Shown piece after piece: positions 1 through 64,000 of a DNA stretch of 64,000 bases. The stretch's first letter is position 1. Each line of letters opens with the position of its first letter. A program made the position numbers and the translations under genes. The stretch lies in assembly GCF_011058315.1 (NCBI RefSeq), contig NZ_CP049298.1:2480001-2544000 (forward strand). The letters are read 5' to 3'. Below the pieces are notes generated by a model that ran no database searches, was not told the origin of the DNA, and saw only the letters and a program-made list of their open reading frames with translations. Source of the DNA: Chryseobacterium sp. POL2 (GTDB taxonomy: Bacteria > Bacteroidota > Bacteroidia > Flavobacteriales > Weeksellaceae).

Positions 1-50
1 CAAAAGAATTACAAAAATGATGTTGTCAATATACTGCATATCAATCGAAG

Positions 51-992
51 TTATTTTTTTCCAAATACAGAAATGTTAATGTAACGTTTAGGGTTAGCTT
101 TAAGATCTTCTATTAAAGCGTTAAGACTGTTAGATGTTTTGTTCAGATTGTTGTAAAGTTCTTCATCTTTGGTAAGCTTTCCAAGAGAACCTTCTCCATT
201 TTGTATGCCAGAAATAACAGAATTCAGTTTGTCTGCTGTTGTGCTAAGATTGTCAATGGCAGAGTTCAGTTTTTTAACATCAACATTGTCGGCAACTGTC
301 CCGAATTTTTCTACTGTTGTTTTTGTAGACTGTAGAGTTTTGTTGGTATTATCAAGTACCGAATGGATGCCAGCTTCGTTATTCGCTAAAAGTCTGTTAG
401 TTTGGTCAGCTGTTGTTTTGAAAGCTGCAACCGTTTGGTTTAGGTTGGCTAAAAGTAGTTTTATCTGTTGGCGATTTTGTTCATCTACCAATTTGTTTGC
501 ACTTACCATAGTTGAGTCTAGTTTTGTAAGAACGCTAGCAACTTGGTCTTTTACAGGTCCGACTTGTGAGGCTAAAGAGTTTAACATTGATAGTTGGAAA
601 TTCCCCATCAAAGTGTCACCGTCTTTAGCAAGGATATTTCCTTTGGCTAAATTAATCCTAAGCTCTTTGCCAGACATTAAGCCTGGCTCAAAGATTTCTA
701 CTTTAGACTGTTTAGAAAATTCGAATCTGTCGTTCACAGTAATTTCAACGACAAAGTGGATGTCGCCAGAAGTCGTCGGGATAGGTTTGATGTCAGAAAC
801 CTGACCTACACGTAATCCATTGATGGAAACTGGATTTGATTTTGCTAAACCTTCAACGTTATCGTATTTAATGTAATATTGATTATCGGTAGAGAAGATG
901 TTTTTCCCTTTCATAAATTGATACAATATGACAAAGGAAATAACCGCAAATATTGCGATAAGACCCGCCTTTAATTCTTTACTAAACTTCAC
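51..992 (-). CDS. MCE/MlaD-family lipid-transport protein
   Basis: A 313-residue protein with one N-terminal membrane segment (about residues 8-27), an MCE/MlaD domain (about 35-115, with the typical NGLRVGQV stretch) and a long helical C-terminal half rich in Asn, Thr and Leu. Family knowledge: MlaD-type proteins are anchored in the inner membrane and form the periplasmic lipid-binding part of phospholipid transport systems. No MlaE or MlaF partner gene is visible beside it, so the ABC partners would be elsewhere. It lies downstream of the PpiD-like gene but a terminator at 1058-1095 separates the two, and a TAnnTTTG-type -7 box (1015-1022) precedes its start. Confidence 0.85.
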   Translation of the reverse strand: MKFSKELKAGLIAIFAVISFVILYQFMKGKNIFSTDNQYYIKYDNVEGLAKSNPVSINGLRVGQVSDIKPIPTTSGDIHFVVEITVNDRFEFSKQSKVEIFEPGLMSGKELRINLAKGNILAKDGDTLMGNFQLSMLNSLASQVGPVKDQVASVLTKLDSTMVSANKLVDEQNRQQIKLLLANLNQTVAAFKTTADQTNRLLANNEAGIHSVLDNTNKTLQSTKTTVEKFGTVADNVDVKKLNSAIDNLSTTADKLNSVISGIQNGEGSLGKLTKDEELYNNLNKTSNSLNALIEDLKANPKRYINISVFGKK

Positions 993-1014
993 GTAAATAT
1001 TATTTTTTAGGTTA

Positions 1015-1022
1015 CAAATATA
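1015..1022 (-). promoter_or_regulatory. Candidate -7 box for the MCE gene
   Basis: On the minus strand this reads TATATTTG, matching the flavobacterial TAnnTTTG -7 consensus, 22 nt upstream of the MCE start codon. No clear -33 TTG at the expected distance. Confidence 0.4.
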
Positions 1023-1057
1023 AGAATATTGAGATTAATATTCTTTCTAAATAAAAT

Positions 1058-1095
1058 AAGAAAAGCGATTTGCAAAAATACAAACCGCTTTTCTT
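1058..1095 (-). terminator. Rho-independent terminator after the PpiD-like gene
   Basis: Near-perfect 15-bp stem with an 8-nt loop, followed on the minus strand by a T-rich stretch. It starts 24 nt after the stop codon of the foldase gene. Confidence 0.75.
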
Positions 1096-1118
1096 TATGT
1101 TTTTAAATAATTTTATTC

Positions 1119-3263
1119 TTATTGGTGGTTTTTATCCCAAACTTCAATTCTGAAATCTTCGATATCCGCGTTATCCTGAAGAGATTTAAGATAACCTTGT
1201 CCGAACATAGAACTATTTTGTTGTTGGATAGACTCAACGACTTGTTTAGCATCACCAGGCATTTTGTTACTCTTAAGCGATTTGCGTTGTACAACATATA
1301 CGCCACTCATCCCTTCGATAGGAGAAGAAAGCTTGTTGTTTGCAACACCGAAAGCCGCACCAGCAACTTTTGGCTCCATAGAGTTTGCTAAGAATGCGTT
1401 GAAGAAGTTGATGTCAGAGTTTGCTTTTTGTGTGTTGAACATTTTCGCAATTTGATCTAGACTTCCCGCTTTTGCAGAATTGATTTTTTCTATGATTTTC
1501 TTCGCAAGCAACTTGTTTTTCACAATAGGTTCAATCTGTTCTCTGACGCTTTCTGGATTTGCCAGACCTGCATCTTGTTTGCCAGCAACGTAAACAACAA
1601 TGCGATCTCCTGTCCCGTCAACAGTGAAGATATCCGTATCTCCAATTTCTCTTTTCTTGTCAAATGCCCACATTAATATTTCTGAATCTTTATCCGTTCC
1701 TAAACCAGGCAATTGACCTTGGAATCGTGTAACAGATTTTGGATTTTGCATAGTAAAGCCACCCTTTTTAGCAATGTTAGAGAATTCGTTAAAGCTCTTA
1801 CCTTGGATTTGTTGGATAAATCGTGTTGCTTTATTGTGAACATCGCTTTCCGTTTTGTCGGAAGCTTTGATGCTTTTTGCTAAATGAGCTACTTTGTAAG
1901 CCATGCTACCCGCTTTTTTATCATCGATTTTGATGATGTGGTAACCGAACTGCGTTTCTGCTAATCCGATTGTTCCTTTGCTGTTTGTTGCTAAGAATTG
2001 CAAATATCCTGGCGCAAATTGAGATTCTGGTGTTGTCCATCCCACGCTACCTTTTCTTTCAACAGCGTTCGGTTCATCAGAGAATTTTAAATCTTTATCA
2101 AAATTAGCAGCGTTTGATTTTGTGTCTGCAAGGATGCTGTCAGCTAGTTTTTTTGCTGCTTCTTTCGTTCTTGTCGCTGTCGATCTTTCCGCGCCTTTGT
2201 AAGCGATAAGAATGTGGCTTGACAATGTAGAGTCAGAAGGTTTCTTATCTAGCAATTTTGATACGATATAATAATTTTGCTCTTTATATGGTCCAAATGT
2301 TTGTCCTATTGCAGCAGAGGCGATTTTGTCTTTTAAAGTGCTTGGTAGTTGTTCTGGCTTCAGGTACTGCGGGATGTATGGAACATCTGAGTTAAGCTCA
2401 ACAAACATAGAGTCATTTGTTGTGTTTTGGAAGTTCTCAGTTCCGTTAAAAGCGTCAGATCCTTTTAGGAATAATTTGTTTAATTCATTAAGCGAAGCCG
2501 CGTCGTCTTGCGCACTTGGCGTTGCAGGGAAATAAACGTATCCTAAGTTACGGTTAGCATCAACTTTGAATCTTGTTGGGTGAAGTTTGATATAGTCCAA
2601 TAAATCTTGTGTTGTAACTTTTACAGGATTTATTTTCTCAAAACTTGTATAATCAACTTTTACATAATCGATGTTTGCTATCTCATCACGTTGTTTCACG
2701 ATAAGATCTGCTTCTTTTTTGCTGGCGGTAATGCCGTTTCCTAAGTTACCGAAAAGAATTCTTGCCATCATTCTGTATTCAATTGATTTTTTGTTTCTTA
2801 ACCAACTGTTATACATTTCTGCCTCCCCAGAATTTTGCAGGCTTTCGATTTGTTTTTTTATGTCTTGCAGTTTGAAGTTTCCTTTTTCGTCAAAATTTGA
2901 AGGATTTTGTGCAAACATTGGATCGTACTGAAGTTGGCTCCAGAACACATCGTCTGTTAATTCAAGTCCTAATTTTTCAAACTCTTGTTTGATTAGTTTG
3001 GATTGTACCAATACTTGCCAAGCTTGTTCTTCAAGTCCGTTTTGTGGTTGTCCTTGTTGTTGAGCCTGTTGTTGAAGTACAAATAATTGGTCATTGAACT
3101 CGTCACGGCTAATATCTTCGCCATTAACTTTTCCTAAAATACTAGGGTTTTTTCCAAAAACCTGATCAATAGTATCTGGATTTATTAAGAATGCTACTAA
3201 TGCTAAGGCAATAACACCCATCAATAACCAAGGTCGTTTTCTAATCTCTCCTAAAACTGCCAT
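1119..3263 (-). CDS. PpiD/SurA-like peptidyl-prolyl isomerase
   Basis: A 714-residue membrane-anchored periplasmic foldase. One N-terminal transmembrane segment (about residues 13-29) is followed by a SurA_N-type chaperone region (with VNGEDISRDEF), then a parvulin-like rotamase region (about 340-470, containing SSHILIAYKG and the GSVGW stretch), then a second weaker parvulin-like segment towards the C terminus. Length and layout match the PpiD family, which assists folding of outer membrane and secreted proteins. Monocistronic by its own terminator downstream. The exact in vivo substrates cannot be read from sequence. Confidence 0.88.
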   Translation of the reverse strand: MAVLGEIRKRPWLLMGVIALALVAFLINPDTIDQVFGKNPSILGKVNGEDISRDEFNDQLFVLQQQAQQQGQPQNGLEEQAWQVLVQSKLIKQEFEKLGLELTDDVFWSQLQYDPMFAQNPSNFDEKGNFKLQDIKKQIESLQNSGEAEMYNSWLRNKKSIEYRMMARILFGNLGNGITASKKEADLIVKQRDEIANIDYVKVDYTSFEKINPVKVTTQDLLDYIKLHPTRFKVDANRNLGYVYFPATPSAQDDAASLNELNKLFLKGSDAFNGTENFQNTTNDSMFVELNSDVPYIPQYLKPEQLPSTLKDKIASAAIGQTFGPYKEQNYYIVSKLLDKKPSDSTLSSHILIAYKGAERSTATRTKEAAKKLADSILADTKSNAANFDKDLKFSDEPNAVERKGSVGWTTPESQFAPGYLQFLATNSKGTIGLAETQFGYHIIKIDDKKAGSMAYKVAHLAKSIKASDKTESDVHNKATRFIQQIQGKSFNEFSNIAKKGGFTMQNPKSVTRFQGQLPGLGTDKDSEILMWAFDKKREIGDTDIFTVDGTGDRIVVYVAGKQDAGLANPESVREQIEPIVKNKLLAKKIIEKINSAKAGSLDQIAKMFNTQKANSDINFFNAFLANSMEPKVAGAAFGVANNKLSSPIEGMSGVYVVQRKSLKSNKMPGDAKQVVESIQQQNSSMFGQGYLKSLQDNADIEDFRIEVWDKNHQ

Positions 3264-3362
3264 TTTTTGTTATGTGTTTATAATCAATTCGCGAAAATAC
3301 ATATTTTTAAAGGAAAATGAAAAATTTGTTTTAAACTTTTATCAATCTGAATGCTATATTAA

Positions 3363-3394
3363 GAAAAAACCACCGAAAAAATCTTTTTCGATGG
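3363..3394 (-). terminator. Terminator of the sigma-factor operon
   Basis: Inverted repeat CATCGAAAAA / TTTTCGGTGG with a short loop and a following T run on the minus strand, about 28 nt beyond the stop of the last gene of the sigma-factor operon. Confidence 0.65.
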
Positions 3395-3421
3395 CCTTAT
3401 TTGGAAGAGCTTTGGTGATAG

Positions 3422-4072
3422 CTATTTTTCCTTTCCACCATACTTTTTATCTATAATTTTGTCCCGGACTTTACCTTCGGTTTGGAAAAATTTTAAAACT
3501 TGTTGAGGTGTTAATATTTTTAAAAATTTGTCCGCGTATAATTGTCTATTGTTTAAAAGCTGTTTTCCAACTTCAAAACTTTCGTCAAGTTTTTGTTTGG
3601 CTTCATCGTTGCTCAATTTTTCAATGTCAATAGTACCTTTGAATTTGTCTTTAATTTGTTTCTGGCTCAAGGTATATTGTTTAAATATTTCTTTGAACTC
3701 TTCCTGCGACTCTTTCGGAATGTTTAATTCGTCGAGTATAATATCTTCTTTTACAGTCTGCATAAATTGGGAACGCTCTCTAGGATTCATGTTTTTTATC
3801 ATTTGATGACGTTCTTCTTTATCCAGCTGATTCCAGTTGTTTATAGAATTTTGTTGCATTTGCGAAGTTGTTCTTGTCCTGTTAAAATCATTTTGACTAG
3901 GACTGAAATTGTTGCCAAGCCCACTGCTTCTTAATTGCGAGGTTGTGGTTTGGTTATTCGTTCTTTGTTGGCTGCGCTCTGTGGCATTTCCACGCCGTTC
4001 GGTTTGTGCATCAATATGTAGACTGAACGCCATTAATATTAAACTAAACAATGTTTTTTTCATAACTTTCAT
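3422..4072 (-). CDS. Secreted protein of the sigma-factor operon, Spy-like C-terminal motif
   Basis: 216 residues with an N-terminal signal peptide (ending near IDAQ) and then a Gln/Asn/Arg/Thr-rich low-complexity region to about residue 85. The helical charged C-terminal half contains MNPRERSQF and ILTPQQVLKFF. The LTPQQ piece resembles the LTxxQ motif of Spy/CpxP-type periplasmic proteins; this is a resemblance, not a family assignment. Third gene of the operon sigma factor - membrane protein - this gene, with an 11-nt gap to the gene before it. That context suggests an envelope-stress output or a modulator of the anti-sigma partner. A start at the second Met (MKKTLF) is equally possible. 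Confidence 0.7.
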   Translation of the reverse strand: MKVMKKTLFSLILMAFSLHIDAQTERRGNATERSQQRTNNQTTTSQLRSSGLGNNFSPSQNDFNRTRTTSQMQQNSINNWNQLDKEERHQMIKNMNPRERSQFMQTVKEDIILDELNIPKESQEEFKEIFKQYTLSQKQIKDKFKGTIDIEKLSNDEAKQKLDESFEVGKQLLNNRQLYADKFLKILTPQQVLKFFQTEGKVRDKIIDKKYGGKEK

Positions 4073-4083
4073 TTTTGTGTCGT

Positions 4084-4653
4084 TTAATTATATAAATCTA
4101 AATATACATCTTGATCGACACCTCGTTCGACTTCCGAAATCTGGGCTGGTGTGAAAACTGCTAATATTTGATTCATTTTGTTTTCTGATGAATTGTTGGC
4201 GTTAGCAAAAGATGTTGTTGGTGTTTTTTTCTTTGTTTTTGCTGCTGCTAATAATTCTTTAGTTTTCTTTGGCGATCCAGATGTTGTGTGTTGTTCAGCA
4301 ATACGCTTTTCTGATTTAATAATATTTTGCTTTGTTTCGACTGTCGGTTCAGGGTTGTTTATTGCTAAGTCCTGATTTTGTATTGAAGAATAACTGCTGT
4401 CAATAATAATTTTTTGTTGGGTAATAGATTGTTGTTTTTCAATGTTTTGGTTGTTAAGAGACCAAAAGCTAAGCCCTCCGATAACTGCGATAGCTGCAGC
4501 AGCGGCCCATTTGAAATTAAATGAGATAATTCTTCCTTCTTTCTTTTGAAGCTTGGTCTTTTCAATAACCTTATCTTGCATTGACGCAAAAAAATCGGTC
4601 GGTGTTGTGAAAGTATTTTTACGTTCTAGATTTTCTAAGTCAAAATTTTTCAT
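4084..4653 (-). CDS. Single-pass membrane protein, candidate anti-sigma factor
   Basis: 189 residues with a short cytoplasmic N-terminal part (about 1-45), one transmembrane segment (about 48-66, Ala/Ile-rich) and a Thr/Lys/Ser-rich outer region ending in a conserved-looking FTPAQISEVERG stretch. It sits 13 nt behind the ECF sigma factor gene, the usual place for the cognate anti-sigma factor. No zinc-binding anti-sigma motif (HxxxCxxC) is visible, so the role is inferred from gene order and topology only. Confidence 0.65.
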   Translation of the reverse strand: MKNFDLENLERKNTFTTPTDFFASMQDKVIEKTKLQKKEGRIISFNFKWAAAAAIAVIGGLSFWSLNNQNIEKQQSITQQKIIIDSSYSSIQNQDLAINNPEPTVETKQNIIKSEKRIAEQHTTSGSPKKTKELLAAAKTKKKTPTTSFANANNSSENKMNQILAVFTPAQISEVERGVDQDVYLDLYN

Positions 4654-4666
4654 CGCTTTTATTTTA

Positions 4667-5224
4667 CTATAGCTCGCCAGAATAATTGTCTTTTATAAAA
4701 TTTTCAATTTTTTCTTTAGCGTAATGATAGTTAGTTTTTAATGTCCCGACAGACATGTCCACAATTTTGGAAATCTCTTCGTAAGGCAAATCGTCATAGT
4801 AACGCATTGTAAATACCAATTTTTGTTTTTCTGGAAGGCTTTGTATTGCCTTTTGTAACATAACTTGTATTTCTTCTGCATCTTTTTCCGCGTTATCAGC
4901 CACCAGATTCTGCATATAGTAATCTGGGTCTTCATCGGCCTTTTTCATCTTTTTCATTTTGTTAAGTTGTTGCAAAGCTTCGTTGGTAGCAATCCGATAA
5001 AGCCAAGTGTACAACTTGCTATCTTGTTTGAATTGATGAAAATTCTGATAGGCTTTGATAAACGTTTCCTGCAATACATCCTGTGCGAGATCGTGGTCAA
5101 CAATCAATCGACGAATATGCCAATACAATCTGCTTTGGTGTATATCCATCATCGCACGAAGCCCTTTTTCCACAGTTTTTGGCTGTGTCATCAGCTTGAT
5201 AATGTCATCGTCTGTAAGCTTCAT
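4667..5224 (-). CDS. ECF-type RNA polymerase sigma factor
   Basis: 185 residues with a sigma-70 region 2 (about 25-95, including DLAQDVLQETFIKAYQN and the WLYRIATNEA stretch) and a region 4 helix-turn-helix (about 125-180, with LPEKQKLVFTMRYYDDLPYEEI). No region 1 or 3, the size and layout of group 4 (ECF, RpoE-like) sigma factors, which redirect RNA polymerase in response to envelope signals. First gene of a three-gene operon with a candidate anti-sigma factor and a secreted protein. Confidence 0.9.
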   Translation of the reverse strand: MKLTDDDIIKLMTQPKTVEKGLRAMMDIHQSRLYWHIRRLIVDHDLAQDVLQETFIKAYQNFHQFKQDSKLYTWLYRIATNEALQQLNKMKKMKKADEDPDYYMQNLVADNAEKDAEEIQVMLQKAIQSLPEKQKLVFTMRYYDDLPYEEISKIVDMSVGTLKTNYHYAKEKIENFIKDNYSGEL

Positions 5225-5260
5225 GTGGGATGTTTCATTTATTGGATAATTATTTTAATC

Positions 5261-5268
5261 CAAAGTTA
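5261..5268 (-). promoter_or_regulatory. Candidate -7 box for the sigma-factor operon
   Basis: Reads TAACTTTG on the minus strand (TAnnTTTG consensus), 36 nt upstream of the sigma factor start codon. No -33 element at the usual spacing, which would fit promoter recognition by a factor other than the housekeeping sigma. Confidence 0.35.
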
Positions 5269-5353
5269 AAATTGTTTTTTAATTTTTTGATTTTCTAAGG
5301 ATAGTTTGTTCCTGAAATCTGCTAAATTGCAAGAAATATTAAAATACCAAAAA

Positions 5354-6109
5354 GTGAAAATCGTTATCATTGGCTCTGGAAATGTCGCATATCATCTCGC
5401 AAAAGCACTAATAACAACCGAACAAAATTTAGTCCAAATTTTCGGAAGAAATCAGAAAGTTCTAAAAAATATCTCAGAAGAACTTAATATTCCGTTTTCT
5501 ACAAAAAATTTGGCGGATGCAGACTTGTATATTATTTCGGTTAGCGATTCTGCGGTAGAAGCGGTTTCCCAGCAGGTTTTTAAAAAGAACGCCATTGTTG
5601 CTCACACTTCCGGTTCTTTGCCGAAAGAAATTTTGCAAGGTAATTATCAAAAAGCGAGTTTTTATCCTTTGCAAACTTTTTCGAAAATTAAAGATTTAGA
5701 TTATTCTGAAATTCCGTTTTTTATTGAAGCAGAAACGGAAGATGTGGTTGAAAAATTAAAAAATATAGCCGAAAAAATTTCAAAATATGTCGAAGTTGCC
5801 GATTTTGAAAAGCGAAAATACATTCATCTAACTGCTGTTTTCGCATGCAATTTTGTTAATCATCTTTTTGCAAGAGCAAAAGAGATTTCGGATTCACAGA
5901 ATATTTCGTTTGATTATTTTATGCCTTTGATAGAAGAAACCTTTGATAAAATAAAATCCGTGGAGCCCAAAGCAGCACAGACTGGACCTGCGGTTCGTAA
6001 TGATAAACGGATTCTCGAAGCGCATCAATCATTGATTACAAATCCAGAGCAACTCGCTATTTATAACTGTATGAATGCTTCAATCAAAAAAATGTACAAG
6101 CTGGATTAA
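5354..6109 (+). CDS. Rossmann-fold / DUF2520 protein
   Basis: 251 residues from a GTG start. An N-terminal NAD(P)-binding Rossmann fold begins at once with VKIVIIGSGNVAYHLAKAL (GxGxxA-type motif). A DUF2520 helical domain follows (about residues 120-250), with the conserved HLTAVFACNFVNHLF and GPAVRNDKRILEAH stretches. Members are described as F420/NADP oxidoreductase-like dehydrogenases of unknown substrate. An in-frame TTG at 5306 would add 16 residues, but family members normally begin directly at the Rossmann strand, so the GTG at 5354 is preferred. Confidence 0.82.
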   Translation: MKIVIIGSGNVAYHLAKALITTEQNLVQIFGRNQKVLKNISEELNIPFSTKNLADADLYIISVSDSAVEAVSQQVFKKNAIVAHTSGSLPKEILQGNYQKASFYPLQTFSKIKDLDYSEIPFFIEAETEDVVEKLKNIAEKISKYVEVADFEKRKYIHLTAVFACNFVNHLFARAKEISDSQNISFDYFMPLIEETFDKIKSVEPKAAQTGPAVRNDKRILEAHQSLITNPEQLAIYNCMNASIKKMYKLD

Positions 6110-6170
6110 TTTTTTGTAACAAAAATTAATTGCTGATACTAATTGATTATACTTTTAAAATAACATCAAA

Positions 6171-7067
6171 ATGAATATTAAAAAATTAGTTAGTTTAAGT
6201 TTTCTTTTATTGGTTGGATTGCTTTCCGCACAAGAATCCGCCAATCGGTTTTTCTATGAATTAAGTTTTAAGCCTAAAAAAGATTCTGCAAAAATAGATA
6301 AGGTTATGACCATCTTGGATATTACAAAAGACAAATCTATTTATCAGGATTTTACACTCCCCGCACAAGATTCTATCATAAAAGTTGCAGTGGAAGAAAT
6401 GGAGAAGACCAAAACTTTTAAAGACTTGAGTAAGTCTATTAAAATGCCGAAGTTTTCGTATAAAATCTATAAGTCTTATCCGTCGATGAAAGAGACCTAT
6501 CATGATAGAATTAGCATGACGCTTTTCGGTTATGAAGATGACATTAAATTTAATTGGAAAATGGGCAACGAAAAGAAAAAAGTCGGAGCTTATAACACGC
6601 AAAACGCTACTGTAGAATATGGTGGAAGAATATGGACCGCTTGGTTCAGTCCAGATTTGCCGTTTTCTGATGGACCTTACAAATTTTATGGATTGCCAGG
6701 TCTTATTGTGAAAATAGAAGATGCTGATAAAAATTATTCTTGGGAACTGAAGGGTAACAAGACGGTTAAGGATTGGAAAGAATTCAGTTATGCTGAAGAA
6801 GCAAATGCTAAATATGGGATGAATAATGAGTTGAAGCTTACAACCAAAGAAAAATTCCAAAAAGCTTATGCCGCCTTCAAACAAGATCCAATGGCTGAAG
6901 CTCGCGCAAATATTCCACAAAATATGATGGGAATGAAAATGCCAGGAAGCGATTTGACCGTTGGTGAAATGTTGAAAAATCAAGAAAAGATGATTAACGA
7001 TTTCTTTAATGCCAATGACAATCCTATCGAAAAGACAGAAGCTACATCAGTTAAAAAGAAAAAATAA
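6171..7067 (+). CDS. GLPGLI family secreted protein
   Basis: 298 residues with a signal peptide (about 1-20) and the family-defining GLPGLIVKIED motif near residue 183. This Bacteroidota family is secreted or periplasmic and has no established function. The C-terminal third is Met/Lys-rich (GMKMPGSD) and ends in a run of lysines. Monocistronic, with a terminator directly downstream. Confidence 0.88.
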   Translation: MNIKKLVSLSFLLLVGLLSAQESANRFFYELSFKPKKDSAKIDKVMTILDITKDKSIYQDFTLPAQDSIIKVAVEEMEKTKTFKDLSKSIKMPKFSYKIYKSYPSMKETYHDRISMTLFGYEDDIKFNWKMGNEKKKVGAYNTQNATVEYGGRIWTAWFSPDLPFSDGPYKFYGLPGLIVKIEDADKNYSWELKGNKTVKDWKEFSYAEEANAKYGMNNELKLTTKEKFQKAYAAFKQDPMAEARANIPQNMMGMKMPGSDLTVGEMLKNQEKMINDFFNANDNPIEKTEATSVKKKK

Positions 7068-7091
7068 TTTCTAAAATATTGATAATATGAC

Positions 7092-7120
7092 AAAAGTCGG
7101 GTGAAAGCTCGGCTTTTCTT
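7092..7120 (+). terminator. Terminator after the GLPGLI gene
   Basis: AAAAGTCGGG / CTCGGCTTTT stem (one G-T pair) with a 6-nt loop, followed by a T-rich tail, 25 nt past the stop codon. Confidence 0.6.
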
Positions 7121-7155
7121 CTTTGATTTGTTATTTAGATTTAATTAAAATAAGC

Positions 7156-7163
7156 TATATTTG
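7156..7163 (+). promoter_or_regulatory. Candidate -7 box for feoAB
   Basis: TATATTTG, a perfect TAnnTTTG match, 20 nt upstream of the feoA TTG start. The nearest TTTG upstream is 25 nt away, slightly longer than the usual spacing. Confidence 0.45.
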
Positions 7164-7183
7164 CAGTTCTAAATTTTAAAGTT

Positions 7184-7432
7184 TTGACTAAAAAAATATC
7201 TGAAACATTGTGTTGCTTTCCTAAAAATAAACTAGGGAAAATTCGAGGTTTTAATGATGAATTAAAAATGCCAACCAAAATTTTAGAAATGGGATTGCTC
7301 CCGCAAACAGTGTTTAAGATTTTGTACCAAGCCCCTTTCAATGGGCCTTTGTATATAGAATATGGTGAAGAGCATTCGCGTTTGGCTTTGCGTATCGAGG
7401 AGGCAAGATTTATTGATGTAGACGCAGTTTAG
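7184..7432 (+). CDS. feoA: Ferrous iron transport protein A
   Basis: 82 residues forming a small SH3-like FeoA domain (GKIRGFND, ILEMGLLPQTVFKIL, ALRIEEARFIDV). It is a cytoplasmic accessory protein for FeoB. The start is a TTG; the first in-frame ATG lies inside the domain, so the TTG is likely real. Two nucleotides separate it from feoB, so the two are co-transcribed. Here FeoA is a separate protein rather than fused to FeoB. Confidence 0.88.
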   Translation: MTKKISETLCCFPKNKLGKIRGFNDELKMPTKILEMGLLPQTVFKILYQAPFNGPLYIEYGEEHSRLALRIEEARFIDVDAV

Positions 7433-7434
7433 TT

Positions 7435-9474
7435 ATGGATAATAATGAAAATCTAAAGAAAAAAGTCTTGTTGGTCGGGAATCCTAATGTTGGAAAATCG
7501 ACCATTTTTAATTGGCTTTGCAATAAAAAACAAAAAACCGGAAACTACGCAGGTGTAACAGTTGCAAGTCATTCTGGTCAATATGAGTACGGTGGCGAAA
7601 CGGTTGAAGTTATTGACCTTCCAGGATCTTACAGTATTTATCCAAGTTCCGAAGATGAAGCTATTTTTAGCAAATATTTAGTTGAAGAACGCGCGAAGTA
7701 TGAAGGTGTAATCTATGTCGCAGATGCGCTTAACTTGAGACGAAGCTTACTATTATTTCAGCAAATTCGAGATTTTGGGATTCCTGCAATTATGGTGATT
7801 AACCAAATTGATGAAGCTGAAAAACGCGATATCAAAATCAATGTGGATCATTTGGCTGAGATTTTAAAAGTGAAAGTCTTTGCGACCAATGCAAAAAAAA
7901 ATATTGGTCTTGATGGTATTAAAAAAGCCGTTAAAAATGCTGAGTTCAAATCGACCGAAGAAATAAGTTTTGAAGTTCCACTGGAGCAAAAAGAAATAGT
8001 TAACCGAATTGCAGAACAAACGCAAGAACCCAACCAATACAGCGTTTGGACACTTTTGGCTGCCAATAATTATTTGGGTAAGCTGAATAATATCAACGAA
8101 ATTTTAAAACAAGAAGACGTTAATTGTCATGTGCCAAAACGTTTGCAGGTGCAAGAAACCATTCGACGGTATCAAAATATTGACAACGTTTTATCGAAAA
8201 CGATTATCGAGAAGCCAGCTTTCAAAGAAATGTTAACCGAAAAACTAGACAAAGTTTTGGTGCATAAATTTTGGGGATATATTTTCTTCTTCTTTATTCT
8301 GTTGTTGGTTTTCCAGTGTGTATTTTTCCTTGCCGAATATCCAATGTCTTGGATTGAAGATGCTTTTGCATGGCTACAAACTTCGGTGGGGGAGACGATT
8401 CCGCCAGGGCCAATTAATAGCTTAATTACAACAGGAATTATTCCTGGGATTGGAGGGATATTGGTTTTTGCACCACAAATTGGGATTATGTTGTATTTCC
8501 TGTATCTATTGGAAGACTCTGGTTATATGGCACGTGTGGTTTTTTTGATGGATAAGTTTTTAAGACCTTTCGGACTCAATGGAAAAAGTATTGTACCGCT
8601 AGTTTCTGGTGTTGCTTGTGCGATTCCTGCAATTATGTCAACGCGAAACATCGAAAATACCAAAGAAAGATTAATAACAATTCTTGCAACGCCTTTTATG
8701 ACATGTGCGGCGAGAATTCCAGTATATAGTATTTTGATTACATTGGTAATTCCTGACAAAACTTTGTTTGGTGTTAAATATCAAGCCTTGGCACTTATGG
8801 GAATGTATGTTTTGGGATTTGTTTTCGCGCTTTTGGCAGCTTTGGTTTCAAAATATTTTATTAAATCTAAAACCAAAAGTTTCTTGGTGATGGATTTGCC
8901 AACTTACAAAATGCCACTTTGGGGTTACAATGTCAAATTGATGCTAGAAAAAGTTTGGGGTTTTATTACAGGGGCTGGTAAAGTGATTTTTGCAGTAAGC
9001 GTAGTTCTTTGGGTATTAAGTTATTTTGGTCCAAAACAAGAACCCGATCAATTTGTAGCGACGGAAGTTAGTTTGCAGGATTCTTATCTTGGAAAACTAG
9101 GGCATTTTATAGAACCCGCAATTCGCCCTTTAGGTTACGATTGGAAAATGGGAATCGGTTTGTTGTCAAGTTTTGCTGCGCGCGAGGTTTTTGTTGGGAC
9201 AATGTCAACCTTATATAGCCTTGATGAAGAAGCGCCAGAAGGTAAACTTTTAGACAAAATGCATCAAGACACATACCCGAATGGTGACAAGGTGTTCACT
9301 TTAGCAACAGGGATTTCGTTGTTGATGTTTTATGCACTTGCCATGCAATGTTTCACGACAATCGCTGTGGTATATCGCGAAACAGGGAGTTGGAAGTTAA
9401 CGGCAACACAAGCGACTGTTATGTGTGTGTTGGCATACTTTGTGTCACTAATAACGTATCAGATTTTAAAATAA
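7435..9474 (+). CDS. feoB: Ferrous iron transporter FeoB
   Basis: 679 residues. The N-terminal G domain starts with the P-loop GNPNVGKST (about residues 16-24) and contains DLPGSYSIYP and VINQIDEAEKRD. A helical NFeoB region follows, then a multi-pass membrane domain (about 280-679) with the Gate/core repeats, including GLNGKSIVPLVSG and SSFAAREVFVGT. Takes up Fe(II) across the inner membrane. Length is normal and no key motif is missing. It is followed 16 nt later by the small FeoB-associated Cys-rich peptide. Confidence 0.96.
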   Translation: MDNNENLKKKVLLVGNPNVGKSTIFNWLCNKKQKTGNYAGVTVASHSGQYEYGGETVEVIDLPGSYSIYPSSEDEAIFSKYLVEERAKYEGVIYVADALNLRRSLLLFQQIRDFGIPAIMVINQIDEAEKRDIKINVDHLAEILKVKVFATNAKKNIGLDGIKKAVKNAEFKSTEEISFEVPLEQKEIVNRIAEQTQEPNQYSVWTLLAANNYLGKLNNINEILKQEDVNCHVPKRLQVQETIRRYQNIDNVLSKTIIEKPAFKEMLTEKLDKVLVHKFWGYIFFFFILLLVFQCVFFLAEYPMSWIEDAFAWLQTSVGETIPPGPINSLITTGIIPGIGGILVFAPQIGIMLYFLYLLEDSGYMARVVFLMDKFLRPFGLNGKSIVPLVSGVACAIPAIMSTRNIENTKERLITILATPFMTCAARIPVYSILITLVIPDKTLFGVKYQALALMGMYVLGFVFALLAALVSKYFIKSKTKSFLVMDLPTYKMPLWGYNVKLMLEKVWGFITGAGKVIFAVSVVLWVLSYFGPKQEPDQFVATEVSLQDSYLGKLGHFIEPAIRPLGYDWKMGIGLLSSFAAREVFVGTMSTLYSLDEEAPEGKLLDKMHQDTYPNGDKVFTLATGISLLMFYALAMQCFTTIAVVYRETGSWKLTATQATVMCVLAYFVSLITYQILK

Positions 9475-9490
9475 TTCTAAAACTAATTTT

Positions 9491-9631
9491 ATGGATTCTA
9501 TTGTGTTTCAATATGTATTGATTGGGGTTTTGTTGTTTGCGATAGGTTATGCACTTTTCAGAAACTTAAGAAATGCTTTTCGTAGGTCAAAAAAAGGTGG
9601 CGGTTGCGATACCAACTGTGGATGCTCTTGA
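9491..9631 (+). CDS. FeoB-associated Cys-rich membrane peptide
   Basis: 46 residues: one transmembrane helix (about 7-24), a short basic stretch (RNLRNAFRRSKK) and a C-terminal cysteine cluster GGGCDTNCGCS. This matches the FeoB-associated Cys-rich membrane protein family, thought to work with FeoB in iron uptake, possibly as a FeoC-like partner. It lies 16 nt behind feoB and before the shared terminator, so it is the third gene of a feoA-feoB-peptide operon. Confidence 0.85.
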   Translation: MDSIVFQYVLIGVLLFAIGYALFRNLRNAFRRSKKGGGCDTNCGCS

Positions 9632-9654
9632 TGTATATATGCTTTTTAATTATC

Positions 9655-9685
9655 AAAAAATACCTAGGACTAGGTATTTTTTTTT
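9655..9685 (+). terminator. Terminator of the feo operon
   Basis: Perfect stem TACCTAG / CTAGGTA with a 2-base gap, extended by A/T pairing, followed by a long T run. Confidence 0.8.
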
Positions 9686-9728
9686 GTATTTATTAAAATA
9701 TTTTTGTTTTTAATAAAAATTATAAGAC

Positions 9729-11435
9729 ATGAAAAAGAGTAAATTAAACAGTGTTATCTTCATTTTCATAATGATGATTGTCTCGGTTATTAGTTGTCAA
9801 ACTGAAGTAAATAATAATGAAGAAGTTGCAATTGATGATACTGTTTTTGAGGTATTCAAAACGCAAATTGTAGCTAAGGAAATGAATGGTGCAAAAAATG
9901 GACAAACATATATTGCAAACTTTCAAGGGGAAACATTAGAGTGTAGGTCATTTGAGGATAACAAGATTGCTTTTGTAATTCCATCAGATGCTGTATTGGG
10001 CAATAGTTCTTTGGAGGTAGCGGAGCTAAATAAAAAAATTAACCTTAATATTAAAGACGTTTTGCTTAATGATACTCCAGAAAATGTTGTAAAAACCTTT
10101 TGGACTTCAGTGGATAATTATACATCTACTTTGGATAATAGCGATGAGACAAGTCTACTAAAAGACAATCTTAATAATGTGAAAAATGTATTCGAAAAAG
10201 CAACAGCAGAAGAGAAAAAAACGATGGCAACCTTTTTCTCAGCAAACAAGGACTTGTACGATGAGATTCTAAAAAACTCGCCGCAAAAAAGCATGATGCT
10301 AGGTCAAGATGATAACTTAATTGCTAATGAGAATTTCCTGATGTTCAAGACCTCTATGTATTATCTTGCTACTTGTGGCGTTGTACTGTGGGTGGCAAAG
10401 GATCCTTTTATAGTAAGTGCAGCGCTTGTAGGTATTTATATTAATTTTAAAAATGCAAAAAAATATGGAGGCGCATTCATAGATACGCGAATGCTGATCT
10501 TAGACTCCTCTATACAGGATAAATCAACTATAGATTTCATCACAGGCGACACCAAAGTATTGAATTATAGCTTCGAAAGAAGAAGTGTTATCAACGGTGA
10601 TAAAGGCAATGCTTTTGGAAATTTCTCAGATTTCTTTTTAAAATTTGCAGAGTTTGAAGGTTATTTCGAAAAAATTAATTCAGTTGCCACTTGGCTTAAC
10701 CAAAAGATACCTTTTTGTAATTTTTCCATGGTTACAAATGTTTTGATACCACAGCAGGTTAATTCTAGCAATGTATTGGTAAATGATACAACTTTTGCAA
10801 GAGCAAAATTTAGCGTTTCTAATAATGAAGTAGAGATCGAAAAAGTAAACTTTAATAGCAATGGAAAAATTAATGTTCAGTTAAAACTTAAAAACCAAAC
10901 AGCAACACAACCAGTCGTAACAACTTTGACTGCAAATTATAAGGATGATTATAATGAAAAGTCGAAAAGTTTTAATATTAAAGTTTTACCTAAAAGTTTT
11001 ATTACAGGCAATTGGAAACTTTTACAAATTGTAGACGAAGATGTTCCTGCGGATGAGTGGGAAGTGGATGAGCCTACAGGATGTCCAGGGCAAAGAGAAG
11101 ATTATTTCTACAGTGGAGTAGCAGTATTTACGGATACTACAATGAAATTTAATATTTCCGAAAAGTATAGATACTATAGATATGATGCGCAATGTAATGT
11201 GGTAGAATATAAAGAACCCACAGGTTGGCAAGTGATTACAGCTAATCATAACAATATTATTGAATCTAATAATTTGAAACTAACCGATGGAAAAGGGAAT
11301 AATAATGATGGCTATAATTGGAATTTCAATAATGGTATTGTTAAAATTCTCGATCCGAACAAAATATCATTAACTTATTCATATCATGATGGGTATGAGT
11401 TAGTTGAGATGATGTACGTGTTCGCACGACAATAA
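9729..11435 (+). CDS. Large lipoprotein with lipocalin-like C-terminal part
   Basis: 568 residues with a lipoprotein signal (hydrophobic stretch then VISCQ, acylated Cys near residue 23). The middle holds acidic, helical sequence and one hydrophobic segment (about 210-235, MYYLATCGVVLWVA...), unusual for an outer membrane lipoprotein. The last 140 residues begin ITGNWKLLQIVDED and look like a lipocalin-type beta barrel (GNWKL start, repeated beta strands, closing MMYVFAR). I do not recognise the full-length family. Flanked by terminators on both sides, so it is transcribed alone. Function unknown. Confidence 0.75.
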   Translation: MKKSKLNSVIFIFIMMIVSVISCQTEVNNNEEVAIDDTVFEVFKTQIVAKEMNGAKNGQTYIANFQGETLECRSFEDNKIAFVIPSDAVLGNSSLEVAELNKKINLNIKDVLLNDTPENVVKTFWTSVDNYTSTLDNSDETSLLKDNLNNVKNVFEKATAEEKKTMATFFSANKDLYDEILKNSPQKSMMLGQDDNLIANENFLMFKTSMYYLATCGVVLWVAKDPFIVSAALVGIYINFKNAKKYGGAFIDTRMLILDSSIQDKSTIDFITGDTKVLNYSFERRSVINGDKGNAFGNFSDFFLKFAEFEGYFEKINSVATWLNQKIPFCNFSMVTNVLIPQQVNSSNVLVNDTTFARAKFSVSNNEVEIEKVNFNSNGKINVQLKLKNQTATQPVVTTLTANYKDDYNEKSKSFNIKVLPKSFITGNWKLLQIVDEDVPADEWEVDEPTGCPGQREDYFYSGVAVFTDTTMKFNISEKYRYYRYDAQCNVVEYKEPTGWQVITANHNNIIESNNLKLTDGKGNNNDGYNWNFNNGIVKILDPNKISLTYSYHDGYELVEMMYVFARQ

Positions 11436-11436
11436 T

Positions 11437-11473
11437 AAAAAAACTCTCTGCAATTTTTTGTAGAGAGTTTTTG
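11437..11473 (+). terminator. Terminator after the large lipoprotein gene
   Basis: AAACTCTCTGCA / TGTAGAGAGTTT stem with a T-rich loop and following T run, directly after the stop codon. Confidence 0.75.
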
Positions 11474-11533
11474 TTTAATAAAAATTGAAATTAAATTGTT
11501 TTTGAGGCTTTAGTTTACCAAATCTAAATTGCG

Positions 11534-11541
11534 TAATTTTG
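11534..11541 (+). promoter_or_regulatory. Candidate -7 box for glmM
   Basis: TAATTTTG (TAnnTTTG) 27 nt upstream of the glmM start codon. No well-spaced -33 element. Confidence 0.4.
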
Positions 11542-11568
11542 CAAAATATTTTTAAACTTAAATAAAGT

Positions 11569-12951
11569 ATGTCATTAATAAAAAGTATTTCAGGTATCCG
11601 CGGAACAATCGGTGGAGCTGTCAATGATAATTTAACACCATTAGATATTGTAAAATTCGCTTCCGCTTTCGGAACTTGGCTTCAAAATACTCAAAATAAA
11701 AAAGATTTAAAACTCGTTATAGGTCGCGATGCTCGTATTTCTGGGCAAATGTTGTCATCTTTGGTAACTGCTACTTTGCAAGGTTTGGGAATTAATGTCG
11801 TGGACCTTGGTTTGTCAACAACGCCAACAGTTGAGGTAATGGTGCCAGAACTTAATGCGGATGGTGGAATCATTCTTACGGCTTCTCATAATCCAAAACA
11901 ATGGAATGCATTGAAACTTCTTAATAACAAAGGCGAATTTATCAATGCTGAAGAAGGTGCAAAAGTTTTGGCATTAGCAGAAAACGAAGATTTTAATTAT
12001 GCTGAAGTTGATGACTTGGGAAGTTATGAAGAGAATACAGATGCTTTTGACATTCATATTCAAAAGATTTTGGATTTGCCAATGGTCGATGTTGACGCCA
12101 TAAAAGCAAAGAAGTTTAAAATCGTTTTAGACGCTGTTAATTCTACGGGAGGTCTTGCAATTCCGATGTTGTTGGAGAAATTAGGTTGCGATGTTGTAAA
12201 ACTTTATTGCGAACCGAATGGTCATTTTCCACACAATCCAGAACCTTTGAAAGAGCATCTTAGTGACATTTGCGACTTGGTGAAAAAAGAAAATGCTGAT
12301 CTTGGCGTTGTCGTGGATCCGGATGTTGACAGATTGGCTTTGATTGACGAAAAAGGCGAAATGTTTGGCGAAGAATATACGTTAGTAGCTGTTGCAGATT
12401 ACCTTTTAAAACACAAAAAAGGAAGCGCAATTTCTAATCTTTCTTCGAGTAGAGCGCTTCGCGATGTTGCTAAAAATCATAATTCTGAATATTTTGCAAG
12501 TGCAGTAGGAGAGGTAAATGTTGTGACCTTGATGAAAGAAAAAGACGCTGTAATTGGTGGTGAAGGCAATGGCGGAATTATTTATCCAGATTTACACTAC
12601 GGAAGAGATTCTTTAGTTGGCGTAGCCTTATTTTTAACACATTTGGCTAAAGAAAATAAAACTGTTTCTGAGCTTAGAGCAACTTATCCCGCTTATTTTA
12701 TGGGAAAAAAGAAAATTGAGCTAACGCCAGAAATTAATGTTGATGCACTTTTAACTAAAATGGAAAAAGAGTATCAAAATGAAGAGGTTTCTACCGTAGA
12801 TGGCGTAAAAATAGATTTTGCTGAAAATTGGGTTCACTTAAGAAAATCAAATACAGAGCCGATTATCAGGATTTATACAGAAGCAAAATCTCAGGAAGAA
12901 GCTGACAAGTTAGGCGATGATATCATTGCTAAAATAAAAAGTTTGATTTAG
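11569..12951 (+). CDS. glmM: Phosphoglucosamine mutase
   Basis: 460 residues of the alpha-D-phosphohexomutase superfamily with all four domains. The phosphoserine loop is TASHNPKQWN (Ser near 106), the metal-binding loop DPDVDRLALI is near 250, the sugar-binding loop is GEGNGGIIYPDLHYGRDS, and the phosphate-binding loop RKSNTEPIIRIY lies near the C terminus. In Bacteroidota this family is usually assigned as phosphoglucosamine mutase, converting glucosamine-6-P to glucosamine-1-P for peptidoglycan and LPS precursors. A phosphomannomutase or phosphoglucomutase activity cannot be excluded from sequence. Confidence 0.88.
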   Translation: MSLIKSISGIRGTIGGAVNDNLTPLDIVKFASAFGTWLQNTQNKKDLKLVIGRDARISGQMLSSLVTATLQGLGINVVDLGLSTTPTVEVMVPELNADGGIILTASHNPKQWNALKLLNNKGEFINAEEGAKVLALAENEDFNYAEVDDLGSYEENTDAFDIHIQKILDLPMVDVDAIKAKKFKIVLDAVNSTGGLAIPMLLEKLGCDVVKLYCEPNGHFPHNPEPLKEHLSDICDLVKKENADLGVVVDPDVDRLALIDEKGEMFGEEYTLVAVADYLLKHKKGSAISNLSSSRALRDVAKNHNSEYFASAVGEVNVVTLMKEKDAVIGGEGNGGIIYPDLHYGRDSLVGVALFLTHLAKENKTVSELRATYPAYFMGKKKIELTPEINVDALLTKMEKEYQNEEVSTVDGVKIDFAENWVHLRKSNTEPIIRIYTEAKSQEEADKLGDDIIAKIKSLI

Positions 12952-13048
12952 TTTCAATTATTTTGACTAAATTTAAATATCATTAATAAAGGTTTGTCGA
13001 AGTTTGCAAAGAAATTTCTCTTTTCGATGGACCACCGAGACATAAATA

Positions 13049-14419
13049 TTGGAAGAATTTTTTGAAAATGAACTTGCAAAAAAGTTCGAAGACATGATTG
13101 AAAATAATGAAGAACTCTATTTCGATAGCGAAGAATACGAGGATATCATTATTTATTATTTGGAGTTAGGCGATATTTCGTATGCGGAGTTGGCAACAAA
13201 ATATGCACTGAAATTACATCCAAGCTCAATCGAATTAAAAACAAAACAACTCGAGGTTTTCCTAGAGCTAGAACGTTATACGAAAGCTAAAGAACTTATC
13301 GATGAGCTAAAACCATCATGCATGGACATGACGGACTTTTTGGTATGTTGCGCAAAATATTACTCTAATCTTGGAAATCCAAAACGCTCAATAGAATATT
13401 GTGAGAAAGCGCTTGAGTTGGAAGAAGAGCAGAATTTCTTACACAATTTTATTGCGGACGAATATGTTAATCTTGATGATCCTTTCAATGCTTTGAAACA
13501 TTATTCAAAAGCCTTGCATTTTGATCCACAAGATGATTATTCTCTGGAAAACGCAATGTCTTGTTATAACAAACTGAACCGTTATCAAGAAGCTTTAGGC
13601 TTTATCAATCAATATCTCGACCGTTATCCTTTTTCGGAAATCGCTTGGTTTGAGTACGGACAACTTCAGTTTAACAAGAAGAATTTTGAAGAGGCAATAA
13701 AAGCTTTTGATTATCTTTTGGCAATTAACCCTAACTCTGTCGGCGTGTATGCCAACAAAGCAGCTTGCTATGAGGCTTTGGGCGATTGGATGCAAGCAAT
13801 TGCTGTTTATGAAGAAATGTTGGAGTTAGAATATACCAAAGCCTTTACTTTCTATAAAATTGGACTTTGCTACAAGGAGAACAAAATGCCCGTACAAGCT
13901 TTAACATTTTTCCAAAAATCATTAATAGAAGATCCACAATTTTATCTTTCGATGATGGAGCAGTCTTTTATTTATGAGGAAATGGGAAAACTTAAAGAAG
14001 CGCTTCATTTCGCTAAAGAAAGTGTGCTGTTGAACGAAAATAATATCGATTATCAAAAACGTTTAGCCTTTTTATATATTGAGTCTGGCGATTTTGAAGA
14101 AAGCTTAGATTGTTTTAAGACTTTAATCGCAGTTGAGCCTTCTAGGTTTTATAATTGGTATGCCTATTCGGAAGTTTTGATGTTAATTGGCGAGTACGAA
14201 GATGCGTTAACCCTTTTAGAAAAAGCGATTCAGTTGCATAACCGTGCAGAATTGCATTATCAGAAAAGCAATTGTTATTTTCATTTAAATTTAAATGATG
14301 AAGGCACAGAAGCACTCAAATTAGCTCTGGAAATGGATCCTGAAATATCTGAAGATATGCAACAGAAATATCCGTTTATAAAAGATGCCGTTAAAAAAGT
14401 AAAAACGAGAAAGAAATAA
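13049..14419 (+). CDS. Tetratricopeptide repeat protein
   Basis: 456 residues made almost entirely of TPR-type helix pairs (for example NPKRSIEYCEKALELE, PFNALKHYSKALHFDP, NFEEAIKAFDYLLAINPNS), with no signal peptide, so probably a cytoplasmic scaffold. The start is a TTG (LEEFFENELAKKF); an ATG 23 nt upstream is out of frame and stops within 13 codons, and the next in-frame ATG would remove the acidic N-terminal stretch. Widespread in Flavobacteriia without known function. Confidence 0.85.
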   Translation: MEEFFENELAKKFEDMIENNEELYFDSEEYEDIIIYYLELGDISYAELATKYALKLHPSSIELKTKQLEVFLELERYTKAKELIDELKPSCMDMTDFLVCCAKYYSNLGNPKRSIEYCEKALELEEEQNFLHNFIADEYVNLDDPFNALKHYSKALHFDPQDDYSLENAMSCYNKLNRYQEALGFINQYLDRYPFSEIAWFEYGQLQFNKKNFEEAIKAFDYLLAINPNSVGVYANKAACYEALGDWMQAIAVYEEMLELEYTKAFTFYKIGLCYKENKMPVQALTFFQKSLIEDPQFYLSMMEQSFIYEEMGKLKEALHFAKESVLLNENNIDYQKRLAFLYIESGDFEESLDCFKTLIAVEPSRFYNWYAYSEVLMLIGEYEDALTLLEKAIQLHNRAELHYQKSNCYFHLNLNDEGTEALKLALEMDPEISEDMQQKYPFIKDAVKKVKTRKK

Positions 14420-14423
14420 ATTT

Positions 14424-14454
14424 AAAATCACTTCATTACGAAGTGATTTTTTTT
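14424..14454. terminator. Bidirectional terminator between the TPR and EamA genes
   Basis: AAAATCACTTC / GAAGTGATTTT stem with T runs on both sides between converging genes. The hairpin overlaps the last codons and stop of the EamA gene. Confidence 0.75.
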
Positions 14455-15326
14455 GTTGTTTTGGTTCTTAAAAATATTAATCCTGCCAAGATCATTATCC
14501 CTCCAAAATACTGAATTGGCGTCAAAATTTCGCCATCAAGAAATCCCCAGATAACGGCAACAATCGGCATAACCAAAGTAACTGTTGATGCAAATAAAGG
14601 TGTTGAAATGTGTAGTAATTTGTAGTTTAACATCATGGCTAATCCCGTTCCGAATATTGAGAGAGTCGCAACATAAGCCAAACCTTCCCATTTGAAAGTT
14701 TCTACGGAAAAAGTAGAAAAGAAACCAGAAAATACCAAAGCTAATAAGGATGGAATCAACAATACAAATCCAAAAACGAAAGATGATAAAATTTTCGCAG
14801 GAATGTCATGAAGTTTCGCTTTTACAGTTGTAGTGCTAATGGCGTAAAGTAAAGTCGCGAGAAGCAATAACAAAATCGGAATTAATTTTAATTCGCCCAA
14901 ACCAGAATTTCCGAATGCTAAAATACAAGCGCCTAAAAAACTAATAACAACGCCATACATTTGTGTTTTACTCGTTGGCGTATGCCAAGCCAGACTTCCC
15001 ACAATAATTACAAAAATCGGCATCATAGAGTTGATGATTCCCGCAATGCTACTGCTGACTTCGGTTTCCGCGATTGGAAAAAGAAACATAGGTATGAAGT
15101 TACCACACAAAGCTGCGATAATCAACCATTTTAGCCGTTCTTTTGGGAATTTCTTTACTTCTTTTATCGCGATTGGTAACAAGACCAAAGCAGAGATGAA
15201 AACACGTAATCCACCAACTTGATAAGGTGTGAAGTAGATAAGCGATTTTTTAATTAAAATAAATGAAGAACCCCATATAATTGAAAGTACGATTAAAAGA
15301 ATCCATTTTAATTTGTCATTCGGCAT
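14436..15326 (-). CDS. EamA/DMT-family transporter
   Basis: 296 residues with about ten transmembrane helices in two EamA repeats (first about 5-135, second about 150-290). Typical features are IIWGSSFILIKKSL at the N terminus and GFLDGEILTPIQYFGGIMILAGL near the end. A drug/metabolite exporter of unknown substrate in the inner membrane. Its start overlaps the end of aat by 11 nt, so the two are translationally coupled. The C-terminal codons lie inside a terminator hairpin. Confidence 0.88.
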   Translation of the reverse strand: MPNDKLKWILLIVLSIIWGSSFILIKKSLIYFTPYQVGGLRVFISALVLLPIAIKEVKKFPKERLKWLIIAALCGNFIPMFLFPIAETEVSSSIAGIINSMMPIFVIIVGSLAWHTPTSKTQMYGVVISFLGACILAFGNSGLGELKLIPILLLLLATLLYAISTTTVKAKLHDIPAKILSSFVFGFVLLIPSLLALVFSGFFSTFSVETFKWEGLAYVATLSIFGTGLAMMLNYKLLHISTPLFASTVTLVMPIVAVIWGFLDGEILTPIQYFGGIMILAGLIFLRTKTTKKITS

Positions 15327-15969
15327 GTGTCGATCGGTATAAGTAGGTTAAATATTCCTTTTTAGAAATCATTTTGGCACCAAGACTTTCGAGATGTTCC
15401 GTATGAACTTGACAATCGATAAGGTCAAACTTCTCTTCATGGGTTTTACAAAAATTAATAAATCCCGCTTTGGAAGCATTACTGACTTTAGAAAACATAC
15501 TTTCACCACAAAACACACGATTTATTTTAATGCCGTAAAATCCACCAACGAGTTCCCCTCCTTGCCAAACTTCATAGCTGTGCGCAATACCTGCTTTGTG
15601 AAGGCTAATAAAGGACTGAATAAGATTTTCATTTAGCCACGTTCCGTCCTGGTCTGGGCGATAAGTCGTTTGACAAGCCCGTATAACCTGTTCGAAATTG
15701 TGATTTTGTGTAAAATTAAATTCGTTTCTGTTTAAAATTTTAGACATCGATTTGGAAACTTTAATCTCTTTTGGAAACAAAACAAAGCGTGGATCAGGAC
15801 ACCACCATAATATGTCTGAATCTTCGTTGTACCAAGGAAAAATCCCTAATTGATAGGCAAAATACAAACGTTCTGGACGTAGATCTCCGCCAATAGCAAT
15901 AACGCCATGGTCAGGATTATACAACATCGGATCAGGAAACGAAATATCGTCGGCGTCTAGTTTAATCAT
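15316..15969 (-). CDS. aat: Leucyl/phenylalanyl-tRNA-protein transferase
   Basis: 217 residues with the conserved Aat signatures: YQLGIFPWYNEDSDILWWCPDPR near residue 36-60, and GGFYGIKINRVFCGESMFS near 142-160. The enzyme transfers Leu or Phe from aminoacyl-tRNA to N-terminal Arg/Lys of proteins, marking them for ClpAP degradation (N-degron pathway). Length fits the bacterial family. Upstream is the DUF3127 gene (52 nt), downstream the EamA gene (overlapping). Confidence 0.93.
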   Translation of the reverse strand: MIKLDADDISFPDPMLYNPDHGVIAIGGDLRPERLYFAYQLGIFPWYNEDSDILWWCPDPRFVLFPKEIKVSKSMSKILNRNEFNFTQNHNFEQVIRACQTTYRPDQDGTWLNENLIQSFISLHKAGIAHSYEVWQGGELVGGFYGIKINRVFCGESMFSKVSNASKAGFINFCKTHEEKFDLIDCQVHTEHLESLGAKMISKKEYLTYLYRSTHAE

Positions 15970-16021
15970 TAGGCTAAAAAAAATCCTACGATAAGGTAGG
16001 ATTTAATCTTGTGATTATATT

Positions 16022-16396
16022 TTAGAAAGGAAGATCGTCTTCCTCTTCTTCGAAAACATTCGTCGCTTGGCTGGTGTTAGCAGGCGCACCTTGTGCTGCA
16101 ACAGGTTCGTTATAGCCTCCAGCATCAACTTTTTCGATTCTCCAACCAGTGATTGAGTTGAAATATCTTACCTCACCTTGTGGCGATGTCCATTCGCGAC
16201 CTCTTATGTTAATAGAAACTTTTACTTTGTCTCCTTCTTGGTAAGCATTTAGTAAATCAACTTTTTCAGAAAGAAATTCGATGTTGATTGGTTGTGGATA
16301 TTGTTCTTCCGTTAGCAATACCATTTCTTTTTTTTGAAATCCACTTGCAAAAGTCTGTAAATCAGAAAGCTTTTTAATAGTGCCTTGTAACTCCAT
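16022..16396 (-). CDS. DUF3127 protein with an SSB-like acidic tip
   Basis: 124 residues. The N-terminal 95 residues (ELQGTIKKLSDLQTF..., INIEFLSEKVDLL, WRIEKVD) form the DUF3127 domain, probably an OB-type fold. An Ala/Gly/Pro/Gln-rich linker follows, and then the tip EEEEDDLPF. The same order (OB fold, flexible linker, acidic tip ending PF) is found in single-strand DNA-binding proteins, whose tip recruits repair and replication partners. The reading frame is open upstream, but the ATG giving MELQGT is the natural start; the extension would run into the tRNA promoter. No TM or signal peptide. Confidence 0.85.
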   Translation of the reverse strand: MELQGTIKKLSDLQTFASGFQKKEMVLLTEEQYPQPINIEFLSEKVDLLNAYQEGDKVKVSINIRGREWTSPQGEVRYFNSITGWRIEKVDAGGYNEPVAAQGAPANTSQATNVFEEEEDDLPF

Positions 16397-16502
16397 TTTA
16401 AAAATATTTATGAGGGTAAAGGTAATAAAAACGAAAATACATTGAAAGTTTTTTAGTTCGAAAAATAACTTGGAAAAAAATATAAAAAAGTTTTCAAAAA
16501 AA

Positions 16503-16535
16503 TTTGGTGGATAAAAGAAAAAGTCTCTATATTTG
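16503..16535 (+). promoter_or_regulatory. Promoter of the tRNA cluster
   Basis: TTTG (16503-16506), a 21-nt spacer, then TATATTTG (16528-16535): both elements of the flavobacterial consensus, about 38 nt before the first tRNA. Confidence 0.65.
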
Positions 16536-16573
16536 CAACCACAAAACAACAAGAAAGAAGTTCTTTAAATAAA

Positions 16574-16655
16574 GCGGATGTGGTGTAATTGGTAGCCACG
16601 CCAGACTTAGGATCTGGTGCCGTGAGGCGTGGGGGTTCGAGTCCCTTCATCCGCA
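16574..16655 (+). tRNA. tRNA-Leu (TAG)
   Basis: 7-bp acceptor stem GCGGATG / CATCCGC with discriminator A, anticodon stem CCAGA / TCTGG with loop CTTAGGA (anticodon TAG), a long variable arm, and T loop GGTTCGAGTCC. CCA is not encoded. First of three clustered tRNAs. Confidence 0.95.
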
Positions 16656-16659
16656 CTAT

Positions 16660-16735
16660 GCGAAAATAGCTCAGCTGGTAGAGCACAACCTTGCCAAGGT
16701 TGGGGTCGCGGGTTCGAATCCCGTTTTTCGCTCCA
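16660..16735 (+). tRNA. tRNA-Gly (GCC)
   Basis: Acceptor stem GCGAAAA / TTTTCGC, anticodon stem CAACC / GGTTG with loop TTGCCAA (anticodon GCC), T arm GCGGGTTCGAATCCCGT. A 3' CCA is encoded (16733-16735), unlike the two Leu tRNAs. Confidence 0.95.
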
Positions 16736-16741
16736 CACCAT

Positions 16742-16825
16742 GCCCTGGTGGTGGAACTGGTAGACACGCAGGACTTAAAATCCTGTGCCTCTTTTGGCGT
16801 ACGGGTTCAAGTCCCGTCTGGGGTA
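16742..16825 (+). tRNA. tRNA-Leu (TAA)
   Basis: Acceptor stem GCCCTGG / CTGGGGT with several wobble pairs, discriminator A, anticodon stem CAGGA / TCCTG with loop CTTAAAA (anticodon TAA), variable arm, and T arm ACGGGTTCAAGTCCCGT. Its 3' end borders the accessory stretch of the window. Confidence 0.93.
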
Positions 16826-16828
16826 CTT

Positions 16829-16866
16829 AAAAGCCTTGTTAATCATTTTATTAACAAGGCTTTTTG
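16829..16866 (+). terminator. Terminator of the tRNA cluster
   Basis: Long stem AAGCCTTGTTAAT / ATTAACAAGGCTT with a short loop and a T-rich tail immediately after tRNA-Leu. Confidence 0.85.
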
Positions 16867-17270
16867 TTTTAGTGGGGGAATAAAAGGGGGAATTAATGTT
16901 TATAATCCTTATGTGCTTTTCCTCTTAAATATTTTCCATAATTTTCATATCGAGAAACTTTTATTATTAAATATATATAATATTATCACAAAAAATATAT
17001 TGAATATTAGTTATTAAGATACATTGTCCAATAAACAAAACCTCTAAATCAACCAAGTCGGAATTTTGTTTACAACATTTAGCTATAGTTTTTTTTCTCA
17101 AAGATTTTAATTGATAAACCTTTAATCAATTAAAATAACAAATCCTTTGAAAATTGGATTCTAAAATTGTAGTATTATTTCTACAACAGTTATAGACAAT
17201 TTGTACATTTTCTTATTTTAAATATTTCTAGCTTCGTAACTCTAAATCTATCTTTTGAATTTTCAGTAAA
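16867..17270. other. Intergenic stretch: hairpin and palindrome, no gene
   Basis: About 400 nt of very AT-rich DNA with no convincing gene. It holds a GGGGGAATAAAAGGGGGAAT stretch just after the tRNA terminator, a perfect 11-bp inverted repeat (17105-17115 / 17125-17135) inside a longer imperfect stem (17098-17150), and a 20-bp palindrome (17167-17186) that recurs upstream of the histidine kinase gene. Confidence 0.6.
17167..17186. promoter_or_regulatory. Candidate operator, copy 1
   Basis: TTGTAGTATTATTTCTACAA: 6-bp inverted arms TTGTAG / CTACAA with an 8-nt centre. It matches the copy at 21671-21690 in 18 of 20 positions. It lies about 100 nt upstream of the small decayed gene at 17271 and 335 nt upstream of the lipocalin gene. 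Probably bound by the nearby LuxR-type response regulator (inference). Confidence 0.5.
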
Positions 17271-17477
17271 ATGAAAGAATCTTATTATTACATGAGAGGA
17301 AGAACCAAACCAGAGGTAATAGAACAAATGGGACAGGGTCTTAATTTGTTTGATTCTCATTTATGGACTTATAATGTCAACGGAAATTGGTTTTATTAAG
17401 ATTCGATTTTATATATCTATTTTGACGGAGAAATTGTGATACACTCTTTTTTCCGAAAATCTTTTAAATTATTTTGA
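17271..17477 (+). pseudogene. Small gene interrupted by an in-frame stop
   Basis: An ATG opens a 42-residue frame (MKESYYYMRGRTKPEVIEQ...) that ends in TAA at 17397-17399 right after NGNWFY. The same frame then continues for 25 codons (DSILYIYFDGEIVIHSFF...) to a TGA at 17477, and the sequence on both sides of the stop reads like one protein. One A-to-T change in a Lys codon would explain it. I do not recognise the family. Confidence 0.5.
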
Positions 17478-17501
17478 AAAATTAAAATAACTAATTATAA
17501 T

Positions 17502-17900
17502 ATGAAAACCTTATTAGCTTCCGCCATGACAATTTTGGTGATTGTTTCTTGCGATTCATCTTCCATAAAAAAAGCTTCTGAAAAAATACCTTATAAAAAT
17601 AATTCCCAAGAATTAGTTGGTAAATGGGTTCAACCAATTCCAGGACAAGAAAGTCAACTACAAGGTTTTGAATTAAAAACAGGCAATTCTGCGGAATCTA
17701 TTAATACCAATACGATCAAATATGAAAAATGGAAATTATCGAAAGACACGCTCTTTTTGTCTGGTCATACAGAAGGCGTTGCAGAACAGTCATCTTTTAC
17801 AGATACGCTTTTGATTAAAAATATATCGGATTCTGAGTTGGTTATTTCTTACAAAGGTAGTTCAGCAGGAGATGAGCAAACCTACCATAAAGAGAAATAA
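17502..17900 (+). CDS. Lipocalin-like lipoprotein
   Basis: 132 residues with a lipoprotein signal (VIVSCDSS, acylated Cys near 16) and a lipocalin-like domain opening with LVGKWVQPIPGQESQLQGFEL and containing KWKLSKDTLFLSGHTEG. This is the small bacterial lipocalin family seen in Bacteroidota, presumed to bind a hydrophobic ligand at the outer membrane. Flanked on both sides by decayed small genes, so it may be the surviving member of an eroding cluster. Confidence 0.78.
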   Translation: MKTLLASAMTILVIVSCDSSSIKKASEKIPYKNNSQELVGKWVQPIPGQESQLQGFELKTGNSAESINTNTIKYEKWKLSKDTLFLSGHTEGVAEQSSFTDTLLIKNISDSELVISYKGSSAGDEQTYHKEK

Positions 17901-17903
17901 TCT

Positions 17904-18046
17904 ATGTTGAGAAATATATTTTTTGCTTCTACACTTTCTATCTGTTTTCAAATTACAATGGCACAAGATTCCATTCCAATGATACTTCTGCGATAGAAAA
18001 AATAGATTTTATTTCCTTAGGATTAAAACTGACAGCTTATTTCTGA
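17904..18046 (+). pseudogene. Decayed secreted-protein gene (frameshift)
   Basis: An ATG three nt after the lipocalin stop opens a signal peptide (MLRNIFFASTLSICFQ, then TMAQD), but the frame ends after 30 residues. Just after the AQD codons another frame continues sensibly (FHSNDTSAIEKIDFISLGL...) to a TGA at 18046. This pattern fits a single-base indel near 17962 in a small secreted protein, probably truncated as well. Confidence 0.4.
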
Positions 18047-18068
18047 GGAAAATCAAATTAGGAATGAC

Positions 18069-18099
18069 AAAAATCACTTGCAGAAGTGGTTTTTTATTT
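18069..18099 (+). terminator. Terminator after the lipocalin region
   Basis: AAAATCACTT / AAGTGGTTTT stem with a 4-nt loop and T run; it sits just before the end of the opposing regulator gene. Confidence 0.6.
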
Positions 18100-18107
18100 T
18101 AAGAAAA

Positions 18108-18722
18108 TTAATGAAGTTTCTTTTTGAATTGCATCAACCCAAAGAGATTATCAACATCTAGCTTTTCGAAAATTCTTTTTTTATAAGTGCTTATAGTTGT
18201 TGCTTTTATTCCCATTATATTAGATATTTCGAGGTTTCCATTTCCTTCTGTGAGAAGATTAAATATTTGTAGTTCTCTCTCGGATAACTTTTCGATAGGA
18301 TTTCGTTTTTTTATTTGCTGTGCAATGATACCCACGAGTTGCTGTGGAAAATAGTAACCGAAAGTCAGCATCTCATTTACTGCTTTCACAATCTCTTTTT
18401 CATTGGCCATTTTATTGAGAAAACCATCGGCTCCTTCGCGGATGTATTGTATTGCAATGTCATTGTCTGTGTAAGAAGTATACATCAGAATCTTAACATT
18501 ATTTGCAAGTCCTTTCAATTCCGAAATCATTTTTTTGTTGGTAGTGTCAGGAAGATCTATATCCAAAAGAATCAGGTCATATTCACTTGCTCTAACTTTG
18601 GCAAGTGCTTCCTGATATGATGAAACTTGATTTATTTCCAAATTTTTGATATTGCTGTGAAGAATTAAGGAGGTTCCTGCCCTCACTACATAATGATCAT
18701 CAATTATTAATACTTTTTTCAT
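18108..18722 (-). CDS. LuxR/NarL-type response regulator
   Basis: 204 residues. The receiver domain occupies about 1-120, with acidic pocket IIDDH, phospho-acceptor Asp in LILLDIDLPD (near 54), and conserved Thr/Ser and Lys positions. A GerE/LuxR helix-turn-helix fills the C-terminal 65 residues (LSERELQIFNLLTEG, then ISTYKKRIFEKL). The frame is open 24 codons further upstream, but that lies inside the kinase gene; MKKVLIIDDH is the normal start. It overlaps the end of the kinase gene by 23 nt, so the two are a translationally coupled two-component pair. Likely regulates the divergent glycosidase operon. Confidence 0.9.
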   Translation of the reverse strand: MKKVLIIDDHYVVRAGTSLILHSNIKNLEINQVSSYQEALAKVRASEYDLILLDIDLPDTTNKKMISELKGLANNVKILMYTSYTDNDIAIQYIREGADGFLNKMANEKEIVKAVNEMLTFGYYFPQQLVGIIAQQIKKRNPIEKLSERELQIFNLLTEGNGNLEISNIMGIKATTISTYKKRIFEKLDVDNLFGLMQFKKKLH

Positions 18723-21624
18723 TGGGAGAGTTTTTGAAAGTGATCTGTACTTCAGTTCCTTTAGGGGTGTTTTTTTTAAACAAAATAGTAGCATCCAGCT
18801 TTTTTATCAATTGGATAACCAAATTAAGACCTAATCTTATATTCTTTAAATTTAAGCTTTCATCGACATCTATACTGGATAAGGCGTTATAGTGATTTAT
18901 CTGATCGTCCCTCATTCCAATTCCCCAATCGCTTATCAAAAGTGTGGTTTGTCCCAGTTCGTTGGGACCCCGCTTAATTTCAATCTTACTATTTTCAGAA
19001 TTCTTGATAGCATTATCCAAAATATTGTGAATTATAACAGAAAGCATATTTTTTTTTGTTTTGATGGAAAGCAATGGCGCTATATCATTTGAAACTACGA
19101 TATTCTTCTGTTTGGCTATTTCATAGAACAATAATCTTTTTTCTTCCACTATATCATAAATATTACAAATCTCGTATGAATCGGAATTTTTAAACAACTG
19201 TGCATAATCTTTCATGTCTGAAGTGAATTTGTAGAGCTCTTCAGAAGACTTGTGTATGCTGTCAAAATACAGCCTTTGAATGTCCGGATCATTCGATTCT
19301 ATTATTTTTTGAGATAAATCTGAGATAAACTTTAATGGTGTTGTGATATCGTGTGAAATAGTTTCCATCAATCTTTTCTGATAATCGGATTCTGTTGCCA
19401 GTTGTTTTTTGAGTTTTTGATTTTTGCCAGACAAACGTTTCGTCCTGAAATAGATAATCCATAAAATAATTAGGAAAGCCACAATAGCAATGATGAAATG
19501 AAACAAATTGGTCTCGTAGAAAAAAGGAACCACTTCCAGATCGACAGTTTTGTAGTCATAGCCGAATCCTGTGTAAACTCTGAAGGTAAATTTATATTTC
19601 CCGGGCTTCAAATTGAAGACATCTAATTTTCTTTGTTGTTTCAAATCTTTCCACTCTCCTTGGTCATCCTGTTTTACACTCAGCTGTAGATTTTTTTGAT
19701 TGCCGTAATATGGGATGTCGAGCAAGATTTCCAGGTGTTCAAAATCGCTTTTTAAGCTTATATTTTTATTAAAGCTCTCAATTTCCCCGTTATTGATCCT
19801 TATCCTTTCTACAAGCAATTCCCCTTTTTTTGGATAATATGATTTTATATCAAATGGATTGAATATCAAAAAACCGTTAAAAGATGGAAATACAAAATCG
19901 CCATTTTCAAGTTGAAAGGCATTGGGAAGCGAACCTCCATTCAATTCATTATTGAGCAAACCATTTCCTGTGTCGTATCGATAATAGATAGGTTTCTCCT
20001 TCTTGTTTTTCAGGAAATTTGATATCTCCTTTTTTGATATTTTGAAAAGACCGTTATTTGAAGATATCCACCAAAAACCTTGTGGATCCTCCAAAATATA
20101 GTGAGCAGTCAAAAGTGCGTTATCACGATCAGGGGTAATCTGGATTAATTTGGAAGATTTGAAAAGAAAAAATCCTTGGTTCTTCGTTGTTATCCAACAT
20201 GTTCCATCTTTATTTTTAATGATATGCTTAACAGTAATTCTGTCATAGATTTTCGTAATCTTTCTAGCTTTTAAAGAAACTTTGTATAGTTCATCCGTAG
20301 TTCCGACCAAAAGGTGGTCATTATCAATATAACAAACACTTGTAACTTCCCTTGTGAAACGAAATTGAAAAGCGGGCTCTAGAAATTGAGTGTCGGTATA
20401 CAAGCATAAAAAATTATTATTACTCATGTCTGTTGTAGCAACAGCATAGTATTGTTCTACTTTTCTTAAAATCTTTATTACACATTTACCAAAATTTATT
20501 TCTTCAGATTTTTGATAATTCTTGTTTTTCAGTAATCGTTCGAGAGTGTTGGTTTTTTCGCGTAGAATATTCTCATTTTCATCATACATCATAAGAAATG
20601 TATTGCCTTCTATTTTAGGAAAGTGGTAGTCTTTTCTGAGACCATTTTTATCAAGTTCTTGTCCATTTGGAGTAATAAAAGTAGTGCTACTGAAAGGCAA
20701 AGAAGAATATGCAACATAATCCTCAGGTATATTTTTAAAATTGTAGGGAGACAGGATGTTTAGACCTTTTGTCAAACTTCCAATATAAATCTTATTGTAA
20801 TCTTTATCGTAAAAAATACAATGGTATGGGTTTTTTATATCGTTGTGGGTTATCAATAATTTGAAATTCAGATGATTATTTCTGAGATCTCCTATGTACA
20901 ATTTGTCGTTATTGATAATAAAAACCTGTCCTGTAGTTTGTTGCCAATGGATTTTTGATTCTGGATCGAGAAGAATTGCTGGACAAGGAATTTCCAAAAG
21001 TTCACCTTTTTTTATTGCGAATAACTTTTTCTGTTCCTGATTTCGTATCAATAAAACGTCATTAAATGCAAAAGCATTTCTTAGATTGACATAAGGGATA
21101 TTCAAAGTTTTGTGTATATCGCCTCTTTCGTAATCTATCCGATTTCCATCGGTAAAGAAATATCTTTCCTTTTCAAAACTGATAAAGTAATCAGTATTAT
21201 TGTTGTAATATAGACCCTCTGAAGAGGTTTTGTTAAATATTGAAAATCCTTTTCCCTTTCTATTTAATTTATTTCTGGTGATTTTTCTATTTTCAAATTT
21301 TTGTAATTCTCTATTTTTAAGAATGAGCTTTTTACCGTGCAAATCACCAAATATGATAATGCTGTCTTTTTCCACGCTCCCGTAGAAGTCGCCCAAATGA
21401 GAATTGGATAAGCCAGAGTTTTTGTACTTTTCAAGTTTATAGCCATCATATCTTAAAACATTATTCTCTGTGGTAATCCAGATAAAACCATACTTGTCCT
21501 TTACAATATCCTTTACACTATTCTGAGGAAGTCCATTCTCCATATTATACCGAAGTGTAGTATAATTTTGTGCATTGGAGGAAAGCGTTAAGATAAATAA
21601 TAAAAGGATAAAAATATATCTCAT
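18700..21624 (-). CDS. Sensor histidine kinase with two-component propeller sensor
   Basis: 974 residues. A signal sequence (1-18) is followed by a large periplasmic sensor of repeated propeller blades (for example DKYGFIWITTENNVLRYDG and DPQGFWWISSNNGLFKIS), then a Y_Y_Y domain before one transmembrane helix (about 706-725). The cytoplasmic kinase has phospho-acceptor His in SHDITTPL (near 758), an N-box HNILDNAIKNS and a G-box DWGIGM. Unlike classical hybrid systems of Bacteroidota gut species, there is no fused receiver or AraC domain; the regulator is a separate gene. Such propeller sensors usually detect carbohydrate fragments. A -7 box and a 20-bp palindrome lie directly upstream. Confidence 0.92.
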   Translation of the reverse strand: MRYIFILLLFILTLSSNAQNYTTLRYNMENGLPQNSVKDIVKDKYGFIWITTENNVLRYDGYKLEKYKNSGLSNSHLGDFYGSVEKDSIIIFGDLHGKKLILKNRELQKFENRKITRNKLNRKGKGFSIFNKTSSEGLYYNNNTDYFISFEKERYFFTDGNRIDYERGDIHKTLNIPYVNLRNAFAFNDVLLIRNQEQKKLFAIKKGELLEIPCPAILLDPESKIHWQQTTGQVFIINNDKLYIGDLRNNHLNFKLLITHNDIKNPYHCIFYDKDYNKIYIGSLTKGLNILSPYNFKNIPEDYVAYSSLPFSSTTFITPNGQELDKNGLRKDYHFPKIEGNTFLMMYDENENILREKTNTLERLLKNKNYQKSEEINFGKCVIKILRKVEQYYAVATTDMSNNNFLCLYTDTQFLEPAFQFRFTREVTSVCYIDNDHLLVGTTDELYKVSLKARKITKIYDRITVKHIIKNKDGTCWITTKNQGFFLFKSSKLIQITPDRDNALLTAHYILEDPQGFWWISSNNGLFKISKKEISNFLKNKKEKPIYYRYDTGNGLLNNELNGGSLPNAFQLENGDFVFPSFNGFLIFNPFDIKSYYPKKGELLVERIRINNGEIESFNKNISLKSDFEHLEILLDIPYYGNQKNLQLSVKQDDQGEWKDLKQQRKLDVFNLKPGKYKFTFRVYTGFGYDYKTVDLEVVPFFYETNLFHFIIAIVAFLIILWIIYFRTKRLSGKNQKLKKQLATESDYQKRLMETISHDITTPLKFISDLSQKIIESNDPDIQRLYFDSIHKSSEELYKFTSDMKDYAQLFKNSDSYEICNIYDIVEEKRLLFYEIAKQKNIVVSNDIAPLLSIKTKKNMLSVIIHNILDNAIKNSENSKIEIKRGPNELGQTTLLISDWGIGMRDDQINHYNALSSIDVDESLNLKNIRLGLNLVIQLIKKLDATILFKKNTPKGTEVQITFKNSPNEKSINN

Positions 21625-21642
21625 AGAAATAAATAACTTCTA

Positions 21643-21650
21643 CAAATTTA
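21643..21650 (-). promoter_or_regulatory. Candidate -7 box for the kinase-regulator operon
   Basis: Reads TAAATTTG on the minus strand, 18 nt upstream of the kinase start codon. It lacks a good -33 element; the palindrome at 21671-21690 sits where one would be expected, which fits an activated promoter. Confidence 0.45.
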
Positions 21651-21670
21651 ACATAATAATTCAAGCTAAT

Positions 21671-21690
21671 TTGTAGTACTAATTCTACAA
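21671..21690. promoter_or_regulatory. Candidate operator, copy 2
   Basis: TTGTAGTACTAATTCTACAA, inverted arms TTGTAG / CTACAA. Its centre is about 43 nt upstream of the predicted kinase transcription start, the usual place of a class II activator. A half site TTCTACAA lies at 21638-21645. Located in the divergent region between the kinase and the GH3 gene. Copy 1 is at 17167-17186. Confidence 0.55.
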
Positions 21691-21854
21691 AGCCAGTATA
21701 TTATTCATACAATAGTATTTTATTCTTATTTCTAATTTTACTTTTTACAATCTAATAAAAAATAATAAAAAAAGTCAGGTGAAATTATTCTCATTGACTT
21801 ATCATTCTTTGTTCCTAAAAGATGCTATTAATTAAACTATTTTAATATGAAATT

Positions 21855-24323
21855 ATGAAAAAAAGTATGTCTTCACTAATCCAATTTTCGAAAAAAACAA
21901 AGTCCAAAGGGCTTTTTCTCGCTCTTTTATCCACGTCTTCTTTTGCAAATGCTCAAAACACTATCCCCACTATAACAGTTGCTGGAAAATCATTTAAAGA
22001 TCTAAATAAAAATGGGAAGCTCGATATATGGGAAGATACCCGGCTTCCGGTAGATAAAAGAATAGACGCAATCATCCCTCAGATGACAAACGAAGAAAAA
22101 GCAGATCTTTTAATAGGAACAGGAATGCCTGGTGTTGAGGCTCTTGTTGGTTCAGTAGGACCGGCTAAACAGGGGCTGGTTCCAGGAGCCGCTGGAGGCA
22201 CTTCTGATTTGGAAAGATTTGGTATTCCTGCAACAGTCCTCTCAGACGGCCCCGCAGGTTTACGAATAGAATCTACAAGAAAAAACGACCCGAATACATA
22301 CTATGCAACAGCTTTTCCCGTGGGAACATCATTAGCATCAACTTGGAACAAAGATCTGTTGGAGCAAGTTGGAAAAGCAATGGGTAATGAAGTGAAAGAA
22401 TATGGTGTAGACGTCCTCTTGTCCCCTGGCATGAACATTCATCGAAATCCCTTGAACGGGAGAAACTTCGAATATTATTCGGAAGATCCTTTGATTGCTG
22501 GCAAAACGGCAGCTGCTATTGTGAACGGAATACAATCTCACGGTGTAGGTACATCCATCAAACATTTTGTTGCAAATAACGAGGAAACCAATCGTTCTAC
22601 CATCAACGCACACGTTTCTGAAAGAGCTTTAAGAGAATTGTATCTGAGAGGTTTTGAAATTGCCGTAAAAGAGTCTAACCCTTGGACGATTATGACATCA
22701 TACAACAAACTTAATGGCGAATATACATCTACTAGAAAAGATTTGTTGACTCAGATTCTTAGAAATGAGTGGGGATTTAAAGGAATTGTAATGACAGATT
22801 GGTTCGGAGGTTTTCCAGGATTTGAATCTATTAAAAGTGGTCACATATCCGATGTTGTGAAACAAATGGAGGCAGGAAACGATCTTTTAATGCCGGGAAT
22901 TCCAACTCAGAAAAAAGCACTTGTAGATGCATTAAATTCGGGAGCATTATCGCAAGAAGTGGCAAATACTAACGTCAAGAGAATGCTGAGGTACATTTTC
23001 GGAACGCCCACTTTTGCCCAATATAGATACAGCAATAAACCCAATCTTGATCAAAATGCAGAGGTTACAAGAAACGCAGCCGCTGAAGGAATGGTCTTGC
23101 TGAAAAATGAAAATAATGCATTGCCTTTTTCCGTCACAAACAAAGAAATCTCACTCTTTGGAGTTACTTCATACATATGGAACACAGGTGGAACAGGTAG
23201 TGGAAGTGTGAACAATAAACATACCGTTTCTCTCTTGGAAGGTCTTACTTCCGCTGGTTACAAATTGGATGCAGAATTAGTAAATCTCTACCAACCTTTT
23301 ACAAAAAAGGAATCTACAGATGAGGATAATAGAAGAGCAAGAGAGTTTGCTAGCGGAAAGTTACCTGTTCCTAAAAGACTGGTCGAGATGCCTCTGAACG
23401 ATAATTTGCTTGCGAAAAAAGCGGAAACTTCGGAAATCGCTTTTGTGACTTTAGGACGAAATTCTGGAGAAGGGCGTGACAGGGTTGTTGATGAAGATTT
23501 CAATCTTGCGGTAGATGAGTTAGAAATGTTGGATAAGATTTCCAAAGCTTTTCATGCAAAAGGTAAAAAAGTCGTTGTTATCTTAAATGTTGCTGGAGTT
23601 ATAGAAACGGCCTCTTGGAAAGATAAAGTTGATGCTATATTATTAGCATGGGAACCAGGGCAGGAAGGCGGACATTCGGTGGCAGATGTAGTTTCAGGAC
23701 AAGTCAATCCTTCGGGAAAACTTACAATGACGTTCCCTATGAAATATTCCGACACTCCTTCGGCAAAGAATTTCCCGGGTGTTCCAGCAGAGAATCCATC
23801 AGAAGTAACGTATGAGGAGGGTATTTATGTTGGTTATCGTTACTTCAATACTTTCAATGTCAAACCTTCTTATGAGTTTGGTTACGGAAAATCTTATACA
23901 GATTTCTCCTATTCAAATATTAAAATCAATTCTAAAGTTTTTAATAAAAATTTAACGATCAGCATCAATATTAAAAATACGGGAAAAGTAATTGGGAAAG
24001 AGGTTGTGCAATTATATCTTTCAGCGCCAAACAAATCTATAGATAAACCAAAATCTGAACTAAAAGCTTTTGCTAAAACGAAAAATTTGAAACCTGGCGA
24101 ATCTCAAACCATCACAATGACTTTATCCCCTAAAGATTTAGCATCATTTGTACCAGCAAAATCGGCGTGGATTGCAGAAGCAGGGCGTTACAAAATTTCT
24201 GTAGGTGCATCATCTTTGGATATCAAGCATACTATAGATTTTTCTGTTCCGAAGGAATTAAATGTAGAAAAAGTACAACATGCTTTTGCAGCAGACAAAC
24301 AATTTGAAGATTTGAAACCCTAA
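21855..24323 (+). CDS. bglX: Glycoside hydrolase family 3 beta-glucosidase
   Basis: 822 residues with a signal peptide (cut near FANAQ). Soon after comes a calcium-loop-like stretch DLNKNGKLDIWED. The GH3 N-terminal barrel follows with the catalytic nucleophile Asp in GIVMTDWFGG (near 315) and the conserved KHFVANNEE. Then the GH3 C-terminal domain (AAEGMVLLKNE...) and a fibronectin III-like domain (VVQLYLSAPN, near 720-815) close the protein. Periplasmic or outer-membrane beta-glucosidase cutting beta-linked gluco-oligosaccharides; the exact linkage is not readable. First gene of a GH3-GH1-porin operon opposite the kinase gene. Confidence 0.92.
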   Translation: MKKSMSSLIQFSKKTKSKGLFLALLSTSSFANAQNTIPTITVAGKSFKDLNKNGKLDIWEDTRLPVDKRIDAIIPQMTNEEKADLLIGTGMPGVEALVGSVGPAKQGLVPGAAGGTSDLERFGIPATVLSDGPAGLRIESTRKNDPNTYYATAFPVGTSLASTWNKDLLEQVGKAMGNEVKEYGVDVLLSPGMNIHRNPLNGRNFEYYSEDPLIAGKTAAAIVNGIQSHGVGTSIKHFVANNEETNRSTINAHVSERALRELYLRGFEIAVKESNPWTIMTSYNKLNGEYTSTRKDLLTQILRNEWGFKGIVMTDWFGGFPGFESIKSGHISDVVKQMEAGNDLLMPGIPTQKKALVDALNSGALSQEVANTNVKRMLRYIFGTPTFAQYRYSNKPNLDQNAEVTRNAAAEGMVLLKNENNALPFSVTNKEISLFGVTSYIWNTGGTGSGSVNNKHTVSLLEGLTSAGYKLDAELVNLYQPFTKKESTDEDNRRAREFASGKLPVPKRLVEMPLNDNLLAKKAETSEIAFVTLGRNSGEGRDRVVDEDFNLAVDELEMLDKISKAFHAKGKKVVVILNVAGVIETASWKDKVDAILLAWEPGQEGGHSVADVVSGQVNPSGKLTMTFPMKYSDTPSAKNFPGVPAENPSEVTYEEGIYVGYRYFNTFNVKPSYEFGYGKSYTDFSYSNIKINSKVFNKNLTISINIKNTGKVIGKEVVQLYLSAPNKSIDKPKSELKAFAKTKNLKPGESQTITMTLSPKDLASFVPAKSAWIAEAGRYKISVGASSLDIKHTIDFSVPKELNVEKVQHAFAADKQFEDLKP

Positions 24324-24349
24324 TTATTAGTAATTAAAATTAAATTATA

Positions 24350-25786
24350 ATGAAAAAAACAATTAACAGGCGAGATTTCATGAAAGCAAGTTCTCTTGCA
24401 GGATTAGGATTGATTGTTCCCAATGACCCTTTAACTACACTTTATAATTTAAATCTTGATGGTAAAAATGCTGTTTTTCCCAAAGATTTTTTGTGGGGTG
24501 TAGCAGCTTCTGGACCACAAACGGAAAGTCGCGAAGGACGCGGTCGTAGCAATTGGGATGTATTTATAGACAATGTTGGCGGATCTGCCGACGGAACAAA
24601 CAATATGCGGAACACCGAATTTGAAAAACGTTATCTCGATGAATTCAAGATGTTAAGAGATGCTGGAGTAAAAGCTTTCCGTTTTTCTTTCTCTTGGCCA
24701 AGAGTGCAACCAGAAACACCTGGAAGTCCTAATGCAAAAGCTATGTCATATTATGATAAGTTAATAGATGCAATGCTAGAACACGGTTTGGAGCCCGTTC
24801 CAACTTTGTTTCATTGGGATATGCCACTATGGGCAGGTGATTTTCTTAAAAGGGATATCAGCGACAAAATGCAAGATTATGCTGATATTATGTCACGGTT
24901 AGTAGGAAGTAGAGCAAAGACCTGGCTGGCCTTTAACGAGCCGAGCGTTATTGCCGCATTCGGTTATGGGAAAGGAACTTTTGCGCCGGGGTATCATTCA
25001 AAAAAAACAATGGGTGCTGCGATTCATCACATTAATGTATCACAGGCAAAAATATTTGAAGCTGTGAGGTCGAATGTACCTGCCGTGAAAATTGCTTCGG
25101 CTTTTAATATTATGCCTTTTGAAGCTTTGTCCGGCAAAAAGGAAGATATTGATGCTGCTCATTTTGTTGATGTCCTTTGGAATCAGTCCTTTGCTGACCC
25201 AACTTATGGATTAGGTTATCCCGATTTAATAAAGCCATTTGTAGAGCCTTATATAAAGGACGGAGACCTAAATTTTATAGCTTCAAAACCAGATTTTTTT
25301 GGCGTTAATTTCTACTCGAGAACCTTTGTCAAAGCAGATAATGATAAACATTCAATACTTGGGACAATTCCTATTGCACCGCCATCAGAATTGGAAAAAA
25401 CTCAGGAATTTCCTTATGATCCTAACACATATACCAAAATATTATTGGATATAGATAAAAAATATGGTCAGCCAGATATCTTGGCAACAGAGTTTGGTTT
25501 TGCAATCGAGGAGGATAAGCCGATAAACGGTATTTTGAATGATCCACAACGTATCAAATATATCCAAGGGTATATCAAAGCTGCTCAAGAAGCAGTTAAG
25601 AAAGGAGTAAAACTCAAAGGCATGATGTATTGGTCTTCAACAGATAATTGGGAATGGACATTAGGTCTGAGTCACCATTTCGGCTTGATCCATATTGATA
25701 AAAATACCTTGGAGCGTATTCCAAAGAAAAGTCTTGAGTATTATGGGAAATGTATCAAGGTAAACGCTGCAGCGGATGTTAGATAA
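24350..25786 (+). CDS. Glycoside hydrolase family 1 beta-glucosidase with Tat signal
   Basis: 478 residues. The N terminus carries a twin-arginine signal (NRRDFMKASSLAGLGL), uncommon for GH1, so the enzyme is probably exported folded. The GH1 barrel shows FLWGVAASGPQTE, acid/base Glu in AFNEPS (near 197), nucleophile Glu in LATEFGF (near 381, where most GH1 enzymes have ENG) and the closing YWSSTDNWEW / FGLIHIDKNTLERIPKKS segment. Hydrolyses beta-glucosides or related glycosides. It lies 26 nt behind the GH3 gene, in one transcript. Confidence 0.92.
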   Translation: MKKTINRRDFMKASSLAGLGLIVPNDPLTTLYNLNLDGKNAVFPKDFLWGVAASGPQTESREGRGRSNWDVFIDNVGGSADGTNNMRNTEFEKRYLDEFKMLRDAGVKAFRFSFSWPRVQPETPGSPNAKAMSYYDKLIDAMLEHGLEPVPTLFHWDMPLWAGDFLKRDISDKMQDYADIMSRLVGSRAKTWLAFNEPSVIAAFGYGKGTFAPGYHSKKTMGAAIHHINVSQAKIFEAVRSNVPAVKIASAFNIMPFEALSGKKEDIDAAHFVDVLWNQSFADPTYGLGYPDLIKPFVEPYIKDGDLNFIASKPDFFGVNFYSRTFVKADNDKHSILGTIPIAPPSELEKTQEFPYDPNTYTKILLDIDKKYGQPDILATEFGFAIEEDKPINGILNDPQRIKYIQGYIKAAQEAVKKGVKLKGMMYWSSTDNWEWTLGLSHHFGLIHIDKNTLERIPKKSLEYYGKCIKVNAAADVR

Positions 25787-25826
25787 GTTAAAACTAAATA
25801 ATAAAAACAATTTTAAATAAATTTTC

Positions 25827-26540
25827 ATGAAATCAATATTACTTTCATTACTTTTCTTGGGCACGGCAACATCTCTTTTTTCTCAGCAAAATAATGCAAA
25901 TGAAAACATAGATCCATCCAAGCCTACCAACTTATACACGCAGGTAAATGTGCAGGCTGAACTCAACTCTTACAAAGGGTTCAGTACATACGGAACGCGA
26001 CTTAATTTCCAATATGCCCTTAACCCAGATAATTTGATTCTTGCTGAGGTTCCTTTTCTGTATAATTCAGAAACAAAAAAGTTTGGCTTGTCGGATACCA
26101 GAGTCAGATATTTTAACGTGCAGAGAATGAACAGCAATAAGTTGTTTGCATTGGCTCCCTTTGTAGACATCTATATGCCTACAGGAAAGTCTGCTCACGG
26201 CTTGGGTGGGGGAACATGGTCTTTGTCAGCTGGTTTAATTGCTGGTTTGGGTTTTTCTAAAAATGTTTCTATGTTTCCGGGCGTAAGCTATGTGTATCTT
26301 ACCGAGAGTGGAAAAAGCGGGATGCAGATTCAGTCTAATGTAAGCTTGAAATTCAGTGATAATACGTTTGTATTTGTTAATCCAAGTGCAATGTTTATTA
26401 ACTCGGGTGTAACTTGGCAAGGCGAATTAGATGTTAATCAAATTATTATACAAAATAAACTCAAAGGTAATATCGGATGGTTGCCTAATTTTACGAATAA
26501 GGTAAACACTTTCAGAATTGGTGTTACTTTCTTTATGTAA
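25827..26540 (+). CDS. Outer membrane beta-barrel protein of the glycosidase operon
   Basis: 237 residues with a signal peptide (about 1-19) and alternating beta strands throughout (YTQVNVQAELNSYKGFSTYGTRLNFQY and onward), ending in FRIGVTFFM with a near-terminal Phe as in outer membrane barrels. It lies 40 nt behind the GH1 gene, so it is probably the porin-like entry or exit route for the glycosides. I cannot assign a family. Confidence 0.7.
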   Translation: MKSILLSLLFLGTATSLFSQQNNANENIDPSKPTNLYTQVNVQAELNSYKGFSTYGTRLNFQYALNPDNLILAEVPFLYNSETKKFGLSDTRVRYFNVQRMNSNKLFALAPFVDIYMPTGKSAHGLGGGTWSLSAGLIAGLGFSKNVSMFPGVSYVYLTESGKSGMQIQSNVSLKFSDNTFVFVNPSAMFINSGVTWQGELDVNQIIIQNKLKGNIGWLPNFTNKVNTFRIGVTFFM

Positions 26541-26768
26541 GTACTGAGTAAGGCCTTGGATATGCAAATAAAATTTACAAAAATGTAGCTTAACATAGTT
26601 GGAAATTTTGTTTGCATATCTAATTTTATTTAATTTAACTAAAATAATATGGTTGATACAATTTGGTTTGCCATTCTTTCACTTTATACTTAAATTGAAA
26701 ACGTCCGTCAAGTTGAGAAATGACACTATCCCATAAAGTGTGTAAGTTAAAAAGTTAGGGCTTGGATT
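26541..26768. other. Left flank of the insertion sequence with a gene scrap
   Basis: Holds a 9-bp inverted repeat ATATGCAAA (26560-26568) / TTTGCATAT (26611-26619), and on the minus strand a 31-codon open tail ending in TAA at 26635 (ISQLDGRFQFKYKVKEWQTK..., read from the insertion sequence edge). This tail looks like the C-terminal end of a protein cut by the insertion. The left terminal repeat of the insertion sequence starts at 26729. Confidence 0.4.
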
Positions 26769-28080
26769 TTATAATCTGAGCCTTTTGTCAAAAATAATCA
26801 TAAATTGGTTTAAAACAATTCCCCAATTGTGAATAAGCATTGTCCACTTCTTAGTAGATTCTTTGAGAGCTAAATAAACAGATTTCAACACGGCATCATC
26901 GGTAGGGAAAGACATTTTGTTTTTGGTATACTTTCTGATTTTCCCATTCAGATTTTCAATGAGATTAGTGGTATAAATGATTTTTCGAATTTCAAGTGGG
27001 AATTCAAAAAAGACGGTTAATTCATCCCAATTGTTTTTCCCAGATTGAATAGCGTACAAATATTTACTTTCCCACTTGGTTGCAAAATCTTCTAAAGCTG
27101 CTTTTGCAGCATCTTTGTTAGGTGCTGTATAAATGTGTTTCATGTCGGCAGAAAATTCTTTTCTATCCTTCCAGACTACATATTTACAAGCGTTCCTGAT
27201 TTGATGAACCACACAAATTTGAGTTTGAGATTCAGGGAAAACCGAGCGAATAGTCTGAGTAAAACCATTAAGATTATCAGTAGCTGTAATCAAAATATCC
27301 TCAACTCCACGAGCTTTTAAATCCGTTAAAACATTCATCCAAAAACTGGAAACTTTCGTTTTTTCCAAGCCACATACCAAGAACATCTTTTCGTCCTTCT
27401 CGGTTTAATCCAACGGCTAAGTAAATGGTTTTGTTGATGACTTTTGAGTTTTCTCTGACTTTAAAAACTATTCCATCCATCCAAACAATAAGATACAAAT
27501 CGTCTAACGGTCGGTTTTGCCAAGCAACTACTTCATTGGCAACAGCACTAGTAATTCTGGAAATGGTGGAGGTAGAAACATCAAAATCATACATTTCTTT
27601 AATCTGTTCTTCGATATCCGAAACGCTCATTCCTTTAGCATAAAACGAGATGATGATGTTCTCCAAACCATCAATAATATTGTGTCTTTTGGGAACTAAG
27701 GTGGGTTCAAAACTACCTTCACGGTCTCTGGGAACTTTAATCTCCGATTCTCCAAATGAGGATTTTATTTTCTTAGTTCCATGTCCGTTTCGGTAATTTC
27801 CACTTAATGTTTTTTCGTGTTTTTCATTGTCCAGATGGCTGTCTAATTCAGCATCTAGCATATGTTCTACTGCTTTTTTGTGCAGTTCTTTGAAAAAAGT
27901 GGTTAAATCTTCTCCATTCTTAAAGGACTTGTAAAAATCCTTGTTGTTTAATAATTCTTCTTTGTCGATCATAACTATGTAATGTTTAAAAATAGTAAAA
28001 AGTTATTTCCGAAAAATTATTTGAGCTTTGAGGGCTCATAATTTTTCAGAATAACTTTTCAACTTACACAGTTAGTGGGA
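26729..28080 (-). mobile_element. IS256-family insertion sequence
   Basis: About 1352 bp bounded by imperfect 28-bp terminal inverted repeats: 26729-26756 and 28053-28080, matching in 24 of 28 positions (outer TCCCA, inner AAGTT core). It carries one mutator-type transposase gene on the minus strand, which is frameshifted. The 8 bases on each side do not match, so no target duplication is visible; the copy is old, or recombined. It landed between the glycosidase operon and the histone-like gene. Confidence 0.85.
26769..27972 (-). pseudogene. IS256-family transposase, frameshifted
   Basis: Two overlapping frames together make a full-length (about 400-residue) mutator-type transposase. The N-terminal frame (27301-27972) has the first catalytic Asp in VWMDGIVFKV. 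The C-terminal frame (26769-27386) has the second Asp in ATDNLNGF and the Glu in [13 protein letters not shown]. The coding sequence around 27348-27353 reads AGTTTCC where an intact gene would read AGTTCC (giving NESSSFWMN), so one inserted base near 27350 breaks the frame. IS256 elements do not normally use programmed frameshifting, so this copy is probably inactive. Confidence 0.85.
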
Positions 28081-28462
28081 CGCTACCAAATAAATGCAAT
28101 TACGCTTAAAACTGTAATTGATAAATATAAACTCAAGTTGTCAGTGATGATGCTCACTCTTATTTCCTATTTGTAATTAACTACTAATTGCGTATCGCAA
28201 TATACAATAATCTAACCCCAAGCTTTGTCCATCTGTTCATCAGTGAATACTTCTGTCACCTTCATATATTTATCTAAAACAGCATCTTTTTTGATGTATT
28301 TTCTTCAAAACTAAATACAATAGCTTAATTTAAAATTTTATAAGTAGCTGTTAAATATTCCTAGAATTAATGATACATAAATATAATTGCTAATTAATAA
28401 ATTATTCATATTATGGTAATGTCAAATATGCATTTTTAGTTAACAAATAGTTACAATTCAAC
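27973..28462. other. Right flank of the insertion sequence, gene scraps only
   Basis: Contains the transposase promoter side, the right terminal repeat (28053-28080) and AT-rich DNA. On the minus strand a 30-codon open tail (28212-28304, ...DKYMKVTEVFTDEQMDKAWG then TAG) looks like the C-terminal end of a lost gene. A short hydrophobic frame (...LSLYLSITVLSVIAFIW) also runs into the insertion sequence edge. No intact gene seen. Confidence 0.4.
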
Positions 28463-28496
28463 AACAAAAAAGCCTTCAAAAACATGAAGGCTTTAT
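28463..28496 (-). terminator. Terminator of the histone-like gene
   Basis: AAAGCCTTC / GAAGGCTTT stem with an 8-nt loop, T run on the minus strand, 20 nt past the stop codon. Confidence 0.75.
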
Positions 28497-28516
28497 AACT
28501 AGAAAGATTCAAAAAA

Positions 28517-28693
28517 TTATTTTTTAGATTCTTCAACAGAAACTTTTCTGAATTCTTTGAATAATTTTGTTAATTCTAAAGCTGATTTTCTTGCTCTTGC
28601 TCCAGCAGCTTTGTTTCCTTTTTCTTCTTGTAAGCTAGCATCAGTTTTGAAAGCTTCGATTTCAGCATTGATCTTTTCAATAAGTTCTTTCAT
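28517..28693 (-). CDS. Histone H1-like (Hc1-type) DNA-binding protein
   Basis: 58 residues: MKELIEKINAEIEAF at the N terminus, then NKAAGARARKSALELTKLFKEF and the end RKVSVEESKK. The Lys/Ala-rich helical sequence is that of the small histone H1-like proteins common in Bacteroidota, which resemble chlamydial Hc1 and are thought to compact or organise DNA. It has its own promoter (28718-28748) and terminator, so it is transcribed alone. Confidence 0.88.
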   Translation of the reverse strand: MKELIEKINAEIEAFKTDASLQEEKGNKAAGARARKSALELTKLFKEFRKVSVEESKK

Positions 28694-28717
28694 TGTAAAT
28701 TATTTTAATTTGAGTGT

Positions 28718-28748
28718 CAAATATAGAATTTTGTTTGATTGTTCCCAA
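28718..28748 (-). promoter_or_regulatory. Promoter of the histone-like gene
   Basis: On the minus strand TTG (28746-28748), a 20-nt spacer, then TATATTTG (28718-28725): both elements of the flavobacterial consensus, 24 nt before the start codon. Confidence 0.6.
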
Positions 28749-28996
28749 TTTTTTTTCTAAAAAATGATGCCTCAATGCCTTATTTATAGTGTTTTTAATG
28801 AAAATGAGATTTTTTTAGATTCTATTTTTGAATTTTTTTTGAACTTTCAAGGTCTAGTTTTAAAAAATTGAGGTTTAAAGCCTGCTAAAATCTACTTTTA
28901 AAAATTAAATTCCACTTAAAAGTGATGACATATCTGGATAAATCTAGTTTTATTAATTTATAATCAAATCTAGGTATATTTAAAAAAAACAAAACA
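28749..28996. other. AT-rich intergenic stretch, nothing recognised
   Basis: Runs of A and T between the histone-like promoter and the end of the metallopeptidase gene. No open frame of note, and no clear hairpin terminator for the metallopeptidase gene was identified. Confidence 0.5.
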
Positions 28997-29854
28997 TTAT
29001 TTTAGCAAAGCATTGAAAGTATCTCCTTGACGGATATTGCCCGTATTATAACCCTTCATAAACCATTCCTTTCGTTGCGCAGAAGAACCGTGGGTAAAAG
29101 CTTCTTGATTGACATACCCGCTTGATCTTTTCTGGATGTTATCATCGCCAACAGCTTCGGCTGCGCTAATCGCGGATTCGATATCGCCAGGCTCCAGAAT
29201 TTTTTCGCGATTATCTGTTTGGCGTGCCCATAAGCCGGCATAAAAATCCGCTTGAAGCTCTGTAGCAACCGAAACACGATTTATTTCTGTTTCCGAATAG
29301 CGACCGCTTCGGCGCAATTGATCAACTTTTTGTGTCGTTCCTAATAATGTCTGTACATGGTGACCAACTTCGTGTGCCATAACATAGGCTATAGAGAATT
29401 CTGTTACTTGGGCACCAAATCTTTGTTGAAGCTCTTTAAAGAAGCTCATGTCCATATATATGGTTTCGTCAGCAGGGCAATAGAAAGGCCCCATGGCTGC
29501 TTGTGCAGTTCCACAGCCCGATCTTGTAACATCTTCGAAGAGCACTACATGTGGTTTTCTATAAGTCATACCGTTTTGTTGGAAAATTTCAGTCCAAGTT
29601 TGCTCTGTTTCGGCTGTTACCATTTCGACAAATTCGCGGATCTGTAGCTCTTGTGGGTTAAGCTGTCGTTGTTCTGTTGTCTGTTGGCTAGAGTTGACTG
29701 CAGTTCCTAAAATTGCAGAAGGGTCACCTCCCAAAAAGAAAACTATTGCCGCTATGATAAGCGTCCCCAAGCCGCCACCTACTATGAGCCCACCGCCTCC
29801 GCCGGAGCCCCGTCTGTCGTCAACCATGTCACTTCTATCTTTAGTCCATTTCAT
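28997..29854 (-). CDS. YpfJ-type neutral zinc metallopeptidase
   Basis: 285 residues. A cytoplasmic Arg/Asp-rich start and a glycine-rich stretch (RRGSGGGGGLIVGGG) precede one membrane helix (about 28-43); the rest is the zinc peptidase domain with AHEVGHHVQTLLG (HExxH, near 160) and the downstream ELQADFYAGLWA, whose Glu is a likely third ligand. Family: putative neutral zinc metallopeptidase (PF04228). Substrate unknown; catalytic residues are intact. Confidence 0.9.
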   Translation of the reverse strand: MKWTKDRSDMVDDRRGSGGGGGLIVGGGLGTLIIAAIVFFLGGDPSAILGTAVNSSQQTTEQRQLNPQELQIREFVEMVTAETEQTWTEIFQQNGMTYRKPHVVLFEDVTRSGCGTAQAAMGPFYCPADETIYMDMSFFKELQQRFGAQVTEFSIAYVMAHEVGHHVQTLLGTTQKVDQLRRSGRYSETEINRVSVATELQADFYAGLWARQTDNREKILEPGDIESAISAAEAVGDDNIQKRSSGYVNQEAFTHGSSAQRKEWFMKGYNTGNIRQGDTFNALLK

Positions 29855-29883
29855 ATTTTGTATATTTTCGGATAAAAATACAA

Positions 29884-29914
29884 AAAAAATGCAGGTGGAA
29901 ACCTACATTTTTTA
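29884..29914 (-). terminator. Terminator of the ribH operon
   Basis: AAAAATGTAGGT / ACCTGCATTTTT stem with a 4-nt loop and T run on the minus strand, about 150 nt past ribH. Confidence 0.65.
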
Positions 29915-29944
29915 TTATTCTAAGTATGTTGAAAATTGTTTTTT

Positions 29945-30045
29945 TAGCCCCGATTGTAGCATTTGTTTGAGCTCGTTGTAAAACTTGGAAAAGCTTTGGC
30001 TACAACAGCGAGTGCGGAAAGCGGGCCCCGCAGTCCTAATGAAGG
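29945..30045. repeat. GC-rich REP-like element
   Basis: A GC-rich patch in AT-rich DNA between ribH and its terminator. It contains an 11-nt near-palindrome GCGGGCCCCGC (30021-30031), the TGCGGAAAGCGGG stretch before it, and inverted arms TTGTAGC (29954-29960) / GCTACAA (29999-30005). It resembles dispersed GC-rich intergenic elements I recall from related genomes, but only one copy is visible here, so repeat status is unproven. Confidence 0.35.
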
Positions 30046-30067
30046 TGTAATGGTCTTGCTCCTTATT

Positions 30068-30550
30068 CTAAACCTTGTTGTTGAATTGTATCATTTTGAT
30101 GGCTGTTACGGCTGCTTCAACGCCTTTGTTGCCCAAAGAGCCGCCACTACGAGCGATAGATTGCTCTTTTGTGTCGTCTGTTAGGACGCAAAAGATAGCG
30201 GGTGTTTTGGTAAGGACATTGCAGTCTTTGATGCCATGCGCAACGGCAGAGCATACGTAGTCGAAATGTGGTGTTTCGCCACGAATAACACAGCCAATAG
30301 CAATAACCGCAGCAAAGCGGTTGGATTTGCACATTTGCATTGCTGCAAAACTTAATTCGAATGCGCCAGGAACATAAAAAACTTTGATGTTTTCTTTGCG
30401 AAGTCCTTCTTTTGCTAGAACTTCCAAAGCTGCATCGCGCATATTATAGGTTACAAAATCATTCCACTCCGAAACAACAATGCCGATAGAATATGTATCG
30501 GCATTTGATAAGTTAAGTGGCTTGTAATCCGAAAGATTAACTGTTGCCAT
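30068..30550 (-). CDS. ribH: 6,7-dimethyl-8-ribityllumazine synthase
   Basis: 160 residues of the lumazine synthase family, with IGIVVSEWND at the N terminus, VPGAFELSFAA in the active site, and GCVIRGETPHFDYV around the catalytic His. Condenses the ribityl-pyrimidine with dihydroxybutanone phosphate in the penultimate step of riboflavin synthesis. It sits 2 nt behind the YfgM-like gene in one operon. No FMN riboswitch is visible upstream. Confidence 0.95.
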   Translation of the reverse strand: MATVNLSDYKPLNLSNADTYSIGIVVSEWNDFVTYNMRDAALEVLAKEGLRKENIKVFYVPGAFELSFAAMQMCKSNRFAAVIAIGCVIRGETPHFDYVCSAVAHGIKDCNVLTKTPAIFCVLTDDTKEQSIARSGGSLGNKGVEAAVTAIKMIQFNNKV

Positions 30551-30552
30551 GT

Positions 30553-31257
30553 TTAGTAATATTTAGTCATTTCAATATAAGCATCAGACTGACCGTTGTC
30601 GTAATCTTGATACTTCTCATCGATCATTGCAAAGTATTTTTTAGCTTCTGCTTTTTTGTTTAGTGAAAGTGCTAACATACCTGCTTTTTTTGTAAAATAA
30701 TAAATGGTATAAGGATCTTTTGCGGTAGAAACTGCTTTGTCCATATTGCTCATTGCATCGTCGCTTCTGTTAAGATTTGCAGAGCAATCAGCCATTGCGC
30801 CATACTTCATCGCCATAAGCGTTTTGTTATCGCTGCTGAATTTATCTAGCATATCGTAAGCTTTTTGGAAATTTCCTTTTTTGAATTCGATAAGTCCTGC
30901 ATTGTAAGCTGCAAGTTTACCCGCGTCCGTTGCGGAATATTCGTTATAAGTTCCCATGAAACCTGGGTTAGCAGCGCTTTTGCCACCTAAAGCTAAATCG
31001 TTGTCGCCTTTTGAAAGGTTAGCTTGTGCTGTTAAAAAAGCTTTGGTTGCTTCTTCGTTTTTTGGACCAACGATAAATTGTTTGTATCCAAAAAATCCTA
31101 AAACAGCTAGGATAAGTACGATAAAAGCGATACCAATTGGTTTTGAATATTTTTCTAAACCTTGCTCCACGTTAAGAGCTTTTTGGTCTAAGTCTTTGAA
31201 AAATTCAACGGTTTCTTTTCCTTCCTGAATTTGTTTTTTATTTAAGTCTGCTGCCAT
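30553..31257 (-). CDS. YfgM-like membrane-anchored TPR protein
   Basis: 234 residues from MAADLNKKQ (upstream codons of the open frame look non-coding). A charged cytoplasmic start is followed by one membrane helix (about 43-62, GIAFIVLILAVLGFFGY) and a periplasmic TPR region with KGNFQKAYDMLDKF and repeated helices. The topology matches YfgM/ancillary SecYEG translocon proteins, where it may help hand over secreted proteins. Co-transcribed with ribH and probably apt. Confidence 0.8.
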   Translation of the reverse strand: MAADLNKKQIQEGKETVEFFKDLDQKALNVEQGLEKYSKPIGIAFIVLILAVLGFFGYKQFIVGPKNEEATKAFLTAQANLSKGDNDLALGGKSAANPGFMGTYNEYSATDAGKLAAYNAGLIEFKKGNFQKAYDMLDKFSSDNKTLMAMKYGAMADCSANLNRSDDAMSNMDKAVSTAKDPYTIYYFTKKAGMLALSLNKKAEAKKYFAMIDEKYQDYDNGQSDAYIEMTKYY

Positions 31258-31327
31258 ATTTTGTAAATATTCGAAATGCAAATTTAATGCTTTCTGTGTG
31301 ATATGCAAAAAAACTGAGTTTTATAGA

Positions 31328-31864
31328 TTAATATTTTAAAATTGAATAAATCTCTGCGTTAAATTTTTTAAGCTTTTCGGTTCCGTTCAACCCGTCAAGT
31401 TCTATTAAGAAACTGAATTGTGCTGGGATAGCGCCTTGTTTTTCTACAAGTTTTGCGGCGGCTTCTGTTGTGCCTCCAGTTGCTAAAAGATCATCATGGA
31501 TTAGTACACGTTGACCAGGTTTTAGTTGATCGGTTTTCATTTCAATTTCTGAATTTCCATATTCCAAATCGTAAATTTGTCCAATGAAAGGAGGAGGAAG
31601 TTTTCCTTTTTTACGAATTAATATAAACGGAACTTCCAGCGCAACCGCAATGGCAATGCCGAAAAGATAACCGCGACTCTCGATGCCACATACAACATCT
31701 ATTTTGCCTTTGCTGAATTCTACAAAGTCTTTGATAACTTCTTCATATAATTGAGGTTGAAGAAAAATGGGTGAAATATCTTTAAACTGAATGCCTTCTA
31801 TCGGGAAGTCAGGGATATTGTCGATGGTGTTTTCTAAATTTTGAATAAGCTCAGCAGATGCCAT
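31328..31864 (-). CDS. apt: Adenine phosphoribosyltransferase
   Basis: 178 residues with DFPIEGIQFKDISP near the N terminus, GIESRGYLFG, and the PRPP-binding loop VLIHDDLLATGGT. Converts adenine and PRPP to AMP in purine salvage. Follows the lipoprotein gene by 4 nt and precedes the YfgM-like gene by 70 nt. Confidence 0.95.
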   Translation of the reverse strand: MASAELIQNLENTIDNIPDFPIEGIQFKDISPIFLQPQLYEEVIKDFVEFSKGKIDVVCGIESRGYLFGIAIAVALEVPFILIRKKGKLPPPFIGQIYDLEYGNSEIEMKTDQLKPGQRVLIHDDLLATGGTTEAAAKLVEKQGAIPAQFSFLIELDGLNGTEKLKKFNAEIYSILKY

Positions 31865-31868
31865 TTAA

Positions 31869-33077
31869 TTATTGTTTTTTTGATGAATTTATTTTATAGC
31901 TTGTGATTTTCCAACCATTGGCTGTTGACTTAAGTCCATAGGTTACATTAAGTGATGTTGTGTTGCCATCTTTGTCCGTTACGTCGTAGTTGGCATTAAT
32001 TGTTGAAGTATTGTCTTTGGTAATGGGCGCCGAAACGGAGTTTACTTTAATATTTTTCACAGAGCCAAAGCCAGAATTTGGATTTGAGAATTTGTCATAA
32101 CTTCCCCATGCTGGATTTTCTGCGTTCTCGTAAGCTGCTTTAAGATTTTGAGAATTAAGATTGCTCAAGAATTTTGAAACCGTAGATTTTGGGTCACTGC
32201 TTACTTTTGGAGTCGATGGTGTGGAGGCTGTTGTGGTCGTTCCCGATGAATTGTCGGGACTTGTTGCTGTTGCGTCTGGATTATTAGGGTCAACCAAACT
32301 TGGATCAATAGGCTCCGTAGGTTCCGTAGTAACGGGCGCTTTTACTACCGCTCTAGGATTAAAATCGATTCCTGATTTTATCATTTGATAGACTTTCTTT
32401 GTTGTTTTTACGCTAACTTTTACTTCAAGTTTGTTATCGATAATACTTGCAACTGGTAAAGACGAATATTTCACAGTAAATCCGCGGAAATTATTATCCT
32501 GCATCATGTTTTTTGCAGTTTGTAGCTTGTTGCCATTGCTGAAAACTTCCAGTGTTGTTTCAAGTCCTGCTCCGGTAAATTCAATTTTTTCGCCATTTTG
32601 GTTAACCAACTGGGGGATTACTACAAAGGCTTTTGGACCATGGATGCTATCCGACATTGCGGGTTTTACAATAATATTAAGCGCGCTTGCAGCAACATCA
32701 TTTGGGTCAACTTCTGATACTTTGTCATCACCAAAGATATTCATCGTGCCTAATGATGGTGGCGCTGTACTGGACCAACTAATGTTATTCTTCTGTGCGA
32801 TTTCATCGGCCATTTTCATAATTTCGGGAACCTTTTTGCCGTTTAGCAATTTTCCTAAAGCCTCAATCTCTGCAACATCGCCATCCACATCAACACCGAA
32901 TGTTTTTAAAATATATAAAGCTTCATTGAATTTTATCTGCTGTAAGGTCGGCAACGAGGAAGTCATATCGTTTATACTTTCCTGAAATGCCTTTCTGTTG
33001 GCACCATCTACACTTGTTTTTTTACAAGACATTACAAGGAATAAACTTGCAAACAAAAGGTATCGAAAGAATTTCAT
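31869..33077 (-). CDS. Lipoprotein with a C-terminal DUF4878-like domain
   Basis: 402 residues starting at MKFFRYLLFASLFLVMSCKK, a lipoprotein signal with the acylated Cys near 18. A middle domain (about 40-260) is of unknown type. A Thr/Ser/Pro/Asp linker (about 270-310) leads to a C-terminal domain (PKSTVSKFLSNLNSQNLKAAYENA ... NGWKITSYKI), which resembles the NTF2-like DUF4878 fold. The longer open frame upstream (to 33410) reads through the divergent gene and is not used. First gene before apt. Confidence 0.75.
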   Translation of the reverse strand: MKFFRYLLFASLFLVMSCKKTSVDGANRKAFQESINDMTSSLPTLQQIKFNEALYILKTFGVDVDGDVAEIEALGKLLNGKKVPEIMKMADEIAQKNNISWSSTAPPSLGTMNIFGDDKVSEVDPNDVAASALNIIVKPAMSDSIHGPKAFVVIPQLVNQNGEKIEFTGAGLETTLEVFSNGNKLQTAKNMMQDNNFRGFTVKYSSLPVASIIDNKLEVKVSVKTTKKVYQMIKSGIDFNPRAVVKAPVTTEPTEPIDPSLVDPNNPDATATSPDNSSGTTTTASTPSTPKVSSDPKSTVSKFLSNLNSQNLKAAYENAENPAWGSYDKFSNPNSGFGSVKNIKVNSVSAPITKDNTSTINANYDVTDKDGNTTSLNVTYGLKSTANGWKITSYKINSSKKQ

Positions 33078-33170
33078 ATCTATGTTTTTTCTAGTTAGAT
33101 TTCTAATATACAAAATTGTTGTTAAATATCTACAATGCAATGTTTTGCATATAACAGACATGTTACAGCG

Positions 33171-33178
33171 CAAAATTA
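33171..33178 (-). promoter_or_regulatory. Candidate -7 box for the lipoprotein-apt operon
   Basis: Reads TAATTTTG on the minus strand, giving an untranslated leader of about 90 nt. The leader region contains a perfect ATGCAA-TGTT-TTGCAT inverted repeat (33135-33150). Confidence 0.35.
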
Positions 33179-33239
33179 CATCATTTCTTTTTTCGCGAAG
33201 CAAATTAAAAAAACTATTTTTACAAAAATTAATAGTAGT

Positions 33240-33662
33240 ATGTCGAATAAATTGACGGTTGAGATCCATAGTTTTTCCTATAAAAAAGGAGGAATCCCAA
33301 AAGATGATTCTGGAAATGGTGGAGGATTTGTGTTTGATTGTCGAGGAATTCTCAATCCTGGACGTATTGAAGAATACAAATCTCAAACAGGAAATGATGT
33401 TGCAGTTCAAGAATATTTAGAAGAAAACACAAAGATGCCTTCGTTCCTGCACGCTGTAAAATCTATTGTTTCTATTAATATTGATGATTATCTGGAGAGA
33501 GGTTTTGAAAATCTTCAAATCAATTTTGGGTGTACAGGTGGACAGCACCGCTCGGTATATTCTGCATTGAAAATTACTGAATTTATCAAAGAAAAATATC
33601 CGAAGGTTGATGTCAAAATTCAGCATGATGAGCAACCACAACTTAACAAGTCACAAGCTTAA
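33240..33662 (+). CDS. Free-standing RapZ C-terminal domain protein
   Basis: 140 residues consisting only of the C-terminal domain of RapZ/YvcJ: VEIHSFSYKKGGIP, VFDCRGILNPGR, and the signature NFGCTGGQHRSVY. Full RapZ has an N-terminal P-loop kinase-like domain, absent here. In E. coli the RapZ C-terminal domain binds the small RNA GlmZ and glucosamine-6-phosphate. In Bacteroidota it is also found joined to a sugar-kinase-like domain next to a MurU-type enzyme. Start at MSNKL; the frame upstream is not coding. It overlaps the next gene by 1 nt (TAATG). Confidence 0.85.
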   Translation: MSNKLTVEIHSFSYKKGGIPKDDSGNGGGFVFDCRGILNPGRIEEYKSQTGNDVAVQEYLEENTKMPSFLHAVKSIVSINIDDYLERGFENLQINFGCTGGQHRSVYSALKITEFIKEKYPKVDVKIQHDEQPQLNKSQA

Positions 33663-34375
33663 TGAAAGCCTTGATTTTTGCGGCAGGCAAGGGGACAAGA
33701 CTTCAACCATTCACCAACTTTCATCCCAAAGCGCTAGCTGAAGTTAACGGAATTCCTTTATTGGAACGAAATATCAAGTATTTGCAATCACATGGTATCA
33801 ATGATTTTGTTATCAATGTTCATCATTTTGGAGAGCAAATCATTAAGTTTTTGGAATTAAAAAATAATTTTGGTGCCAATATTGAAATTTCGGATGAGCG
33901 AGAAAAATTATTAGAAACTGGCGGTGGTTTGGTTTTTGCAAGAGACTTACTATCATCGGAAGAGAGTTTCCTCATTATGAATGCCGATATCTTAACAGAT
34001 CTCAATATTTCTAATTTTTTAAAATTCCATTTGGACGGCAATAACTTTGTTACATTAGCCGTTTCGGACAGACAAAGCTCAAGAAAATTATTTTTTGATA
34101 AAGAAATGATTTTAAAAGGCTGGAAAAACCTTGGAACTAACGAAACTAAAATGGCTTGTGATAATGATAACTTCAGAGAATTAGCTTTTAGCGGTATCCA
34201 TTGTGTGCATACATCTATCTTTGAAAAAATAACGAGAAACGGAAAATTTTCAATAATGGATGAATATCTTGATATGATGATGACCGAAAAAATTATAGGT
34301 TACGAACATAACGCGAATTTGATAGATGTCGGAAAACCCGAATCTATACAACAAGCAGAAAAATTATTTTTATGA
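33662..34375 (+). CDS. Sugar-1-phosphate nucleotidyltransferase, MurU-like
   Basis: 237 residues of the NTP-transferase family with the nucleotide loop FAAGKGTRLQPFT, HPKALAEVNGIPLLERN and VINVHHFGEQI, and IMNADILTD for metal binding. The closest match by eye is MurNAc-1-phosphate uridylyltransferase (MurU) of peptidoglycan recycling, but mannose- or heptose-phosphate nucleotidyltransferases share these motifs. Overlaps both neighbours (1 nt with the RapZ-C gene, 4 nt with the LOG gene), so the three are translationally coupled. Confidence 0.85.
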   Translation: MKALIFAAGKGTRLQPFTNFHPKALAEVNGIPLLERNIKYLQSHGINDFVINVHHFGEQIIKFLELKNNFGANIEISDEREKLLETGGGLVFARDLLSSEESFLIMNADILTDLNISNFLKFHLDGNNFVTLAVSDRQSSRKLFFDKEMILKGWKNLGTNETKMACDNDNFRELAFSGIHCVHTSIFEKITRNGKFSIMDEYLDMMMTEKIIGYEHNANLIDVGKPESIQQAEKLFL

Positions 34376-35088
34376 TTGACGATAGCAAAGACTTAGATAA
34401 AAGATTACACGAAAGTTTCAGACGAAAAACTTGGGACGAAACCATTACCAAAGACAGTTGGATGGTTTTCAAAGTGATGGCTGAGTTTGTAGATGGTTAC
34501 GAAAAAATGGGACGTATAGGACCTTGCGTTTCGATATTTGGTTCTGCCAGATTAAAAAAAGACGATTATTATTACAACATGGCGATCGAGATTGCGACCA
34601 AAATTACCGAAATAGGTTTTGGCGTTATCACAGGTGGAGGCCCTGGTATAATGGAAGCTGGTAACAAAGGGGCTTTTGGACATGGTATTTCTATTGGGCT
34701 TAATATTGACTTGCCGTTTGAACAACATTTCAATCCGTATATTGATAAAGGTTATAACCTCGATTTTGACTATTTCTTTGTTAGAAAAGTCATGTTTGTA
34801 AAATATTCTCAAGGATTTATTGTCATGCCAGGTGGTTTTGGGACTTTGGATGAATTGTCTGAAGCTTTAACTTTAATTCAGACGAAGAAGATTGGACGTT
34901 TTCCTATTGTATTGATAGGCTCAGATTTTTGGAGCGGACTTTTGGACTGGTTCAAAAACACATTGGTAGAACGAAAGCTAATCAATGAAGAGGATTTACA
35001 ATTATTCCGAGTTGTAGATACAGCAGATGATGCCGTGGCACACATTAAAGCATTCTATGACAAATATGCTGTGAACGTCAATTTCTAA
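34372..35088 (+). CDS. LOG-family protein (TIGR00730 Rossmann fold)
   Basis: 238 residues with GGGPGIMEAGNKGAF and the signature PGGFGTLDELSE. LOG-type enzymes release cytokinin-like bases from nucleoside monophosphates (phosphoribohydrolase); some members are pyrimidine/purine nucleotide 5'-monophosphate nucleosidases. Third gene in the RapZ-C operon, with an ATGA overlap to the nucleotidyltransferase. Confidence 0.88.
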   Translation: MIDDSKDLDKRLHESFRRKTWDETITKDSWMVFKVMAEFVDGYEKMGRIGPCVSIFGSARLKKDDYYYNMAIEIATKITEIGFGVITGGGPGIMEAGNKGAFGHGISIGLNIDLPFEQHFNPYIDKGYNLDFDYFFVRKVMFVKYSQGFIVMPGGFGTLDELSEALTLIQTKKIGRFPIVLIGSDFWSGLLDWFKNTLVERKLINEEDLQLFRVVDTADDAVAHIKAFYDKYAVNVNF

Positions 35089-35136
35089 AATTGGCTGATG
35101 GCATGTTATTTGACCAAATTTTAAAAATCAATAGTT

Positions 35137-35607
35137 ATGAAAAAGTATTTCAACATTTTTGGCGTTTTATTCTTGTTTATTGCAATGAGTTTTACAGGAT
35201 TGGAGATGTTTTCATCGATGACAAAAGTTGAATTTGTAGAAGGTAGCAAAACCTTAAAATTTACAACTAAGCTAAGTACATCCCACATTTCTAAAGCGCT
35301 TAATATTGACCCAAACACAACAGGATTCGATGCAGAGGTTAAAAAATATGTTAATGCTAATGTTGCTATTGCTGTTAATGGGAGTAGTAAAGTATTAACT
35401 TTTACAGGAAGTCAGGTGAATGGCGAATCTGTTTTCGTTTATTATGAAGCTTCTGGTGTTAGCGATGTTTCTAGTTTGAAAATTAAAAACTCAATATTAA
35501 CAAGTGTTTATCCAAAACAAGTTAATATCGTCAACATTTCTTATAAAGGAAACCTGAAAACTGTTAACTTCCAAAAAGGAAAAGAAACTGCAGATGTCAC
35601 ATTTTAA
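35137..35607 (+). CDS. Secreted protein, DUF6702-like
   Basis: 156 residues with a signal peptide (about 1-25), then a beta-rich domain starting MTKVEFVEGSKTLKFTTKLS and ending NLKTVNFQKGKETADVTF. This fits the DUF6702 pattern of periplasmic proteins in Bacteroidota, though assignment is by eye. It follows the LOG gene by 48 nt and has a terminator directly after it. Confidence 0.6.
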   Translation: MKKYFNIFGVLFLFIAMSFTGLEMFSSMTKVEFVEGSKTLKFTTKLSTSHISKALNIDPNTTGFDAEVKKYVNANVAIAVNGSSKVLTFTGSQVNGESVFVYYEASGVSDVSSLKIKNSILTSVYPKQVNIVNISYKGNLKTVNFQKGKETADVTF

Positions 35608-35625
35608 AAGACATTGCTAGTAAAA

Positions 35626-35656
35626 TAAAAACTCCCGAATTTTCGGGAGTTTTTTA
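35626..35656. terminator. Bidirectional terminator before the cbb3 operon end
   Basis: AAAACTCCCGA / TCGGGAGTTTT stem with a 4-nt loop and T runs in both directions, between converging genes. Confidence 0.85.
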
Positions 35657-35659
35657 ATT

Positions 35660-36400
35660 TTAATGACATAATGTATGGTCGTTGGGATCACTACCGTGTT
35701 GATGGTGTTTAATTTGTAATGCTTCTTTTTTCGGGGAAAGATAAGGTATTCCGATTTCTAAACCGCGTAGAATGAAAAGTCCGCCCAAAATAATCATTAC
35801 AACTGGCACGAATTTCACCAATTTTAAACGCATGTTTTGGCTTAAAAAATTCCCCAAAACAACAACTGCAAACATAAAAGGAAAAGTACCCAATCCGAAA
35901 AATAACATATACAAAGCACCTTGCCAAATTCCGCCAGTTGCTAGAGATGCCGTTAAAGCCATATACACCATGCCGCAAGGCAAAAGACCATTAAGAAGGC
36001 CTGTGGTAAATCGCGATGACAAATCAGCTTTGGTTAGTAGTTTTGAAAGTTTTAATTTTACTTTTAATAAGGCTTTGTTGACAAAAGGAATTTTTGTAGC
36101 AAAATCTTTTCCGCCAAAAGAAAATAGAGCCATTACAATCAGCAAAATACCAACGCCAATACTAAGAGAAGTTTGTAAGCCTGCAAAATGAAAACTTTCA
36201 CCAACAATTCCTAAAACAGCACCTAATAAAGAATAAGTGATAATTCTTCCAAAATTATAAGTGAAATTTTGGAGATAGAAGTTGACTTTTTGCTGCCGCG
36301 ATAATCCCATGGAAAGTGCGATAGGTCCACACATGCCAATGCAATGAAAACCTGAAGCAAATCCCAGTAACAAGGCGGATAAAAGCAATGCTATTTCCAT
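35660..36400 (-). CDS. SafE/TauE-like membrane protein of the cbb3 locus (CcoH-like)
   Basis: 246 residues with about six transmembrane helices, starting ALLLSALLLGFASGFHCIGMCGPIA. The HCIGMCGP motif is typical of the cytochrome biogenesis-type sulfite exporter family encoded with cbb3 oxidases. It ends in a His-rich tail (IKHHQHGSDPNDHTLCH) that could bind copper. Overlaps fixH by 10 nt and is the last gene of the operon. Probably helps copper delivery or oxidase assembly. Confidence 0.85.
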   Translation of the reverse strand: MEIALLLSALLLGFASGFHCIGMCGPIALSMGLSRQQKVNFYLQNFTYNFGRIITYSLLGAVLGIVGESFHFAGLQTSLSIGVGILLIVMALFSFGGKDFATKIPFVNKALLKVKLKLSKLLTKADLSSRFTTGLLNGLLPCGMVYMALTASLATGGIWQGALYMLFFGLGTFPFMFAVVVLGNFLSQNMRLKLVKFVPVVMIILGGLFILRGLEIGIPYLSPKKEALQIKHHQHGSDPNDHTLCH

Positions 36401-36846
36401 AATACATCATAATCAATCTGGTAGGATTGGTTATTTTCTTTCCATTTTGTTTTTAAAGTGTAAGAACCAGGTACCAAAACTTTTGCTGGTATCAACATGG
36501 AGTTGGTGCCATCAAGACGTTCTAGTTTATGGATATCTAGATTCGAATCATCCGTGCGGAAGAGTACAATGTCGATTTGTTTATTATCGATTTTTCTTTC
36601 CGAAGGGAAATGAAGTTTTATACCGTTTTTATCTTGGGAGTAAATGGGTTTTATCTCCAGGTGTTGTGCATTTTTTTTGGCATCAATAACATCTTGATAG
36701 ACGAGTTCTTCCTCGTAATAATTGTCAGAAATCATTTCTGCATTTTGCTTTCCTATAGGAAATACTAAAATTAGATACAAAATAAATACAATAAAACTAC
36801 CTAGCGCGATAACGACTCCATGTCCCCACGATAATTTTTTCAACAT
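36391..36846 (-). CDS. fixH: FixH family cbb3 assembly protein
   Basis: 151 residues with one N-terminal membrane helix (about 10-28) and a periplasmic FixH domain (YYEEELVYQDVIDAKKNA ... PGSYTLKTKWKENNQSYQID). FixH is needed for assembly of cbb3 oxidase, together with CcoG and CcoI. Lies 11 nt behind ccoG and overlaps the next gene. Confidence 0.88.
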   Translation of the reverse strand: MLKKLSWGHGVVIALGSFIVFILYLILVFPIGKQNAEMISDNYYEEELVYQDVIDAKKNAQHLEIKPIYSQDKNGIKLHFPSERKIDNKQIDIVLFRTDDSNLDIHKLERLDGTNSMLIPAKVLVPGSYTLKTKWKENNQSYQIDYDVLWK

Positions 36847-36857
36847 TTTTTTTATTT

Positions 36858-38309
36858 TTAAAATTGGAATTTGAATGGACCTTCGAAGTAAGTCTGGAAA
36901 GAGTCTAACAATTTTCCATTCATATCATAAACCCCGATGCTTAGGTTTTGTTTTGATAATTTAATTTGAGATTCTGGGAAACTTACATTGATGGTTCCTT
37001 TAATCATTGCATCTCTTTTCATGATAATTTTGTTACCTCCACTTACGCTGATTGTTCCATTTTGTGGTTCAATAACTTTGATCGTAACGGTTCTTGTTTC
37101 ATTCGATTTGTTAAGGAAAGTATAGTTGTAAGTGTTTGTTATTTTGCCATCACGAAGGAAGAAAGTTGATCCAGGAGGTTTTAAAAATTTGGCCTCCATT
37201 GTTCCTCTATTGTTAAGCAAGAATCCTAAGAAAACCATCAATAAAACTAAAAGAACAGAAGAAATCTTCATTCTATTGTTAAACTTGAATTTTTCTTTTT
37301 TCTCAATCTGGTTGATGGATGCATAGCGAATAAGCCCTTTTGGCAGGCCTACTTTCTCCATAACTTCGTCACACGCATCAATACAAGCTGTACAGTTGAT
37401 GCATTCTAGTTGTTGACCATCACGAATATCAATACCTGTTGGGCATACCACAACGCATTGGTGACAATCTATACAATCGCCTTTTCCTACGGCTTTTCTA
37501 TCTTCTCCTTTTCTCCATTTTGAGCGGTTTTCTCCTCTTTGATAATCATAGAATACATTGATAGTTTCCTTGTCAATCAAGACACCTTGCAATCTTCCAT
37601 AAGGACAAACTAAGGTACAGACTTGCTCTCTAAACCACGCAAATACAAAATAAAATGCTGCGGAGAACATAATCATCACCAAGAAATTAGTTGGTCGTGC
37701 AAATGGACCTTCCTTCATGATTTTGAAAACTTCCTCGTAGCCGACGATATACATGAACATGAAGTGCGTTATGATAACAGAAATCAGAATAAAAATCGAC
37801 CATTTGAGTCCGCGTTTCCATATTTTTTCACTATTCCAAGCTTGCTGGTCTAGTCGGATTTGTTTGTTTCTATCACCTTCTATGGCATATTCAATTTTTC
37901 TAAAAATCATTTCCATAAAAATAGTTTGCGGACATATCCATCCACAAAATATTCTACCAAAAACAACTGTAAATAAAATAATGAATACTAAAGAAGCAAT
38001 TGCACCTAAAGCTAAAATAAAGAAATCTTGAGGGTAAAATGGTTGTCCAACAATAAAGAATTGACGATCCAAGATATTAATCATCAAGAATGGATTGCCA
38101 TTAATTTTTATAAATGGAACCGCAAATAGAATAATTAATAGAATAACACTGACTACATTTCTGTAATTGGTGTATTTTCCTTTTGGTTTTCTAGGAAATA
38201 CCCATTTACGTTTTCCAGTATTATCCATCGTTCCGACAGAATCTCTAAAGGTTTCTGCCTCAACGATTTGGCCTTGCCCACCGATAACAGGTTTGTTAGA
38301 GTCGCTCAT
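36858..38309 (-). CDS. ccoG: Cytochrome c oxidase accessory protein CcoG
   Basis: 483 residues. Membrane helices in the first 230 residues (including GRIFCGWICPQTIFMEMIF), then two [4Fe-4S] ferredoxin motifs (about 277-315: CIDCHQCVVVCPTG and CINCTACIDACDEV), another helix, and an Ig-like C-terminal domain. FixG/RdxA family; CcoG reduces Cu(II) during assembly of the CuB centre in cbb3 oxidase. A long-range inverted repeat (38331-38418) separates it from ccoP. Confidence 0.92.
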   Translation of the reverse strand: MSDSNKPVIGGQGQIVEAETFRDSVGTMDNTGKRKWVFPRKPKGKYTNYRNVVSVILLIILFAVPFIKINGNPFLMINILDRQFFIVGQPFYPQDFFILALGAIASLVFIILFTVVFGRIFCGWICPQTIFMEMIFRKIEYAIEGDRNKQIRLDQQAWNSEKIWKRGLKWSIFILISVIITHFMFMYIVGYEEVFKIMKEGPFARPTNFLVMIMFSAAFYFVFAWFREQVCTLVCPYGRLQGVLIDKETINVFYDYQRGENRSKWRKGEDRKAVGKGDCIDCHQCVVVCPTGIDIRDGQQLECINCTACIDACDEVMEKVGLPKGLIRYASINQIEKKEKFKFNNRMKISSVLLVLLMVFLGFLLNNRGTMEAKFLKPPGSTFFLRDGKITNTYNYTFLNKSNETRTVTIKVIEPQNGTISVSGGNKIIMKRDAMIKGTINVSFPESQIKLSKQNLSIGVYDMNGKLLDSFQTYFEGPFKFQF

Positions 38310-38330
38310 ATCATAACTTTTATAAATAAA

Positions 38331-38418
38331 AAAAGAGATTGCCCGAAAAAAGAATTAATTCTTTTTCCAATACCAGTCCAATTTACGAAAGAACTGATAT
38401 ATTTTGACAATCTCTTTT
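38331..38418 (-). promoter_or_regulatory. Long-range inverted repeat between ccoP and ccoG
   Basis: Arms AAAAGAGATTG (38331-38341) and CAATCTCTTTT (38408-38418) pair perfectly over 11 bp and enclose about 66 nt, including an inner hairpin AAAGAATTAATTCTTT. On the transcribed strand a T run follows the second arm, so the whole may act as a processing or attenuation site between the structural and assembly genes. Confidence 0.5.
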
Positions 38419-38436
38419 ATATGGTTTTCTTAAAAT

Positions 38437-39315
38437 CTATTTCTCCCAGTTCGCTTCTGTACCTTGTGGTGCAGCGCCGCCCTGTGCTTGTGTAATAGGA
38501 GCTTGCTCTTGGTTGATATGATATACATAAGCCGAAACTTTTTCGATATCATTACCAGTTAGCACGCCATTTTGTCCCCAAGCTTGCATTGTTGGATTGT
38601 GTGGACTACCATTGTACACAACGTGGAAAATACTTTTGTATAAGGTTTTTTCCGGTTGATTAATCCAGAAATTGTCTGTCAAGTTTGGACCAATACCTCC
38701 TTTTCCTGCATCCATGTGGCAAGCCACACAGTTTGTTTCAAAGATAGCTTTACCTTCTTCAACATGATCTTCCGTGAAAACAGCGGTTTCCAATGTTGCC
38801 TGCGGTACTGTTTCTAGATACTTTTCGACAGCAGCAATCTGTGCTTTGTGTTCTTGGTTGTACTCGACATCTGGGTCAGCAAAATCTGTAAAGCTAAAAG
38901 AAACAATATACAATACACAATATGCAATACCGAAATAGAATAGACCTAACCACCACTTTGGTAATTGATTGTCAAGCTCCATAATTCCATCGAAACCATG
39001 GTCGATAAGGATATCCTCTTCCTCTTTTGCGGTTTGTTTTTTAGAAGCAGACGCCCACAAATGTTTGAAATAAGGGACTTTTGTTTCTGCTAGATATTGG
39101 TTTTTCTCTTCTTCAGTTAATTTTTTGAATTTTTCATTCTCAATTAAATCACCAATCGCAGACTGAATAAATACTACGATGATACTTACTATGGTTGCTG
39201 CCCAGAAATATTTCGTTTTGAAAAATTCTGAAGTCTGTGCAAACATGTAAAATACGACAAGCAATAATCCTAATACAACAAGGATATTAATATATACGGG
39301 TGTTCTTCTTTTCAT
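38437..39315 (-). CDS. ccoP: cbb3 oxidase cytochrome c subunit (CcoP), mono-heme
   Basis: 292 residues with two N-terminal membrane helices, the CcoP signature DHGFDGIMELDNQLPKWWLGLFY (about 105-125, a third helix following) and a C-terminal cytochrome c domain with a single CVACH motif (near 195) and a distal Met in NPTMQAWG. Proteobacterial CcoP has two heme c sites; only one is seen here. Ends in a Gln/Ala-rich tail. Membrane subunit passing electrons to the catalytic core. Confidence 0.9.
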   Translation of the reverse strand: MKRRTPVYINILVVLGLLLVVFYMFAQTSEFFKTKYFWAATIVSIIVVFIQSAIGDLIENEKFKKLTEEEKNQYLAETKVPYFKHLWASASKKQTAKEEEDILIDHGFDGIMELDNQLPKWWLGLFYFGIAYCVLYIVSFSFTDFADPDVEYNQEHKAQIAAVEKYLETVPQATLETAVFTEDHVEEGKAIFETNCVACHMDAGKGGIGPNLTDNFWINQPEKTLYKSIFHVVYNGSPHNPTMQAWGQNGVLTGNDIEKVSAYVYHINQEQAPITQAQGGAAPQGTEANWEK

Positions 39316-39330
39316 GATCTTAAAATTGTT

Positions 39331-39555
39331 TTAATGCGAAGTTTTATTATCATCTTTTTCTTCGTCTTTTTCCTCAATGTTGATATCGTCATCAAGTGGC
39401 GCATTTTCTTGTTCTTGATAAAACTTTTTTGGTTTGTTGAATACATAGTACGCAATACCAACAAAGGTGATAAGGAACAATATTAATGACAGGGTATTCA
39501 AAAATCCTGCATATTCTACATTGGAAACGATGTCTTTAAAACTTTGCGGAATCAT
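39331..39555 (-). CDS. ccoQ: cbb3 oxidase subunit CcoQ
   Basis: 74 residues with one membrane helix (about 19-40, LNTLSLILFLITFVGIAYYVF) and a very acidic C-terminal tail. Size, topology and position between ccoNO and ccoP match CcoQ, which stabilises the complex. Confidence 0.85.
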   Translation of the reverse strand: MIPQSFKDIVSNVEYAGFLNTLSLILFLITFVGIAYYVFNKPKKFYQEQENAPLDDDINIEEKDEEKDDNKTSH

Positions 39556-39567
39556 TCGTAATTATTA

Positions 39568-41838
39568 TTAGTTGCTCGCAGTTTTTACTTCAGTTGTCTT
39601 AATATCTGTTCCTAAGCGTTGTAAGTACGCAATAAGAGCTGTTATTTCTCTTTTTTCAAGCGGTACGAAACTTGCACCTTGCGTTTCTTTTTGCTTAGCA
39701 AATTCTTCCTTAACGTCTGCTGCTTCAGAATAAATATTTTTAACAATTGCATTGGCTTGATTATTCATCCAAGAATCTATGGAGTCAATCTGTGCTTTTG
39801 TATAAGGTACATCTAGTGAGTTTTTCATAAGCTCAAGTTTGGCTTTGCTCAAAGATGTATCTAGCGTATTTGTAATTAACCAAGGATAACGTGGCATGAT
39901 AGATCCTGCCGATGTTGATCTTGGATTATACATGTGTTTGAAGTGCCAAGAGTCTGGTCTTACACCGCCTTCTCTATGTAGATCTGGCCCAGTTCTTTTA
40001 GAACCCCAAAGGAATGGGAAGTCATATACGAATTCGCCAGCTTTAGAATATTGACCATTTTTACCATTGAAACGTACAACTTCGTCACGGAAAGGTCTAA
40101 TCATTTGAGAGTGACAAGCGTTACACCCTTCTCTAATATAGATGTCTCTACCTTCTAATTCTAATGGACTGTAAGGTTTAACCGCTGATATAGTAGGGAC
40201 GTTATTTTTCACAAATATTGTTGGTAAAATCTCAATCATACCTCCGATAGCTACAGCAACGAAAGCTCCGATTGTTAAATATAAAGGTGTTCTTTCCAAC
40301 CAAAGGTGGAAGGTTTCGCCTTGTTTTCTACCTTTTACAGTTTTAGCCAATGCAGGTGCTTCAGCAGGTACATTTTTAAGGAATGAACCTTGTCTAGCTG
40401 TTGCAATTAGGTTAACTACCATCAAAATTGATCCAATGATGTATAATAAACCACCAACAAATCTCATCTTGTAATATGGTAAAATAGCCGTTACAGTATC
40501 TAACCAGTTTTTATAAACTAAAGTTCCATCTGGGTTGAATTGTTTCCACATCAAACCTTGCGTAAATCCTGAAATATATAAAGGAACGGCATAGAAAATA
40601 ATACCGAAAGTCCCTAGCCAGAAATGCCAGTTAGCCATTTTGGTTGAGTACAATTTAGTTCTCCACATTACAGGTACCAAATAATAGATAACCCCAAATG
40701 CCATAAATCCATTCCATCCTAAAGCACCTAAGTGTACGTGACCAATTACCCAGTCTGTAAAGTGCCCAACTTTATTTAAAGTTTTTGTTGCTAAAATTGG
40801 ACCTTCGAAAGTTGCCATACCGTAACATGTTACCGCCACTACGAAGAATTTAAGAATTGGATTCTCTCTTACTTTATCCCAAGCTCCTCTTAATGTCAAT
40901 AGACCATTAAGCATACCACCCCAGGATGGTGCGATTAGCATAATTGAGAAACCTGTTCCTACGGCCTGTGCCCATGCTGGTAAAGATGTATATTGTAAAT
41001 GGTGAGGGCCTGCCCAGATATATACAAAAATTAATGACCAAAAGTGGATAATTGAAAGTTTGTACGAGAATACTGGTCTTTCTGCTGCTTTAGGTAAGAA
41101 GTAATACATCAAACCTAATACAGGCGTTGTTAATACGAAAGCCACAGCATTGTGACCATACCACCATTGTACTAATGCATCTTTAACACCAGAATAGATA
41201 GAATAAGACTTCCACATTGTTAAAGGAACCTCAAGGTTGTTAAAGATGTGCAACATTGCAATGGCAACCCATGTGCCCAAGTAGAACCAAATAGCAACAT
41301 ACAAGTGTCTAACTCTTCTCTTGGCGATTGTCCCGAACATGTTAATACCGAAAATCACCCAGATTACCGTAATTAAAATGTCAATAGGCCATTCGTGCTC
41401 GGCATATTCTTTAGAAGTGTTAATACCCATAAGGAATGTGATGACTACAGAGACGATCATAATCTGCCATCCCCAGAAGTGGATCCATGACAACGTGTCG
41501 CTCCACATTCTTGTTTTTAGAAGTCGTTGCATCGAGTAATATGCCCCAGCAAAGAAGCTGTTACATACGAACGCGAAAATCACAGCACTAGTGTGCAACA
41601 TTCTGATTCTTCCGAACCCAAATGCCCCATGTGAGTTGATTAATCCCTGCATATCCCCACTCTTGAGACTGGCAATTGTCGGGTCGTCCGTTCCTAAGAA
41701 ATATTCAGGAAGTTCCGGATAAAAAAGCATTAGTGCCGCAGTAAGCCCAAGTAAGAATCCAACCAAGCCAAAAACTACAGTTGCAATCAAAAAAGCTTTT
41801 ACGATACTATTGTCATAACTAAACTTTTGTGTTTCCAT
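39568..41838 (-). CDS. ccoNO: Fused cbb3 oxidase catalytic subunits CcoN and CcoO
   Basis: 756 residues joining two subunits that are separate in proteobacteria. The CcoN part (about 1-480) has the multi-helix heme-copper core: HTSAVIFAFVCN for heme ligation, WWYGHNAVAF for CuB, the GPHHLQYTSLP pair, and HVHLGALGWNGF. The CcoO part has one helix, then the cytochrome c motif CNACHSQMIRPFRDE (near 572) and PRYPWL. The fused form is typical of Bacteroidota. Reduces oxygen to water with high affinity in microaerobic respiration. Confidence 0.95.
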   Translation of the reverse strand: METQKFSYDNSIVKAFLIATVVFGLVGFLLGLTAALMLFYPELPEYFLGTDDPTIASLKSGDMQGLINSHGAFGFGRIRMLHTSAVIFAFVCNSFFAGAYYSMQRLLKTRMWSDTLSWIHFWGWQIMIVSVVITFLMGINTSKEYAEHEWPIDILITVIWVIFGINMFGTIAKRRVRHLYVAIWFYLGTWVAIAMLHIFNNLEVPLTMWKSYSIYSGVKDALVQWWYGHNAVAFVLTTPVLGLMYYFLPKAAERPVFSYKLSIIHFWSLIFVYIWAGPHHLQYTSLPAWAQAVGTGFSIMLIAPSWGGMLNGLLTLRGAWDKVRENPILKFFVVAVTCYGMATFEGPILATKTLNKVGHFTDWVIGHVHLGALGWNGFMAFGVIYYLVPVMWRTKLYSTKMANWHFWLGTFGIIFYAVPLYISGFTQGLMWKQFNPDGTLVYKNWLDTVTAILPYYKMRFVGGLLYIIGSILMVVNLIATARQGSFLKNVPAEAPALAKTVKGRKQGETFHLWLERTPLYLTIGAFVAVAIGGMIEILPTIFVKNNVPTISAVKPYSPLELEGRDIYIREGCNACHSQMIRPFRDEVVRFNGKNGQYSKAGEFVYDFPFLWGSKRTGPDLHREGGVRPDSWHFKHMYNPRSTSAGSIMPRYPWLITNTLDTSLSKAKLELMKNSLDVPYTKAQIDSIDSWMNNQANAIVKNIYSEAADVKEEFAKQKETQGASFVPLEKREITALIAYLQRLGTDIKTTEVKTASN

Positions 41839-41840
41839 AT

Positions 41841-42038
41841 CTACAAATCACTATTATCTTTTCTTTCTTTTTTTTCAGATTCCAATGTCTCATCTTTTAT
41901 TTCGTCATCCATCAGGATCCGAACTGCAGGGCTTTCATCGTCTTCAAAATGTCCTTTTCTAGCCCCAATAATGAAGATTATTAAGAAAACTACAGCCAGA
42001 GAAACGCTGCATATAATCATTAAATATAGAATCTCCAT
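41841..42038 (-). CDS. ccoS: cbb3 oxidase maturation protein CcoS
   Basis: 65 residues with one membrane helix (about 5-25) and an acidic segment (ARKGHFEDDESPAVRILMDDE) typical of CcoS, which is required to insert hemes and copper in CcoN. Two nt separate it from ccoNO. Confidence 0.88.
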   Translation of the reverse strand: MEILYLMIICSVSLAVVFLIIFIIGARKGHFEDDESPAVRILMDDEIKDETLESEKKERKDNSDL

Positions 42039-42145
42039 ATGTGAGACAAATTTAAACTAAATAAAGTTCCCAAATTTAGTTAAAATTAATGACTTTGGTC
42101 AGAATGATTTTATTTTAATTAATTTATAATTTATCTAAATAGTTT

Positions 42146-44527
42146 TTATTTACGTAATAGCTTGAAATACTTTGTACTACGGTACCATGTTGACAAGGTG
42201 GTGAAAGCCACAACGCTTATAGAACTGATAGGCATAATAATGGCCGCAAACAAAGGCGAAACTTTCCCCATAACCGCAAAGCTAACCCCAATAACATTAT
42301 AGAATAAACTGATTGCAAATGTTAATTTTACAATACTTATAGCGTCTTTTGAGAATTTTAAGTATTTATCAAATTCTGGGATTTTTCCACCGTCCATAAT
42401 CACATCAGATGATGGTGTGAACGCGTTGGTGTCGTCAGCGATTGCGATGCCTACATTGCTTTGTTTCAAGGCGCCGGCATCGTTCAATCCATCACCGAGC
42501 ATGGCGACTTTATGATGTTGGTTTTGAAGTTGTTGGATGAATTCTAGTTTGTCTTCTGGACTTTGGTTAAAACGCATTTCTTTAACATTCGGGATCATCG
42601 TTTTCAGTTGTTGTTCTTCCGAAGAATTGTCGCCGCTTAAAATGCTGATTTCGTAGGATTTTAAACTATAAAAAAGTTGTTTTAAATCTTTTCGATACTC
42701 GTTTTTAAAAGTGTATTTTCCTAAATAATCATTACCAGCTTGGATGAAAACTGCGGTTTCCAAATTTCCAGATTGTTGTCCTGTAAAACTGGCTGATCCT
42801 ATTTTGTAAATCTTACCACGCACATTTGCCGAATAGCCTTTTCCTGAGATCTCCACAAAGTTTTCGACAGGGAAATAATCGTCCTCAATTTCAATGAATT
42901 CATATAAAGATTTGGACAATGGGTGGTTTGAGTTTTTAAGTAAACTTTTAATATTTCTTAAATCAAATTCAGAAATCGTATCGCCATGATAGTTGATATT
43001 TGATTTTTTACTTTCGGTAATAGTTCCTGTTTTATCAAATACCAAGCTGTCAATTTTAGCTAGTTTTTCGATGGTTAAAGTGTCTTTGACGTAGAATTTG
43101 TTTCTTCCCAAAATTCGCATCACATGTCCAAAGGTAAATGGTGCCGAAAGAGCCAAGGCACAAGGGCAAGCGATAATTAATATGGCCGCAACCACTTGGA
43201 ACATTTTTTCGAAATTCTCTTGCGACCAATAGATGGCAGAGATGGCAGTAATACTTAGTATAACAATAGTAAAGTACTTACTAATTTTGTTGGTTATGGT
43301 ATCGAGCCCTGTTTCTGTTTTTTTGAACGCTTCTTTGTTCCAAAGTTGAGTAAGGTAACTTTGGTCCACGTTTTTAATAACTTCCAGCTCCAATATTGGT
43401 CCGCTTTGTTTCCCTCCAGCAAAAATCTTGTCGCCCGCTTTTTTGGAAACTAAAGCAGCCTCTCCTGTTATGAAGCTGTTGTCAATATTGGCTTCCCCTT
43501 TTATTAGGATAGAATCGACAGGGATAATTTCCTGATTTCTTACCATAATTCTGTCGCCAACTTTTAGGTCGGACAAGAGAATGTTTTCTTGTTTTCCGTT
43601 GAAGTCTATTTTGGTAACCGCAATTGGGTAAAAAGATTTATAATCTCGGTCGTATGATAAAGTATTGTAAGTTCTTTTCTGGAAGGTTTTTCCTAAAAGC
43701 ATGAAGAAAAGTAGTCCGCAAAGCGTATCGAAATACCCTGGACCATAGTCTGTTGCGATTTCGTAAATGGATCGTCCGTACAGCATGATGATTCCAATAA
43801 CAATAGGAACGTCGATGTTGATGATTTTGTTTTTTAAGCCATACCAAGCAGATTTGTAATAATCTTGCGCGGAATAAAATACCACAGGTGTCGCTAAGAT
43901 TAATAACATAATTCTGAAAAGATGCTTGTAACTTTCCATCCAGACATCGTTGCCGCCGATGTATTCTGGGAAGCTTAAAAACATGCTGTTTCCAAAAGCA
44001 AATCCTGCAATCGCTAATTTTACGAGTAAACTTTTGTCAAGAGTTTCTTTTTTTTTATCCGCTGTTTCTAAATTAATAACAGGTTTGTAGCCGAAGCTTG
44101 TTAAAAATCGAGCGAGTTCACTCAGTTTTAATTCTTCACTTTTGTACGCGATTTGTACGGTTTTTCGAGTGAAATTAACTTGCGAGTATTTTATTTTCGG
44201 ATTAATTGTGTTAAGACTTTCTAAAAGCCAAATACAAGACGAACAATGTATAACTGGAATTTTGAAAGTTACCAAAGTTGTCCCACCTTCATGGAAATCA
44301 ACAATTTTGTTGAAGACATCTTCGGCATCCAAATAATCGAATTGCGTCTGGTCGTCGCTATTTGGTCGTATCCCCGAACTTTTATTAAACTCATAAAAGT
44401 TACCAAGATTATGTAGGTTTAGGATTTCGTAAACGGACTGACAACCATTGCAACAGAATAATTTTTCATCAAACTCAATGCGCTCTTTTTCAATAGGCTG
44501 ACCGCAGTGAAAGCAATTTTCTGACAT
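42146..44527 (-). CDS. ccoI: Copper-translocating P-type ATPase CcoI
   Basis: 793 residues. The N-terminal metal-binding region has CFHCG (5-9) and CCNGC (24-28), and a HMA-like domain with HCSSCIWLLE (near 95). Membrane helices surround the core, with ACPCALALSAP (near 453), phosphorylation Asp in FDKTGTIT (near 497), and GDGLNDAGAL. Belongs to the CcoI/FixI group of Cu(I) exporters that load copper into cbb3 oxidase. First gene of the cbb3 locus, 107 nt before ccoS. Confidence 0.94.
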   Translation of the reverse strand: MSENCFHCGQPIEKERIEFDEKLFCCNGCQSVYEILNLHNLGNFYEFNKSSGIRPNSDDQTQFDYLDAEDVFNKIVDFHEGGTTLVTFKIPVIHCSSCIWLLESLNTINPKIKYSQVNFTRKTVQIAYKSEELKLSELARFLTSFGYKPVINLETADKKKETLDKSLLVKLAIAGFAFGNSMFLSFPEYIGGNDVWMESYKHLFRIMLLILATPVVFYSAQDYYKSAWYGLKNKIINIDVPIVIGIIMLYGRSIYEIATDYGPGYFDTLCGLLFFMLLGKTFQKRTYNTLSYDRDYKSFYPIAVTKIDFNGKQENILLSDLKVGDRIMVRNQEIIPVDSILIKGEANIDNSFITGEAALVSKKAGDKIFAGGKQSGPILELEVIKNVDQSYLTQLWNKEAFKKTETGLDTITNKISKYFTIVILSITAISAIYWSQENFEKMFQVVAAILIIACPCALALSAPFTFGHVMRILGRNKFYVKDTLTIEKLAKIDSLVFDKTGTITESKKSNINYHGDTISEFDLRNIKSLLKNSNHPLSKSLYEFIEIEDDYFPVENFVEISGKGYSANVRGKIYKIGSASFTGQQSGNLETAVFIQAGNDYLGKYTFKNEYRKDLKQLFYSLKSYEISILSGDNSSEEQQLKTMIPNVKEMRFNQSPEDKLEFIQQLQNQHHKVAMLGDGLNDAGALKQSNVGIAIADDTNAFTPSSDVIMDGGKIPEFDKYLKFSKDAISIVKLTFAISLFYNVIGVSFAVMGKVSPLFAAIIMPISSISVVAFTTLSTWYRSTKYFKLLRK

Positions 44528-44549
44528 GTGGCATGATTGTTTTAGCTTA

Positions 44550-44557
44550 CAAAATTA
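44550..44557 (-). promoter_or_regulatory. Candidate -7 box for ccoI
   Basis: Reads TAATTTTG on the minus strand, 23 nt before the ccoI start codon, in the 91-nt gap shared with the divergent Crp/Fnr gene. No TTGAC-N4-GTCAA-type FNR box was seen here. Confidence 0.4.
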
Positions 44558-44568
44558 CGTCAAAAAAC

Positions 44569-44600
44569 TTTGCTTTTAGAGGTAGAATGTCTTATTTTTG
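44569..44600 (+). promoter_or_regulatory. Promoter of the Crp/Fnr gene
   Basis: TTTG (44569-44572), a 20-nt spacer, then TATTTTTG (44593-44600), giving a start about 12 nt before the ATG. Confidence 0.6.
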
Positions 44601-44618
44601 CTGATAAATGTCATTCGT

Positions 44619-45332
44619 ATGTCACTTGAACAACAGCAACTTATCGAGCAAAACTTTATCCAAGCCTTTAACAGAGAGTCTTTTAGAAATAGTTTAAGTT
44701 CGGAAGATTATGAAAAATTAGTAGCCGAACTTAAAGATTTGGAATTCGCAAAAGGCGAAACCGTTTTCGAGGATGGAGAAGCTCCACAAGGCGTCTATTT
44801 TATTAAAGAAGGAACTGCAAAGCTTTCAAAATCTGGAGTTTACGGAAAGGATCAAATCCTCCGATTCTGTAAAGAAGGCGATCTTATCGGTTATAGATCA
44901 CTCTTGTGTGGGGAAAACTTCCAAGCTAAAGCAGAAGCCATGACGCCTTTGAAAGTCACTTTTTTGCCAGCCGATTTTTTCATTCACTTATTAGAAGTTG
45001 ATGCGAAGTTATCTTATGCAATGTTGCAAAAAATAGCTTTCGAACTAGGAGAGTCATCCAATACAGTCACTTTTTTGGCTCAAAAAACTGTCCGTGAAAG
45101 ATTAGCCGAAATTCTTATTTTACTAGAACAAAAATTAGGAACAGATCCAGAAGGTTTTATTAATATTTCGCTGACCCGTGAAGAGATTGCAAATCTTATC
45201 GGGACTGCTACAGAAAGCGCTATCCGTTTGATTTCTGAATTTAAACAAGATGAACTTATTCTGGTGGAAGGTAGAAATATAAAAATCATCAACCACGAAA
45301 GACTTATCAAGTTAGGTCACGTTGTGATATAG
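44619..45332 (+). CDS. Crp/Fnr-family transcription regulator
   Basis: 237 residues from MSLEQQQ. A cyclic-nucleotide-binding-like domain (about 25-150, with VFEDGEAPQGVYFIKEGTAKL) precedes a Crp-type helix-turn-helix (about 165-235, with LTREEIANLIGTATESAIRLI). There is no N-terminal cysteine cluster, so unlike Fnr it probably does not carry an oxygen-sensing Fe-S centre. Divergent from the cbb3 operon, which it is likely to regulate. A TTG seven codons upstream is in frame but overlaps the -7 box. Confidence 0.88.
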   Translation: MSLEQQQLIEQNFIQAFNRESFRNSLSSEDYEKLVAELKDLEFAKGETVFEDGEAPQGVYFIKEGTAKLSKSGVYGKDQILRFCKEGDLIGYRSLLCGENFQAKAEAMTPLKVTFLPADFFIHLLEVDAKLSYAMLQKIAFELGESSNTVTFLAQKTVRERLAEILILLEQKLGTDPEGFINISLTREEIANLIGTATESAIRLISEFKQDELILVEGRNIKIINHERLIKLGHVVI

Positions 45333-45397
45333 AAGTAATATAACAATAATGATTTCATTGCTTATCATTATTAAATAATAATTTATCAATCAAGAAA

Positions 45398-46213
45398 ATG
45401 TCTGTACATTCTGAAATAAAAAAAGTAACCACCGAGAGCCTTCGCAAAATGAAATTTGACAAGGATAAAATCTCGATGATTACAGCTTACGATTTTACAA
45501 CGGCTAAAATGGTAGACGCAGGTGGAGTGGATGCTATTTTGGTTGGAGATTCTGCAGCCAATGTTATGGCGGGTTTTGAGACGACACTTCCTATTACATT
45601 AGATCAAATGATTTATCACACACAATGTGTCGTTCGAGGAGTGGATAGGGCTTTAGTAGTTGCGGATTTACCCTTTGGAACTTACCAAAGTAATCCCGAA
45701 AAAGCGTTGGAATCTGCGGTAAGAATGATGAAAGAAGGAGGAGCCCACGCCGTGAAAATTGAAGGAGGAAAGGAAATTGAAGATTCCCTTAAGAAAATTG
45801 TAAATGCTGGAATTCCTGTAATGGCGCACTTGGGCTTAACACCGCAATCTATCTATCAGTTCGGGACTTATAAAGTTCGTGCTAAAGAAGATGCTGAGGC
45901 TGAAAAATTAATTGCTGACGCCAAATTGGTGGAAGAATTAGGCTGTTTTGCATTGGTTTTAGAGAAAATTCCTGCAGATTTGGCTAAAAAAGTTACAGAA
46001 GCTATTTCTATCCCGACAATTGGGATTGGCGCAGGTGTTAATTGCGATGGACAAGTTTTGGTATATCACGATATGGTAGGTATGAACAAAGGCTTTTCGC
46101 CAAAGTTCTTAAGAAGATATTTGGATTTGTATACCGAAATTACAGGCGCAGTTTCGCAATATGTGAAGGATGTAAAGTCTGCCGATTTTCCAAATGAATC
46201 AGAAAGTTATTAA
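45398..46213 (+). CDS. panB: 3-methyl-2-oxobutanoate hydroxymethyltransferase
   Basis: 271 residues with MITAYDFTTAKMVDAGGVDAILVGDS near the N terminus, HAVKIEGG, MAHLGLTPQS and GIGAGVNCDGQVLVYHDM. The metal and substrate residues of PanB are all present. Makes ketopantoate from alpha-ketoisovalerate, the first step of pantothenate/CoA synthesis. Terminator downstream; no other pan genes near. Confidence 0.95.
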   Translation: MSVHSEIKKVTTESLRKMKFDKDKISMITAYDFTTAKMVDAGGVDAILVGDSAANVMAGFETTLPITLDQMIYHTQCVVRGVDRALVVADLPFGTYQSNPEKALESAVRMMKEGGAHAVKIEGGKEIEDSLKKIVNAGIPVMAHLGLTPQSIYQFGTYKVRAKEDAEAEKLIADAKLVEELGCFALVLEKIPADLAKKVTEAISIPTIGIGAGVNCDGQVLVYHDMVGMNKGFSPKFLRRYLDLYTEITGAVSQYVKDVKSADFPNESESY

Positions 46214-46276
46214 ACTTTCCAGATATTAAAATATAATAGGGAATTGTATAGAATTCCGATTTTTAAAGCATATTTT

Positions 46277-46312
46277 AAAAATGATAGTTTTTTAATGACT
46301 ATCATTTTTTTT
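46277..46312 (+). terminator. Terminator after panB
   Basis: AAAAATGATAGT / ACTATCATTTTT stem with a 9-nt loop and T run, 64 nt past the stop codon. Confidence 0.8.
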
Positions 46313-46348
46313 AATGTAGCGTGTAGTTTTTAGCAAATATAAAAATAT

Positions 46349-46675
46349 ATGAAAAATTTAATGGCCATACAGGCAGGTGTATCTTTTGCCGCTTTAGCTT
46401 GTTTATTAGTTGGTTGGATTCAGCCATTTTCACCAGAGATTAATAATTTTATTTACAATAAGTTATTTTACATTTTAGTAGGTGCAAGTTTCGCGTTGCA
46501 AGCACCAACTTTAGCAAATCAAAAATTCAAAATCCCAATGTATATTGCTGCGGGACTTTGTGTTGTCGGAGCATTTTTACCTGCCGAAACGCGACTTTCA
46601 GGGATTAAAACGATTGGTCTTATTTCAGGAGTTGTTATGTCTTTGTTTGGCAGAAATCGTAATGTTCAACAATAA
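46349..46675 (+). CDS. Small inner membrane protein
   Basis: 108 residues with about four hydrophobic helices (about 7-25, 39-55, 64-80, 88-102) and no recognised domain. Overlaps the pseudouridine synthase gene by 1 nt (TAATG), so the two are translationally coupled, though no functional link is obvious. Confidence 0.75.
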   Translation: MKNLMAIQAGVSFAALACLLVGWIQPFSPEINNFIYNKLFYILVGASFALQAPTLANQKFKIPMYIAAGLCVVGAFLPAETRLSGIKTIGLISGVVMSLFGRNRNVQQ

Positions 46676-47373
46676 TGGCAGAACAAAAATTTTCTTCTGA
46701 ACAAATTGTTTTTGAAGACAATCATATTATCGTTATTAACAAAAAAGCGGGTCAGCTTGTTCAGGGCGATAAAACCGGCGATGAATCGTTACTCGAATTA
46801 ATCAAGAATTTCATCAAAAAAAGAGACGAAAAACCCGGAAATGTTTTCCTAGGTTTGGTTCATCGTATTGATAGACCTACTTCTGGTTTGGTGATTTATG
46901 CGAAAACTTCAAAAGCACTTTCTCGTTTGACGCAAATGGTGAAAAACCGCGAGATTAAAAAAACCTATTGGGCTTTGGTGGCAAAGGAGATGATTCCCAA
47001 TTCTCAAAGATTGGTTCATTATTTAAAGAAAAACGAGAAAAATAACAAAGCCATTGTTTTTCCTAAAGCTACAGAAGGAGCTAAAGAAGCAATTTTGACG
47101 TACAATATTATTAAAGTTCTGGACAATTACCAACTTTTAGAAATTGATTTGGAGACAGGGCGTCATCATCAAATTAGAGCTCAACTTTCAAAAATTGGAA
47201 TTCCGATTAAAGGCGATTTAAAATACGGTGCGCCAAGATCCAATCCCGATGGAGGAATATCGCTTCATGCTAGAAAACTAAATTTTATACATCCCGTAAC
47301 GAAAGAAGAGATTGAAATTGTAGCGCCACTTCCCAAAAATGACAAAGTTTGGCAAGCCTGCGAAACATTATAA
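46675..47373 (+). CDS. RluA-family pseudouridine synthase
   Basis: 232 residues with the catalytic motif LVHRIDRPTSGLVIYAKT (Asp near 66) and the later ETGRHHQIRAQLSKIGIPIKGD. The RluA family modifies uridines in rRNA or tRNA; without an S4 domain this one is of the short RluA/RluE type, but the target base cannot be read from sequence. Confidence 0.9.
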   Translation: MAEQKFSSEQIVFEDNHIIVINKKAGQLVQGDKTGDESLLELIKNFIKKRDEKPGNVFLGLVHRIDRPTSGLVIYAKTSKALSRLTQMVKNREIKKTYWALVAKEMIPNSQRLVHYLKKNEKNNKAIVFPKATEGAKEAILTYNIIKVLDNYQLLEIDLETGRHHQIRAQLSKIGIPIKGDLKYGAPRSNPDGGISLHARKLNFIHPVTKEEIEIVAPLPKNDKVWQACETL

Positions 47374-47375
47374 AC

Positions 47376-47407
47376 AAAAGGCATTCAAAAATTTTCTGAA
47401 TGCCTTT
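47376..47407. terminator. Bidirectional terminator
   Basis: AAAGGCATTCA / TGAATGCCTTT stem between the converging rluA-family and TonB-type receptor genes, with T-rich flanks. Confidence 0.75.
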
Positions 47408-47435
47408 CTTGTTAATATAAATGTAATTTGAGTCG

Positions 47436-49631
47436 TTATTTTGTGTTCATTAATCCGCCATTGTCATCTTTTGGAATGTCGTTTTTCAGCATATTCGGGT
47501 CTTCTTTGGCTAATTTATTCTTGGTCGGAATTTTATAATTAATAGAGAATCCAAACTGGCGACTATCCCAACGGTTGTTAAGGTAGATTGGCGATGGCGT
47601 GTTCACGGTTTTGAAATTCATTCTACTGCTGTTGAAAATGTCATTTGCAAATAGACTTAGCGTAATTCTGTCTTTATTAAATTTCTTACTAAAATTCAAA
47701 TCAACACGATTCATAATAGGTTGAGTCGCTTGGAAGAAATAATAATTTCCTTTGGTGGAATAGCTAAATGTAGGTGAGAATTTTATTTGATATGGTAAAA
47801 TAAACTGCCCTGTTACATTAAAAAACCACATGCCTTTTTTGTCTGCAATTTCTTTAATATCCTGGAACTGATATCCTGCGTACAGATACAAAAAGTTAAT
47901 TTTATCAGGATTAAAATTAAACTTCATAATTTCGCTAAAAGGCTTACTGAAAATCATTAAAGGAACAGGTAAACCAACATTGAAACTATGCTGTGTTAAA
48001 CTATTAATGTTAACATTGGTCTGCGAAATATTGTAACCGTCGCGTTCCACATACATCATCACCTGATTGTCCACTTTGCTCACGTTATAACTTATAAAAG
48101 CATAATCGAAAGCACTTAATTTAGCTTCAAAATTGTCATAAATGGTTGGCTGAACATTTGGGTTTCCGGAAATGTCAACATTCGGATTTTGGAAAGTTGT
48201 GTTATTGGGGTTCAGCTGACCTGTAGATGGCAAACTTATTTTTCGGTTGTAGTTTAAATTGAAATATAAAGATCTTGCAAAATCATATTGAATACTCGCA
48301 TTTGGAAATAATTCAAATTTTTTGAAAGCCGTTAAATCGTCCCAAGTGTTTTGAGCTACATTCAGAGATTGACCCGAAATATCATAATCTTCAGCTCTCA
48401 GACCTGCAATAAAACTGAATTTTTTCAATTTAGCATTCAATTCTGCATAAGTTGAAGTGGTCTGTCTTTGGTACTCTAAATTTTGGATTCCCATAAAGTC
48501 AGTTGTAAAATTCACTTTTTCATATAAACCACCAAAACTAAATTTCCCTTCATCAAGAAGTTTAATCGGTTGCGAATAATCTACACGAAGATTATAAAAG
48601 TCTTGATTGGAAGCATTGTTAAAGTCGGTATTTGTTTGGATTGAACCCAAAGGGAAGTTGACAAAATTATCGCCTTTTTGATCAAATTTTGATTGGAAGT
48701 TAGAGTAATTCATTTTGATGTCTAACTTTTGATTTTTGTCATCAAAACGTTTTTGGTAAGTAGCTGTAATTTCGTTTCTGTCGCTTTTGGTTTTGCCTTT
48801 TCCAAGATTTAAATAATCTGCAACAACAAAATTGCCAGAACCAATTGGTGTTTCAAATTGCGCAGTTCCGTCCGAATTGTTGTAAGTATCGTTGTTTGAG
48901 GTGTTATAATCGTAGTTCAGTAATAATCTGTCTTTTCCAATATCAAAAGTCATGGCACCTTTTGCGAAATATCCTCTCGAATATTTATCTGCAAAACCTT
49001 TTGATAAATCATCCATTTCGTTGCTGCTAAAGGCTTCTGCATAAGTTTGACCAGCACTAAACTGCCACCCAAACCATTTATTTCGTGAGTTTAAAACGAT
49101 ACTATTGTTAAAACGATTTCTAAATTTATCATAATCAGAAAAACGATAACCTCCAGAATAGGTTGCTGTAAGATAATTTTTTGCTGATTTAGAAGTTATG
49201 ATATTTAAAATAGTACCTCCAGAAGTGGCAGGAAATTCTGCGCCAGGTTGTGTTATGACTTCAATTCTATCTATTGCCGAAGCGGGCATTCCTTCCAAAA
49301 AAGCAGTAAGATCGTTGGTGGAAATATTCATCGGTCTGCCGTCCATATAGACTTGAAGGGGTTTTCCTTGATACATCATTCCAGCAATATCCGTAACCAC
49401 CATACCTGGAAGTTTTTTAATTCCTTCCAATGAAGAACCGGAATTAAGATTGGCTTGTTCCGAGAAATCAAAAATCGTTCTGTCTGCTTTTTGTTCAACG
49501 GCTTTTTTAGTTTTTGTAATTGTTACCGCTTCTATTTGTTTTTCTTTAGAAGTTTCTGTTTTTGTTTGCTGTGCAAATCCTATTTGAAAACTCAAAACCA
49601 AACTTGCTGCGAAAATAATTTTTTTGTTCAT
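47436..49631 (-). CDS. TonB-dependent receptor-like outer membrane protein (OMP_b-brl_3 type)
   Basis: 731 residues with a signal peptide (to about FAQQ), a plug domain (VTITKTKKAVEQKADRT ... LQVYMDGRPM, DRIEVITQPGAEFPA) and a large beta barrel. It resembles the OMP_b-brl_3 receptors of Bacteroidota, which usually carry a carboxypeptidase-like N-terminal domain; that domain is absent here. Substrate unknown. No partner genes nearby. Confidence 0.85.
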   Translation of the reverse strand: MNKKIIFAASLVLSFQIGFAQQTKTETSKEKQIEAVTITKTKKAVEQKADRTIFDFSEQANLNSGSSLEGIKKLPGMVVTDIAGMMYQGKPLQVYMDGRPMNISTNDLTAFLEGMPASAIDRIEVITQPGAEFPATSGGTILNIITSKSAKNYLTATYSGGYRFSDYDKFRNRFNNSIVLNSRNKWFGWQFSAGQTYAEAFSSNEMDDLSKGFADKYSRGYFAKGAMTFDIGKDRLLLNYDYNTSNNDTYNNSDGTAQFETPIGSGNFVVADYLNLGKGKTKSDRNEITATYQKRFDDKNQKLDIKMNYSNFQSKFDQKGDNFVNFPLGSIQTNTDFNNASNQDFYNLRVDYSQPIKLLDEGKFSFGGLYEKVNFTTDFMGIQNLEYQRQTTSTYAELNAKLKKFSFIAGLRAEDYDISGQSLNVAQNTWDDLTAFKKFELFPNASIQYDFARSLYFNLNYNRKISLPSTGQLNPNNTTFQNPNVDISGNPNVQPTIYDNFEAKLSAFDYAFISYNVSKVDNQVMMYVERDGYNISQTNVNINSLTQHSFNVGLPVPLMIFSKPFSEIMKFNFNPDKINFLYLYAGYQFQDIKEIADKKGMWFFNVTGQFILPYQIKFSPTFSYSTKGNYYFFQATQPIMNRVDLNFSKKFNKDRITLSLFANDIFNSSRMNFKTVNTPSPIYLNNRWDSRQFGFSINYKIPTKNKLAKEDPNMLKNDIPKDDNGGLMNTK

Positions 49632-49707
49632 AAATTCTAATCTAAATAATAAGACTATTTTTTTGCAAGTTTGTTACAATTGTATAAAAAAGGATGAAAA
49701 ATCTATC

Positions 49708-49736
49708 AAAAAAACCGCTCCAAAGGAAGCGGTTTT
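49708..49736 (-). terminator. Terminator after the first aconitase
   Basis: AAACCGCTTCC / GGAGCGGTTT stem (one bulged base) followed by a T run on the minus strand. Confidence 0.75.
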
Positions 49737-49757
49737 AATATTTAAAGCAAAGGAAGT

Positions 49758-52025
49758 TTAGTTTTCTTGTTGCTTAATTAAGTTAAGAGCGGAACCTGCT
49801 TTAAACCAATCGATTTGTTGCTCGTTGTAAGTGTGGTTTGCAATAACGGTGTCTTTTGTTCCGTCGTTATGAACAAATTCTAAAGTCAATTGTTTTCCTG
49901 GAGCAAATTGATCAAGGTCTAAGAAATTCACCACATCGTCTTCACGGATTTTGTCGTAATCCGACTTGTCAGCGAAAGTTAAGCCAAGCATTCCTTGTTT
50001 TTTCAAATTCGTTTCGTGGATACGTGCAAAAGATTTTACCAAAACGGCTTTCACACCTAAATGTCTTGGCTCCATGGCAGCGTGTTCTCTTGAAGAACCC
50101 TCACCGTAATTTTCGTCACCAACAACAATTGAAGGAACTTTAGCCGCTTTGTAAGCTCTTGCTACTTTTGGAACTTCGTCGTATTGACCCGTCAATTCAT
50201 TTTTCACTTTGTTGGTTTCCATGTTGTAAGCGTTCACCGCTCCAATCAACATATTGTTTGAAATATTATCCAAGTGACCTCTGTATTTCAACCATGGACC
50301 CGCCATAGAAATGTGGTCGGTTGTACATTTTCCGAAGGCTTTAATTAAAACTTTAGCTCCGGTAATATTTTTACCGTCCCAAGCTGGAAATTCTTCCAAT
50401 AATTGAAGTCTGTCCGAAGTTGGACTTACCACCACCTGAACGCTAGAACCATCTGCGGAAGGCGCTTGGTAACCATTATCGTCCACCGCGAAACCTTTAG
50501 CTGGAAGTTCAGAACCTTTTGGCTCGTTTAGTTTTACTTGCTCGCCAGCTTCGTTGGTTAAAGTATCGGTAATTGGATTGAAATCTAAACGTCCCGAAAT
50601 TGCTACCGCAGCTACCATTTCTGGAGAAGCTACGAAAGCATGGGTATTTGGATTTCCGTCGGCTCTTTTTGCGAAGTTTCTATTGAAAGAATGGATAATA
50701 GAGTTTTTCTCACCTTTGTCAGCGCCTTCTCTGTCCCATTGTCCAATACAAGGTCCACAAGCGTTGGTGAAAATTCTAGCGTTTTCAAATTTTCTGAAAG
50801 AATCTAAGAAACCATCTCTTTCCGCTGTGAATTTCACTTGCTCAGAACCTGGGTTGATTCCTAATATGGCTTTTGGTTTTACGCCTTTAGCCACCGCATC
50901 TTCAACGATGGAAGCAGCTCTAGATAAATCTTCGTACGAAGAATTGGTACAAGAACCAATTAATGCCCATTCTACTTCTAAAGGCCATCCGTTTGCTTCC
51001 GCTTTTGCTCTGAATTCAGCCACAGGCGTTGCTAAATCTGGAGTGAAAGGTCCATTTAAATGTGGAGAAAGCGTAGAAAGATCAATTTCAATCACTTGAT
51101 CGAAATATTGCTCTGGATTGGCGTACACTTCAGCATCACCTGTTAAATGTTCAGCGATTTTATCGGCGGCATCCACAATATCTTGTCTTCCCGTTGCAGA
51201 AAGGTATCTTCTCATGGAATCATCATACCCGAAAGTGGAAGTGGTCGCACCAATTTCCGCCCCCATATTACAAATTGTTCCTTTTCCTGTTGCAGAAAGA
51301 GATTGTGCACCTTCTCCGAAATATTCTACGATGCAACCCGTTCCACCTTTTACGGTAAGAATTCCGGCAACTTTTAGGATAACGTCTTTAGCGGAAGTCC
51401 ATCCCGACATTTTTCCTGTTAATTTTACCCCAATCAATTTTGGCATTTTTAGTTCCCAAGCCATTCCAGCCATTACGTCAACGGCATCGGCACCACCAAC
51501 ACCAATCGCCACCATTCCTAAACCACCTGCGTTTACGGTGTGAGAGTCGGTACCGATCATCATTCCGCCTGGGAAAGCGTAATTTTCTAAAACCACTTGG
51601 TGAATAATTCCTGCACCTGGTTTCCAGAAACCGATTCCGTATTTATCACAAACCGAACTCAAAAAGTTGAAAACCTCAGAGTTTTTGTTAATTCCTTCTT
51701 GCAAGTCTTGCTCTGCACCCACTCTCGCCTGAATCAAGTGATCCGCATGCGCTGTTGAAGGAACGGCAACTTTGGTTTTTCCAGCTTGCATAAACTGTAA
51801 CAATGCCATCTGCGCGGTTGCATCCTGCATTGCCACTCTGTCTGGAGCGAAGTCTACATAAGAATTCCCTCTTTCGTAAGCTTGTGTCGCGTTACCTTCC
51901 CAAAGGTGCGTGTAAAGAATTTTTTCTGAAAGTGTCAAGGGTTTTCCCACAATTTCTCTCGCTTTTGCGATTCTTTCAGGGTAACGGTCGTACACTTTTT
52001 TGATCATATCAAGGTCAAAAATCAT
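49758..52025 (-). CDS. Aconitate hydratase (mitochondrial-type)
   Basis: 755 residues, the length of the mitochondrial-like aconitases. The [4Fe-4S] cysteines occur in [14 protein letters not shown] (near 360) and [13 protein letters not shown] (near 420). The C-terminal swivel domain has [15 protein letters not shown]. Converts citrate to isocitrate in the TCA cycle. A second, AcnB-type aconitase gene lies about 1 kb away. Confidence 0.93.
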
Positions 52026-52474
52026 ATCTTAATTTTTTAATATTAATAGTATTTAAAAAAGGCTATACAATTTACAAATTATTTTCGATCAGAGAATTAC
52101 TTATTTTTTTCTTTAGAATTAAAATAAATAAGAAGATAGGTTCTTTAACGAATTCAGCCTTGCTATTTGGATGGAAATTTCGTGCCTTTAGCGTGTTAAC
52201 AAATTAGAAAGTTTGTATTTCGATGATGGGAATTTTGGATAAAGTTTTTATTAAAATGAAATTAAGCGCAAAGCAAAACTAAGTTTTAAGGATTTGTTTC
52301 TGTTTCAAGGAAAATAAAGCCACTTCGTTCAATATAGAAATACAAATTCGTTTTACATTTAAAAGTATAACGTCTTCGTTTATCTTAAAAACGAAAGCAA
52401 AAAAATATTTAGTCTTTGTTTGACTCTGTGCTTAATTTTAATAAATATTCTCGATTTTTAATTTTGTCCGAAAT
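52026..52474. other. Intergenic stretch without a recognised gene
   Basis: About 450 nt upstream of the mitochondrial-type aconitase gene. AT-rich, with no open frame of note and no convincing TAnnTTTG promoter element. It may carry the aconitase leader. Confidence 0.4.
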
Positions 52475-52510
52475 AATAAAAATCTATCCCAATTTGGATA
52501 GATTTTTATT
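52475..52510 (-). terminator. Terminator of the DinB-like gene
   Basis: Perfect 15-bp stem AATAAAAATCTATCC / GGATAGATTTTTATT with a 6-nt loop. Confidence 0.85.
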
Positions 52511-52528
52511 ATTTAAATCAAACAATTT

Positions 52529-53020
52529 CTATTTTTCATCCGCAGATGGACCGTAAATTCCGGGAAGTGGAATGTCTAACATACGTAGATAAACGCTTAA
52601 TTGTCCACGGTGATGAATTAAATGATTGGTAACGATAAATCGGTAAGCGCCTGATTTTGGAGCTTCAGCAATAATATGATCGCCTGCTTTTAAAGTCCAA
52701 TTTTTAAAATATTCTTCATCAGATAATGAATTAATCACCTCTAAACTTTTAGTTTTGATGTCTTCTAAAGCTTTCACCAATTCATCAACTGTTTGTAAAG
52801 TAGATGGTGTGTAATCTGTATGAAAATCGAAAGTATCTTTGGTGAAAACGTAAGAAACCCAACCGTGCAATTCGACAACGTGATTGGCTAATTCGCCCAA
52901 AGTCATGGATTTTTCGTGAGGTTTGTAGCTGAAATTATTTTCTGGTAATACTTTTAAGAATCGTAAAGTATTTTCGGTTTCTCTTTCGATTTCTATTGCT
53001 AATGCTTTTTGAATGCTCAT
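52529..53020 (-). CDS. DinB-family protein
   Basis: 163 residues forming the four-helix DinB/YfiT-type bundle, with likely metal-binding His residues in HVVELHGW (first part) and HLIHHRGQLSVYLR (C-terminal part). Such proteins are putative metal-dependent hydrolases or thiol transferases; no specific reaction is known. Sits between the two aconitase genes but has its own terminator. Confidence 0.85.
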   Translation of the reverse strand: MSIQKALAIEIERETENTLRFLKVLPENNFSYKPHEKSMTLGELANHVVELHGWVSYVFTKDTFDFHTDYTPSTLQTVDELVKALEDIKTKSLEVINSLSDEEYFKNWTLKAGDHIIAEAPKSGAYRFIVTNHLIHHRGQLSVYLRMLDIPLPGIYGPSADEK

Positions 53021-53072
53021 TTTATAAATTTTTAATTTTTTAAATATACATATTATTCATGTATTCAAAACA

Positions 53073-53103
53073 AAAAAGGCTATCCGAAAATGGACAGCCT
53101 TTT
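53073..53103 (-). terminator. Terminator after acnB
   Basis: AAAAGGCTATCC / GGACAGCCTTTT stem (one mismatch) with a 6-nt loop and T run on the minus strand. Confidence 0.8.
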
Positions 53104-53124
53104 GTTATAATGTTCTCGAATTTC

Positions 53125-55887
53125 TTAGTGACAAGAAATAGGAGTGAACTTCGTTAAATTGATTCCTTCAACAGCATCTTGGTACTCTTCAATGTTCGGA
53201 ATTCTACCTAAAATAGCAGAAAGAACAACCACAGGAGTAGAAGCCAATAAAGATTCCCCTTTTTTGTCGGCTTTATCTTCTACCACACGACCTTGGAAAA
53301 GACGCGTAGAAGTAGCCATCACGGTGTCGCCTTTTTCTGCTTTTTCTTGGTTACCCATACAAAGGTTGCAACCAGGACGCTCTAGGTACATGATGTTTTC
53401 GTATTCTGTACGAGCAGCACCTTTTGGAGCGTCGTCATTAAATTCGAAACCTGAATATTTTTGCAACATTTCCCAATCGCCTTCCGCTTTTAATTCGTCG
53501 ATGATGTTGTAAGTAGGGGCAGCAACCACTAGCGGAGCTTTGAATTCTACTTTTCCGTTTGCTTTTTCTACGTTTTTCAACATTTGAGAAACGATTTTTA
53601 AGTCGTCTTTATGAACCATACAAGATCCTACGAAACCTAAATCTACTTTTTTGTCACCGCCATAATAAGTAAGGTCTCTAATGGTATCGTGCGTGTATCG
53701 TTTAGAAACATCAGCATTATTTACGTCTGGATCGGCAATCATTGGTTCGTTGATGATATCTAAATCTACAACAACTTCAGCATAATATTTAGCATTTGCA
53801 TCAGGTTGAAGAGCTGGTTTAGCACCAGATTTAATTTCTTCGATACGAGCATTTGCTTTATCAATTAATCCTTGAAGAACTGCATTGTGATTATCCATTC
53901 CTTTATTAATCATGATTTGGATACGCGATTTCGCAATTTCCAATGATTGAATTAAAGTATCGTCTTGAGAAATACAGATAGAAGCTTTCGCTTTCATTTC
54001 TGCAGTCCAGTCGGTGAATGTAAAGGCTTGGTCCGCCAATAAAGTTCCGATATGAACCTCGATAATTCTACCTTGGAAAACGTTTTCCCCATCAAATTGC
54101 TTCAGCATTTGAGCTTGCGTAGCGTGAACCACATCACGGAAATCCATATAAGGTTTCATTTCACCTTTGAAAGTTACTTTCACAGATTCAGGAATTGGCA
54201 TTGAAGCTTCACCAGTTGCCAAAGCCAAAGCTACCGTTCCAGAGTCAGCTCCGAAAGCAACGCCTTTAGACATTCTTGTATGCGAGTCGCCACCGATGAT
54301 GATTGCCCATTCGTCGATGGTAATATCGTTCAATACTTTGTGAATAACGTCCGTCATTGAATGATAAACACCTTTCGGGTCTCTTGCAGTAATTACCCCG
54401 AAGTCGTTCATAAATTTCATCAATTTAGGAATGTTCGTTTGCGCTTTTTTGTCCCAAACTGAAGCCGTGTGACATCCAGATTGGTAAGCCCCGTCAACGA
54501 TTGGAGAGATAACGGTTGCAGCCATTGCTTCCAATTCTTGGGAAGTCATCAAACCTGTTGTATCCTGAGATCCAACGATATTTACTTTTACTCGAACGTC
54601 TGAACCAGCGTGTAAAGTTTTTCCTGGAGTTACGCCAACTGCATTATTGTTGAAGATTTTTTCAACCGCTGTTAAACCAACACCATCGTTTGTAACTTCT
54701 TTAGCAGGAGCAAAAACTACAGGCGCTTCAATTCCTAAAGTTTGAGCCGCAAAAGTTTGGATTTTTTTACCAAAAACGATAGCGTAAGAACCGCCCGCTT
54801 TGATAAATTCTAATTTCTGAGGCGTGAAAGATTTAGAAATATCTTTTAATTCTACGTCTCCGTTGTATAATTTCTTTGATTTTGTATTAATCGTTAAAAC
54901 AGTTCCTGTAGCAACAGAATAAGCTTGTTCAAGAACCACATCGCCATTTTCGTTACGAACTACATTTCCGTTATCGTCTGTTTTCTTTACCCAGTTTTGA
55001 AGATCGATTCCGATACCTCCAGTTACATCCACCGTAGTTAAGAAAATTGGAGAAATACCGTTTGTACCTGCAACAATTGGTGCAATATTCACGAAAGGAA
55101 CGTAAGGCGACGCTTGTTTCCCTGTCCAAAGTGCTACGTTGTTGACCCCCGACATACGAGAAGAACCAACACCCATTGTACCTTTTTCAGCGATTAACAT
55201 CACAGAAGCATCAGGATGTTGAGCTTGTAAAGCTTTAATTTCAGCTTGAGCTTCAGGCGTAATCATACACTGACCGTGCAATTCTCTGTCTGAACGAGAG
55301 TGCGCTTGGTTACCCGGAGATAATAAATCCGTAGAAATATCACCTTCCGCGGCGATGTAGGTTACCACTTTAATTTCTTCTGCAACTTCAGGAAGTTTTG
55401 TGAAGAATTCTGCTTTAGCGTAACTTTCTAAAATATCTTTAGCAATCGCGTTTCCTGCTTTGTAAGCATCAGCTAAACGAGCTGTATCAGCATCATACAA
55501 GAAAACTTGAGTTTTCAAAACATCAGCGGCTTGTTTTGCAATCGCTTCGTCATTTCCTAAAGCCAAATCCAAAAGAACGGCGATAGATGGACCACCTTTC
55601 ATGTGAGATAATAACTCAAATGCGAAAGTTGGCGTGATTTCAGCAACTGTAGCTTCACCTAAAATAATTTCTTTTAAAAATTTTGCTTTTACACCAGCGG
55701 CAGGAGTAGTTCCTGGAAGGGTGTTGTAGATGAAAAACTGTACAGAATCTTCTCTGTTTGGATTGTTAGCATCCTTAATTTGAGCGATGATTTCGCTCGT
55801 TAATTCAGCGCCGTCAATTGGTTTTGGGTGTAAACCTTGACCTTTTCTTTCTTCAATTTCTTGGATATAATCTGTATAAATACTCAT
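53125..55887 (-). CDS. acnB: Aconitate hydratase B / 2-methylisocitrate dehydratase
   Basis: 920 residues of the AcnB type, beginning with the HEAT-like N-terminal domain (YTDYIQEIEERKGQGLHPKPIDG) that is characteristic of AcnB. Catalytic-domain motifs include GGDSHTRMSKGVAFGADSG, the cluster-binding GFVGSCMVHKDDL, and PGCNLCMGNQEKAEKGD. Interconverts citrate and isocitrate, and in some bacteria acts on 2-methylisocitrate in propionate catabolism. A candidate -7 box lies at 55971-55978. Confidence 0.95.
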   Translation of the reverse strand: MSIYTDYIQEIEERKGQGLHPKPIDGAELTSEIIAQIKDANNPNREDSVQFFIYNTLPGTTPAAGVKAKFLKEIILGEATVAEITPTFAFELLSHMKGGPSIAVLLDLALGNDEAIAKQAADVLKTQVFLYDADTARLADAYKAGNAIAKDILESYAKAEFFTKLPEVAEEIKVVTYIAAEGDISTDLLSPGNQAHSRSDRELHGQCMITPEAQAEIKALQAQHPDASVMLIAEKGTMGVGSSRMSGVNNVALWTGKQASPYVPFVNIAPIVAGTNGISPIFLTTVDVTGGIGIDLQNWVKKTDDNGNVVRNENGDVVLEQAYSVATGTVLTINTKSKKLYNGDVELKDISKSFTPQKLEFIKAGGSYAIVFGKKIQTFAAQTLGIEAPVVFAPAKEVTNDGVGLTAVEKIFNNNAVGVTPGKTLHAGSDVRVKVNIVGSQDTTGLMTSQELEAMAATVISPIVDGAYQSGCHTASVWDKKAQTNIPKLMKFMNDFGVITARDPKGVYHSMTDVIHKVLNDITIDEWAIIIGGDSHTRMSKGVAFGADSGTVALALATGEASMPIPESVKVTFKGEMKPYMDFRDVVHATQAQMLKQFDGENVFQGRIIEVHIGTLLADQAFTFTDWTAEMKAKASICISQDDTLIQSLEIAKSRIQIMINKGMDNHNAVLQGLIDKANARIEEIKSGAKPALQPDANAKYYAEVVVDLDIINEPMIADPDVNNADVSKRYTHDTIRDLTYYGGDKKVDLGFVGSCMVHKDDLKIVSQMLKNVEKANGKVEFKAPLVVAAPTYNIIDELKAEGDWEMLQKYSGFEFNDDAPKGAARTEYENIMYLERPGCNLCMGNQEKAEKGDTVMATSTRLFQGRVVEDKADKKGESLLASTPVVVLSAILGRIPNIEEYQDAVEGINLTKFTPISCH

Positions 55888-55970
55888 AATACTAGAAGTC
55901 TTTTTCCTCTGATTTTCTCGAAACCAAAAGTTACATTTCTACTTAGATTTTAGTTAAAAATAAATTTGCG

Positions 55971-55978
55971 CAAAAATA
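55971..55978 (-). promoter_or_regulatory. Candidate -7 box for acnB
   Basis: Reads TATTTTTG on the minus strand, leaving a leader of about 75 nt before acnB. No clear -33 element. Confidence 0.4.
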
Positions 55979-56145
55979 CGAAATTTATATTTTTTATGGA
56001 CTATATTCGTGTAGTTTTAAAATAAGATCATATTTGTATATTTCTATAGTGTTGTTAATGTTTTGATAGTCATTGGCTTGGGGTTTTTTTGTGTTAAAAA
56101 TTGTTGTGTATTTCTTGGCGAATGTTCGCTGATTTAGAGTCGTAA

Positions 56146-56541
56146 ATGATGAAACTAAAATCGTTTTTTTTGTTTTTACTATTCTCTGTTATTTTGGCTT
56201 ATTATTTTATAGATCCAAAAGTATCATCATGGACGTTGATGTGTCCTTTCAAGAGTGTCACCAGTTATGATTGTCCTGGTTGTGGGAGTCAGCGGGCTTT
56301 TCATGAAGTTTTACATGGAAATCTAGACAAAGCATTTATTCTTAATCCTTTATTTGTCATTGCAATTCCGTTTTTTGTGCAGTTTTTAGTATTCCAAATT
56401 GGAGATTTGAAAATGAAATATTTAAAATGCTATCAAATAATTTTTGGGTTTAAAAGTATCTTAGTTTATTTAGTAATATTGATTTTATTCTTTATTGTCA
56501 GGAATACTAGCTTTTATCATGAGGCGTTTTCTAGATTGTAA
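56146..56541 (+). CDS. DUF2752 membrane protein
   Basis: 131 residues with three hydrophobic helices and the DUF2752 signature CPGCGSQRAFHEVLHG (near 43-58). A Cys pair and a His in this motif suggest metal or redox chemistry but no function is established for the family. Located upstream of the TPP riboswitch, on the same strand. Confidence 0.85.
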   Translation: MMKLKSFFLFLLFSVILAYYFIDPKVSSWTLMCPFKSVTSYDCPGCGSQRAFHEVLHGNLDKAFILNPLFVIAIPFFVQFLVFQIGDLKMKYLKCYQIIFGFKSILVYLVILILFFIVRNTSFYHEAFSRL

Positions 56542-56606
56542 TTTAGAATCCCGATGAAATTTTAATTTTCATTGAAAAATTACCAAGAATTTAATTTTAT
56601 TTTTTA

Positions 56607-56614
56607 TAAGTTTG
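56607..56614 (+). promoter_or_regulatory. Candidate -7 box for the TPP-riboswitch transcript
   Basis: TAAGTTTG, a TAnnTTTG match, placing the transcript start just before the aptamer. Confidence 0.45.
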
Positions 56615-56619
56615 CAAAA

Positions 56620-56697
56620 CGGAAAAAGGGGTGCCCAAAAGGCTGAGATTATACCCTAAGAACCTGGGCAGGTAATGCTGCCAAGGGAACTAAGCGA
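56620..56697 (+). promoter_or_regulatory. TPP (THI-box) riboswitch
   Basis: Conserved THI-element parts in order: GGGGTGCCC (56628), GGCTGAGATTATACCC (the pyrimidine-sensing arm, 56641-56656), GAACCTGGGCAGGTAATGCTGCCAAGGGA (pyrophosphate-sensing arm, given here by position 56660-56688). It starts about 50 nt upstream of the receptor start codon. Binding of thiamin pyrophosphate would shut off the receptor gene, probably at translation since no terminator hairpin follows. Confidence 0.92.
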
Positions 56698-56747
56698 ACA
56701 GCTTGGCTGTTTTGTGCATCCTTTTATTCCAAATAATAATATTGAGA

Positions 56748-58862
56748 ATGAAAGGATTTATTTTTTTATCAGCGTTAAGTATCGGTGCTTTGGCTTTTGC
56801 ACAATCAAAACAAGATACAATCAAAGAAATAGAGCAAGTTCGCGTATTCAAGAAATTGCCAGTTTCTAAAGAAATTATCAATGTTCAGAAAGATCTTGAT
56901 GGTCGTAATTTAGGACAAGATTTACCTATTCTTTTAAAAAATCAAACTTCGGTAATGTCAACTTCCGATGCTGGAAATGGCGTTGGATATACAGGTTTTA
57001 GAATTCGTGGTGTTGCCGGAACGAGTATTAATGTAATGATGAACGGGATTCCTTACAACGATTCGGAAAGTCAAGGGACGTTTTTTGTGAACGTTCCAGA
57101 TTTGACAAGTTCGGCTTCGCAGATTGTTATTCAGCGTGGCGTTGGCACTTCTACTAATGGGGCGACGGCTTTTGGTGCGAGTGTTAACATTGTTTCCAAA
57201 GATCCAGAAGAAAAGTTTTATGTAAAAACCGACAACAGTTACGGCTCCTTTAATACTTACAAATATTCTGCTGAGGTTGGCTCTGGAAAATTCTGGAAAA
57301 ATAGATTGTCTGTGATGGGACGCTACACCAAAATCCATTCAGATGGTTATATAGACCGTGCTTTTTCCGACCTTAATTCTTATAATCTTACAGCCTTATT
57401 TGAAGAATATAAAACCAGAATCAGATTTATGGCTTTTGGTGGAAAAGAAAAAACCTACCAAGCTTGGAATGGTGTTGACAAAGCGACTTACGAAAAGGAT
57501 AGACGTTTCAATTATTCTGGGGCAATCTATGATGCCAGTTGGGAAAATATTGTCGGATATTATGATAACGAAACCGATAATTATCGTCAAAACCATTATC
57601 AATTGCTTTGGGAGCAGGCCTTTAATAATCATTGGAAATTAGAAACAACTTTACATTATACAAAAGGAAAAGGTTATTACGAAAATTATAAACAAGATGC
57701 TAAATTTTCAAAATATAATTTACCGAATCTTTTCGTTGATCCCGCAGAAGTCAAGCGTACAGACTTCATTAGAAAAAAATGGCTGGATAACGATTTTTAT
57801 GGTGCAGTTTCTACTTTGTATGGTAAATTTGACAATGTCGATCTTAACGTTGGCGTTGTTGCGAACCAGTATTTTGGAAAGCATTTTGGAAATGTTACTG
57901 GCGTGTATTTTCCTCAAATTAATGAGCATGAATATTACCGAAACAGAACCTTGAAAAATGAAATTTCAGGTTTTGTAAAAGCGCTTTATCGTATTGGCGA
58001 CTTTGAGTTGTTCGGAGATTTGCAAGCAAGAAATGTAACTTATGATGCGAAAATAATTAACCAAGGCGATGACGAAGGTTTTGATTTAAATAAAAAATGG
58101 ACCTTTATTAATCCTAAAGCTGGTGTTAATTATAGAATTAATGGTGGCAAGTTGTATTTGTCCTATGCCATCGCTAACCGAGAGCCTAATCGTGACGATC
58201 TGCAAGCCAACCCAGATACCAAAAATGAATTTCTACAAGATTGGGAATTGGGATTAGAAAAACAATTTTCATCGGTGTTGTCCTTCACCGCGAACCTATA
58301 TTATATGCAATACAAAGATCAATTGGTTTTGTCGGGCGTTATTAATGATGTTGGTGATTTTGTTCGTCAAAATGTCGATAAAAGTTACCGTGCAGGTGTA
58401 GAATTAGGCGCTTTAGCGAATCTTACAAAAGATTTCCGAATGAATGCTAATTTAACTTTAAGTAAAAATATAATCCAAGAAGTGAATGCGACAAAAGATG
58501 ATTCGGTTGTTGTGATTAAAGATGCGGATACATCTTTTTCGCCTTCGGTTATTGCAAATTTAGGATTGTCTTATGATCTTTCCAAAGCCTTTACTGTTGG
58601 TCTTATCAACCAATATGTAGGCAAACAATATTTGGATAATACACAAAACGAAAACTTTAGGTTAAAAGATTATTTTCTTACAGATTTTAATGCGAAATAT
58701 TCTTTTGAACTGCCACGCACAAGTGTTGACTTAAATCTTTTGGTGAATAATCTATTCAACCAAAAATATATTAACAATGGTTTTGTCTATGGTGACACAC
58801 CTTATTATTATGCACAAGCAGGTCTTAATTTTATGTTCGGTATTTCAGTGAAGTTCAGATAA
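56748..58862 (+). CDS. TonB-dependent receptor under TPP riboswitch control
   Basis: 704 residues from MKGFIFLSALSIGALAFAQ (signal peptide), with a plug domain (GVGYTGFRIRGVAGTSINVMMNGIPYND, and QIVIQRGVGTSTNGATAFGASVNI) and a 22-strand-type barrel ending FGISVKFR. An upstream in-frame start would begin inside the riboswitch and is not used. The riboswitch indicates thiamin or a thiamin precursor as the substrate. No thi genes or inner-membrane transporter lie beside it. Confidence 0.9.
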   Translation: MKGFIFLSALSIGALAFAQSKQDTIKEIEQVRVFKKLPVSKEIINVQKDLDGRNLGQDLPILLKNQTSVMSTSDAGNGVGYTGFRIRGVAGTSINVMMNGIPYNDSESQGTFFVNVPDLTSSASQIVIQRGVGTSTNGATAFGASVNIVSKDPEEKFYVKTDNSYGSFNTYKYSAEVGSGKFWKNRLSVMGRYTKIHSDGYIDRAFSDLNSYNLTALFEEYKTRIRFMAFGGKEKTYQAWNGVDKATYEKDRRFNYSGAIYDASWENIVGYYDNETDNYRQNHYQLLWEQAFNNHWKLETTLHYTKGKGYYENYKQDAKFSKYNLPNLFVDPAEVKRTDFIRKKWLDNDFYGAVSTLYGKFDNVDLNVGVVANQYFGKHFGNVTGVYFPQINEHEYYRNRTLKNEISGFVKALYRIGDFELFGDLQARNVTYDAKIINQGDDEGFDLNKKWTFINPKAGVNYRINGGKLYLSYAIANREPNRDDLQANPDTKNEFLQDWELGLEKQFSSVLSFTANLYYMQYKDQLVLSGVINDVGDFVRQNVDKSYRAGVELGALANLTKDFRMNANLTLSKNIIQEVNATKDDSVVVIKDADTSFSPSVIANLGLSYDLSKAFTVGLINQYVGKQYLDNTQNENFRLKDYFLTDFNAKYSFELPRTSVDLNLLVNNLFNQKYINNGFVYGDTPYYYAQAGLNFMFGISVKFR

Positions 58863-58883
58863 CTTACTCAAATTAAATTTTTC

Positions 58884-58920
58884 AACAAAACATCTCATTA
58901 TTGGGGTGTTTTTGTTTTTT
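58884..58920 (+). terminator. Terminator after the receptor gene
   Basis: CAAAACATCTC / GGGGTGTTTTTG stem with G-T pairs and T run. Confidence 0.65.
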
Positions 58921-58936
58921 ATAAATTAATAATTAA

Positions 58937-58967
58937 TTTGCCATCCTATTATAAAATCATAAATTTG
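58937..58967 (+). promoter_or_regulatory. Promoter of the HU-CCDC81-like gene
   Basis: TTTG (58937-58940), a 19-nt spacer, then TAAATTTG (58960-58967). The start codon is only 6 nt beyond the -7 box, so the mRNA is probably leaderless. Confidence 0.65.
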
Positions 58968-58973
58968 CAAATT

Positions 58974-59612
58974 ATGGACATTACACAGCAAATTTTACAG
59001 GTTCTTAATACTCAGGAAAAACTCGAATTGGCAGGATTGGGCTCACTTTCGCTTGTTAAAAAACACGCTGAATTGGATGTTCAGAATGATAAGATTCTGC
59101 CTCCGAAAAAAGAATTGGTTTTTAATCTTGATCGAGGGCAAAAAGCGAGTAATGCTTTCAATGATTTGTCATCACAAATTCTTAAAGATCTTTTAGAAAA
59201 AGGAATTTACGAAATTTCTGGTGTTGGGAAATGGACCAACTTTGCAGGCAAAATAGATTTTGTTGCCAATCCTCAAGTTGCTGGTGACGATTTTTATGGT
59301 TTTGAAGAAATCATTGTACCCAGAGTAGGCGCAGGCTCTCCTCAGCTAATGCAAGTAGCGGAAGAAGATTATAAATATAATAAATCCATATTGTGGGCTT
59401 TTCTGGTTTTAATGCCTGTCGCTGGGATATTGTACTTTGCAGCGACGCAAAAAGAAAAAATATTTGGGAAAGCCTCTTTTGAAAGCCTCGAACTTTCTAA
59501 AATTGAAAAAAAATCTGCAAAACCCGCTGTTATAGATTCAACAAACGTGCGTGCTAAAGACAGTATTAAAAAAGATTCTTTGAATTATCTTCCAAACAAT
59601 AAAAGTAAATAA
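58974..59612 (+). CDS. Membrane-anchored HU-like (CCDC81-type) protein
   Basis: 212 residues from MDITQQILQVLN. The first 100 residues resemble the two HU-like CCDC81 domains of Bacteroidota (LAGLGSLSLVKKHAEL, and ISGVGKWTNFAGKIDFVAN). A linker and one transmembrane helix (about 138-157) follow, then a Lys/Ser-rich tail outside. The SPOR domain seen in many relatives is missing. This suggests a DNA- or polymer-binding domain tethered at the inner membrane. It is followed 3 nt later by the thioesterase gene. Confidence 0.75.
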   Translation: MDITQQILQVLNTQEKLELAGLGSLSLVKKHAELDVQNDKILPPKKELVFNLDRGQKASNAFNDLSSQILKDLLEKGIYEISGVGKWTNFAGKIDFVANPQVAGDDFYGFEEIIVPRVGAGSPQLMQVAEEDYKYNKSILWAFLVLMPVAGILYFAATQKEKIFGKASFESLELSKIEKKSAKPAVIDSTNVRAKDSIKKDSLNYLPNNKSK

Positions 59613-59615
59613 TTT

Positions 59616-60137
59616 ATGCAAAAATCAAAAAAAGCATCAGAATCACTTACGGTGATGACCAATATCGTTTTACCCAACGAAACCAATTCTTTGAGAAATC
59701 TGTTTGGAGGAGAATTGCTTTCCAAAATGGACAGATGTGCGTCAATATCGGCAGCGCGTCATTGCGAAAGACGTGTGGTAACAGCTTCGGTTAATCATGT
59801 ATCTTTCAATCATCCTATACCCGAAGGGGGTATTGTGGTTTTGGAGTCGAAAGTGAGTCGCGCTTTTTCAACCTCTATGGAGATTTATGTGGATGTGTGG
59901 TTGGATGATCCTATTAACCAGAAAAAAATCCATACTAACGAAGGGATTTACACCTTCGTGGCGGTAGACGAGTTTAATAAGCCTGTGCCGATTCCCGCTT
60001 TGGAGCCAGAGACCGAAGAAGAGGTGAAACGATTCGATGCTGCGCTTCGCCGAAAAGAATTATCATTGATCCTTTCTGGAAGAATGAAAGCTACAGATTC
60101 TGTAGAACTTAAAAAATTATTCGCTGGAGAAATATAA
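59616..60137 (+). CDS. Acyl-CoA thioesterase (hotdog fold)
   Basis: 173 residues of the YciA/BACH hotdog type. Motifs: NETNSLRNLFGGELLSKMDRCASI, RRVVTASVNHVSFNHPIPEGGIV and STSMEIYVDVW. Hydrolyses acyl-CoA; chain-length preference not readable. Co-transcribed with the HU-like gene. Confidence 0.9.
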   Translation: MQKSKKASESLTVMTNIVLPNETNSLRNLFGGELLSKMDRCASISAARHCERRVVTASVNHVSFNHPIPEGGIVVLESKVSRAFSTSMEIYVDVWLDDPINQKKIHTNEGIYTFVAVDEFNKPVPIPALEPETEEEVKRFDAALRRKELSLILSGRMKATDSVELKKLFAGEI

Positions 60138-60140
60138 TAC

Positions 60141-60167
60141 AACGGGAGATTTATCTTCCGTTTTTTT
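60141..60167 (+). terminator. Terminator after the thioesterase gene
   Basis: AACGGGAGAT / ATCTTCCGTT stem (one G-T pair) with T run. Confidence 0.75.
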
Positions 60168-60188
60168 ATCATTATAAAAGAAGACATC

Positions 60189-61121
60189 ATGAAGCCAAGA
60201 ATATTATTATTAGACAAAAATCATCCCTTAATAGAAGAACAGCTATTAGCAAAACACTTTGTTCTGGAAGAAGATTACCAATCGAGTTATGATGAGATTG
60301 TTGCTAAAATTCATCAATACGATGGTGTTATTATTAGAAGCAGAATTCCTGTAGATGCCATGTTTTTAAAAGCAGCCAAGAAGCTGAAATTCATTGCTAG
60401 AGTAGGCGCTGGGATGGAAAATATCGATATCGAAACGGCTAAAGATTTAAACATTAAACTCATCAATTCGCCAGAGGGCAATCGCGATTCGGTTGCCGAA
60501 CATGTTTTGGGAATGCTTCTGTTGTTGATGAATCGTCTTTTCATAGCTTCTCAGGAAGTTAAAAATGGCATTTGGCTTCGCGAAGAAAATCGTGGCGATG
60601 AGTTGCTGGGCAAGACTTTCGGAATAATAGGTTACGGCAATATGGGAAAAGCCACAGCCAAACGGCTTTCGGGTTTCGGCGTTAAGATTATCTTTTATGA
60701 TATTTTGCCCAATTTGTCAGACGAGTTTGCAACGCAAGTTGATTTGGAAGAATTGCAAAAGCAAGCAGATATTATCAGCCTCCATGTTCCAGAAACCGAG
60801 TTGACACATTATATGATAGATGAGGTTTTTATCAATAATATGACGAAGGCTTTTTATTTGGTGAATACCGCGCGTGGCAAAAATGTTAAAACTTCGGCTT
60901 TGGTGCAAGCGCTGAAATCTGGAAAAATAAAGGCTGCCGCTTTGGATGTTTTAGAATACGAAAAATCTTCTTTTGAAAATCTAGAAGTTGATAATGAAGA
61001 TTTAAACTACTTACTCCATTCAGATCAAGTTATTGTTACGCCACACATCGCTGGGTGGACGCATCAAAGCAAAGAAAAGCTTGCACAATTTATCGTGGAT
61101 AAAATTTTGCAAGACTTTTAA
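60189..61121 (+). CDS. D-2-hydroxyacid dehydrogenase (SerA-like)
   Basis: 310 residues with the catalytic pattern of D-2-hydroxyacid dehydrogenases: ARVGAGMENID, the NAD fold GIIGYGNMGKATAKRL, Arg in NTARGKNV, and His in TPHIAGWTHQS. The length (no ACT domain) and sequence place it near phosphoglycerate dehydrogenase, but a 2-ketoacid reductase role is also possible. No other serine genes near. Confidence 0.85.
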   Translation: MKPRILLLDKNHPLIEEQLLAKHFVLEEDYQSSYDEIVAKIHQYDGVIIRSRIPVDAMFLKAAKKLKFIARVGAGMENIDIETAKDLNIKLINSPEGNRDSVAEHVLGMLLLLMNRLFIASQEVKNGIWLREENRGDELLGKTFGIIGYGNMGKATAKRLSGFGVKIIFYDILPNLSDEFATQVDLEELQKQADIISLHVPETELTHYMIDEVFINNMTKAFYLVNTARGKNVKTSALVQALKSGKIKAAALDVLEYEKSSFENLEVDNEDLNYLLHSDQVIVTPHIAGWTHQSKEKLAQFIVDKILQDF

Positions 61122-61207
61122 AAGACTTTTCAAATCTATATTTTAACATAATATAACATTTTCGCTTACCTCAATTGTTTTAACAATTCATAATTTAGCC
61201 TTTTCCT

Positions 61208-62500
61208 ATGAATGTTAAGAAGATGAAGAAATCGAGTCTTGTGTTGTTGTTGGTGACTTTGCTGTCACTTTTTAATTGTAAAAAAGACGATTCAAAAACA
61301 GATAAGCCTGACTATCAAAGTAAATTACCCAACTATTCTAATGTAAAACTCGACAAGGTTTTCTCCGACGCAGACCGACAGCTTGATAACAAAGCGCAAA
61401 TCCTCTCACAAATCAATAATTATTACGACATGGTTTGGGAACGTGGCAATCTCAGCGGAAGCTTTCTTGTGGCGAAAGGCGACGATATTCTTGTTGAGAA
61501 ATACCGAGGTTTTGGTAGAGAAAATAGCCAAATGCCTATTGATAAAGATACGCCACTACATGTTGCATCGGTTAGTAAGACGATGACTGCGATGGCGGTT
61601 CTCAAACTGGTAGAAGCCGGAAAGCTAAGTCTAGAAGACGATTTAACCAAGTTTTTTCCAAAATTCCCTTACCCCAATATTACGGTTTTCAGTCTGTTGT
61701 CCCAACGCAGTGGTCTTCCCAAATACGAGCATTTTGACCAGTCGATAAAACCAAAACCTGCCGAACTGGACAAGGCATTTATCACCAACCAAGATGTTCT
61801 TAATATTTTGGAGCGCGACAAGCCAGAACTGGCGCGCCCTAGCAATACGGGTTTTATGTATTGCAATACCAATTTTGCACTATTGGCTTTGATTGTTGAA
61901 AAAGTTACTGCAACGCCATTTCCACAAGCCATGCAAGAGATATTGTTCAAAGCTTTGGGGATGGACCATTCTTTTATTTTTCAGGAAAAAGATATTCCCA
62001 CCGCGGCGCAATCCTTTTATAATGGGCAGAATAGGCTCTATCCTTTGGATAATCTCGACTTGATATATGGGGACAAAAACGTTTACACCACGCCAAGAGA
62101 TTTACTGAAATTCTCAACGGCGATGTTTTCCGATGACTTTTTGAAACCTGAACTTAAAGCTAAAATCTTCGAACCTTACAGCAACGAAAAGGCAGGCGTT
62201 AACAATTATGGACTAGGTTTTCGTATGAAGGTTTTTGATAATGGCGAGAAGTTGACCTACCATAACGGATGGTGGCATGGCTCCAACACGGTGTTTGTAC
62301 ATCTTTTAAAATCAAAAGTCACCATTGTGGCTTTGGGGAATAAGTATTCGCAAAGAGTCTATTCAGCGATGGCTTTGTCGGGTTTGTTTGAGCCTTTTCC
62401 GTTTGAGGTTGAGAAGCTTAATAAAGTCTTAAACGGTGGTAAAGCTAATGCTGGAAACGCCGATTCTGCAAATGTCAACGCCAGTCATTATTCGGAATAG
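61208..62500 (+). CDS. Serine hydrolase lipoprotein, beta-lactamase/DD-peptidase type
   Basis: 430 residues with a lipoprotein signal (LLSLFNCKK, Cys near 24). The beta-lactamase-related domain has S-x-x-K in VASVSKTMTAM (Ser 121, Lys 124), Y-x-N in MYCNTNFALL, and the HNGWWHG stretch in the place of the third motif. Family includes penicillin-binding protein 4*/esterase-type enzymes; the substrate may be peptidoglycan peptide or an ester. Ser-rich, Asn/Ala-rich C-terminal tail. A start at the second ATG (MKKSSL, 61223) would give a cleaner lipoprotein signal. Confidence 0.85.
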   Translation: MNVKKMKKSSLVLLLVTLLSLFNCKKDDSKTDKPDYQSKLPNYSNVKLDKVFSDADRQLDNKAQILSQINNYYDMVWERGNLSGSFLVAKGDDILVEKYRGFGRENSQMPIDKDTPLHVASVSKTMTAMAVLKLVEAGKLSLEDDLTKFFPKFPYPNITVFSLLSQRSGLPKYEHFDQSIKPKPAELDKAFITNQDVLNILERDKPELARPSNTGFMYCNTNFALLALIVEKVTATPFPQAMQEILFKALGMDHSFIFQEKDIPTAAQSFYNGQNRLYPLDNLDLIYGDKNVYTTPRDLLKFSTAMFSDDFLKPELKAKIFEPYSNEKAGVNNYGLGFRMKVFDNGEKLTYHNGWWHGSNTVFVHLLKSKVTIVALGNKYSQRVYSAMALSGLFEPFPFEVEKLNKVLNGGKANAGNADSANVNASHYSE

Positions 62501-62549
62501 AAAAAAAATGATAAACATTCCTAAACATCGATAAGCACAGGCTACAAAA

Positions 62550-62629
62550 CGGATGCGCATCCGACGATTGACGGATGCGCATAGGATGAGAGACGCGTGC
62601 GCACAGACGAGATGTCCGATGCGCACACG
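62550..62629. repeat. GC-rich palindromic cluster
   Basis: Four related GC-rich units in 80 nt: CGGATGCGCATCCG (62550-62563, a perfect 14-bp palindrome), ACGGATGCGCAT (62571-62582), ACGCGTGCGCAC (62593-62604), and CCGATGCGCACACG (62616-62629). All share a TGCGCA core. Located between converging serine hydrolase and HU-HIG genes; no T run, so not a typical terminator. Confidence 0.6.
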
Positions 62630-62642
62630 TTGGCTGGTCTTT

Positions 62643-63032
62643 CTACTTGTTGTATTTCTCGTACTTTACAGTGCTTAGCATATCGCGCAGGTCAACTCCT
62701 GGACGAAAGAGGATTTTGTTTGATCGTATCAGTGCAGAAGTTACTTTGGCAGCAGTGGTTGCACCCTCGCTAGAGATGGAGATCTGGAAGTTACCGAAGT
62801 CGCCGAGCCTTACGATCTTACCATCTGCAAGATGACGGCTTACTGTTTTTATAAGGTCATTGAGCACTGCTAAAACATCGGTGTCGGATACCGTGGTGGA
62901 GCCACCTGCGATTTCTTTAGAAAGGCTTTTTAGATTAACTTCCCCATCGGCTTTGGCGCTTGCATAGAATTTTGGAGCGGCCTGCGGATCTTGCAGGTTC
63001 TTACGCTCAATCACATTGTACTTTACTGGCAT
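62643..63032 (-). CDS. HU-family (HU-HIG) DNA-binding protein
   Basis: 129 residues: a Bacteroidota-specific N-terminal extension (PVKYNVIERKNLQDPQAAPKFYASA) followed by a HU-like domain (SKEIAGGSTTVSDTDVLAVLNDLIKTV ... IVRLGDFGNFQISISSEG). HU-HIG proteins bind DNA and are common, often near mobile or phase-variable regions. The start at MPVKYN is favoured over an extended frame upstream. Immediately beside a GC-rich palindromic cluster. Confidence 0.88.
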   Translation of the reverse strand: MPVKYNVIERKNLQDPQAAPKFYASAKADGEVNLKSLSKEIAGGSTTVSDTDVLAVLNDLIKTVSRHLADGKIVRLGDFGNFQISISSEGATTAAKVTSALIRSNKILFRPGVDLRDMLSTVKYEKYNK

Positions 63033-63104
63033 AATATAAATTTTTAAAAATGTGTTTTGATTTAATAAAACTAATAAAAAAAGCATTACAAATTTTAGTT
63101 TTTC

Positions 63105-63112
63105 TATTTTTG
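63105..63112 (+). promoter_or_regulatory. Candidate -7 box for the truncated lipoprotein gene
   Basis: TATTTTTG, a TAnnTTTG match, 17 nt before the preferred ATG at 63129. It puts the transcript start about at the first ATG (63117), which argues that the second ATG is used. Confidence 0.45.
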
Positions 63113-63128
63113 CACTATGAATCCAAAA

Positions 63129-64000
63129 ATGAAGAAGTTTCTTTTTCTAGTAATCATAAGTTTGTTGGTGTATTCTTGCGCGCGCGTTGGTTCGCCAATT
63201 GGTGGTGCCAAAGATAGCATTCCGCCAAAAATGTTGTCAAGTAATATTGATACAACGCGTGTCAATGTGCCCACAACAACCAAAGAATTGCGCATCGATT
63301 TTGATGAATATATCAAGCTGAAAGAGATTAACAAAAACCTAATTATCTCGCCACCCATTACTAAAATAAAAAAGATATTGCCAGCAAACCTCGGGACCAA
63401 ATTCCTATTGATCCAGTGGGAAGATACCCTGAAAGCGAATACAACCTATAACTTCAACTTTGGAAATGCAATTACCGATCTTAATGAAGCCAACACATTG
63501 CCGTATTTTAATTTCGCATTTTCTACAGGGTCAGAGATTGAGGATTATTACATCAGCGGCGAGTTGACAGATGCCTTGGGCGAGAAAAAGGCGGATGGCA
63601 AAGACGTTAATTATGTTGTTGGACTTTATCAGGTGAAAGACTCTATGGACTATCGTCAAAAGCCTTATTATATTACCAATGTCGATCCAGATGGTTATTT
63701 TGAGCTTAACTATCTGTCGCCTGGGAAGTATAAGATTTTAGCCTTCGAAGATCAAAATCAAAATTCTATTTTTGATAACGGAAAAGAGAAGTTTGCCTTC
63801 TCAAAAGATGATATTACGATAGAGGACAAAACGAATATTTCTGGGATGAAGCTAAAACTTTTCCCAAGTGTCCCGAAGGTTAAATACAAAGAATACAAGC
63901 CAACACAAGGCGGTCTTGTCTTGCTATACGAAGGCAAACCAGATAAGGTGGAGGTGACATCAACATCGGAGAATCTTAAAGATTTTATAGTGACGCATCG
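63129..64000 (+). CDS. Ig-like (Big_5) domain lipoprotein, cut by the window end
   Basis: Starts MKKFLFLVIISLLVYSCARVG, a lipoprotein signal (Cys near 17), followed by IGGAKDSIPPKM and an Ig-like Big_5 domain (DTTRVNVPTTTKELRIDFDEYIKLKE ... NTTYNFNFGNAITDLNE). The C-terminal end lies beyond base 64000, so the gene is incomplete here. An ATG at 63117 would add four residues (MNPK). Such proteins are cell-surface lipoproteins of unknown function. Confidence 0.85.
   Translation, partial: MKKFLFLVIISLLVYSCARVGSPIGGAKDSIPPKMLSSNIDTTRVNVPTTTKELRIDFDEYIKLKEINKNLIISPPITKIKKILPANLGTKFLLIQWEDTLKANTTYNFNFGNAITDLNEANTLPYFNFAFSTGSEIEDYYISGELTDALGEKKADGKDVNYVVGLYQVKDSMDYRQKPYYITNVDPDGYFELNYLSPGKYKILAFEDQNQNSIFDNGKEKFAFSKDDITIEDKTNISGMKLKLFPSVPKVKYKEYKPTQGGLVLLYEGKPDKVEVTSTSENLKDFIVTH

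Follow-up and report, generated by a model that had tools for sequence, protein, structure and literature searches.

Two closely similar 20-bp palindromes in the 64,000-nucleotide stretch of Chryseobacterium sp. POL2 DNA analyzed here (the window) are, with a probability of roughly 0.7, the operators of the LuxR/NarL-type response regulator encoded between them, through which it would activate both its own kinase operon and a neighboring unit comprising a decayed small gene and a lipocalin gene. From the comparisons below we infer that the regulator binds these sites, that binding depends on phosphorylation, and that the outcome is activation rather than repression. In the proposed scheme, a signal received by the Reg_prop sensor region of the kinase would lead to phosphorylation of the regulator, which would then dimerize on TTGTAGAA-N4-TTCTACAA, the dyad also carried by homologous kinase/regulator loci. 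A dimer at dyad 2, close to the kinase gene, would take the place of a missing -33 element and contact RNA polymerase, resulting in class II-like positive autoregulation of the kinase/regulator operon. A dimer at dyad 1, placed further upstream of its promoter on the same helical face, would activate the small-gene/lipocalin unit. The comparative evidence supports the core of an earlier sequence-only reading of this DNA, namely that these are regulator sites, that the one at the kinase promoter is positioned in a class II-like manner, and that a small regulon includes the lipocalin.

Table 1. Features of the proposed regulon; coordinates are those of the window unless a genome coordinate is given
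Feature	Coordinates	Strand	Remarks
Dyad operator 1 (putative), TTGTAGTATTATTTCTACAA	17167-17186	+	Upstream of small-gene remnant and lipocalin gene
Candidate -7 box, TATCTTTT	17249-17256	+	Dyad 1 ends 62 nt before it; differs from TAnnTTTG at one position; weak, predicted
Small-gene remnant	17271-17477	+	Roughly 68 codons, interrupted in frame by TAA at codon 43
Lipocalin_3 lipoprotein gene	17502-17900	+	Presumably served by dyad 1
LuxR/NarL-type response regulator, 204 aa	18108-18722	-	23-bp overlap with kinase gene
Sensor histidine kinase, 974 aa	18700-21624	-	Reg_prop-type sensor region, HisKA/HATPase_c core
Single half site	21638-21645	-	TTCTACAA on +, TTGTAGAA on -; overlaps -7 box
-7 box of kinase/regulator operon, TAAATTTG	21643-21650	-	Predicted start near 21638
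Dyad operator 2 (putative), TTGTAGTACTAATTCTACAA, minus-strand reading TTGTAGAATTAGTACTACAA	21671-21690	-	Kinase promoter, centre near -42.5
Putative small RNA region and dyad	G000:C1:1291144-1291345 (L001:1501-1700)		Beside paralogous kinase/LuxR-regulator pair

The palindromes and the kinase promoter

Direct reading of the sequence confirms the two palindromes: they are identical at 18 of 20 positions, their 6-bp arms (TTGTAG/CTACAA) are perfect, and in both the symmetry extends to the inner A8/T13 pair and the central TA. The regulator contains a receiver and a GerE/LuxR HTH domain (PF00072, 80 bits; PF00196, 54 bits; both over cut-off), and in the kinase the HATPase_c domain scores over its cut-off and HisKA slightly under (24.7 versus 26.9). 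The two genes overlap at 18700-18722 and form one operon. The centre of dyad 2 is situated 56 nt upstream of the kinase start, in the 230 bp that separate the kinase gene from a divergent GH3 gene, and exactly 20 nt separate the dyad from TAAATTTG. Given that the flavobacterial TAnnTTTG -7 box occupies positions -12 to -5 (PMC9723704), the dyad is predicted to be centred at -42.5, and no TTG of a -33 element was found 17-23 nt upstream of TAAATTTG. These observations agree with the sequence-only reading, which had placed the dyad about 43 nt upstream of the predicted start in lieu of the -33 element and had noted the half site over the -7 box, also present.

In the 3.24-Mb genome (a single contig), a search for TTGTAG-N8-CTACAA recovered three exact sites, namely the two of the window and one at G000:C1:1291144, as compared to four for a reversed control pattern. 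Allowing one mismatch raises the numbers to 14 sites and 30 for the control, and the window itself holds two exact and two weaker matches, with 3.1 expected at up to two mismatches. Hence, the count of the dyads alone is not above chance. Their placement is non-random: two exact sites within 4.5 kb constitute an event of about 2% by our own estimate from the genome counts, and the third lies beside a paralogous kinase/regulator pair, so that the palindrome cannot be described as common at random intergenic sites. Eight of the nine relatives searched contain 0-3 exact dyads per genome and the ninth contains eight, often with one at the kinase. The significance of the dyads therefore derives from their conservation in relatives and fixed promoter spacing rather than from their number.

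A weaker relative had also been proposed at 33116-33135; this sequence exists and agrees at 14 of 20 positions, but it behaves like a chance match, given the above genome count at one mismatch and the lack of a perfect TAnnTTTG at a characteristic distance. BlaI/MecI-type operators are TACTACA/TGTAGTA dyads. A site of this type was rejected for the window, where TGTAGTA is found on one arm only and the neighbors are the kinase, regulator, lipocalin and GH3 genes, with no blaI or mecI nearby.

Conservation of the dyad and co-variation with the regulator

Homologues of the kinase were recovered at about 80 loci (33-39% identity), nearly all from Chryseobacterium, and in almost all of them a regulator gene follows; one other genome of the genus contained no close homologue of either the kinase or GH3. 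The comparison of upstream regions suggested by the sequence-only reading revealed TTGTAG-N8-CTACAA (up to one mismatch) before 13 of 78 related kinase genes, versus a mean of 0.06 in shuffled sequences. In the closest clades the dyad is found at -68 or about -290. The versions from C. elymi and C. lathyri (L034-L036) reproduce the geometry of the window, with the dyad followed after 20 or 21 nt by TAATTTTG, and a larger sister clade retains a dyad near -290 amid otherwise diverged sequence, together with another near -445 that faces the divergent gene. Counting against the proposed link, the -290 dyad has been lost from about ten closest-clade members whose recognition helix is unchanged, although most of them keep another dyad near -445. 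Separately, alignment of L037-L056 and L113 uncovered an unusually conserved 5' leader, AAAATTTATTTTCAATCGTTCC...ACTTGTACAAAAACTATTATTAACCG, extending from about -150 to the start of the orthologous kinase, which is possibly a cis-acting RNA element or a second promoter.

Related dyads in other clades include TTGTGGATAAATGTTTACAA in tandem with ATGTAGAAAAAAATTCACAT at 22 bp, ATGTAGAAATAATTCTATGT and TTGTAGTTTATAAACGACAT. These operator subtypes pair with particular regulator HTH sequences: TTGTGGATAAATGTTTACAA with STVGTYKRRVYQKL, the TTGTAGTTTATAAACGACAT-type with STVSTYKARIYKKL, and the TTGTAGAA-type with the clade of the window. The subtype tracks the regulator clade even among paralogues within a single genome, as seen in C. 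indologenes (L041/L061/L084) and C. sediminis (L044/L057/L090). Clade E lacks a dyad at the kinase; instead, TGTAGAAAATTTTCTACA stands ahead of the gene next after the regulator, which encodes a secreted protein. Beside kinase clusters, genes for secreted surface proteins of the VGINTxxPGSTLDINGS / VGVGTATPxPSSLLDL type (L034:3489, L034:9735, L093:9633 and equivalents) likewise have dyads in front of them, and the scanned proteins match no Pfam model.

These patterns bear on the alternative that the dyads are recognized by an unlinked transcription factor governing the sensor system together with its cargo. Such a factor would fit the dyad-type sites at L135, L136 and L138, where there is no kinase in the short locus read and which occur near the control rate, and binding by the regulator is itself something that we infer. 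Yet the shift of operator subtype with regulator clade, including paralogues of one genome, the presence of the regulator gene as the constant DNA-binding partner beside the kinase in nearly all clusters, and the rarity of exact dyads in the genomes searched make such a factor unlikely.

Intergenic confinement and helical phasing

A matrix trained on 13 sites from relatives, with those of the window excluded (maximum 27.3), was run on the window and the relatives. Its two highest scores in the 64-kb window fall on the dyads at 17167 (23.7) and 21671 (22.1), and permuted palindromic matrices gave no hits of at least 18. Among the relatives, 97 hits of at least 14 are intergenic versus two in coding sequence, which accounts for four fifths of the bases.

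The distance between dyad and TAnnTTTG is similarly constrained. At kinase promoters it measures 19-21 nt, with a perfect N20 in the window, indicating a conserved site at the operon's own promoter in a position fit for activation. The 24-25 nt distances in part of one clade probably reflect overlapping TAnnTTTG sequences. After clustering of related promoters the spacings fall into classes of 19-21 (5), 28-34 (10), 41 (2) and 52-54 nt (18), those of about 31 and 52-54 nt being found at neighboring promoters; the matrix training set and these counts include related sequences, with lineages separated by simple clustering alone. The mean vector length is 0.68-0.72 at periods of 10.5-11 and the nominal Rayleigh p far below 0.001, for clusters that are not fully independent and include some clade D values of 31 read by eye. 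With TAnnTTTG at -12 to -5, the spacings correspond to dyad centres near -42, -53 and -74. Thus, as judged from these predicted promoters, the dyads share one helical face across promoter positions, of which that near -42 is the class II position.

A reading of the palindromes as RNA hairpins, or as sequence that is neutral or arose by chance, is contradicted by the conservation of the dyads, their score with the held-out matrix, their confinement to intergenic sequence and their fixed spacing; the exact genome count of three versus four for the control would be in keeping with such a reading, which we nevertheless regard as highly implausible. The same spacing data weigh on autorepression, whereby the regulator bound to the dyads would silence its own operon, for instance by covering the -35/-7 region and the half site. 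The overlap of that half site with the -7 box could be read in this manner. However, L034-L036 and clade B show no conservation of half sites over the -7 box. At the kinase promoter of the window and those related to it, a -33 TTG is absent and the dyad is centred between -41.5 and -43.5, and in-phase sites near -53 and -74 are used at other promoters, all of these positions being typical of activation. Autorepression is accordingly considered quite improbable.

A scan of the family for dyad-N19..23-TAnnTTTG returned 24 hits versus one for the control. Three of the hits are the above sites without a kinase nearby (L135, L136 and L138), four represent promoters from this family of kinases, and 17 contain a different type of palindrome. 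The latter, TTGTAGTAGAATTACTACAA-N20-TATCTTTG, is found in several copies per genome in L139-L143 and L145-L156, from two other genera of the family, and in the loci read it stands ahead of Hcp/TssD-like genes of type VI secretion. It represents another palindrome sharing the class II-like geometry.

Probable targets of the two dyads

Dyad 1 is located downstream of the kinase/regulator operon and before the decayed small gene and the Lipocalin_3 gene, as the sequence-only reading had stated. No perfect TAnnTTTG is present at a canonical distance from it, the only candidate being TATCTTTT at N62, a spacing in helical phase with 20, 31 and 52. In L089 an intact but weakly similar relative of the small gene (26% identity over 62 aa) and the orthologous kinase gene are arranged divergently, and a dyad separates the two. 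Furthermore, the lipocalin genes of clade D, a paralogous kinase clade, show ATGTAGTTTTATAACTACAA-like dyads that precede the start codon by about 260 nt and TAnTTTTG boxes by 31 nt. By this parallel, the lipocalin unit is most likely the target of dyad 1, which would support inclusion of the lipocalin in the regulon.

Dyad 2 could alternatively serve chiefly to control the divergent GH3/GH1/porin-like operon (21855-26540), as it lies within the intergenic region shared with that operon and TAATTTTA is found on the GH3 side, 42 nt from the dyad and in helical phase. Against this, all 11 GH3 orthologues (79-80% identity), which were recovered through GH3 and not through the kinase, are devoid of a dyad in the 420 nt upstream, their best matrix scores being at most 8.9 versus 22.1 for dyad 2. 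The divergent gene also varies among relatives, whereas the geometry on the kinase side is constant. Given these independently found orthologues, dyad 2 belongs to the kinase, and primary control of the GH3 operon is rather unlikely; additional control of GH3 in this strain via TAATTTTA is possible but unsupported. Just past this operon, two adjacent minus-strand ORFs (26769-27972) together resemble a frame-split insertion-sequence transposase.

A probable small RNA beside a paralogous pair

The third exact dyad of the genome is situated 13 nt past the stop codon of a paralogous regulator (33% identity) and is part of a perfect dyad-N52-TATATTTG arrangement; a search of the same genome for dyad-N52-TAnnTTTG with up to three mismatches gave counts equal to the control except for this one perfect case. 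Downstream of the dyad there is no ORF of at least 60 aa on that strand, and a terminator hairpin occurs about 115 nt after the predicted start. The predicted transcript contains repeated ACACAAATGATGA motifs in hairpin loops in addition to the terminator, with ACACAAAUGAUGA constituting the loop of the predicted RNA, which would be about 115 nt long and lie near positions 1291230-1291345 of G000:C1.

When the family was scanned for TGTAG-N8-CTACA-N52..54-TAnnTTTG, 84 of 320 genomes contained matches, and the control pattern matched about ten times overall. At those loci from the scan that were read, orthologous pairs precede a non-coding stretch with a recurring CACAAATGATGA (the small-RNA loci include L199, L202, L204, L205, L208, L210, L212, L215, L219 and others). 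This motif is represented by 18 copies in 15 of 21 predicted transcripts, versus 0.02 in shuffled sequences, and is absent from the reverse strand; at several loci it lies in a stem loop of which the stem sequence varies between species and the loop motif is constant. A strict double repeat was detected in two of 395 genomes of the order, and closely spaced perfect copies are thus rare. Searches against Rfam returned nothing at the gathering threshold in the window except tRNAs, and at the small-RNA loci no match at threshold, with chance-like matches below it. The above features suggest that the third dyad probably drives a repeat-bearing small RNA, which might function as a sponge RNA. A conserved flavobacterial small RNA, Rfp18 of Flavobacterium psychrophilum, affects protease mRNAs (PMC9723704).

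We tentatively extend the proposal, at less than even odds, to a single code, TGTAG-N8-CTACA, on one helical face near -42, -53 or -74, that would serve an expanded family of Weeksellaceae sensors with LuxR-type regulators. One branch of this family, represented in this genome at G000:C1:1290513-1291345, would make a small RNA with ACACAAATGATGA repeats in its loops, and could represent a Bacteroidota counterpart of Gac/Csr acting through a titrating RNA.

Comparison with known systems

The regulator shares its full-length architecture of receiver and GerE HTH with VraR (PDB: 7ve6), DevR (PDB: 3c3w), EvgA (PDB: 5f64) and NarL (PDB: 1a04), and differs from them in DNA site and regulated genes, with no close relative among solved structures. 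FimS/FimR of Porphyromonas gingivalis is a Bacteroidota sensor kinase with a LuxR-type regulator. The core of the window kinase resembles the FimS model, but at 50 bits versus a cut-off of 600, and the literature searched contained no comparable dyad. No studies of Chryseobacterium LuxR regulators or of such dyads were found, and no DNA recognition code for LuxR-type regulators of Chryseobacterium or its relatives is described in the literature searched. A helically phased dyad would make the regulons of dozens of uncharacterized sensor kinases readable from sequence, and the link between recognition helix and operator subtype becomes testable.

To our knowledge, this system has no link to CsrA, and we know of no Gac/Csr-like design in Bacteroidota. 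In Gammaproteobacteria, the GacA/UvrY box TGTAAG-N6-CTTACA lies upstream of the rsm/csr small RNAs, and the CsrB RNAs under UvrY/GacA follow a repeat-in-loop design (PMC3171408). The system described here is similar in having a LuxR/NarL-type regulator and, ahead of the target promoters, a palindromic box built of TGTA-type half sites, and the best NCBIfam hit of the regulator is UvrY/SirA/GacA, below the equivalog cut-off (107 versus 280 bits). Moreover, the dyad of the paralogous pair precedes a probable small RNA with repeats in its loops, as in CsrB. It differs in its TGTAG half site with N8 spacing (TTGTAG-N8-CTACAA), in the presence of an operator also at the kinase's own promoter, in the Bacteroidota -7 box, and, relative to BarA/GacS, in the Reg_prop-type sensor of the window kinase. 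Should it prove real, a repeat-bearing small RNA governed by this code would extend the Gac/Csr-like design to another phylum. On the whole, the dyad very probably adds a novel operator to a familiar type of system, of which one side branch is possibly more unusual.
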